NCBI GenBank assembly: GCA_020846295.1
Contig: JADLEF010000005.1
Coordinates: 1-34,229 of the forward strand
Direction: 5' to 3'
Origin: Acidimicrobiales bacterium
GTDB lineage: Bacteria; Actinomycetota; Acidimicrobiia; Acidimicrobiales; CAIXPF01
Length of the DNA: 34,229 bases
Below, piece by piece: positions 1-34,229 of this stretch. The notes beneath the pieces were generated by a model that saw only the letters and a program-made list of their open reading frames with translations, was not told where the DNA came from and did no database searches. The position numbers and the translations under genes were made by a program. Each line of letters begins with the position of its first letter. The first letter of the stretch is position 1.

Positions 1-81
1 AGGCAACGGCGCAGCGCACCGCCCGGCGGCGGATGAGCGGGCCCGTGCAGGGCGATCCGAGGCTGGAGGCGGGGGGACGCA

Positions 82-873
82 ATGGCGGCAAGCCTATCGG
101 CCGGGTGGCGAACACCGGTCACTAGGGTCGTGCTCATGTGGCGTGGCGAACGGAGCGAGCGGGAGTTGCTGGCGGGGCCGCGGTCGCGGGCGAGGGAACT
201 GCGGACCGTCGGCCGGGTCGGTGCCGAGATGGTGCGCGGCTTCCGGGCGCTGCACTTCGTCGGGCCGTGCGTCACCGTGTTCGGTTCGGCCCGGGTGGCG
301 GACGGCTCCCCGCCCTACGAGCTCGGTCGAGCGGTCGCGGCGCGACTCGCCACGCTCGGCTTCACCGTGATGACCGGCGGCGGCCCCGGGGTGATGGAGG
401 CCGCCAACCGTGGCGCGCGCGAGGCGGGCGGCACGAGCGTGGGCTGCAACATCGTGCTGCCCAGGGAGCAGCATCCCAACCCGTACCTCGACATCAGCGT
501 GGACTTCCGGTACTTCTTCGTCCGCAAGCTGATGTTGGTGAAGTACTCCTACGGTTTCGTGGTGCTGCCCGGCGGGTTCGGCACGCTCGACGAGCTGTTC
601 GAGGCGCTCACCCTCATCCAGACCGGAAAGATCCACGACTTCCCCATGGTGGTGATGGGCTCGCCCTACTGGGACGACCTGCGCGAGCAGATCGACACGA
701 TGGTCGAGCAGGGCACGATCTCGCCGGCTGACCTGGAGCTGCTGCTGTTCACCGACGACGTCGAGCGGGCTGCGGCCCACATCGAGTCGCGGGCGATCGA
801 GCGCTATCAGCTGCACCGTCACCTCAAGCCCCGCAAGGTCCTCGGCGAGCACGAGGCGGCCGCTGCATGCTGA
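82..873 (+). CDS. LOG family protein (TIGR00730-type Rossmann fold)
   Basis: The 263-residue protein carries the LOG (lysine decarboxylase-like) signature PGGFGTLDE at about residues 163-171 and an upstream Rossmann segment TGGGPGVMEAANRGA. Family members studied in bacteria and plants hydrolyse nucleoside 5'-monophosphates, notably cytokinin riboside monophosphates, to the base plus ribose 5-phosphate; the true substrate here is unknown. The motif residues that bind phosphate and carry the catalytic Glu are all visible. The ATG at 82 is preceded by a GGAGG about 12 bases upstream. Internal ATGs at codons 19 and 50 are alternatives, because the first 60 residues are poorly conserved in such proteins. 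No signal peptide is seen, so it should be cytosolic. It stands alone, with a lipoprotein gene 120 bases downstream. Confidence 0.9.
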   Translation: MAASLSAGWRTPVTRVVLMWRGERSERELLAGPRSRARELRTVGRVGAEMVRGFRALHFVGPCVTVFGSARVADGSPPYELGRAVAARLATLGFTVMTGGGPGVMEAANRGAREAGGTSVGCNIVLPREQHPNPYLDISVDFRYFFVRKLMLVKYSYGFVVLPGGFGTLDELFEALTLIQTGKIHDFPMVVMGSPYWDDLREQIDTMVEQGTISPADLELLLFTDDVERAAAHIESRAIERYQLHRHLKPRKVLGEHEAAAAC

Positions 874-992
874 TCGGTATGTTTCGCCGGCGGCGCAGGA
901 ATCGGCGAACGGGACCGTCGGTGGCCACGTCGTAGAGTTCCGCCGGCATCAGCCTGCATCGCTCGGATCTCGACACTCTGACAGGAACTCCC

Positions 993-1562
993 GTGGACAC
1001 CCGCCCGCTTCCGACCATCCGTCCCGCCCGCCGCCTGTTGGCGCTGGCCGTGCTCGGCGCCCTGACCGCCACCGCCGGCTGCTCGTTCAGCGCGTCCACG
1101 GGCGACTCACCGCGCCAGGCCGCCGAACGGCTCATCGAGGGCGATCTCGCGGCCCAGAACGAGCTGGGCGAGCTCACCGCGACGTGCGACGAACCCGCCG
1201 ACGAAGAGGCGGGCACCACCTTCGAGTGCACCTCGACGGGCGAGCTCGGTGAGATCGCCTGGCTGACCACGATCGAGCAGGACGACAAGATCGCGGTGAA
1301 GTCCACCAACCTCGTCACCGCCGATGCGCTCGAGGATCTGGAGGACGCAGCCGTCGGCGTGCTGGAGGAGCAGATCGGTGGCGAGATCGGCGCCGAGAAC
1401 CTCGAGTGCGGGGACGGCCCCGTGATCCTCGACGCCGACGGCGCCACGCTGTGCGCCCTGACCGATCCGTCGAGCCCGCAGGACGTCTACGACGCCACGC
1501 TCTTCGTCACCGACGTCGACAGCGGGGAGTTCCGCATCGAGGTCGCCGACGTGCCGCGCTGA
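993..1562 (+). CDS. Lipoprotein with two DUF4333-like repeats
   Basis: This 189-residue protein begins at a GTG and has a lipoprotein signal peptide: a basic start, a hydrophobic run LALAVLGALTA and a lipobox ending TAGC with the lipidated Cys at residue 30. The mature part shows two similar blocks, about residues 45-115 and 120-189. Each has an amphipathic helix, a conserved Cys pair (TATCDE..FECTS and LECGD..LCALT) and a beta-rich end, as in the actinobacterial DUF4333 family, so it looks like an internal duplication. DUF4333 proteins are surface-anchored with no established function. The protein is notably acidic. The assignment to DUF4333 rests on pattern resemblance. Confidence 0.82.
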   Translation: MDTRPLPTIRPARRLLALAVLGALTATAGCSFSASTGDSPRQAAERLIEGDLAAQNELGELTATCDEPADEEAGTTFECTSTGELGEIAWLTTIEQDDKIAVKSTNLVTADALEDLEDAAVGVLEEQIGGEIGAENLECGDGPVILDADGATLCALTDPSSPQDVYDATLFVTDVDSGEFRIEVADVPR

Positions 1563-1566
1563 GGCC

Positions 1567-3483
1567 TCAGGGTCGTAGCGCCTCGACCTGGAAGTCGACC
1601 AGCAGGTGCAGCAGGTGGAAGGGGCGGACGTCCTCCTCCAGCATCGCCAGCGTCCGGTCCCGTCCAGTCGGGGGCACGCGGATCATCGTGCCGCTGAGGA
1701 TCCAGCCGTCCTCCACCGGCAGCGGACGGGCCAGGACGGCCTCGCCGGGCTGCACCGTGGCCGCGGCCACCGGCTCCTCGATGGTGAGCTGCTCGCCCGT
1801 GCGCACGTCGACGGCGTCGAAGCTGCCGTCGGTGGCGGCGGCGACCTCGAGCAGGCGCATCGGTTGGGTCACCCACGCCCGGGCGCAGGCCAGCTCGTCG
1901 GCGGGCAGCAGCGGACCCCGGGCGTCGACGTAGCGGGCGACGCCCCGGCTCGGGAACAGCAGCATGTCCACCGCCATGGCCAGCGAATCCGGTCCGCCGT
2001 TGGACACGTCGAAGAGCTGGCGCAGCGACTCCACGGTCATCGGGTCGTTGCGCATGGCGTGCCGGATGGCCTTGGTTCGCAGCCAGCGGGCCCGTGTGGC
2101 CAGCGGGCGAGGCGCCGGGCCCCGGGCGCAGCAGGCCTTGAACTTGCGGCCCGACCCGCACGGGCAGGGCTCGTTTCGCCCCACGTTGCGGGGAACGAGG
2201 AACGGCTCCAGCTCCCGCAGCGCCTCCGGGGACAGCGGGCGACCGGTGCGGCTCAGCAATGCCAGCGAGCCCGCCGCGTCACCGCGGTCCTGGGCGAGCT
2301 CGGCCAACATGCCGAGGCAGGCCGGGTGGTCAGCCTCGACGGCGAGGCCCGCCTCCAGGTGGCGTTGTGCCGCCAGCACCTCGCCGTCCGCGTCGGCCCC
2401 CAGCGCCTGCAGGTAGCACAGCGAGGCGGCGGGCGAGGGCGCCGCGGCGGCGACCTCGGCCGCCCAGCGACCGAGGCGGCGCACGTTCACCAGGGGGCGG
2501 CCCAGCGTGGCGACGTCGGCCAGCACGGCGGCGATGCCGCCGTGGTCCACGTCCTCCGCCAGCGCCCGACCGGCGAGGGCGGCGGTCGGGTCATCGCCAC
2601 CCTCGTGGGCTTCGAGCCAGCTGTGCCAGGCATCGAGCGCACGGCGCGCCGCCTGCTGGCAGCAGGCGTCAGCGCCGGTGAGCACCTCCTCGAGGCGGCG
2701 TCGCCGGGCCTGCTCGGCCGGGGTCTGCCACGCCTCGCCCTGAACGCCGACCCACACCTCGCGCCGGCGCAGCCCCGCCGGACCCAGCAGGTCGCTCAGC
2801 GGGGCGACCGGGGTGGCGAAGCAGGCCGGGTGCCGGCCCATGGCGTCGACCACGAGGCGATGCAGCTCGGGCGCCCGCGGAGCCCGCAGGGCGGCGAAGG
2901 CCTCGGCCAGCGCGTCGACCACGGCCGCGGTGGCGGCGCCGTCGGGTGCGGTGTCCAGCGCGTCGATGGTGACGCGCTCCCCGTCGTAGCGGATGGCCAG
3001 CAGGGTCCCCGCGTCGAAGCGGTCGAGCCAGCCGTCGGGGCCGAGCAGCGATCCGGCTTCGTCGGCGCGGGGGTCCTCCTCCGGCCCGGCGGTGGACAGC
3101 GCCGTCCCGTCAGCAAGGGTCACGGTGCGCGGCAGCGCCAGCGCGACCACGTCGGGCGTGAGGTCGATGGCGCCCCGCTCGCGCTCGGACTCGGTGAGCC
3201 GGTGGGTGAACGTCGCCCGGCGCAGGTGGTGCAGTACCGGCGCGAGCCGACCGTCGGGCAGGCGCCAGATGGCGTCGGACTGTTGGGCGACGGCGGTGAC
3301 GCGGGCGAGGACGTCTTCGCCGGCGGCGGCGCCCACGAGCTGCGGTGCGGACGCCGCCACCGCCTCGCTCAGCTCCTCGATGGAGAGCGGGCCCCGCTCG
3401 AGCAGCAGCCGTTCGAGCTCGGCGGCGACCGCCTCGTCGTCGGCCGGCTTCGCTGCGGTGGGATCGTCATTGCCGTCGTGCAC
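1567..3483 (-). CDS. Large SEC-C zinc-motif protein
   Basis: The reading frame from 3483 encodes 638 residues. A SEC-C zinc-binding motif, RNEPCPCGSGRKFKACC, sits inside the chain at about residues 433-450 rather than at the C-terminus as in SecA. Upstream is an Ala/Leu-rich helical region with repeat-like character (for example LEAGLAVEADHPACLGMLAELAQDRGDAAGSLALLSRTGR, which resembles a TPR). Downstream is a tail of about 185 residues. The track ORF begins at 3909, but its first 142 residues lie antisense to the SDR gene and have no protein-like character. The GTG at 3483 gives the sensible N-terminus VHDGNDDPTAAKPADDEAVAAELERLLLE. The start lies 76 bases from the divergent SDR gene. No specific function is known; zinc binding is inferred from the motif. 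Confidence 0.85.
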   Translation of the reverse strand: MHDGNDDPTAAKPADDEAVAAELERLLLERGPLSIEELSEAVAASAPQLVGAAAGEDVLARVTAVAQQSDAIWRLPDGRLAPVLHHLRRATFTHRLTESERERGAIDLTPDVVALALPRTVTLADGTALSTAGPEEDPRADEAGSLLGPDGWLDRFDAGTLLAIRYDGERVTIDALDTAPDGAATAAVVDALAEAFAALRAPRAPELHRLVVDAMGRHPACFATPVAPLSDLLGPAGLRRREVWVGVQGEAWQTPAEQARRRRLEEVLTGADACCQQAARRALDAWHSWLEAHEGGDDPTAALAGRALAEDVDHGGIAAVLADVATLGRPLVNVRRLGRWAAEVAAAAPSPAASLCYLQALGADADGEVLAAQRHLEAGLAVEADHPACLGMLAELAQDRGDAAGSLALLSRTGRPLSPEALRELEPFLVPRNVGRNEPCPCGSGRKFKACCARGPAPRPLATRARWLRTKAIRHAMRNDPMTVESLRQLFDVSNGGPDSLAMAVDMLLFPSRGVARYVDARGPLLPADELACARAWVTQPMRLLEVAAATDGSFDAVDVRTGEQLTIEEPVAAATVQPGEAVLARPLPVEDGWILSGTMIRVPPTGRDRTLAMLEEDVRPFHLLHLLVDFQVEALRP

Positions 3484-3559
3484 GCAGCGACGGTAGTCGC
3501 GGCCGGCGCCGGGCGTGGCAGGCAGGTGCAGCGAGGAGGAGGCGGTAGCGTGCGCCGCC

Positions 3560-4327
3560 ATGCATGCGCTGTTCAGCCTGGAGGGTCGCACCGCGTTGGT
3601 GACGGGCGGCAACGGCGGCATCGGCCTCGGTCTGGCCAAGGGCCTCGCCGCGGCGGGCGCCGCCATCGTCGTCGCAGCCCGCAACCCCGACAAGAACGAG
3701 CGGGCGGTGGCCGAGATCCGCGCCGCCGGGGGTACCGCCTCCGCCGTGGTGTGCGACGTGCGCGATTCCGACGCCATGGCCGCGGCCATCGAGCACGCGG
3801 TGGGCGTCAACGGGGCGCTGCACATCCTGGTGGCCAACGCCGGCATCGGTCCCGCGGCGGCGCTGAACCAGTGCAGCGACGAGCTGTGGAACGAGGTCAT
3901 CGACACCAACCTGTCGGCCGTGTTCCGCTGCTGCCGGCTGGCTCACCCACACCTGAAGGCGTCGGGCGCGGGTCGGGTCATCACCATCTCCTCCGAGTAC
4001 GCCACCTTCGCCAACCCCTTCCAAGCCGCGTACGGCGCCAGCAAGGGTGGGGTGGACCAGCTCACCAAGGCCCTCGCCATCGGCTGGGCGCGCGACGGGA
4101 TCACCGTGAACGCCATCGTGCCGGGCTGGACCTGGTCGGAGCTCACCGCGTCGATCGCCGACGAGGCGAGCACGGCGTTCCGTGAGGCGATCCTCGCCCG
4201 CACCCCGCAGCGGCGCATCCTCGACCCGGAGGACCTCGCCGGCGCGGCGGTGTTCCTCGCGTCGGACGCCGCTGCGGCCATGACCGGGCAGTGCCTGGTG
4301 GTCGACGGCGGTTACAACATCACCTGA
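3560..4327 (+). CDS. Short-chain dehydrogenase/reductase (SDR)
   Basis: A 255-residue classical SDR. The cofactor motif TGGNGGIG is at residues 15-22, ANAGIG marks the central strand, and the catalytic Ser145, Tyr158 and Lys162 lie in ISSEYATFANPFQAAYGASK. The C-terminus LAGAAVFLASDAAAAMTGQCLVVDGGY is typical of NAD(P)-dependent alcohol/ketone oxidoreductases. The ATG at 3560 is preferred over the track start at 3515, since the fold begins right after it; a GAGGAGG stretch lies about 19 bases upstream. The overall pattern resembles gluconate or 3-oxoacyl reductases. It was compared from memory with the alicyclic-acid dehydrogenase BadH and is not a close match. The substrate cannot be read from the sequence. 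Confidence 0.9.
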   Translation: MHALFSLEGRTALVTGGNGGIGLGLAKGLAAAGAAIVVAARNPDKNERAVAEIRAAGGTASAVVCDVRDSDAMAAAIEHAVGVNGALHILVANAGIGPAAALNQCSDELWNEVIDTNLSAVFRCCRLAHPHLKASGAGRVITISSEYATFANPFQAAYGASKGGVDQLTKALAIGWARDGITVNAIVPGWTWSELTASIADEASTAFREAILARTPQRRILDPEDLAGAAVFLASDAAAAMTGQCLVVDGGYNIT

Positions 4328-4390
4328 GCGCCGGTTTGGGCGTGGGCCGGGTGGGGGAGGAGCTGCGCCAGCCGGCCCAGGAGTGCTTCC

Positions 4391-4906
4391 GTGATCGACA
4401 GTGCGCATCCCGCTCCCAGCGACCCGTCCGAGCGGGCGCCCATCGAGGGCGCCCAACCCGGGGAGTCGCGCAAGGAACGGGTCGACCGCGAGCTGCAGGA
4501 GCTGCTCAACGAGGTGCGCGTGGCCATCCCGGGCGCGGAGGTGCTCTTCGCCTTCCTGCTCGGTGTGGCGTTCACCGAGCGTTTCGGCGACACCACCACG
4601 TTGCAGCGGGCCATCTACTTCGGGGCCCTGCTGACCACGGCGGGCTCGACCGCGCTGTTGATCGCGCCCACCGCGCACCATCGCCTGCGCTTTCGTTCGG
4701 GTGACAAGGAGGAGCTGCTGTACCGCGCCACCCGCTTGGCCCTCACCGCGCTGGCGCTGCTGGCCGCGTCCATCACGGCGGTGGTGTTCCTCGTGGGTGA
4801 CGTGCTGTACGGCTCGCGGTCCGCTGCACTGGCCGGGGCGTTCATCGCCGCCTGGTTCAGCTGGTTCTGGTTCGGGCTGCCACTGCTGCGCCGCACGGCC
4901 CGGTGA
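4391..4906 (+). CDS. DUF6328 family membrane protein
   Basis: A 171-residue protein with a charged N-terminal 40 residues, then the segment RELQELLNEVRVAIPGAEVLFAFLLGVAF, which is characteristic of the actinobacterial DUF6328 family. Four hydrophobic segments can be seen, at about residues 48-62, 74-92, 115-135 and 143-164, so it should sit in the cytoplasmic membrane. It starts at a GTG with AGGAG seven bases upstream. It follows the SDR gene by 64 bases on the same strand. The family has no established function. Confidence 0.83.
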   Translation: MIDSAHPAPSDPSERAPIEGAQPGESRKERVDRELQELLNEVRVAIPGAEVLFAFLLGVAFTERFGDTTTLQRAIYFGALLTTAGSTALLIAPTAHHRLRFRSGDKEELLYRATRLALTALALLAASITAVVFLVGDVLYGSRSAALAGAFIAAWFSWFWFGLPLLRRTAR

Positions 4907-5146
4907 GCCGGGGTCGGGCCAGGGCGGAAGCCGGCTCTGCGCCCATGCGAAGTCCGAAGCCGATGCATGCCAGCGGTTGCGCCGTATGGGGAGTTCTTGT
5001 TTCAGCGTGCAATGGATCTGGATCATCGCGCTCGGGCCTGGCAGCGAAGCTCAACTGATTTGTCCAGATGCCATTGCGGGATCAGAACGGCGTCAGTAGT
5101 GTGACGTTGGCCGAATCGTCGGAACCACGACACCGAGCGAGGGGCC

Positions 5147-5545
5147 ATGACAAATCCGGGGGCAGGACGTCGTCGAGGGGGAGCCACGGAGCGCGATGCG
5201 GCGTGCGGCGCGGTGGGCCGGCGGGTCCACTTCGGGTCGAACCCTCCGCCGGTCCGCCCGCGACGGATGGCCGGCATGGATCCGCTGGTCGCGGCCCGGG
5301 CCGCGCTGATCCGCTTCGAGGTGGCCCACGGGGTGACCGCGGCGGACTGGCAGGACGTGTTCCGGGACGCGGGAGGCCTGGTGAGCGACAGCGAAGCGTA
5401 CCGATTGGTCGCCTCGCTCTACGCCCGATTGCAGTTCAGCGGTGCGGGGGCGCCGGTCGGAGCTGCTCAGCCCCCGTTGAGCGAGTCGGGTCCGGCGAGC
5501 AACCCGCAGTCGAGCCGAGCGATGGCGTCGCTCACCTCGTCGTAG
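5147..5545 (+). CDS. Unrecognised small protein
   Basis: A 132-residue reading frame with an ATG closely preceded by GAGGGG. The first 40 residues are Arg/Gly-rich and look disordered. Residues 44-100 (MDPLVAARAALIRFEVAHGVTAADWQDVFRDAGGLVSDSEAYRLVASLYARLQ) look like a compact helical domain, with strong G/C preference at third codon positions. I do not recognise the family. The last 79 bases overlap the 3' end of the opposite-strand gene at 5467-5736. Start choice is uncertain: ATGs at 5267 and 5276 would give just the helical part. It lies in a stretch less GC-rich than its surroundings. Confidence 0.55.
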   Translation: MTNPGAGRRRGGATERDAACGAVGRRVHFGSNPPPVRPRRMAGMDPLVAARAALIRFEVAHGVTAADWQDVFRDAGGLVSDSEAYRLVASLYARLQFSGAGAPVGAAQPPLSESGPASNPQSSRAMASLTSS

Positions 5546-5736
5546 CCGTAGACCTTCGCCAGGGCGTCCCAGTGGCCGGCCGCCCAGTGCCGATCCTCGG
5601 TGGTGTCGTTGTCGTTAAGCACTTCCTGCCACAGCTTCTCGGCATACTCGGCGAGGATCTCGGCGCGACGTAGAGCGAGACGGATCTCGGTCGCCAGGTC
5701 GTTGAAGGTGGCTGGGTAGTTCGTCGGCCCTCTCAT
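5467..5736 (-). CDS. Unrecognised small helical protein
   Basis: The 89-residue product starts MRGPTNYPATFNDLATEIRLALRRAEILAEYAEKLWQEVLN and ends in AIARLDCGLLAGPDSLNGG. It is predicted to be mostly helical and soluble, with no signal peptide or membrane segment. The ATG at 5736 is chosen because a strong GGAGGAGGGG ribosome binding site sits 8 bases upstream. The longer track ORF, starting at 5952, runs through sequence without protein character. Codon use is less extreme than in neighbours. The family is not recognised. The gene converges on, and overlaps by 79 bases, the plus-strand gene at 5147. Confidence 0.6.
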   Translation of the reverse strand: MRGPTNYPATFNDLATEIRLALRRAEILAEYAEKLWQEVLNDNDTTEDRHWAAGHWDALAKVYGYDEVSDAIARLDCGLLAGPDSLNGG

Positions 5737-5969
5737 CAACAATGCCCCTCCTCCGGGCGAGCAGCGGCGGGCGGCGGACTGACCTGCTGAGCCGGTGACG
5801 CGACGCCGCGGCTGCTGGGCCCATCGTAGGACAGGCCCTGTGCACTGACAACGACAATGTGTCATGGATTCGCGCGAAAGAAGATCTGAGGGCGAGCGTT
5901 TTCGTGCTGTCGAATTGTGCGCAATCGACAGACGCGGTCTCGACATCGGCAAACCGCGGCGCCGCCGAC

Positions 5970-6001
5970 GGGAGGTGCCCGGCCGGCGCCGGGCACCTCC
6001 C
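5970..6001 (-). terminator. Hairpin terminator after the badI-aliB genes
   Basis: A perfect 14-bp inverted repeat (GGGAGGTGCCCGGC and its complement) around a 4-base CGGC loop lies two bases past the stop codon of the acyl-CoA dehydrogenase gene. No T-run follows on the minus strand, which is common for actinobacterial terminators. Position and stem strength support a transcription end or mRNA-stabilising role. Confidence 0.75.
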
Positions 6002-6003
6002 GA

Positions 6004-7158
6004 TCAGGCCGGCACGTTCTTCCGGCCGACCCGGGTGCGGGCGATGATCGTCTTCATGATCTGCGCGGTGCCGTCGCCGATCTGGAAGCCCAGCACGTCG
6101 CGCAGGCGCTGCTCCATCACGCCGCGGTCGTAGCCTGCGTGGCCGTACACGAGCAGGCATTCGTGGATGGCGTCGTAGGCGAGCTTCGGCGCCCACCACT
6201 TGACCATCGCCGCCTCGGCCGAATGGGGCAGGTTCCGGTCCTTCGCCCACAGCGCCTGGTAGCACAGCAACCGGCACGCCTCCACCTGGGTGTCGAACTC
6301 GGCCAGGCGGTGCGAGACGCCCTGGAAGGCGGACAGGGGCTGGCCGAACGCCTGCCGCTCGGTGGCGTACTGCCAGGTCTCGTCCAGGGCGGCCCGCGCC
6401 ACGGCCAGCACCTGCAGGCCGATGAGCGCCCGGGAGAAGTCGAAGCCCTGCATCACCGTTACGAAGCCCTGGCCCTCGCCGCCGAGTCGGTGGTCGACGG
6501 GGACCCGCACATCGTCGAAGAAGATCGAGCCCCGACCGATGGCGCGCTGGCCGTGGCAGTCGAAGCGGGAGGTGGTGATGCCGTCGAGGTCGAGCGGCAC
6601 GAAGAACGCCGAAACCCCGCGGGCGCCGGCGCCACCGGTGCGGGCGAACACGATGGCCGCGGCCGACTGGTCGGCGGCGGAGATCGACGTCTTCTCGCCG
6701 TTGAGCACGTACTGGTCGCCTTCGAGCGTCGCCCTGAGCACGAGGTTGGCGGCGTCGGAGCCGCCCCGCGGCTCGGTCAACGCCAGTGCGAGCATGATCT
6801 CGCCGGCGGTCAGCCGCTGCAGCCACGGCGTGACGATCGCCGGGTCGCCGTGGTCGAGCAGGATCTGTGCGTTCAGCGAACCGAGCAGGTTGATGTAGGA
6901 CATCGACAGGTCGGCCCCGGCGATCTGCTCGGTGATCACCCCCGCCGCCACCCGGGTGGCGCCCTGTCCCCCCACGTGCTCCGGGAGCTCGGGCGCGATG
7001 AGGCCGAGGCTGCCCATCTCCCGCATCAGAGCCGGATCGAGCGTCCGCGTGTGGTCGCGCTCGGTGAAGCCAGGGGCGAGGCGGTCGGTGGCGAAGCGGC
7101 CGGCCATCTCGGCCAGCGCCTCGAGGTCCTCGTCGATGTAGGGGTTGGGGATGCTCAC
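6004..7158 (-). CDS. aliB: Acyl-CoA dehydrogenase, AliB-like (cyclohexanecarboxyl-CoA dehydrogenase)
   Basis: A 384-residue flavoprotein of the acyl-CoA dehydrogenase family. The signature ALTEPRGGSDAANL and the downstream FDCHGQRAIGRGSIFFDDVRVP belong to the flavin/substrate-binding middle domain; the C-terminal helical domain ends with IGDGTAQIMKTIIARTRVGRK. The overall pattern matches, from memory, proteins annotated as cyclohexanecarboxyl-CoA dehydrogenase, which introduce the first double bond in alicyclic acid degradation. The direct link to badI (GTGA overlap, GTG start) strongly supports that role. At the position where most family members carry the catalytic Glu (YEGT), this protein has Asp362 (GDGT). 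Electrons would pass to electron-transfer flavoprotein, not encoded here. Another short-branched or cyclic acyl-CoA substrate remains possible. Confidence 0.85.
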   Translation of the reverse strand: MSIPNPYIDEDLEALAEMAGRFATDRLAPGFTERDHTRTLDPALMREMGSLGLIAPELPEHVGGQGATRVAAGVITEQIAGADLSMSYINLLGSLNAQILLDHGDPAIVTPWLQRLTAGEIMLALALTEPRGGSDAANLVLRATLEGDQYVLNGEKTSISAADQSAAAIVFARTGGAGARGVSAFFVPLDLDGITTSRFDCHGQRAIGRGSIFFDDVRVPVDHRLGGEGQGFVTVMQGFDFSRALIGLQVLAVARAALDETWQYATERQAFGQPLSAFQGVSHRLAEFDTQVEACRLLCYQALWAKDRNLPHSAEAAMVKWWAPKLAYDAIHECLLVYGHAGYDRGVMEQRLRDVLGFQIGDGTAQIMKTIIARTRVGRKNVPA

Positions 7159-7937
7159 TTGGCGTACTTCCGGAAGTCGGGCTGACGCTTCTCCTGCAGG
7201 GCGGTGACGCCTTCCCGCGACTCGTCGGTGTCGTAGTAGAGCTTCAACGCCATCAGGCCCATGCCGGCGATGCCCGCCTGGTGGGCGGTGTCCATGTTGA
7301 ACGAGCGCTTGGCGATGGCGAGCGCGGTCGGGCTGCGCTCACACAGCTCCTCCGCCCAGGACTGCACGGTTGCGTCGAGCTCGGCGGCGGGCACGCAGAG
7401 GTTGGCCAGACCCATCTGGACCGCGTCCTCACCGCTGTAGCGGCGGCACAGGTACCAGATCTCCCGCGCCTTCTTCTCGCCCACCACCCGGGCCAGGAAG
7501 GCGGTGCCGTAGCCGGGGTCGACCGAGCCCATCTTCGGGCCGACCTGGCCGAAGGTCGCCTTGTCGGAGCAGATGGTGAGATCGCAGATGGTGGCGAGCA
7601 CGTTGCCGCCGCCGATGGCGTAGCCCTGGACGCGGGCGATGACGGGCTTGGGCACGTCGCGGATCACCGCGTGCAGCTCCTCCATCGGCAGCCCGATGGT
7701 GCCGCGGCCGTCGTAGTTGCCATCGTGGGCGGACTGGTCCCCGCCGGTGCAGAACGCCCGGTCGCCGGCTCCGGCGAGGACGATGGCACCGACCTCGCGG
7801 TCGTAGCCGGCGCGGTTGAAGGCGTGCAGCAGCTCTTCGCACGTCGTGCCCCGGAACGCGTTCATCACCTCGGGCCGGTTGATCGTGATCCACGCCACCC
7901 GGTTGCGAACCTCGTAGAGGATGTCGGTGTAGTCCAT
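7155..7937 (-). CDS. badI: 2-ketocyclohexanecarboxyl-CoA hydrolase (BadI)
   Basis: A 260-residue crotonase-fold protein that closely matches, from memory, BadI of Rhodopseudomonas palustris over its whole length: YEVRNRVAWITINRPEVMNAFRGTTC, GAGDRAFCTGGDQSAHDGNYDGRG, GYAIGGGNVLATICDLTIC, GPKMGSVDPGYGTAFLARVVGEKKAREIWY and KRSFNMDTAHQAGIAGM. BadI is related to MenB and hydrolytically opens the ring of 2-ketocyclohexane-1-carboxyl-CoA to pimelyl-CoA. Two adjacent ATGs (7940 and 7937) follow an AAAGGG; 7937 gives the family's usual length of 260 and better spacing. Its stop overlaps the aliB start by 4 bases, so the pair is co-transcribed and probably translationally coupled. The badH, badK and aliA partners are not in this window. 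Confidence 0.92.
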   Translation of the reverse strand: MDYTDILYEVRNRVAWITINRPEVMNAFRGTTCEELLHAFNRAGYDREVGAIVLAGAGDRAFCTGGDQSAHDGNYDGRGTIGLPMEELHAVIRDVPKPVIARVQGYAIGGGNVLATICDLTICSDKATFGQVGPKMGSVDPGYGTAFLARVVGEKKAREIWYLCRRYSGEDAVQMGLANLCVPAAELDATVQSWAEELCERSPTALAIAKRSFNMDTAHQAGIAGMGLMALKLYYDTDESREGVTALQEKRQPDFRKYAK

Positions 7938-7996
7938 CATGGTCCCTTTCGTACTCGACCGATCGTCGCTCAGCCGGCCCCGGCGCGGTGGGCGGA

Positions 7997-8012
7997 TCGG
8001 ACCGGGGTCCGA
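7997..8012. repeat. Imperfect palindrome in the badI leader
   Basis: TCGGACC and its complement GGTCCGA flank a GG centre, about 57 bases upstream of badI. In such GC-rich DNA it could arise by chance, or it could be a secondary regulator site or a leader hairpin. Confidence 0.35.
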
Positions 8013-8026
8013 CCGGTGCCCCCACA

Positions 8027-8044
8027 ACGTCAATATATTGACGT
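8027..8044. promoter_or_regulatory. Palindromic operator between badI and marR
   Basis: ACGTCAATATATTGACGT is a perfect 18-bp palindrome, conspicuously AT-rich in this GC-rich region, sitting 13 bases before the marR start codon and about 90 bases before badI. MarR dimers bind palindromes of this size. The centre TATATT resembles a -10 element on both strands, so bound repressor could block both divergent promoters. Operator function is inferred from symmetry, position and the neighbouring regulator. Confidence 0.8.
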
Positions 8045-8057
8045 AGACTAGGCCTCC

Positions 8058-8597
8058 ATGGGAGCTGCCACAAGCCCGTCGGTTCGGAAGCGGAGCCGCG
8101 GAACACCGTCGGTTCCGTTCGATGATGACAACGCCGCCCGCTTGGCGTTGGCCAACCGGGTGTTCTTCCGGCTCCACCAATGCGCCAACCTGTTGCACAA
8201 GACGGGGAGCAGCGCGCTGGAGGAGGAGGGGCTCACCACCCAGCAGTGGGCGGTGCTGGCCGCGCTGTCGCGGCCCGAGGCGGCCGGTGGGATGACCGTC
8301 AACGAGCTGGCCCGCTACCTGATGATCAGCCGGCAGAACCTCTCGGGGGTGCTACAGCGCATGGAGCGCAACGGGCACCTCGCCGGTGGTGCCGACCCGC
8401 GCGACGGTCGCGCCCGGCTCATCACCATGACGCCGCCCGGCCGGGAGCTGTGGCAGCAGCGGGCCCTCCCGAAGATCGCCGCGTACTACGGGCGCGCTGT
8501 CGAGGGGATGTCACTCGAGGACCTGACCCGCGCCCTGCACTACCTGCTGACCCTGCTCGACAACATGACCGCGCTCGACGCCCCCGAGGACGGCTGA
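8058..8597 (+). CDS. MarR family regulator, likely of the badI-aliB genes (BadR-like)
   Basis: A 179-residue MarR-type winged-helix regulator. An N-terminal tail of about 30 residues precedes the dimerisation helix (LALANRVFFRLHQCANLLHKTGSSALEEEGLTTQQWAVLAAL). The DNA-recognition helices lie in MTVNELARYLMISRQNLSGVLQRMERNGHL, and the wing is ADPRDGRARLITMTPPG. In Rhodopseudomonas palustris the MarR protein BadR controls the badHI and aliAB genes; divergent placement beside badI here suggests the same job. A perfect palindrome immediately upstream suggests autoregulation. No clear Shine-Dalgarno sequence precedes the ATG, so the transcript may be leaderless or have a very short leader. The effector would plausibly be a pathway CoA ester, which is an inference. 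Confidence 0.9.
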   Translation: MGAATSPSVRKRSRGTPSVPFDDDNAARLALANRVFFRLHQCANLLHKTGSSALEEEGLTTQQWAVLAALSRPEAAGGMTVNELARYLMISRQNLSGVLQRMERNGHLAGGADPRDGRARLITMTPPGRELWQQRALPKIAAYYGRAVEGMSLEDLTRALHYLLTLLDNMTALDAPEDG

Positions 8598-8621
8598 GGG
8601 CGGCTCGCCGCGTTCTGTCGG

Positions 8622-10832
8622 TCAGTCGACGGACACCGATCGCACGCCCGGGATCGCCCGCAGCGCCTTGCGCAGCTCCGATCGCGATCCCGTGTGGACG
8701 ATCTCGTAGTGCTGCAACCCGCGACCATCCTCGGCGATGGACGACGAGGACGTCTCGATGTCCGCTCGGAGATCGAGCAGGGCCAACGTGACCCTCGCGA
8801 TGGCGCCAGGCGTGTTGTCGCACACCAGGTGCACGGTGGACACCCGCACCCCCGGCGCCACCCACAGCAGGCGGACCGCCTTGCCCGGGCTGTCCTCGAT
8901 GCTGGCCAGCGCGTTCGCGCAGCTCGCCCGGTGGGCCACCACGCCGCGGGCCCGGCTCGACACCCCGATCAGCGCGGCCGGGGGCGCGGGCCGGCAACAG
9001 CCGGCGAGGCTCACCTCGATGCCGCTGAGCCCCGGAGCGACCACTTGCCCCGCGTCGGGAGCGCGCACCGTACCGTGCGGTGTGGGCGTGTCGGCAGGGG
9101 CGGGCGCCGCGGCGGTCCGGCCCCGCAACGCCCGCTCCAGGCGAAGCAGCTCCACATGACCCGATCCCACCTGGTCGGCCAGCTGCTCCCAGCTGCTCAA
9201 CCCGGCGGTGGCCAGCAGCAGCGGCGCGGCCGCCTCCGGGGTGGTCCGGTGTTTGGACAGCAGCGCGGCCAGCGCCGATTCGCCCGCGGCGCGCGTGCGG
9301 GCCCGCCTTACCCGACCGTGCCACTGGCGCACGCGATCCCGCGCCCGGGCGGTGGCGGTGTAGGCCAGCCAGTCCAGCGACGGCCCCGTCGTGCGGCCGG
9401 TGAGGATCTCCACCCGGTCCCCGCTCCGCAGCCTCGACGACAGCGGCACCAGCTTCCCGTTGACCTTCGCCCCCGAGCAGCGGTGCCCGACCTCGGAGTG
9501 GATGGCGTAGGCGTAGTCGATGACGCCGGAGCCGACGGGCAGGGTCAGCACGTCGCCCGTCGGGGTCAGTACCCAGATCTCCTCGGCCCCGAGCTCTTCG
9601 GTGACCGCCTCCACGTACTCGCCGTCCTCCGCCGCGTCCTGCCAGTCGAGCAGACGGCGCAACCACTGCGGTTCGCGGGGATCGTCGTGGGTCTTGTAGG
9701 CGTGGTGCGCGGCGCTGCCCAGCTCCGCCTCCCGGTGCATCTCCTGCGTGCGGATCTGGACCTCGAACAGCCGGCCGCGCACGTGCACGGTGGTGTGGAT
9801 CGATCGGTAGGAGTTGAACTTCGGCTTGGCGACGTAGTCCTTGATGCGCCCCGGCACCGGCTCCCACAGGGCGTGGACCGAGCCGAGCGCGGCGTAGCAC
9901 TCGGCCAGGGTGGCCACGATGATGCGCAGGCCGAGCAGATCGTGCAGCGACTCGACGTCGTACCCGGCACGGGCCTTGCGGTGCACCGACCAGGCGTGCT
10001 TGATCCGCGCCTGCACCACCCCGTCGATCCCGTTCGCCGCGAGGTGGGCGACCAGCTCGGTGCGCGCCGAGTCGAGCGCCTGTTCCAGCTCGGGGATGTC
10101 CGCCAGCACCTTGCGGGTGGCCTCGTACTCGTCGGGATGGGCGACGGCGAAGGCTCGGTCCTCGAGCTCGGTCTTGATGGCAGCCAGACCCATGCGGTGT
10201 GCGAGCGGGCCGTGCAACGCCAGCGTCTCGCGCCCGATGCGGGCCTGCTTGTGCGGGGCGAGCGCGTCGATGGTGCGCAGGTTGTGCAGTCGGTCGGCGA
10301 TCTTGATCACGACCACCCGGGGGTCCGACGCGAGCGCGACGAACAGCTTGCGCAGGCGGGCCGCCTCGAGAGCATCGGGATCGTCCCCGCGCACCGCAGC
10401 CACCTTCGTCGCCCCGTCCACCAGCGTGGCCACCGACGGTCCGAATGCGCCGGCGATCTCCGCCAGCGACGCGTCGGTGTCCTCCACGGTGTCGTGCAGC
10501 ACCGCGGCGATGACGGTGTCCGCATCGGCACCGAGCTCGGTCACCACCGCGGCCACCGCCAGCGGGTGGGTGACGTACGGCTCGCCGCTACGGCGGATCT
10601 GGGCGCCGTGCTTGACGACGGCGAAGCGGATGGCCGCCTGCAGCCGCTCCTGGTCCGCGGTGGGCCAGTCCGCCGTCCGGGACCTGAGCGCGGCCTCGTG
10701 GCCGGCGACGATCTGGTTCATCTCGTCACCGTGCCGGTGGGCGCGCCCTTTCTCATCCGGGGCCGTTGGCCCCGCCGTCCGCTCGTCGTTCGACGCGTCC
10801 AGGCTATCGACGACCGACGGAGCTGCGTGCAC
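8622..10832 (-). CDS. Bifunctional (p)ppGpp synthetase/hydrolase, Rel/SpoT family
   Basis: A 736-residue protein with the full long-RSH layout. The HD hydrolase domain (about 40-200) holds GEPYVTHPLAVA, the HDTVEDT metal motif near residue 114 and KIADRLHNLRT. The synthetase domain (about 230-400) holds GRIKDYVAKPKFNSYRSIHTTV and FEVQIRTQEMHREAE. A TGS domain follows (about 415-480), then a conserved-Cys region (LAGCCRP..HRASCANAL) and a C-terminal ACT domain. The RIKD element fits the RxKD form linked to bifunctional enzymes. It controls the stringent response by making and degrading ppGpp. Parts of the synthetase (ARIKHAWSVHRKA) differ from typical actinobacterial Rel, so it could be a second paralogue. 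The start is a GTG; an ATG at 10721 is an alternative. Confidence 0.93.
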   Translation of the reverse strand: MHAAPSVVDSLDASNDERTAGPTAPDEKGRAHRHGDEMNQIVAGHEAALRSRTADWPTADQERLQAAIRFAVVKHGAQIRRSGEPYVTHPLAVAAVVTELGADADTVIAAVLHDTVEDTDASLAEIAGAFGPSVATLVDGATKVAAVRGDDPDALEAARLRKLFVALASDPRVVVIKIADRLHNLRTIDALAPHKQARIGRETLALHGPLAHRMGLAAIKTELEDRAFAVAHPDEYEATRKVLADIPELEQALDSARTELVAHLAANGIDGVVQARIKHAWSVHRKARAGYDVESLHDLLGLRIIVATLAECYAALGSVHALWEPVPGRIKDYVAKPKFNSYRSIHTTVHVRGRLFEVQIRTQEMHREAELGSAAHHAYKTHDDPREPQWLRRLLDWQDAAEDGEYVEAVTEELGAEEIWVLTPTGDVLTLPVGSGVIDYAYAIHSEVGHRCSGAKVNGKLVPLSSRLRSGDRVEILTGRTTGPSLDWLAYTATARARDRVRQWHGRVRRARTRAAGESALAALLSKHRTTPEAAAPLLLATAGLSSWEQLADQVGSGHVELLRLERALRGRTAAAPAPADTPTPHGTVRAPDAGQVVAPGLSGIEVSLAGCCRPAPPAALIGVSSRARGVVAHRASCANALASIEDSPGKAVRLLWVAPGVRVSTVHLVCDNTPGAIARVTLALLDLRADIETSSSSIAEDGRGLQHYEIVHTGSRSELRKALRAIPGVRSVSVD

Positions 10833-10928
10833 ACCGGGTGCAACACCGCCACGCCCCCGCTGCTTCCTGACGGCCGAACCTCGATCGGGTCAGCGGCGGG
10901 GTCGTGGTCGCCGCGGCCGATCGCCGGG

Positions 10929-12275
10929 TCAGATCGAGGCCAGGCCCGACAGGCTCGGCATGAAGAAGTACTCGCCGCCTCGCATCGTCACGTAGCCCCC
11001 GATGGCGGCGTGGGCGCGCCCCGACCCGTCGGGGGTGACCCATTCCTGCCCCGGCACGGGCTCGCACTGTCCGATGATCGGATCGAACGGCCTGCCGTCG
11101 CCGCCGTTGGCCCGGCGCTGCAACGCCTCGAACTGTCCGGCGATGTCGCTCGTGTTGGCCATGAACAACAGCCCGACACCCCCCGTCGGGCTGTCCTTCG
11201 GGCCGCGCTCGCCGTCCCCGTGCTCCACCCGAGTGCCGTAGGTCATGCCTCGCCGCGCCAGCGGGTACGAGGTTCGGCTGTCGCGCGGGTTCATCAGCCG
11301 GGTGTGGGCGGCGACGGGGCAGCGTCCCTCGTAGAGGAACCCGTTGTCGTGGTCAGGGGCTGCTGTACCGATGGTCTCCACGGAGCGACCGAGGCGATTC
11401 CGACCGACGAGCAACGCACCCGCTTCATCGGCCGAGCACCGCAGCGCGGTGGCCAACTGCTGCTCCGCTTCCCGAAAGGCGTGTGCGTCCTGGTCGAGCT
11501 TGCGCGCCACCAGGTAGCTGCCGCGCCCATCGGCGCTCAAGGGGTCCGGGCACAGCACCCAGTCGAGCGGCGGGGCGGCGGACCAGTAGCTGGCGATGTT
11601 GCGCTCCCGGTCCCGGTTCACGTCGAAGCTGAAGAAGCGCGGCTGGCTCCGCCCGTCGAGAAAGCCGAAGTGCTCGATCGGCTGCTGCTCGGCGTTCACG
11701 AGCAGCTCGGTCCGTTCCGTGTGCAGCCGCGCCATGCCGGGGGTGACGGTGGCGAGCAGCGAGTCCACACGGGCGACGAGCGATGGTGCGTCGTCGGCGA
11801 GGATCCGCAGCACGGCGTGCGGCCCGCGCAGGTGCTCCTCCCATGCCGCCGGTGGCGGATCGCCCAGCCCGGCGGTGGCCATGCCCCGCTCGAACGGGTC
11901 GGCGTTGTGCGCCGGGCGGCGCGTCTCGTCCACGCCCAGCGCCGTGTAACCGGCGGCGCTGAGGGCGAAGGTGACGATCGGTGCCCGGCCGGTCGGAGGG
12001 CGCCGTGCTGCGCTGCCATACCCGCCGGTCTCGGCTCCGAGGAGGCTGGCGCTGTCCGCCAACTGGGCGGCCATCGAGGTGAGCTCGGGCACCAGCTCGC
12101 GCACCCACCGCGATGCCGGTTCGGCGTCGAGGAACCGGATGAACACCGTGGCGCCCCATGGCCGACCGCCGGCGCGCAGGATGGTCGCCTGCACGTCGCG
12201 CAGCGCCGCCTCGTCGGTGGGAAGCAGCCCGGCCTGCGGGTGCCAGTCGATCGTCCCGCCGTCGGCGACGCTCAT
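10929..12275 (-). CDS. DyP-type heme peroxidase
   Basis: A 448-residue dye-decolorising-type peroxidase. The catalytic GxxDG motif is seen as EHFGFLDGRSQP (about residues 199-210), the proximal heme ligand as His near residue 324 in AAHTRLMNPRDSR, then RRGMTYG, GLLFMANTSDIAGQFEALQRR and the C-terminal FFMPSLSGL. These enzymes reduce hydrogen peroxide while oxidising dyes, phenolics or other substrates. No Tat or Sec signal is present, so it is probably cytosolic. The ATG at 12275 overlaps the stop of the upstream gene by 4 bases (ATGA), implying coupled expression. No encapsulin shell gene is nearby, and no encapsulation tail is obvious. The much longer track ORF (to 12830) reads into the upstream gene in another frame. 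Confidence 0.92.
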   Translation of the reverse strand: MSVADGGTIDWHPQAGLLPTDEAALRDVQATILRAGGRPWGATVFIRFLDAEPASRWVRELVPELTSMAAQLADSASLLGAETGGYGSAARRPPTGRAPIVTFALSAAGYTALGVDETRRPAHNADPFERGMATAGLGDPPPAAWEEHLRGPHAVLRILADDAPSLVARVDSLLATVTPGMARLHTERTELLVNAEQQPIEHFGFLDGRSQPRFFSFDVNRDRERNIASYWSAAPPLDWVLCPDPLSADGRGSYLVARKLDQDAHAFREAEQQLATALRCSADEAGALLVGRNRLGRSVETIGTAAPDHDNGFLYEGRCPVAAHTRLMNPRDSRTSYPLARRGMTYGTRVEHGDGERGPKDSPTGGVGLLFMANTSDIAGQFEALQRRANGGDGRPFDPIIGQCEPVPGQEWVTPDGSGRAHAAIGGYVTMRGGEYFFMPSLSGLASI

Positions 12276-13051
12276 GATCGGACCCTCTGCACTCGGTCCA
12301 GCAGGTCGCTGATGGCGCGATGGCAGTCGTCCCTCGCCTGTCGCATCGGCGTCGAGTCCGCATCGGGCTGTCCTTGCGTCGGCCTCTTTCCCGGTCGGGT
12401 GTGGAAGAACCTGATCCGGCCAACCCCGTCGCGGGCCAGGCCGACGTCGGCGAAGTCCGCCTGGTGGTGGCTGCTCTCGGTCGGTGCCGGATAGCGGCGT
12501 GCGTCGTCGGCCGGCTCGCCGTAGCCCACGTTGAACGGGACGTAGTAGTCGAGCACCAGGTAGGGCGCGTGGTGCGTCACCTCGGTCGTGCCGGGCCCCG
12601 GGCCCGGCGGTGTGAACTCCAGCAACTCGATGAAGAAGTGCGGGTGGTTGCACTGGCCCCAGATCTGCAACGAGACCTCCTCGCCATGCAGCTGCGCCAG
12701 TTCGACGAGGCGGCCGACGGTGTAGATGGTCGCCGCCCGGTTCACCATCTGGATCTCGGCCGGGTTGAGCGAGCTGTCGGAGTACCAGTGCGCCGCGACC
12801 GACGCGCCGTCCGCGCCGCGGCCGTACCACTGGGTGTTGATCGACGCGATCGCGTCGGGCCCGAGCTTGCCGTCGGTGACGATGTCGAGGAGCGCGTCGC
12901 AGGTGGTCCGCTCAGCGCGCAGGTCGGTGGCGAGGGAGCTGACGTAGGCGATCAGCTTCGCAGGATCGCGGTGCGCGGTGACCGTGTAGATCCGCTCCAA
13001 CGCCTCGAACTGGCCGCGATCGCCCTTGCCGCGCTTCGTGCCGACACCCAT
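12272..13051 (-). CDS. Unrecognised protein coupled to the DyP peroxidase
   Basis: A 259-residue protein with a strong AAGGAGGGG ribosome binding site just before its ATG. I do not recognise a family. The chain begins with a basic stretch (MGVGTKRGKGDRG), then a helical section, then a Tyr/His/Pro-rich middle (IWGQCNHPHFFIELLEFTPPG, THHAPYLVLDYYVPFNVGYG) and an Arg/Asp-rich end. There is no signal peptide or membrane segment. Codon use fits its neighbours. Because its stop overlaps the peroxidase start, the two products probably act in one process, for instance as a partner or substrate-modifying protein; that is inference only. Confidence 0.75.
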   Translation of the reverse strand: MGVGTKRGKGDRGQFEALERIYTVTAHRDPAKLIAYVSSLATDLRAERTTCDALLDIVTDGKLGPDAIASINTQWYGRGADGASVAAHWYSDSSLNPAEIQMVNRAATIYTVGRLVELAQLHGEEVSLQIWGQCNHPHFFIELLEFTPPGPGPGTTEVTHHAPYLVLDYYVPFNVGYGEPADDARRYPAPTESSHHQADFADVGLARDGVGRIRFFHTRPGKRPTQGQPDADSTPMRQARDDCHRAISDLLDRVQRVRS

Positions 13052-13056
13052 CTGGC

Positions 13057-13076
13057 CCCTCCTTGGTCCCGGAGGG
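13057..13076 (-). promoter_or_regulatory. Hairpin masking a ribosome binding site
   Basis: On the minus strand CCCTCC and GGAGGG, separated by 8 bases, can pair just upstream of the ATG at 13051. The right arm is the Shine-Dalgarno sequence itself, so the stem could reduce translation or act as a weak end signal for the preceding cyclase gene. The stem is only 6 bp, so this is tentative. Confidence 0.35.
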
Positions 13077-13089
13077 TCAGATCCTGCGA

Positions 13090-16000
13090 TCAGGCCTCGC
13101 GATACACCGCGCCCGGAGCGGTGGCTCGCAGCCGGTGCAGCCGTTGCACACCCGGAAACCCCTTCAGGACCCGTTCGCGACGATCGATGATCCGATGCGT
13201 GGTCCGTTTGGCGACGGCGTCGGAGGCGAGCACCTCACCCGGGCCGGCCTCGGCGGCGATCCGCGCCGCCAGGTTGACGACCGCGCCGTAGGGCCGGCCC
13301 TCGACCATCAGCGGGTACCCGCCGGCCAGCCCGACGCGGGTCGTCGGAGGTGGGTCGGACCCCGCGGCGCCGGCGGTGCCGGCAGCCGCGTCGGCACCGA
13401 GCTCGTCGCCGATGGCGAGGGCGCAGGCCGCCGCGGCGTCGGCGTCGGCGAACCAGGCGAGCAGCGAGTCCCCGCCTTCGGAGAACTCGTGACCGCCGAA
13501 GCGTTGCAGGCAGCTCCGCACGACTCGATGGTGTTCGGACACCAGTCGGTGGTAGGCGATGTCGCCGAGGCGCACCGAGACATCGGTGGAGCCGACGACA
13601 TCGCTCATCAGCACCGCCCGCCACTCGCCGCCATCAGCGGTGGACAGCGGCGCGTCGATCGAGCGCCGGTTGAGCGTCGCTGCGTCAGCGGTGAGCCAAT
13701 CGAAGCCGAGCTGCTCGCCGAGGCGGTGGGCGGTCGCGGCGTGATGGCGCAGCAGGTCCCGGTCGCCGTGCTGCGACGCGATGCGGGCCAGGCCGAGGTG
13801 CACCCGGGCCAGCTCGAGGTACGCGCCCGCCTCGTGGCACTGCGCCCTCGCCCGCTGGTACAGCTCCTCGGCCTCCCGCACGGCGCCATGGCGGGCGGCG
13901 GTGTCGGCGGCGATGCGGGCGACAGACGCCGGCCAGGTGAAGGCGAAGGCGACGCCGCGGTCGTCCGCCCAGCGCAGCAGCTCGAACGCCGCCTCCATAC
14001 CATCCGGTGTGTCGCCGTCATCGTCGTTGCTCCTCGGGCCCGACGCGGTGGCGAGGTCCAGGCACACGAGGCCCACGGTGGTCTGGACCCGCTGTCGGTG
14101 GTGCAGCGGGCTCAGATCCGTGTAGAGGGTGCGCTCGAGCAGACGCCGCCGGTAGCGGGCGATCGTGCGGACCATGCCGGGCTGGGTCGCCTCCCAGTCC
14201 TCGAGCAGGGCCGCGATGCGCGCCCGATCCCCGCTGGCGTGCGCGGCGTAGAGCTGCGCCGGGTAGAGCAGGAACAGCACGAGCGGGTACTCCGAGCGCA
14301 GGCCGTTGGCCCGGGCCCGGGCGGCGTGGCGTTCGAGCGCGCCGAAGTCGCCCCGCGAGGCCGCCATCTGGGCCAGCACCGCCTCGGCCAGGCCCTCGTT
14401 GGAGAAGTCGCGCCGCGCCCGGGCCAGCGCCTGCGCCGTCTCGGCGAACCGGACCGCCTCGGTGAAGCGACCCGTCGGGTGGGCGACGAAGGCCAGGCGC
14501 GCCGTCATGGTGCACGCCAACCATCCGTCGCCCGCCTCGCGGGCGATGTGGGCGGCGCGGCCGTACCCGTCCTCCGCCCCGGCGAAGTCCAGCGCGGCGA
14601 GCCGGGCGTAGCCCAGCGCACCGAAGGCGAGTGACCGGGCCCGGGCGTCGGCGTCGCGGCCGAGCCGCCGCACCGCCGTCTCCGCCCAGTGGGTGGCCTC
14701 CTCCAGCCGGCCGCCGGTGGAGGCGACCTCGGCGAGCAGCTCGCTGGCCAGCGACCGGGTGCGGGGGTCGGTCGCCTCCTCGGCGTAGCGCTCCAGGGCC
14801 CGGGTGTCCACGTCCGGCTTCCACGCCCCGGCGTCGAAGTTGTTCCGCAGCCGCGCCTGCAGCAGCAGGGCCCGGCCCCACAGCGACGCGGCGTCGAGCC
14901 GCTCGGCCTCGTCTACCAGGGCACCGATCAGCTCGAGGGCGGTGGCGCTGTTGTCGTCGAAGAACGCCGCCTCGGCGGCGGCCAGGCGCAGCTCGAGCCG
15001 GCGCCGCGGCGGCAGGTCGAGGGCGTCGGCGGCGTCGAGGGCGCCCTGGGCGAACCGGCTCGCCTCACCCCACGCGGCCCGCTCGGCCGACCATTGACGG
15101 GCCGCGTCGAACAGCTCGTACCGCAGGTCCGGTTCGATGCGTCCGCCGGCGACCAACGCGTGCTCTGCGGCGCGCGCCACCGCGGCGCCGTCCCGCCGGC
15201 GCTCCGCCCAGGCGAGGCGGGCGCAGCGGGCGTGCACGTCCTGCCGCGCCCGGGTCGACAGGCGGCGATCCAGTTCGGCGCGCAGCAACGGGTGGCTGAA
15301 CCAGAACAGCACGCCGTCCGAGCGCAGCACCCCCGCCGCCAGCGCGTCGTCAAGGGCGTCGGCGGCGTCGTCCCGGGACACGGCGGCCACCTCGGCGAGC
15401 TCGTCCACGGTCAGCTCGGGGCCGAACACCGCGGCCGCCGCGAGCGGCGCCACATGGTCGGCGGCCAGCCGGTCCACCCAGTTGCGCACCGGATCGTCGA
15501 CGATGTCCTCAACCCGCATGGTGCCGAGGGTCCGCCGGTCATCGGCCCGCAGATCGGCGGGGACGCCCCGCCCCTGCAGGGTCTCCACGGCGGCGCGCAG
15601 CAGCAACGGGTTGCCCTGACAGGCGCGGTACACGATGGAGACGTACGCCGGGCTCGGGCGCAGCACCCCGAGCTGCTCGATGGCGAGCACGCAATCCGCT
15701 TCGTCCAAGGGGCGCAGCGTGCGCGCCGTGCTGACCCTGAGGCGGCGCAGCCGCTCCAGCGTCGAGCCGATCGACGAGTCCGGTGCCACCGGACGGTGGC
15801 AGAGCACCAGCAACGCGGGCGTCTCCGGGGCGGCGTCGGTCGCCGCGTCGGCCAGGTCGGCCAACAGCTCGGCGGACGCGTCGTCCAGCCAGTGGGCGTC
15901 GTCCACCACGAGCACGTCCACCCGGCGCTGCAGGGCGTCGACCAGGGCGGCGACCGCGGGCTGGGTGGCGTCGCGTCGTTCGGCGGAGACCTCGGCCCGG

Positions 16001-16245
16001 GCGCGACCGGTGTGCGCGTCACCGGCGAACACGGTGGGCGGCTCCCAGCTGCGTCCCGTGGCCCGCTGCACGAGCTCCGATGCAGTCCGGTAGCTCGGTT
16101 GGTCGGGCCGCGCCGCCACGGCCACCACCGGCCGATCGGTGAAGAGCTCCTCGCGCAGCCGGGCGACGAGCTCCGTCTTGCCGATGCCGGCGGCGCCCTC
16201 GATGAGCAGGATGCGGAAGCCGTTGCGCCGGACATCGTGCAGCAC
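13090..16245 (-). CDS. AAA-type ATPase with C-terminal class III nucleotide cyclase domain
   Basis: A signalling protein of at least 1051 residues. An N-terminal NTPase of the LuxR/LAL type has a Walker A GAAGIGKT at residues 17-24 and a Walker B-like VLVVDDAHWLDD near residue 115. A long Ala/Arg-rich helical (TPR-like) region spans about 330-860, and a class III adenylate/guanylate cyclase domain begins near residue 873. In the cyclase the two metal Asp residues (D882 in MSDVVGST, D926 in EGGDS) and the transition-state Asn991 and Arg995 (VNLAAR) are kept, but the purine-recognising Lys is replaced by Ser (GHEFSEGGD). Activity or specificity is therefore uncertain. The listed GTG start leaves out a conserved GRE-like segment; a CTG at 16302 in the same frame, with GGAGGG five bases before it, is probably the true start. 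Confidence 0.88.
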   Translation of the reverse strand: MLHDVRRNGFRILLIEGAAGIGKTELVARLREELFTDRPVVAVAARPDQPSYRTASELVQRATGRSWEPPTVFAGDAHTGRARAEVSAERRDATQPAVAALVDALQRRVDVLVVDDAHWLDDASAELLADLADAATDAAPETPALLVLCHRPVAPDSSIGSTLERLRRLRVSTARTLRPLDEADCVLAIEQLGVLRPSPAYVSIVYRACQGNPLLLRAAVETLQGRGVPADLRADDRRTLGTMRVEDIVDDPVRNWVDRLAADHVAPLAAAAVFGPELTVDELAEVAAVSRDDAADALDDALAAGVLRSDGVLFWFSHPLLRAELDRRLSTRARQDVHARCARLAWAERRRDGAAVARAAEHALVAGGRIEPDLRYELFDAARQWSAERAAWGEASRFAQGALDAADALDLPPRRRLELRLAAAEAAFFDDNSATALELIGALVDEAERLDAASLWGRALLLQARLRNNFDAGAWKPDVDTRALERYAEEATDPRTRSLASELLAEVASTGGRLEEATHWAETAVRRLGRDADARARSLAFGALGYARLAALDFAGAEDGYGRAAHIAREAGDGWLACTMTARLAFVAHPTGRFTEAVRFAETAQALARARRDFSNEGLAEAVLAQMAASRGDFGALERHAARARANGLRSEYPLVLFLLYPAQLYAAHASGDRARIAALLEDWEATQPGMVRTIARYRRRLLERTLYTDLSPLHHRQRVQTTVGLVCLDLATASGPRSNDDDGDTPDGMEAAFELLRWADDRGVAFAFTWPASVARIAADTAARHGAVREAEELYQRARAQCHEAGAYLELARVHLGLARIASQHGDRDLLRHHAATAHRLGEQLGFDWLTADAATLNRRSIDAPLSTADGGEWRAVLMSDVVGSTDVSVRLGDIAYHRLVSEHHRVVRSCLQRFGGHEFSEGGDSLLAWFADADAAAACALAIGDELGADAAAGTAGAAGSDPPPTTRVGLAGGYPLMVEGRPYGAVVNLAARIAAEAGPGEVLASDAVAKRTTHRIIDRRERVLKGFPGVQRLHRLRATAPGAVYREA

Positions 16246-16389
16246 GGCGCGCGCGGCATCGGTGTCCTCTTCGCGGCAGATCAGCTGCTGTCGTCGCTGC
16301 AGGGCGTCCCTCCGCGCTCCCCGGCGTGCGCCGGCTCCAGCGGGCCGACCCGTGCACTGTAGCGGTGATCGCTCCGGACGAGCCGTGGC

Positions 16390-17205
16390 TCAGGTGATGA
16401 GGAAGCGGGTGCCGTACGCGCACAGCGCCGGTATGGCACCGCCCGTCGATGCCACGCCCCGCGTGCGCAGCACCGCCGCTGCGGCGGCGGGGTCCGACGC
16501 GCTGAGGGCGAGCGCGTACAACCCGCCGCCCTGCTCCTTCACGAACCGTTCGATCTCCGCCGCGTACGGACGGCTCGTGTCCACGGCGGACACCAGCTCG
16601 ATGACGCCACCCTTGGGCGGTCGCACGACGGCGGACAGCACGCCGCGCTCGGGGTCCTCGCGCACCGGATCGACCGGCAGCCCGAAGCCGTGGCCGTAGG
16701 CGGCCGCCGCCACCGCGGCGTCGGCGGTTGCGAGCACCGTCCGCACGATGCCGGACAGGCCCGGTTCGCGCTGTTCCTGCGGACCCTGATCGCCGACGGA
16801 ACCGTTCGGGTAGACGCGGATCAGCACACCGTGGGTCGAGCGCGGGTGGACGTCGCGGCCGCCGGCGCCCGCCATCAACGGCAAGACCTCGAGGCCGCGC
16901 TCGGCCAGTCCGACCGCCTCCGCGTCGGGATCGGGCGCCTCGAGCATCAGCGCGTACAGCCCGTCGCCGCGGCGGTCGAGGAACTTCTGCAGCGCCTGGC
17001 TCAGCGGCTTGGTGGGATCGGCCGGGGCCATCAGCTCGATGTTGCTGCCGCCGTCGGGCACGCACATGCCGACGTGCGCGCCGAGACCGGGGACCGTGCG
17101 CTCGGAGAAGTCCACCACCGGAAGGCCGAACACCTCCCGGAAGGTGTGCACCGCTCCGGCGAAGTCGTGCATGGCGATGGCGATGCGGGGCATGGCGGTG
17201 ATCAC
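16390..17205 (-). CDS. Two-domain VOC (glyoxalase-fold) protein
   Basis: About 271 residues with two vicinal-oxygen-chelate modules. The first starts RIAIAMHDFAGAVHTFREVFGLPVVDF and the second GIVRTVLATADAAVAAAAYGHGFGLPVD. Elements such as NIELMAPADPTKPLSQALQKFLDRRGDGLYALML and GVIELVSAVDTSRPYAAEIERFVKEQGGGLYALAL occur at matching places in both halves and resemble methylmalonyl-CoA epimerase-type VOC proteins. Such proteins often bind a divalent metal. A GTG at 17205 is chosen as start because AGGAGG stands six bases before it; an ATG four codons later is the alternative. The longer track ORF (to 18015) is antisense to the LysE gene. The substrate is unknown. Confidence 0.8.
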   Translation of the reverse strand: MITAMPRIAIAMHDFAGAVHTFREVFGLPVVDFSERTVPGLGAHVGMCVPDGGSNIELMAPADPTKPLSQALQKFLDRRGDGLYALMLEAPDPDAEAVGLAERGLEVLPLMAGAGGRDVHPRSTHGVLIRVYPNGSVGDQGPQEQREPGLSGIVRTVLATADAAVAAAAYGHGFGLPVDPVREDPERGVLSAVVRPPKGGVIELVSAVDTSRPYAAEIERFVKEQGGGLYALALSASDPAAAAAVLRTRGVASTGGAIPALCAYGTRFLIT

Positions 17206-17316
17206 GGCGGTCCTCCTGCGGGCCCGGTGGCCCCGGCCCACGCTAACCGCGGTGCTTCGCGCCGGTCGCGGAAACCCGTTTCGGAGCCTCCGGCGGCGCT
17301 CGGTACCGTTGGCCCG

Positions 17317-17958
17317 ATGCCCGCCTGGTCCACGATCTCCGCCTTCGCCGCGGCCTCCGTCGTCCTGTTGCTCATCCCCGGCCCGGCGGTGCTCTACACG
17401 CTGAACCGCAGCATCGCCGACGGCCGCCGGGTCGGCCTCGCCGCCGTTGCCGGTCTCGAGATCGGCGATCTGCTGCAGGCGAGCGCGGCCGCGCTCGGGC
17501 TCAGCGCGGTGATCGCCACATCCGCGGTCGCGTTCAGCGCGGTGAAGTGGGCGGGGGCGATCTACCTGGTCATCACCGGCCTGCGCACGCTGCGCCATCC
17601 GCCGGCACCGATCGATCCCGACCAGCCGGGGGTGACGATGCGCCGGGCGTTCCGGCAGGGCGTCGTGGTGAACGCCCTCAACCCGAAGACGGCGCTGTTC
17701 TTCCTGTCGATCTTCCCGCAGTTCGTGGACACCGAGGCGGGGCGCGCCGGGCTGCAGTCCCTGGTGTTGGGGGCGATCTTCGTGCTGCTCGCCACCTTCT
17801 TCAACGGGATCTACTCGCTGGCCGCGAGCGCGCTGCGCGACCTGCTGCTGCGAGGCCGGGCGCTGCCCTTCGTGCGTCGCTACCTCTCCGGCTCCTTCTT
17901 CATCGGGCTCGGTGTGCTGGCCGCCGGTGCGGGCCGCGCCCACGCCTCGACGGCTTGA
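17317..17958 (+). CDS. LysE family transporter
   Basis: A 213-residue membrane protein of the LysE/RhtB exporter family. Several hydrophobic helices are visible, with the typical LLLIPGPAVLYTLNRSIADGRRVGLAAVAGLEIGD early motif and the loop FRQGVVVNALNPKTALFFLSIFPQFV, both hallmarks of the family. It should export amino acids or related small molecules across the cytoplasmic membrane. The ATG at 17317 is used; the 422-residue track ORF reads upstream through antisense sequence of the VOC gene. The ribosome binding site is weak. It is divergent from the VOC gene and lies 70 bases before the CoA transferase gene. Confidence 0.9.
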   Translation: MPAWSTISAFAAASVVLLLIPGPAVLYTLNRSIADGRRVGLAAVAGLEIGDLLQASAAALGLSAVIATSAVAFSAVKWAGAIYLVITGLRTLRHPPAPIDPDQPGVTMRRAFRQGVVVNALNPKTALFFLSIFPQFVDTEAGRAGLQSLVLGAIFVLLATFFNGIYSLAASALRDLLLRGRALPFVRRYLSGSFFIGLGVLAAGAGRAHASTA

Positions 17959-18028
17959 TCGATCGGTCCGCCGCCGGGACGACGCTGTGGCAGGATGATG
18001 TGACCAATGTCGCATCTGGAGGGTCGTT

Positions 18029-20368
18029 GTGCTGCAGCCGTATCGGGTCCTCGACGCAAGCGGGCGAGACGGGTGGATGGCCGGGTTCCTGCTCGCCCAG
18101 CTCGGCGCCGAGGTCTTCCTGGTGGAACCGCCCGGCGGTCATCCGCGCGACGCCTGGTTCGCCGCCTACAACCGCGGCAAGCGCTCGGTCGTCGCGTCGA
18201 GCGGCGGCGAGCTCGCCGAGCTCGCCGCCGGGATGGACGTGGTCATCGCCAGCGGCAGCCCGGCGGAGGTGGCCTTCCTCAATGAGCTGCGTGCCGCCGA
18301 CCCGGCGCTGATCACGTTGGCCATCACCCCCTTCGGTCTCGACGGTCCGAAGGCGCAGTGGCGGGCCACCGATCTCACGCTGATGGCCGCCAGCGGTCAG
18401 ATGGCGGTCACCGGAGACGCCGATCGACCGCCGGTGCGCACCGCGTTGCCCCAGGCGTGGATGCACGGGTGCTGCGAAGGGGCGGTCGGCGCGCTGGTGG
18501 CGCTGCACGACCGGGTTCGCACCGGGCTCGGTCAGGGCGTGGACTGCTCGGTGCAGGCGTCGGTCTTCGGGGCCTCCATGCCGTCCACGTTCAACCCGGC
18601 GGTCGGCCTGCCCACCGTGCGCCGCTCGGGCGGCGGGGTGTTCATCGGCACGCTGCAGGTGCGCTGGGTCTACCCGGCGACCGACGGCAACGTGGTGGTC
18701 AGCTTGCTGTTCGGGCCGATGGGCGGGCCGTTCACCCGCCGGCTCATCGAGTGGATGCACGAGGAGGGGCGGTGCCGGGAGGAGACGCTCAAGCGCGACT
18801 ACGTCGAGTTCGCCATCAAGATCCAACAGGGTGAGTACAGCCTCGCCGAGTTCGCCGACATCATGGACGAGATCGAGGCCTTCACCGCCACCAAGTCCAA
18901 GGCCGAACTGGCCGCCGCGGCCGCGGAGCGCCAGCTGCTGATCGTGCCGGTGGCGGATCTCGACGACGTGCTGGCCAGCCCCCAGCTCGCCGCCCGCGGG
19001 TACTGGGAAGAGGTCGACGGCATCCGCCACCCCGGGGCCATGGTCAAGGCGACCGGCACGCCGCTGCCCGCCCTCGGCAGCGCACCGACGGTGCCCGATG
19101 CCGGCCGCCCCGCGCTCACCGTCCGGGCCCGGCCGGCGTCGCCGGCGCACTCGGCCGTCGGCGACGCCGAGGCCAAGCCGCTGGCCGGGGTCAAGGTGCT
19201 CGACCTGGCCTGGGTGGCCGCCATGCCGCTGGCCACCCGGATCCTCGCCCATTGGGGGGCGACGGTGGTGCGCATCGAGTCCGAGCGCCGTCCCGACATC
19301 CTGCGCGCCGCGCTGGGCCACCGCGATGACATACCCGAGCAGGAGAACGCCATCGCCTGGCACCTCGCCAACGCAGGGAAGCTGGGCGTCGCGCTGAACC
19401 TGGGCAAACCCGAGGCGCGCGAGGTGGTCAGGGACCTCGCCCGATGGGCCGACGTCGTCACCGAATCGTTCACCCCGGGCACCATGGCGGCGCTCGGCCT
19501 GGGCTACGAGCAGCTGTCGGCCATCAACCCGACCATCATCATGATGTCGAGCTGCGTGATGGGTCAGACCGGCCCCATGGCCAACTTCGCCGGCTTCGGG
19601 AACCTCGCCGCCGCCGTCGCCGGCTTCTTCGATCTCACCGGCTGGCCCGATCGTGCGCCGGCCGGTCCGTACATGGCCTACACCGACTACACATCGCCAC
19701 GCTTCAGCGTGATGGCCCTGCTCGCTGCCCTCGATCACCGTCGCCGCACCGGGCAGGGCCAATACCTCGACTTCTCCCAGATGGAAGCGGCCACCCACCT
19801 GCTCACGCCGGCGCTGCTCGAGCGCCAGAGCGGCGGCGCCAAGCTGACGCGCGCCGGCAACCTCGATCCCGCCGTCGCACCGCACGGCGTGTACCCCGCC
19901 GCCGGCGACGACCGCTGGATCGCCGTGGTGTGCGAGAACGATGAGCAGTGGCGATCGCTGTGCGTCGAGATGCGACGCCCTGACCTGGCCGGCCTGCAGG
20001 CCGCCGAGCGCATCGCCCGGCGCGAGGAGCTCGACGAGGTGCTCGCCGCGTGGACCCGCCGCCAGGATGCCACCGGCCTCCAGGCGCGCCTGCAGGCCCA
20101 CGGCATCGCCTCCCACCTCGTCACCGAAGGCCCCGATGCCTGGGCCGACCCCCAGCTGGCGTGGCGGGAGGTGTTCCAGTGGAAGCCGCACCCCGCGGCG
20201 CGCTGGGCGGTGGTGGACTCGCCGCCGTACCGGATGACGCGCAGCCGGGGCAGCTACGACTGGGGCGGCCCGACCTACGGTCAGCACAGCTACGACGTAC
20301 TGAACGGTATGCTCGGCTACGACGCCGAACGGATCGCCGAGCTGGCGGTGGCCGAAGCGCTGGAGTGA
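18029..20368 (+). CDS. Fused double CaiB/BaiF family CoA transferase
   Basis: A 779-residue protein consisting of two class III CoA-transferase modules joined head to tail, roughly residues 1-370 and 384-779; single-module enzymes are about 400 residues. The second half has the usual start (GVKVLDLAWVAAMPLATRILAHWGATVVRIES), the SFTPGTMAALGLGYE motif and TGQGQYLDFSQ, with a likely catalytic Asp at residue 553 (YTDYTSPRFS). In the first half the aligned position is Trp144 (QAWMHGCCEG), so that half looks catalytically dead and may serve a structural role. These enzymes move CoA between carboxylic acids. The GTG start has GGAGG about seven bases upstream. Downstream VOC, crotonase and EthD genes suggest one catabolic operon. 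Confidence 0.9.
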   Translation: MLQPYRVLDASGRDGWMAGFLLAQLGAEVFLVEPPGGHPRDAWFAAYNRGKRSVVASSGGELAELAAGMDVVIASGSPAEVAFLNELRAADPALITLAITPFGLDGPKAQWRATDLTLMAASGQMAVTGDADRPPVRTALPQAWMHGCCEGAVGALVALHDRVRTGLGQGVDCSVQASVFGASMPSTFNPAVGLPTVRRSGGGVFIGTLQVRWVYPATDGNVVVSLLFGPMGGPFTRRLIEWMHEEGRCREETLKRDYVEFAIKIQQGEYSLAEFADIMDEIEAFTATKSKAELAAAAAERQLLIVPVADLDDVLASPQLAARGYWEEVDGIRHPGAMVKATGTPLPALGSAPTVPDAGRPALTVRARPASPAHSAVGDAEAKPLAGVKVLDLAWVAAMPLATRILAHWGATVVRIESERRPDILRAALGHRDDIPEQENAIAWHLANAGKLGVALNLGKPEAREVVRDLARWADVVTESFTPGTMAALGLGYEQLSAINPTIIMMSSCVMGQTGPMANFAGFGNLAAAVAGFFDLTGWPDRAPAGPYMAYTDYTSPRFSVMALLAALDHRRRTGQGQYLDFSQMEAATHLLTPALLERQSGGAKLTRAGNLDPAVAPHGVYPAAGDDRWIAVVCENDEQWRSLCVEMRRPDLAGLQAAERIARREELDEVLAAWTRRQDATGLQARLQAHGIASHLVTEGPDAWADPQLAWREVFQWKPHPAARWAVVDSPPYRMTRSRGSYDWGGPTYGQHSYDVLNGMLGYDAERIAELAVAEALE

Positions 20369-20411
20369 CAACGGCCGCCGCGCTCAGGCCCCGGCTGGCA
20401 GACTCTCGCCC

Positions 20412-20945
20412 ATGAGCACACTGCTGGGTCCGGCGCGACAGAACGGGTACGTCGTGCCCGACCTCGACCGCGCCATCGAGGGATGGTTGGCGATCGGGGT
20501 CGGGCCGTGGCTCGTACACCCGCACATCGCGCTCGACTGGTTCGAGCACCGGGGTACGCCGAGCGCGCCCGACGTGAGCATCGCACTCGCCTACGCCGGT
20601 TCGCTGCAGATCGAGCTGATCCAACCGCACGACGACCGCCCATCGCTCTACCGCGAGTTCCTCGAGGTCTGCCCGCAGGGCGGGCTGCAGCACCTCGGCT
20701 ACTGGGTGGACGACTTCGACGCGCAGCGCGCCGCCGGCGTGGAGCGGGGTTGGCCCATCGGCCACGAGGGCTCGATCTGGAACACCCGCTTCACCTACTT
20801 CGACACCGGGCACCACCTCGGTGCGGTGGCGGAGATCGTCGCGTTGAGCGAGGCAGGACGGGCCGGGTTCGAGCGGCTCGAGGCGTTGTGCGCCGGCTGG
20901 GACGGAACGGACCGACCGGTACGGGTGATCGGCGGGGGACGATGA
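20412..20945 (+). CDS. VOC family protein, methylmalonyl-CoA epimerase-like
   Basis: A 177-residue single VOC-fold protein: LLGPARQNGYVVPDLDRAIEGWLAIGVGPW begins the first half-module and GLQHLGYWVDDFDAQRAAGVERGW the second. Possible metal ligands are the His in LQHLGY and Glu residues in IELIQP and AEIVAL. This pattern is close to epimerase-type VOC proteins that act on CoA esters. Its TGA overlaps the ATG of the next gene (ATGA), so the genes are coupled. No strong ribosome binding site precedes the start. The exact reaction is not known. Confidence 0.82.
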   Translation: MSTLLGPARQNGYVVPDLDRAIEGWLAIGVGPWLVHPHIALDWFEHRGTPSAPDVSIALAYAGSLQIELIQPHDDRPSLYREFLEVCPQGGLQHLGYWVDDFDAQRAAGVERGWPIGHEGSIWNTRFTYFDTGHHLGAVAEIVALSEAGRAGFERLEALCAGWDGTDRPVRVIGGGR

Positions 20946-21775
20946 GCCCGCACGATGTCGTCACCTACGAGGTGGCCAACCGGGTGGCCCGCATCACCAC
21001 CAACCGGCCGGAGTACCGCAACGCCCAGAGCCGCATCCTGCTCGAACAGCTCGACGACGCGTTCCAGACCGCGGCGGCGGACCACGAGGTGGGCGCCATC
21101 GTCCTGCTGGGGGCGGGGGACCACTTCTCCGCCGGGCACGACCTCGGCAGCCCCGACGAGCTGGCCGACCGGGCGGAGCGGCCGTGGCGGGGCGGGATCC
21201 GCGGCTGGTACGAGCAGACCTACGAGCTCTTCTTCGAGAACACCCTGCGCTGGCGCAACATCACCAAGCCGACGGTGGCCGCGGTGCAGGGCTACTGCAT
21301 CTTCGGTGGCTGGATGATCGCCTCGGCCATGGACGTGATCTTCGCGTCGCCGGATGCGATGTTCCTCGGCCACCACTTCCAGTACTTCTGCCTGCCGTGG
21401 GACCTGCCGGTGCGCAAGGCCAAGGAGCTGCTCTACGAACCGCGCTTCATGGACGCCGCCGAGGCCGAGCGGTGGGGCCTGGTCAACCGGGTGCTGCCCC
21501 GCGAGCGCTTGGTCGCGGACACCGTGGCGTGGGCGGAGCGGGTGGCGGACAACGATCCGTTCATGATGCGCATGACGAAGCTGGCGGTGAACCAGGCGCA
21601 GGACAACCAGGGGTTCACCACCCACCTCACCTCGGCGCACGCCATGTACGTGCTGGCCCGCCTGGGGGAGCGCGACCCCGACTCCGCGGTGGTGGAGACC
21701 GGTCGCAAGCAGCGGCCCATGGTGGGCCGGGCGTTGGAGAACTGGCAGCGGGCACAGCACGAAGGGCAGGAGTGA
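20942..21775 (+). CDS. Enoyl-CoA hydratase/isomerase family protein
   Basis: A 277-residue crotonase-fold protein with NRPEYRNAQSRILLEQLDDAF and GAGDHFSAGHDLGSPDEL, the oxyanion-hole segment KPTVAAVQGYCIFGGWMIASAMDVIFAS and a C-terminal helical trimerisation region. The two Glu residues of true hydratases are not evident: the first region reads GGWMIASAMD rather than GGGxELA, and no PE follows. The protein may therefore catalyse isomerisation, hydrolysis or C-C cleavage of a CoA ester rather than hydration. It overlaps the preceding VOC gene by 4 bases and is followed 2 bases later by the EthD gene. Confidence 0.87.
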   Translation: MSPHDVVTYEVANRVARITTNRPEYRNAQSRILLEQLDDAFQTAAADHEVGAIVLLGAGDHFSAGHDLGSPDELADRAERPWRGGIRGWYEQTYELFFENTLRWRNITKPTVAAVQGYCIFGGWMIASAMDVIFASPDAMFLGHHFQYFCLPWDLPVRKAKELLYEPRFMDAAEAERWGLVNRVLPRERLVADTVAWAERVADNDPFMMRMTKLAVNQAQDNQGFTTHLTSAHAMYVLARLGERDPDSAVVETGRKQRPMVGRALENWQRAQHEGQE

Positions 21776-21777
21776 CG

Positions 21778-22455
21778 ATGATCAAGGTGTGCGAGCTGGT
21801 GCGGCGGCGGCCGGGTATGACCGTCGAGGAGTTCCAGGCCTACTGGCGCGACGTGCACGGGCCGATCGTGTCGGCGCTGCCGGGCCTGCGCCGCTACGTG
21901 CAGTCCCATCCGCTGCCCGGCGGCTACCGCAAGGGCGAGCTGCCCTACGACGGGCTGGCCGAGCTGTGGTTCGACGACAAGGAGGGGCTGCGGGCGATCG
22001 CCACCACGGCCGAGTTCGCCGCCGCCAAGGCGGACGAACCGAACTTCATCGATCCGACCTCGCTCATCGAGCTGGTGGTGGACGACGTCGAGATCAAGGC
22101 CGGGCCGGTGGCCGACGGTGCCGTCAAGTCGATCGGCTTCGTGCGCCTGCGGCGCGACCTCGATCCGATCGAGACCCACCGGTACTGGGAGCAGGTGCAC
22201 GGACCGCTGGCGGTGCCCATCCCGCAGCTGCGCCGCTACGTGCAGAGCCACGTGCGGCCCGGCGCGTACCGCGGGGGCGCCCGGCCGACGTGGGACGGGA
22301 TGGCGCTGACCTGGTTCGACTCGGTCGAGGACATGCGCGCGTCGGCGCGCACCGAGGCGTTGGCCGCGGTGATCGCCGACGGGCCGATGATGGCCGATCC
22401 CAGCGGCCTGCCCACGCCGACGATCCTCACCCGGGAGGTCGTCTGCGTGGGCTGA
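21778..22455 (+). CDS. Tandem EthD-domain protein
   Basis: A 225-residue protein built of two EthD (dimeric ferredoxin-like alpha/beta barrel) units at about residues 1-105 and 118-225. Each has the signature: EEFQAYWRDVHGPIVSALPGLRRYVQSH and IETHRYWEQVHGPLAVPIPQLRRYVQSH. EthD proteins accompany degradation clusters for ethers, steroids and aromatic compounds; their role is not firmly fixed. A single chain with two units would mimic the usual homodimer. It starts two bases after the crotonase stop, so the four genes from 18029 probably form one transcript. Confidence 0.88.
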   Translation: MIKVCELVRRRPGMTVEEFQAYWRDVHGPIVSALPGLRRYVQSHPLPGGYRKGELPYDGLAELWFDDKEGLRAIATTAEFAAAKADEPNFIDPTSLIELVVDDVEIKAGPVADGAVKSIGFVRLRRDLDPIETHRYWEQVHGPLAVPIPQLRRYVQSHVRPGAYRGGARPTWDGMALTWFDSVEDMRASARTEALAAVIADGPMMADPSGLPTPTILTREVVCVG

Positions 22456-22506
22456 GGGACGCGTCTCCAGTCGGGTTCGCGGGCACCGAAAGCGGACCGC
22501 GGCGGC

Positions 22507-23355
22507 TCAGGCGGCGAGCACGATCCAGGTGGCGCAGCCGGTGATGAACACCTCGCCATCCGGTGCGAACAGCCCGATGTCGGCGTAGATCTTTCGCCGG
22601 TCACGCCTGCGGGTGGAGGTCACGATCCTGTACGACTCGCCGATGGCCGCCGGGGGCCGCCGGTGGATCCGGCCGTCGTACGTACCGAGCAGCACGGTCT
22701 CCGCCTCGGAGGTCACGCCGAAGTCGCGCAGCGGGATGGCCGAGGTGCAGTCCAGCGCGGCGATGGCGGGCAGCAGCGCGAGGTGCTCACCGTCATGCCA
22801 GCGCGCCGGCGGATCCCAGTCGATCCAGGCGTGGCCGTCGTCGATGACCCGGGTGCGCAGGTGCAGGCCGTCGTCGTTGTGCGGGCCGCACCCGAAGCAC
22901 TCGGAGAACTCCTCGGTGGAGGTGTCGACGTAGGTGTCGAAGCGGTGGCGCCGGTCCGGGTCGAGCGAGGCCCGGGCCGCCAGCGCGCCCAGCACGTCGT
23001 CGGGGACCACCGGTTCCCGAGCGGCGTCGGATGCGGCCGTGGCGGCCCACCCCGACAGCACGATGGCGCCCGGGTCACCCACCTCGAAGCCCACCCGCTG
23101 GCCGGCGGCGTCGGGTTGCACCCGGTACGGCAGATCCATGCCGAGCGGCGGCGGGGCGTGCAGGCGCACGTTGAACCGGGCCATCGGTCCGCCCAGGTGG
23201 TGGTCGGCCAGGCAGGCGACGGCACCAGCCGCCGCGCCACCGTGCATCGACGTGGCCGGGCCACGGAAGGCCCGTGGCACGTTGGCGATGCGCCGGTCGT
23301 GGTCGAACACGCGGTTCGGTCCGGGCGTGCAGGTGGGACAGGCGTGCGGTGTCAC
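22507..23355 (-). CDS. Double hotdog-fold thioesterase-like protein
   Basis: A 282-residue protein. The second half contains FSECFGCGPHNDDGLHLRTRVIDD followed by hotdog-type strands and an LLPAIAALDCTSAIPL helix, as in PaaI-like thioesterases. The first half has RAFRGPATSMHGGAAAGAVACLADHHLGGPMARFNVRLHAPPPLGMDL, resembling a second, diverged hotdog. Hotdog pairs form the active unit of acyl-CoA thioesterases, so a fused pair is plausible. The N-terminus carries a CPTC motif that could bind metal or form a disulfide. The GTG at 23355 is the likely start; the longer track ORF runs upstream through low-information sequence. Substrate unknown; an acyl-CoA is likely given the neighbours. Confidence 0.72.
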   Translation of the reverse strand: MTPHACPTCTPGPNRVFDHDRRIANVPRAFRGPATSMHGGAAAGAVACLADHHLGGPMARFNVRLHAPPPLGMDLPYRVQPDAAGQRVGFEVGDPGAIVLSGWAATAASDAAREPVVPDDVLGALAARASLDPDRRHRFDTYVDTSTEEFSECFGCGPHNDDGLHLRTRVIDDGHAWIDWDPPARWHDGEHLALLPAIAALDCTSAIPLRDFGVTSEAETVLLGTYDGRIHRRPPAAIGESYRIVTSTRRRDRRKIYADIGLFAPDGEVFITGCATWIVLAA

Positions 23356-23399
23356 GGCGCAGCAACGTAGCGGACCGTTCGAGCGGCTCGCGACCGCAC

Positions 23400-24356
23400 C
23401 TAGGAGGTGGCCGGTGGGGCGTTGCCGGCCAGGCTGCGGTGGACGAACCCGTCGATGCGCCGAGCGGCGGGTGCGGTGGGCCGGCCGCGGCTCAGCGCGG
23501 CTCGAGCCCGGTGCAGCGGGGTCGGGTTGAGGTCGCGGATCGGCGGCAGCATCGCCTCCTCGATCTCGTAGCGCTCGCCGTCGTCGGCCATCAACGATGC
23601 GGCCGGCAACACCCGCTCGGTCCAGCGTCGAGGCGCCCACCCGCCACCCCCGCCGCGCTGATCGGGTGGGGCGAGGATCGACGACGCCCAGTCGGTGCGC
23701 AACTCGTGGGTGAAGACGTTTCGTTGCATCGCGGCGGCGCGAACTGCAAAGCGCTTCTCGGCCCGCTGCGGCGAGCGGTACTGGTAGTGCTTCAGCCGGA
23801 TGCGCTGCGGGTAGGAGCGGCGCAGCGGTGCCGGCAGGGGCCCGCGCTCCCAGCGCAGGGCGCGATGCCGGCGGAAGAAGCGCACCTCCGACCAGTTGTT
23901 CACGTAGAACCGGCAGCGCTGCTCGATCGGGATGTCATCGCCATACCGGGAGGGATCCTCGCGGTATCGCTCGATGTCGAGGTCGGTCAGGTAGTACTGG
24001 AAGCTCGCCGACCACACGGTGTCGAAGCAGGGTGCGATCCGGTCGAGGAAGCGGCGGGGATCGTCGATGTAGACCTCGTCGGCGTCGAGCCGGCACCACC
24101 AGTCGCCCGTCGCGGCGCTCCCGGCGAAGTGACCGAACGCCTCGCGGCGCAGCGCGTCGTCGAAGGGGACGGCGTCGCGCCGGTAGGGCACCACCTGGGG
24201 CAGCTCCCGCGCCAGGCGCAGCACGAGCTCCCACGTGCCGTCGGTGCTGCCGTTGTCGTGCACGTAGATGTGGTTCGACCAGGTGGCCGCGTGCCGCAGG
24301 GTGTGCTCGATGATGTCGACCTCGTCCCTGACGAGGCAGATGCTGTGGATCGCCAT
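23400..24356 (-). CDS. Family 2 glycosyltransferase
   Basis: A 318-residue protein with a GT-A fold start IHSICLVRDEVDIIEHTLRHAATWSNHIYVHDNGSTDGT and the nucleotide-sugar/metal-binding DAD motif at residues 91-93 (CRLDADEVYID). It should transfer a sugar from a nucleotide donor to an unknown acceptor in the cytoplasm. No membrane segment is evident. The ATG at 24356 is preferred because family members begin just before this strand; the upstream ATG at 24416 would add 20 residues of low complexity (MESGGPSQSGDGGSRWGQAD). No cell-envelope cluster surrounds it. Confidence 0.85.
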   Translation of the reverse strand: MAIHSICLVRDEVDIIEHTLRHAATWSNHIYVHDNGSTDGTWELVLRLARELPQVVPYRRDAVPFDDALRREAFGHFAGSAATGDWWCRLDADEVYIDDPRRFLDRIAPCFDTVWSASFQYYLTDLDIERYREDPSRYGDDIPIEQRCRFYVNNWSEVRFFRRHRALRWERGPLPAPLRRSYPQRIRLKHYQYRSPQRAEKRFAVRAAAMQRNVFTHELRTDWASSILAPPDQRGGGGGWAPRRWTERVLPAASLMADDGERYEIEEAMLPPIRDLNPTPLHRARAALSRGRPTAPAARRIDGFVHRSLAGNAPPATS

Positions 24357-24441
24357 GTCCGCCTGACCCCACCGGGAGCCGCCATCGCCTGATTGCGACG
24401 GTCCGCCGGACTCCATGGTGTGACAACGGAGAGTGTACGGG

Positions 24442-24481
24442 CCCCGCCGTCCGTCACGGACGATGCATGCGGACGGCGGGG
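24442..24481 (-). terminator. Hairpin terminator after the solute-binding protein gene
   Basis: A perfect 12-bp inverted repeat (CCCCGCCGTCCG and CGGACGGCGGGG) with a 16-base loop lies about 40 bases past the stop of the minus-strand solute-binding protein gene. No T-run is present. Position and stem strength support a terminator. Confidence 0.75.
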
Positions 24482-24521
24482 AACGCTCCCCAATGCTGGG
24501 GATGGGATCAGTCCGGCCGCG

Positions 24522-26165
24522 TCACCCGCAGGCGGCGGTGCTCTGGTCCCAGGCGCAGTTGGAGGACTTGCCCGAAAGGTCGATGATGTCGCCCTGCTGC
24601 ACGAAGCTCTGCTTGGCGGCGTCGTACTGGCCGAACTCGGAGGCCTCCACGAAGTAGGCGTCCTTGTCGCCGCTCATGTTGAGCTTGGCCCCTTCGAGCA
24701 ACCACGGCGCGGTCATGTCCATGTTGCGCAGGGCGACCATGAAGTTGACCCGGGTCAGGCCGCCGTCCAGCTCGGACGCGATGCGCAGCGCCTGCTCGAG
24801 CGTCCAGCCCCACATGGCGTTGCCGGAGAAGTGCTGGGCGTTCGTCTTCCAGTCGATGCCGGCAGCCTCCAGCTGCTTGCGGGCGAACTGCGCCCACACG
24901 TCGTTGTCGCCGGCGGCAGTGTCGAAGGACTTGATGCCGCCGCCGACGATCCACCAACCCTCCGACGCCGAGCCGTCGCCACCCACCTTGTCCTTGCCCA
25001 TGAAGCCGTTGCTCTTGCACACCGACGACTGGAACAGGTACTTGACCGATTCGTGCATCCCGTTCTGGGCGGCCTCGACCACCGCCTGGGTGCAGGCGGC
25101 GCCGCCGAGCTGGGAGATGAACACATCGGCGTTCTTGGAGGCGAGCGTGGTCATCGGATCGGTCACCGTGGGCGAGGCCGGCTCGATCACCTCGTTGATG
25201 TACTCGATGTCGGCCTTCATCGGGCTCTGCGCCAGCCAGGCCCGCACGCCGCCGTCGAACGCCTTGCCGGCGTCGTTGTTCAGGGCCAGCGAGGTGATGA
25301 TGATCTTGCCGTCATCCGCCTTGAGCTCCTCGGCCCGTTCCTCGATGAAGGCGCCGATCAGCACCGACTCGGTGTTGTAGGCCAGCTGGAGGCCGGTGGT
25401 CCACGGGTGGTTGATCGGGTCGCCCCAGGCCGGGTGGCCGCTCATCGACAACGGCTGCGGGATGCAGCGCTGGTTGAGCTTGTCGTAGGTCTTCATCGTG
25501 TTCGGCGAGCCGAGGGTGATCATCGTGAACACCTTCTCGGCGTCGATCAGCTCGTCGACCAGCGGGATGGTGCGGGCCGGGTCGTAGCCGTCGTCCTTCA
25601 CGATGAGGTTGATGGTGCGAGTCTTGCCCTCGGAGTCGGTGATGCCGCCGGCCTTGTTGATATCGGCCAGGTAGAGCCCCATGGCGGTGGCGATCTGGCC
25701 GTAGATGGCCAGCGTGCCGGACTGGGCGGTGGTGTGACCGATCTTGATCTCGGTATCGGTCAGGCCCTCGGTGTCGCTCCACCCGGCGGCGCAACCGGAG
25801 AGATCGACGGTGTAGCCATCGGAGATCAGGGCGCTCTTGCCGTCGGCGGCGATGCCGTACTTGCCGTCCTTGATCTTGCTCACGACGGCGGCCCGCTCCT
25901 CCTCCCACAGCGCCTGCCAGGCCTCGAGCGTCGTCGGGTGCGTCGTGGCCGGCGCGGCGGTCGTCTCGGTGCTCCCGCCGCCGGCGGCGGTGGTGTCCGA
26001 CCCGCCGAGTGCGGCCTGCACCCCTTCCTGGACCCCCTTGTCGACGGTCGCTGCGGTGGAAGCGTCCTCACCGGCGCCGCCCCCGTCGTCCCCGCCGCAC
26101 GCGGCGGCGAGCAGCGCGACGCCGGCCAATGCCGCGCCGATCCTGATTCTCCTGTCGAACGTCAT
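24522..26165 (-). CDS. ABC transporter solute-binding lipoprotein, branched-chain amino acid type
   Basis: A 547-residue extracytoplasmic binding protein. The signal peptide MTFDRRIRIGAALAGVALLAAAC ends in a lipobox with Cys23, so it is anchored to the outer face of the membrane. A Gly/Thr/Ala-rich linker follows (residues 24-75). The ligand-binding part begins near IKIGHTTAQSGTLAIYGQIATAMGLYLADINKAGGI, typical of Peripla_BP_6 proteins that feed LivHMGF-type importers. A strong GGGGGAGG site precedes the ATG. It is longer than the usual 400 residues. No permease or ATPase genes are nearby, so its partners must be elsewhere. The ligand could be an amino acid, amide or carboxylate. Confidence 0.88.
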   Translation of the reverse strand: MTFDRRIRIGAALAGVALLAAACGGDDGGGAGEDASTAATVDKGVQEGVQAALGGSDTTAAGGGSTETTAAPATTHPTTLEAWQALWEEERAAVVSKIKDGKYGIAADGKSALISDGYTVDLSGCAAGWSDTEGLTDTEIKIGHTTAQSGTLAIYGQIATAMGLYLADINKAGGITDSEGKTRTINLIVKDDGYDPARTIPLVDELIDAEKVFTMITLGSPNTMKTYDKLNQRCIPQPLSMSGHPAWGDPINHPWTTGLQLAYNTESVLIGAFIEERAEELKADDGKIIITSLALNNDAGKAFDGGVRAWLAQSPMKADIEYINEVIEPASPTVTDPMTTLASKNADVFISQLGGAACTQAVVEAAQNGMHESVKYLFQSSVCKSNGFMGKDKVGGDGSASEGWWIVGGGIKSFDTAAGDNDVWAQFARKQLEAAGIDWKTNAQHFSGNAMWGWTLEQALRIASELDGGLTRVNFMVALRNMDMTAPWLLEGAKLNMSGDKDAYFVEASEFGQYDAAKQSFVQQGDIIDLSGKSSNCAWDQSTAACG

Positions 26166-26318
26166 GTTCCTCCCCCTTGATGCACGCCGCACGGTATGGT
26201 GCGACCCGTCCCCGCCAGCGCGGTGACGCCGGTCACAGGGAACGTAGCGCATCCGTGGGCGGTGTTGGGTTCGGTCGCGATCCGTCCCACCCGAGCGGCA
26301 CGACGGGGTGATCTCCAC

Positions 26319-27149
26319 ATGAGCGAAGCAGTGCGGACCGATGGCGGTCTCATCGTCGAGGTGCGCGACCGCGTGGCCTACGCCACCCTCGATCGCCCCG
26401 AGCGGCTCAACGCGTTGTCCGTCGCCCTGACCAACGACATCGTCGACGCGTTCGACGCGTTCTCCACCGATCCCGACATCTGGGCGGTGCTGCTCTCGGC
26501 GACGGGGGAGCGCGCCTTCTCGGCCGGCGCCGATCTCAAGGACATGGGGCAGGCCGACGCGGCGCGCGCCGCGGATGCGGATGCCGCCCCTCGGCCCCGA
26601 CGGGCAGGCACGGTGCCGATGACCGGATCACGCCGCAACTTCTTCGAGGTCGTGCTCGAGTGCTCCAAGCCCACCGTGGCGGCCATGTTCGGGTGGGCGA
26701 TGGGCGGTGGGTGCGAGCTCGGCCTCGCCTGCGACATCCGCATCGCGGCCGACGACCTGCGCATCGGCATGCCGGAGACCAAGCGTGGACTGGGCGCCAA
26801 CTTCGGCTCGGTGCTGCTGCCGCGGGTCGTACCCCTCGGGCTGGCCTATCAGATGCTGTACACCGGGGAACCGCTCGACGCCGAGGCCGCGTTGCGCTGC
26901 GGCCTGGTGCAATCCGTGGTGCCGCGCGCCGAGCTCGACGCTCGGGCCGAGGAGCTGATCCGCGCCATCGTGGCCAACGCCCCGCTCACCAACCAGCGGT
27001 ACAAGGCGATGATCACGAAGGGCCGGGACCTGCCCATCGCCGCTGCGCTGCGCCTCAACGCAGGGCCGAACCCGTACCTGTCCGAGGACCGCAAGGAAGG
27101 CGTCGCCGCGTTCCTCGAACGGCGCGCCCCGAACTGGCGGGCGCGCTGA
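26319..27149 (+). CDS. Enoyl-CoA hydratase
   Basis: A 276-residue crotonase-family protein. It has the substrate loop ERAFSAGADLKDMG, the oxyanion segment AMFGWAMGGGCELGLACDIRIAADD and PETKRGLGANFGS, so both Glu positions of genuine hydratases are present, unlike the crotonase at 20942. It should add water across the double bond of an enoyl-CoA in beta-oxidation. The ATG at 26319 is chosen because the 41 residues before it in the track ORF are not protein-like. It is divergent from the solute-binding protein gene across about 150 bases and ends 9 bases before the convergent SEC-C gene. Confidence 0.9.
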   Translation: MSEAVRTDGGLIVEVRDRVAYATLDRPERLNALSVALTNDIVDAFDAFSTDPDIWAVLLSATGERAFSAGADLKDMGQADAARAADADAAPRPRRAGTVPMTGSRRNFFEVVLECSKPTVAAMFGWAMGGGCELGLACDIRIAADDLRIGMPETKRGLGANFGSVLLPRVVPLGLAYQMLYTGEPLDAEAALRCGLVQSVVPRAELDARAEELIRAIVANAPLTNQRYKAMITKGRDLPIAAALRLNAGPNPYLSEDRKEGVAAFLERRAPNWRAR

Positions 27150-27158
27150 CGCGTCGGA

Positions 27159-27524
27159 TCAGGCGCCGCAGCAGCGCTTGTACTTGGCACCCGACCCACA
27201 CCAGCAGCCGTCGTTGCGCCCCGGCGGCCACAGCACCCCGTGGCCCGCTCGGGTGCGGTCCGCCGCCACCCGGCCCCGGGCATCGGCCGAAGCGGGATCG
27301 ATGCCGTCGGCCGCGGCCCGGGCCTCGATCTGCTCGATGGTGATCGGGACGAGGGCCAGCCGTGCTCCGCGCAGGTTCGGTTGCATCGCCTTCACCTTCG
27401 CCTCCACCGCGGCGCGGTAGGCGGCGTGCTCGGCCGGCATCTCGTCGAGCAGGTCCGGCCAGCGCTGCGTGGCCCGCTGCCATTCCGCTTCCTCGAACCA
27501 CGCCACACCCATCCGAACCTGCAC
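27159..27524 (-). CDS. Small C-terminal SEC-C motif protein
   Basis: A 121-residue protein whose last residues form a SEC-C zinc motif (RNDGCWCGSGAKYKRCC). The rest is a helical N-terminal half with WFEEAEWQRATQRWPDLLDEMPAEHAAYRAAVEAKVKAM. Such motifs bind zinc and often mediate protein or ribosome contacts; no specific function can be assigned. The GTG start at 27524 and an ATG four codons later are both possible. It ends 9 bases from the convergent hydratase gene. A second, larger SEC-C protein lies at 1567-3483. Confidence 0.82.
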   Translation of the reverse strand: MQVRMGVAWFEEAEWQRATQRWPDLLDEMPAEHAAYRAAVEAKVKAMQPNLRGARLALVPITIEQIEARAAADGIDPASADARGRVAADRTRAGHGVLWPPGRNDGCWCGSGAKYKRCCGA

Positions 27525-27563
27525 GGCGGGTCACCGTAGCGGGCTCGGGCTCGGCCCATCCGG

Positions 27564-27618
27564 AATCGGATCTGTGTCGCCCGCCCGGCGCCGAGTACGA
27601 TCCGATTGTTCGGACAAT
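27564..27618. promoter_or_regulatory. Inverted repeats upstream of the MFS gene
   Basis: AATCGGATC (27564-27572) is repeated in inverted form as GATCCGATT (27599-27607). It runs into a near-palindrome ATTGTTCGGACAAT (27605-27618) that ends about 12 bases before the GTG start. The placement suits an operator for a dimeric repressor, but no regulator gene is adjacent. Confidence 0.45.
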
Positions 27619-27630
27619 AAAGGGGGTCCA

Positions 27631-28929
27631 GTGGCCGGAATCCAGGACGCGCTCGAGACCGCGGGGTCGGTAGATCTCGAGGCGGTGCAAAAGCGTACGG
27701 TCCGTACCCTGCTGACCAGCCAAGTGTGTGGCGGCATGGGCCTCGTGTCCGGCTACTCGGTGACCGCGCTGCTGGCCGATGACCTCACCGGCAGCAAGAC
27801 GCTGGCCGGTCTGTCCGCCGCATGCCTGTCGGTGGGTGCGTCGATCGCCTCGTTCCCGCTGGCCAAGATGATGGCCCGCTCGGGGCGCCGGCCCGGGCTG
27901 CGCACCGGGTACATCCTCGGTGCCATGGGCGCGTTCCTGGCGGTGCTGGCCGCGGTGACGAGGTTCTTCCCGCTGCTGCCGCTCGGCGTGGCCGGCATCG
28001 GGGCCGGGAACGCGGCGAACCTCGCCACCCGCTACGCGGCGGCCGATCTGGCCAAGCCCGAGAAGCGGGCCCAGACGATCGGCATGATCGTGTGGGCCAC
28101 GACCATCGGCTCGGGCTTCGGCTCGCTCGTCTCGCTGTCGGTGTTCGATCCGGTGGGCCGCTCCTTCGGCCTGCCCGACTACGGCGGCTCGTTCCTCACC
28201 GGATCCTTGCTGTTCCTCGTCGGTGCGGCGGTCATCGAGCTGCGCCTGCGGCCCGACCCGCTCGTGCTCGCCGGCGGGGTCGGCGCCACCAAGGAGGAGG
28301 GCCGGCTGCCCTTCTCCGACTCGCTCAAGCTGATCCTGGCCAACCCCAAGGCCCGCCTCGCGGTGATCGCCATGATGGTCAGCCAGGCGACGATGGTCGG
28401 CGTGATGACGCTCACCCCGCTCTACATGAAGGATGGCGGGCTCTCCAAGCGACAGATCAGCGCCATGCTGTTCATGCACATCCTCGGCATGTACGCCCTC
28501 AGCCCGTTCATCGGCCGCATGACCGACCGCGTCGGGCGCTATCCCATGATCGTGGCGGCCGGTGCGTTGTGCACCGCCGGTGCGCTGTGGGCCGGGGTCA
28601 CCCCCGGCGACGGCTTCATCGGGCTCACCGGCGCGCTGACCGTGATCGGCGTGGCCTGGTGCTTCGGCATCGTGGCGGCGAGCGGCCTGCTCAGCGAGTC
28701 GTTCCCGGTCTCGCAGCGGGCCAGCGTCCAGGGCGCCGGCGATCTCTGCATGGCCGCCTTCGGCGCCCTCGCCGGTCTGTCGGCGGGCACGATCGTGGCC
28801 ACGTGGAGCTACCGGGCGTTGAACATGTGCGCCGCCGCGCTCGGCGCGCTGCTGGTGGTCGCGGTCATCGCCACCGTCGGCACGGGCCGCTCCCGCGACC
28901 GCTCCGGCGACGCCCTCGCCACCGCCTGA
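27631..28929 (+). CDS. MFS transporter
   Basis: A 432-residue major facilitator superfamily protein. About twelve hydrophobic helices can be counted, with a motif A-like loop MMARSGRRPGLRTGY after the second and GRMTDRVGRYPMIVAAG after the eighth. A central cytoplasmic loop (LRLRPDPLVLAGGVGATKEEGRLPFSDSLKLILANPKAR) separates the halves. It should move a small solute across the cytoplasmic membrane, driven by proton coupling; the substrate is unknown. The GTG at 27631 is chosen because AGGGGG lies five bases upstream and the preceding track-ORF residues are not membrane-like. Confidence 0.9.
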   Translation: MAGIQDALETAGSVDLEAVQKRTVRTLLTSQVCGGMGLVSGYSVTALLADDLTGSKTLAGLSAACLSVGASIASFPLAKMMARSGRRPGLRTGYILGAMGAFLAVLAAVTRFFPLLPLGVAGIGAGNAANLATRYAAADLAKPEKRAQTIGMIVWATTIGSGFGSLVSLSVFDPVGRSFGLPDYGGSFLTGSLLFLVGAAVIELRLRPDPLVLAGGVGATKEEGRLPFSDSLKLILANPKARLAVIAMMVSQATMVGVMTLTPLYMKDGGLSKRQISAMLFMHILGMYALSPFIGRMTDRVGRYPMIVAAGALCTAGALWAGVTPGDGFIGLTGALTVIGVAWCFGIVAASGLLSESFPVSQRASVQGAGDLCMAAFGALAGLSAGTIVATWSYRALNMCAAALGALLVVAVIATVGTGRSRDRSGDALATA

Positions 28930-29145
28930 TCGACGTCGGTCCGCCGATCGGTCGGGACGGCGGCCATCGCCACGCCGGCGGGGCGCCCTCGCTCGCGCCA
29001 ATGTGCCGAAACGGCGCGCGCCGCCGTCTGCCGGTTGACGAACGCCCAGCTCAGCGGCCACGTACGTCTCAGTACGGACACGCCGACTGGCGCGTTCGGC
29101 ACAGTTGCCCCCCCGACGGGGAGCGCATCGGGCCTGCTCGGGTCC

Positions 29146-30057
29146 TCAGCGCCCGGCGGTGCGGAAGGCGTCCACGATGTCGCTGCCCCGGGCGGCCCAA
29201 ATGTGAGGGAGCGACATGACGGCCCGCAGCGCGGATTCGAGGGCACCGATCCGGAACGGTTGGCCGATCAGCCACGGGCGCAACGTCAGCACCAGCAACC
29301 GTCCGCTGTCGGCGCCGTCGTCATGGAGCCGGGTGGCCGCCTCCACCACCATGGCGGCCCAGTCGTCAAGGGACATGCGCCGGGTCCACAGGGCGAACTC
29401 GTCGTCGGTCTCGAGGAACATCGGCAACGCGGTCAGCTCGCCGTCGGCAACGGTCATGGCATACGGCTGCTCGTCGTTGGGCCAGTCGCACAGGTAGCGG
29501 ATCCCGGCTTCGGCCAGCAGCTGCGGCGTGCGGGCCGATTCGGCGCACTCGGGCCCGAGCCACCCGGCCGGTGGCGCGCCGCTCAACCGGGTGAGGGCCT
29601 CGACGGAGCGGGCGATGGTGGCGCGCTCCTCCGCCTCGCTCATGCGGCTGGTGATCGGCCGGCTGGCGGCAACACCGTGGCCGAGCAGCTCACAGCCTCG
29701 TTGCACGCAATGGCGACCGAGCCACCCGTAGTGCTCTGCGGTCAACGCATCCATGGCGACGTTGGCCGGCACGCCGTTGGCGTCGAGCGCGTCGAGGACT
29801 CGGAACACGCCGACGCGATGGCCGTACTCGCGGTGGGTGAGGCGCAGGTAGTCCGGTGCGGGCAACGGGAAGATCCCACCAGAGGGACGGCGCAACCCGT
29901 AGCTGCCCTCGGGCGGCTCCCACTCGTAGTGCTCGAGCAGCACGATGACGCACAGCGCCAGCTGCTTGCCGTCCGGCCACCGCAGCGCGGGTCGCGTCGG
30001 GAGCGCCGACCAGGCGTAGTGATCGTGGTCCATGCCATGGCGGCGTTCAGCGGGCAT
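29146..30057 (-). CDS. Polysaccharide deacetylase-fold hydrolase, PuuE-like (paralogue 2)
   Basis: A 303-residue member of the NodB/polysaccharide deacetylase fold, of the type that includes the allantoinase PuuE. Visible elements are ALCVIVLLEHYEWEPPEG, YGHRVGVFRVLDALDANGVPANVAMDA, ELLGHGVAASRPI and a YLCDWPNDEQPYAM segment. The His-x3-His metal motif of classical deacetylases is not seen (only one His, in LGHGVAA), which fits the metal-independent PuuE group. It is paralogous to the gene just upstream, and its ATG overlaps that gene's end by 11 bases. An ATG eight codons later is an alternative start. It likely cleaves an amide or cyclic amide; substrate unknown. Confidence 0.8.
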   Translation of the reverse strand: MPAERRHGMDHDHYAWSALPTRPALRWPDGKQLALCVIVLLEHYEWEPPEGSYGLRRPSGGIFPLPAPDYLRLTHREYGHRVGVFRVLDALDANGVPANVAMDALTAEHYGWLGRHCVQRGCELLGHGVAASRPITSRMSEAEERATIARSVEALTRLSGAPPAGWLGPECAESARTPQLLAEAGIRYLCDWPNDEQPYAMTVADGELTALPMFLETDDEFALWTRRMSLDDWAAMVVEAATRLHDDGADSGRLLVLTLRPWLIGQPFRIGALESALRAVMSLPHIWAARGSDIVDAFRTAGR

Positions 30058-30985
30058 CTTGGGCCTTCCCCTCGGGCTCGGCCTGCAGGCGGGCGGCGTG
30101 GGCGACGAAGTCGTCGTAGCAGTGGTCGAGGAAGAACCGGGCGATCTCCCCGCCGGTGGTGTGCCACACCGCGTCGTGGGCGCGCACGTGGGCGAAGATC
30201 TCCTCGAGGTGGCGGATCCGGTGCGGCATGCCCATGAGGTACGGGTGGATGGCGAGGCACATCACCCGGCCTGACTGCTCGCCCTCCCGGTAGAGGCGAT
30301 CGAACTGGGCCTTCGCCATGGCCACGAACTCGTCGCTGTCGTAGTGCTGGAGGAACACCGGCACGTCGTTCAGCTCCGTGCTGTACGGGACCGAGACCAG
30401 CCGGCCGGCTTCCACCCGGATCGGCACCGGCTGGTCGTCGTGCATCCAGTCGGCGTGGTAGAGCAGCCCGGCCTCGGCCATGAGATCGGGCGTGCGGCTG
30501 CTGTTGGACACCGCCGGGCCCAACATGCCGAGCAGCGCCTTGCCGGTGTGGCGGCGCATGGTGTCCACGCAGTCCCGGTAGAACTCGCGCTCCTCCTCTT
30601 CGGAGAGGGCGTGGAGGTAGCGCGTGTTGTAGATGCCGTGGCTCATCACCTCCCAGTCCCGTTCGAGCATGGCGGCGCCGATCTCGGGGTAGTGCTCGAA
30701 CACGGCGAGGTTCAACGACACGGTGGAGCGGATCTCGAATCGGTCGAACGCCTCCACCATGCGCCAGAACCCGGCCCGGTTGCCGTAGTCGCGGTAGCCG
30801 TAACCCTGGACCTCGGGCCACGGCGTGCGCGGCCAGGGGTTTCGCTGGGGGTCCCGCGGTGGGAGGTACTCGTAGTGCTCCACGTTCGGGGCGACCCACA
30901 GGGCGACCCGGGCGCCGCCCGGCCACTCGATGCGGGGACGATCGACGATGGGCAGGTAGTCCACTCGATGCGGCGGCAACGACAT
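30047..30985 (-). CDS. Polysaccharide deacetylase-fold hydrolase, PuuE-like (paralogue 1)
   Basis: A 312-residue protein with RVALWVAPNVEHYEYLPP, YGYRDYGNRAGFWRMVEAFDRFEIRSTVSLN, WEVMSHGIYNTRYLHALSEEEE and YHADWMHDDQPVPIRV, the pattern of PuuE-type deacetylase-fold enzymes. The second metal His of classical NodB enzymes is replaced (HGIYN), so the mechanism probably does not follow the zinc deacetylases. The ATG at 30985 is chosen for its AGGAAG site six to seven bases upstream and because the longer ORF start (31072) adds unstructured residues. Together with the overlapping paralogue it may form a heteromer. The selenoprotein gene lies about 100 bases upstream on the same strand. Confidence 0.83.
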   Translation of the reverse strand: MSLPPHRVDYLPIVDRPRIEWPGGARVALWVAPNVEHYEYLPPRDPQRNPWPRTPWPEVQGYGYRDYGNRAGFWRMVEAFDRFEIRSTVSLNLAVFEHYPEIGAAMLERDWEVMSHGIYNTRYLHALSEEEEREFYRDCVDTMRRHTGKALLGMLGPAVSNSSRTPDLMAEAGLLYHADWMHDDQPVPIRVEAGRLVSVPYSTELNDVPVFLQHYDSDEFVAMAKAQFDRLYREGEQSGRVMCLAIHPYLMGMPHRIRHLEEIFAHVRAHDAVWHTTGGEIARFFLDHCYDDFVAHAARLQAEPEGKAQDAR

Positions 30986-31093
30986 GGTGGTCTTCCTACT
31001 ACCGATGCCGCCGGCCGCTCCGCCGCCATGCCATACCATACGGGATGGAACGTCCGTCGGACGGTGTGACACGGCGGCGGACGGAGCGAGGGG

Positions 31094-31711
31094 TCAGCTC
31101 GGACGCTCACCCACGTTCGGCCGTTCGGTCCGGGTGCGCTTCAGCTCCCAGAAGCCGGGGACGTTCATGCAGGCCACCATCCCGTCCCACAGCTGCAGCG
31201 AGAGCTCACGGGACGGCACCTTGGTGATGACCGGGCCGAAGATGCCGATCCGCTCGCCGTCCGCGTTGCGCAGGGCGATGATCGGCGTGCCGACGTCCTC
31301 GCCGACGAGCGCCATCCCGTCGTCGTGGCCGGCGCGGACCGCATCGTCCCAGGACTCGTCCTCGAAGGCGTCGGCGTGACGCCGGTCGAGGCCGACCGCG
31401 GTGAGCGCCTGCTCCATCGGGAAGTCCACGTCCCCGTCGTGGTGCACCCGGCTGGCGAGCTCCCAGTAGAGCTTCTCGATCGGCGTGTCGCCCTCGGCGG
31501 CGCGCACCGACTCCATGACCCGCAACATCTTGTGGGTCTTGACCACCCGGTCGTAGTACGGGCTGTCAGGGGCGGGGTTGTTCTTGACCAGCAGGCTGAT
31601 CGGCCGCCAGTTGACCTTCAGCTGTCGCTCCGGCGCGACCTCTTCGACGACCCAACGGGCCGTCACCCAGCACCACGGTCAAATGGGGTCGACCCAGAAC
31701 TCGATGTCCAT
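31094..31711 (-). CDS. Predicted selenoprotein: Rv2466c/DsbA-like oxidoreductase with Sec-Pro-Trp-Cys site
   Basis: Read from the ATG at 31711, the frame gives MDIEFWVDPI, one TGA (31679-31681), then PWCWVTARWVVEEV and on to the stop at 31094: 205 residues if TGA is read as selenocysteine. The TGA stands exactly at the first Cys of the CPWC redox motif of the mycothiol-dependent nitroreductase Rv2466c family (DsbA-like thioredoxin fold). The remainder matches that family from memory: VGEDVGTPIIAL (cis-Pro loop), IFGPVITKVP and FWELKRTRTE; Rv2466c is about 207 residues. An AAGGA site precedes the ATG. A SECIS-like hairpin follows the TGA. TGA is an ordinary stop for most genes here, so recoding must be local. 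The ORF track wrongly starts it at 31666. A point-mutation pseudogene is the main alternative. Confidence 0.85.
31646..31664 (-). promoter_or_regulatory. Bacterial SECIS-like hairpin
   Basis: On the transcript GACGGCCC and GGGUCGUC pair in an 8-bp stem (one G-U pair; a further U-G pair is possible) closed by the loop GUU. The loop starts 22 nt after the UGA and its first base is G, within the known limits for bacterial SECIS elements (G in the first two loop positions, roughly 16-37 nt from UGA). It lies within the coding region, as bacterial SECIS elements do. Confidence 0.78.
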
Positions 31712-31810
31712 GTTCGGCTGTCCTTTCTGCGTGAGGGATACCGATCGCGACGGTAGCCGCCGGTGCCGTCCGGACAGCACGTTCGGCGAAAGGGGACTAG
31801 AACGGTCGGT

Positions 31811-32971
31811 ATGGACCTGCCGCTGGTCATCGATGCCGATTCGCATCTGTTCGAGCGCCCCGAGCTGTGGAGGGAGCACATCGACCCCGCCTCCCGGGCC
31901 GATGCCCTCTCCATCGAGCCCGACGAGCTCGGCCATCCCTGGCTCACCCACCGGGGCCGGCGGCTGATGCTGACGTGGATCTGCGAGCCTGGCCGCTACG
32001 AGAGCATCGGGGATCTGCTCGAGGACCACCGCGCCGGCCGGCCCGCCCGGTTCGACTACGCCCGGGACCTGCCCCCGGCGCACTGGGATCCGGCCGTGCG
32101 ACGCGACGCGCTCGACGGGTGGGGGGTGCACGAATCCGTCCTGTTCCCGCAGTGGGGCATCAACTGGGAGCTCTGGCTGGGCGACGACCTGCCGGCCCTG
32201 CGGGCCAACATGGCGGCGTGGAACCGCTGGGCGGCCTCCGTGCGCACCACCGGCGGGGGGCGTCTGCACCCGGTCGGCCACGTCAGCCTGCGCGGCGAGC
32301 TCGATTGGCTGGAGGGGGAGCTTCGTTCGCTGTCGGCGGCGGGCATCCGCCTCGCGATGGTGTCCACCGGCCTGGTCGACGGCCGGCGCCTCTCCCATCC
32401 GGAGCTCGACCGGGCGTGGTCGCTGTTCACCGAACACGGCATCACCCCGACGTTCCATGTCGGCGGGACCAGCCTGGTGGGCATGCTGGACGGGGCCTGG
32501 ACCGCCAACGACGACATGGACTACATGCCGATGCTGAGCTTCCCGTTGCATGGCACCGACGCCCAGCTCGCCCTGTCGGATCTCGTGCTCAACGGGGTGC
32601 TCGACCGCCACCCGGACCTGCGCATCGCGGTGATCGAGCTGCTGTCGCGTTGGATCGTGGACCTGGCGTTCAAGGTCGACGCGGCGTACGACACCTATCG
32701 ACGCATCGCCGGGCATCGGCTGGTGCAGCTGACCGAACGGCCGAGCGACTACCTGCGCCGCCAGGTTCGCCTCAGCAGCTTCGCCTCCGAGAAGCCCGGC
32801 GCGCTCATGGGCCAGGTCGGCCCGATGCTGATGTTCGGCGGGGACTTCCCCCATCCGGAGGGGTACGCATCGCCGCTGACGGAGTACCGCGCCCGGCAGA
32901 ACGAAGCCCTCGACGACGCGGTGGCCGCTCGCTTCTTCGGCGGCAACCTGGCCGAGTTGGTGCACCGATGA
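31811..32971 (+). CDS. Amidohydrolase family protein (amidohydrolase_2 type)
   Basis: A 386-residue TIM-barrel metal hydrolase or decarboxylase. It opens with PLVIDADSHLFERPELW, where the usual HxH is reduced to DSH as in many actinobacterial members. It has TPTFHVGG with a likely metal His, and a late FGGDFPHPEGYASPL with the conserved Asp and His. Relatives include aminocarboxymuconate-type decarboxylases and hydrolases in aromatic and alicyclic degradation. The ATG at 31811 is preferred because the 16 residues before it in the track ORF are not conserved-looking. Its TGA overlaps the next start (ATGA), coupling it to the CoA transferase. The start is 99 bases from the divergent selenoprotein gene. 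Confidence 0.85.
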   Translation: MDLPLVIDADSHLFERPELWREHIDPASRADALSIEPDELGHPWLTHRGRRLMLTWICEPGRYESIGDLLEDHRAGRPARFDYARDLPPAHWDPAVRRDALDGWGVHESVLFPQWGINWELWLGDDLPALRANMAAWNRWAASVRTTGGGRLHPVGHVSLRGELDWLEGELRSLSAAGIRLAMVSTGLVDGRRLSHPELDRAWSLFTEHGITPTFHVGGTSLVGMLDGAWTANDDMDYMPMLSFPLHGTDAQLALSDLVLNGVLDRHPDLRIAVIELLSRWIVDLAFKVDAAYDTYRRIAGHRLVQLTERPSDYLRRQVRLSSFASEKPGALMGQVGPMLMFGGDFPHPEGYASPLTEYRARQNEALDDAVAARFFGGNLAELVHR

Positions 32972-34170
32972 GCGGCATCCGCCCGCTCGACGGGATCCGC
33001 GTCGTCGACGTCACCCAGGAGATCGCCGGGCCGCTGACCGCTCGCATGCTGGCCGAGATGGGCGCCGATGTGGTGCACGTGGAGCCGTTGCGTGGTGACA
33101 ACGGCCGGAACTCCACCACGCCGTTCCTCGGCAGCGAGGGCATCTTCCACCAGCTGGGCAACCGCTCCAAGCGCGGCCTGGCGGTGGACCTGCGCAGCGC
33201 CGAGGGCCAGGAGATCGTGAGGAAGCTGGCACTGCGGGCCGATGTGCTCGTCAACGGCACGGCCAAGGGCACGCTGGAACGGATCGGGCTCGGCTACGAG
33301 GAGCTGGCCGCGCTGAACGATCAGTTGGTCTACGCGTCGTTGACCGGGTACGGGCCGCAGGGGCCGCTGGGCGACGCGCCCGGCTACGACGTGGTGGTGC
33401 AGGCCTTCACCGGCATCATGAACCGCGAGCAGGACGGTCCTCGGTTGACCGGGTACCTCTACGCCGACACCGCCACACCGCTGGTGCTGGTCAACGGGAT
33501 CCTGCTGGCGCTGATGGCCCGGCCCCTGACGGGGCGGGGCCAGCTGGTGGAGACATCGTTGCTGCAGGGCGCGCTGCACATGTTGAGCAACTTCCTGCTG
33601 TGGGTGCAGGACGATCCGCTGCTGTCGCGCCGCAAGCCGTCGTCCAAGGGCGGCAAGGGCACCGCCGATCCGACGACGTGCGTGTACGCCTGCGCCGAGG
33701 GAACCCACCTGATGCTGTCGGCGTGGAACGACGCGCAGTTCCGCAAGCTGTGCGATGCGCTCGACATCGCCCACATCGGCGAGGACCCGAACTACGCCAC
33801 CCGTCCGTTGCGGGCGGCGGCGTTCACCGAGCTCACCGAGCTGTTCGACGCGCTGCTGGCGCCGAGCACCGCAGCCGAGTGGGTGGACGCGTTGCTCCCG
33901 CTCGGGATCCCGTGCCAGGTCGTGGCCGAGGGGCCGCGCACGATCATCGACCATCCACAGCTCACCGCCAACGACATGATCGTCGAGGTGCAGCACCCGA
34001 CCAAGGGCCGCATGAAGCAACCGAACCATCCGGTGAAGCTGCACGATACGCCGGCCGCGGTGAACGGGCCCGCGCCGTTGCTGGGCCAGCACACCGATGA
34101 GGTGCTGCGCGAGCTCGGCTATCGCGACGCCGACATCGCCGCGCTGCGCGAGCGGCGGGTGGTGGCCTGA
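32968..34170 (+). CDS. CaiB/BaiF family CoA transferase
   Basis: A 400-residue class III CoA transferase of normal single-module length. It has the N-terminal GIRVVDVTQEIAGPLTARMLAEMGADVVHVEPLRGD, the NRSKRGLAVDLRSAEGQEIVRKL nucleotide-binding area, and a likely catalytic Asp in GYLYADTATPLVLVNGILLALMARPLTGRGQLVETSL. It should transfer CoA onto a carboxylic acid during catabolism. The ATG overlaps the amidohydrolase stop by 4 bases, so the two act in one pathway. The substrate is not readable from the sequence. Confidence 0.92.
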   Translation: MSGIRPLDGIRVVDVTQEIAGPLTARMLAEMGADVVHVEPLRGDNGRNSTTPFLGSEGIFHQLGNRSKRGLAVDLRSAEGQEIVRKLALRADVLVNGTAKGTLERIGLGYEELAALNDQLVYASLTGYGPQGPLGDAPGYDVVVQAFTGIMNREQDGPRLTGYLYADTATPLVLVNGILLALMARPLTGRGQLVETSLLQGALHMLSNFLLWVQDDPLLSRRKPSSKGGKGTADPTTCVYACAEGTHLMLSAWNDAQFRKLCDALDIAHIGEDPNYATRPLRAAAFTELTELFDALLAPSTAAEWVDALLPLGIPCQVVAEGPRTIIDHPQLTANDMIVEVQHPTKGRMKQPNHPVKLHDTPAAVNGPAPLLGQHTDEVLRELGYRDADIAALRERRVVA

Positions 34171-34174
34171 GCGC

Positions 34175-34229
34175 TCAGGCCAGGCGGTCCACCAGCGGGG
34201 CGTAGCGGTCCATCGAAGTGAGGATGGTG
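34175..34229 (-). CDS. 3' end of a minus-strand gene, cut by the window edge
   Basis: The final 17 codons before a TGA read TILTSMDRYAPLVDRLA on the minus strand. This is a plausible C-terminus, perhaps of an LLM-class flavin oxidoreductase or amidohydrolase, but it is too short to assign. It converges with the CoA transferase gene, leaving four bases between stops. Confidence 0.45.
   Translation of the reverse strand, partial: TILTSMDRYAPLVDRLA

Follow-up and report, generated by a model that had tools for sequence, protein, structure and literature searches.

The UGA-containing gene and its surroundings

The window analysed here is a 34,229-nucleotide stretch of DNA from an Acidimicrobiales bacterium. 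On its minus strand, positions 31094–31711 hold a gene for a 205-residue Rv2466c-like (PF22234) reductase that is very probably a selenoprotein. The frame runs from an ATG start codon (31709–31711) through ten codons to an in-frame TGA at codon 11 (31679–31681) and then stays open to a second TGA, the terminal stop (31094–31096); translation of the minus-strand frame across 31094–31711 revealed no further in-frame stops. Extended through the first TGA, the N-terminus reads MDIEFWVDPI-U-PWCWVTARW. As a preliminary description of this locus had proposed, the TGA takes the place of the first Cys of a CPWC motif to give UPWC, and the second Cys (residue 14; TGC at 31670–31672), invariant across all Sec-form sequences, and the remaining frame are intact. 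The mechanical list of open reading frames contains, in the same frame, only a 190-residue internal fragment that starts at a GTG, and upstream extension in frame gives the full-length protein, again as described earlier; plain ORF calling cuts the Sec-form enzyme short. The Shine-Dalgarno-like element noted before as AAGGA is found as AAAGGA (31721–31726), 9 nt 5′ of the ATG, and is a consensus match only.

Immediately 3′ of the gene, on the same strand, are two tandem polysaccharide-deacetylase-like genes (PF01522; 29146–31072). They were not seen beside the gene of a 77% identical relative (locus L020), the one relative compared, which has no neighbour in common with the locus studied here. 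Because no neighbour is shared in this comparison, the gene context gives no functional clue and no sign of a conserved operon.

In comparison with 76 relatives, the codon differences over codons 3–10 number 216 synonymous and 61 non-synonymous; for codons 23–200 the counts are 2869 and 6738, respectively. The codons 5′ of the UGA hence change in the manner of coding sequence, and the frame is translated through the UGA.

Conservation of the UGA codon

We scanned 84,980 species genomes and obtained 48 relatives, most of them labelled Acidimicrobiia or an order or family within that class. All 48 were independently assembled, and each has TGA at codon 11 in an otherwise open frame. Even sampling of the class (395 genomes) gave the Sec form in 44 genomes, all of which were translated and all of which read UPWC; in our alignment, TGA occupies codon 11 in 77 Sec-form rows. 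The Sec form is confined to Acidimicrobiia in a phylum-wide sample of 397 genomes, where the best homologues outside the class carry Cys. The closest TGA-free homologues, at 47–59% identity, have CPWC or CPFC with a TGC or TGT codon. The U/C pairing that the preliminary description had suggested looking for is thus present in related genomes, and the relatives show a stop at one codon and not the scattered stops that would mark a pseudogene.

A nonsense mutation in a decayed gene or a base-call error would be another reading of the TGA, and the fragmented draft state of this genome, with its damaged-looking selC (see below), is in its favour. However, such an accident would have to recur at one codon in 48 of 48 independently assembled relatives whose remaining frame is open and under coding constraint. 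This conservation refutes a pseudogene or sequencing error, to which we assign a negligible probability.

A SECIS-like stem-loop follows the UGA

Single-sequence folding and covariation identify a SECIS-like stem-loop of 9 bp at 31645–31665 (minus strand), with the 3-nt loop GUU at 31654–31656. The stem begins at nucleotide 14 after the UGA, 22 nt separate the UGA from the loop, and the loop is GUU or GGU across the Sec genes. The bacterial SECIS feature of a stem-loop directly after the UGA whose small loop contains a G, worded here as in the Sargasso Sea paper (PMC1088965), is therefore present, and it is degraded in Cys homologues. RNAalifold on the alignment gives a slightly shorter upper stem and a weak helix near the UGA; we retained the 9-bp stem from single-sequence folding, of which 7 upper pairs are common to the RNAalifold structure.

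Among 60 distinct sequences, 99.1% of stem cells are paired, with 15 both-side changes compared to a shuffled mean of 2.1. Slid versions of the stem are paired at 62.8% or less. Stem covariation is 0.130 versus 0.062 when shuffled, and 0 of 500 shuffles were as high. The clearest single case joins the third bases of the Thr17 and Val21 codons, which pair as GC, AU, UA, GU, CG or UG in 65 of 65 Sec genes and in 31% of 16 Cys homologues. Protein selection cannot account for this pair because both sites are synonymous; across codons 12–22 as a whole there are 115 synonymous and 2 non-synonymous differences, with almost no amino acid changes.

These data also bear on the possibility that the true product is the 190-residue protein, initiated at the in-frame GTG soon after the TGA that the mechanical gene finder picked, with the upstream codons untranslated. 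Such a protein would be without the UxxC motif and without the first strand of the predicted fold, which is encoded by codons 5′ of the UGA; yet codons 3–10, which form that strand, evolve like coding sequence. Internal initiation would also leave unexplained a covarying stem over codons 16–22 that is missing in Cys homologues, and we consider it very unlikely.

Selenocysteine machinery

The genome assembly containing the window is a fragmented draft, 88% complete. A search for selA, selB, selD and selC, proposed in the preliminary description, was answered in part: selA is above cut-off at C291:24150–25322, selD is above cut-off on contig C3 with an in-frame UGA of its own (GAGUACKLG), selB is represented by its N-terminal 211 residues (220.8 bits) running from C291:26656 into the contig end, and an intact selC is missing from the assembly. 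As a UGA gene, this selD (G000:C3:2940–3896; L018:1483–2556) is a second selenoprotein candidate of the genome. The SelB fragment (G000:C291; L009:1501–2134) reads DVPGPVRFIKNML, with Pro-Val-Arg after the PG of the G-domain, a position at which this domain usually has His.

The best tRNA-Sec match in this genome, at C1:20624–20704 (L001:1501–1581), has the anticodon UCA. We first accepted it as selC and dropped it after comparison with relatives showed a foreign 5′ part: about 65 nt are kept, from the anticodon arm to CCA, and the 5′ part is replaced by unrelated sequence, unlike the complete selC of two genomes of the same genus (G227 and G338). A pattern search over the assembly for the missing 5′ part found nothing elsewhere. 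Three origins of the match are conceivable: an attachment-site-like 3′ partial copy, a chimera made in assembly, and a gene that was damaged or became a pseudogene. selA, too, occurs in same-genus genomes, and with selB cut by the contig end we infer the full Sec machinery of this genome from its relatives.

In the class sample, SelA is found in 257 of all 395 genomes and in 42 of the 44 that carry the Sec form; a Fisher test that takes no account of relatedness gives p 6e-7. The two Sec-form genomes that have no SelA match at threshold are G345, which is 68% complete, and G292, which has an intact selC. A tRNA-Sec-model match was obtained in each of the 36 Sec-form and near-Cys genomes tested; 31 genomes score at least 60 bits, and matches that are probably ordinary tRNAs score as high as about 49 bits.

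Alternatively, the UGA might be read as Trp or Cys instead of Sec, through suppression or a change of the code across the genome, which is a possibility in logic only. The same gene ends in TGA as its normal stop, the genome has selA, selB and selD, and both UGA-containing frames examined place the UGA at a catalytic position (UPWC here, GAGUACK in selD); the SECIS-like stem would moreover lack an explanation. We regard this decoding as extremely unlikely. Internal initiation and code reassignment were thus both rejected on the upstream coding constraint, the covarying stem, the machinery genes and the normal TGA stop.

The selenoprotein claim of the preliminary description is borne out by U/C pairing, the covarying SECIS-like stem, recurrence in dozens of genomes, and the presence of selA, selD and a partial selB. 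As judged from these sequence data, the gene product is very probably a genuine selenoprotein belonging to the Rv2466c/Mrx2 (DsbA-like, PF22234) family, the UGA being read by SelB and Sec-tRNA.

Probable gain and loss of selenocysteine

We built a tree of 108 rows with the Sec column left out. One group (SH-aLRT 98) unites the Sec rows with six Cys rows, and the Sec/Cys label needs five changes on the tree. The simplest history would be one Cys-to-Sec gain and about four returns to Cys; well-supported branches alone force only two changes, and the four reversions are hence an estimate. The nested Cys-form loci in the Sec clade are L164, L165, L174, L166, L173 and L176 (genomes G027, G031, G238, G043, G265 and G277, respectively). 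SelA is kept in all six genomes, which have apparently reverted from Sec to Cys without losing the Sec trait.

Family, fold and proposed mechanism

When Sec is entered as Cys, the protein scores 140.5 bits against Pfam PF22234 (curated cut-off 27) and, in a PDB sequence search, matches the Rv2466c crystal-structure sequences at an E of about 1e-41; no NCBIfam model recognises it above cut-off. A structure model built from 20 Sec-form sequences has a pLDDT of 93.5, and its best PDB fold matches are the Rv2466c chains 4zil, 4nxi and 5xur (E 2e-16, TM about 0.8). FrnE ranks far lower as a fold match, with an E of 9e-6 against 2e-16 for Rv2466c. Pfam, the PDB sequence search and the predicted fold agree on membership in the Rv2466c subfamily, as first suggested. 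A separate PF22234 branch in Acidimicrobiia (L068–L097) has mostly CPWA or CPFA, without the second Cys, and these proteins are putative monothiol versions.

Rv2466c, a reductase induced by SigH and dependent on mycothiol, also activates nitro-prodrugs; its nucleophile is Cys19 and its resolving residue Cys22 (PMC8280269, PMC11841060). In the alignment, Sec takes the place of the first Cys of the Rv2466c CPWC, the nucleophilic Cys19. We infer Sec incorporation and the chemistry, substrate and electron donor of the protein as follows. SelB with Sec-tRNA would decode the codon-11 UGA as Sec, directed by the stem-loop just 3′, to yield a U-P-W-C active site in which, by homology to Rv2466c, Sec would make the nucleophilic attack and Cys14 would act as the resolving residue. 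The selenolate would reduce an S-thiolated protein or other disulfide-type substrate, after which a selenenylsulfide would form with Cys14 or a small thiol. Regeneration would come from the small thiol of the cell, probably mycothiol in the order of this bacterium, or from thioredoxin. From general selenium chemistry, Sec would be expected to exchange faster than Cys and to have a lower pKa.

The link to mycothiol drawn in the preliminary description has support in part of the clade. The genome studied here has MshC-like (423 bits) and MshA-like (408 bits) genes, below the curated cut-offs of 485 and 462.5, respectively, and most genomes of its order have a second MshC-model match of about 386–434 bits; these genes make mycothiol a plausible partner in this order. 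In Sec-form genomes of the families f36, f47, f50 and f51, there is a single MshC-model match, at the CysS level of about 265–289 bits. As MshC is represented in Sec-form genomes of other orders by this CysS-level match alone, mycothiol dependence cannot be assumed clade-wide, and in most of the clade the selenoprotein might use thioredoxin or another thiol. Reduction by Trx has been reported for C. glutamicum NCgl2478, about 120 times less efficiently (PMC8280269), but the biochemically studied relatives in the family use mycothiol (PMC8280269, PMC11841060). MshA-like genes also occur in most Sec-form genomes of these four families, and MshC could be divergent or replaced. We view a partner other than mycothiol in most of the clade as possible but rather doubtful; it is compatible with the selenoprotein reading and alters the electron donor only.

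Significance and relation to known selenoproteins

The Sec-containing Rv2466c/Mrx2 reductases may constitute a new family, with one gain in Acidimicrobiia, about four Cys reversions with the machinery kept, and use of mycothiol in one order and of another thiol or thioredoxin in the MshC-less orders. We put this combined account forward tentatively, at a little under even likelihood. The gene adds a well-supported selenoprotein subfamily to Acidimicrobiia, a class in which selenoproteins are hardly described: in the open-access literature searched, just two papers name both, each in passing. One gain and about four reversions would provide a natural Sec/Cys comparison set within an enzyme family responsible, in its Cys form, for nitro-prodrug activation in M. 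tuberculosis, and the benefit of Sec in a thiol-dependent reductase becomes a directly testable question.

DsbA-like form 1 (PF01323, UxxC) and form 2 (DxxUP) are among the 119 prokaryotic selenoprotein families catalogued in 2026 (PMC13188914); neither PF22234 nor Rv2466c appears in the table of that catalogue, and the word mycothiol is absent from its text. We found no report of the Rv2466c/Mrx2 subfamily as a selenoprotein in the open-access literature. The earlier remark that no characterised selenoprotein of this subfamily was known stands within that literature, although DsbA-like UxxC selenoproteins have been catalogued since 2005.

DsbA-like form 1 (PF01323; Sargasso Sea 2005; GOS 'DsbA 1' and 'DsbA 2') shares the DsbA/thioredoxin fold and UxxC with the Sec protein and is abundant in marine samples, where Sec-form Acidimicrobiia occur too. 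In fold, the Sec protein is far nearer Rv2466c than FrnE, and we take COG2761 to be the FrnE type. The Sargasso Sea DsbA-like selenoproteins were assigned to COG2761 (PMC1088965), which sets form 1 apart from the Sec protein by description. Some of the catalogued metagenomic DsbA-like selenoproteins may nevertheless belong to the PF22234/Rv2466c subfamily. The Sec protein reads D-P-I-U-P, in likeness to DsbA-like form 2 (PF01323, DxxUP, MDP6049977.1); form 2, however, compared by description only, is catalogued apart from UxxC and named as a crotonase/enoyl-CoA hydratase family.

The closest known system is Rv2466c/Mrx2 of M. tuberculosis (PF22234; 4nxi, 4zil, 5xur), which belongs to the same profile family, has the same predicted fold and is 36–37% identical. 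The [U/C]PWC position is common to both, and the resolving Cys is kept in the Sec protein. Rv2466c/Mrx2 and the C. glutamicum proteins NCgl2339 and NCgl2478 have Cys first in the active site, whereas the Sec protein has UGA followed by a SECIS-like stem.
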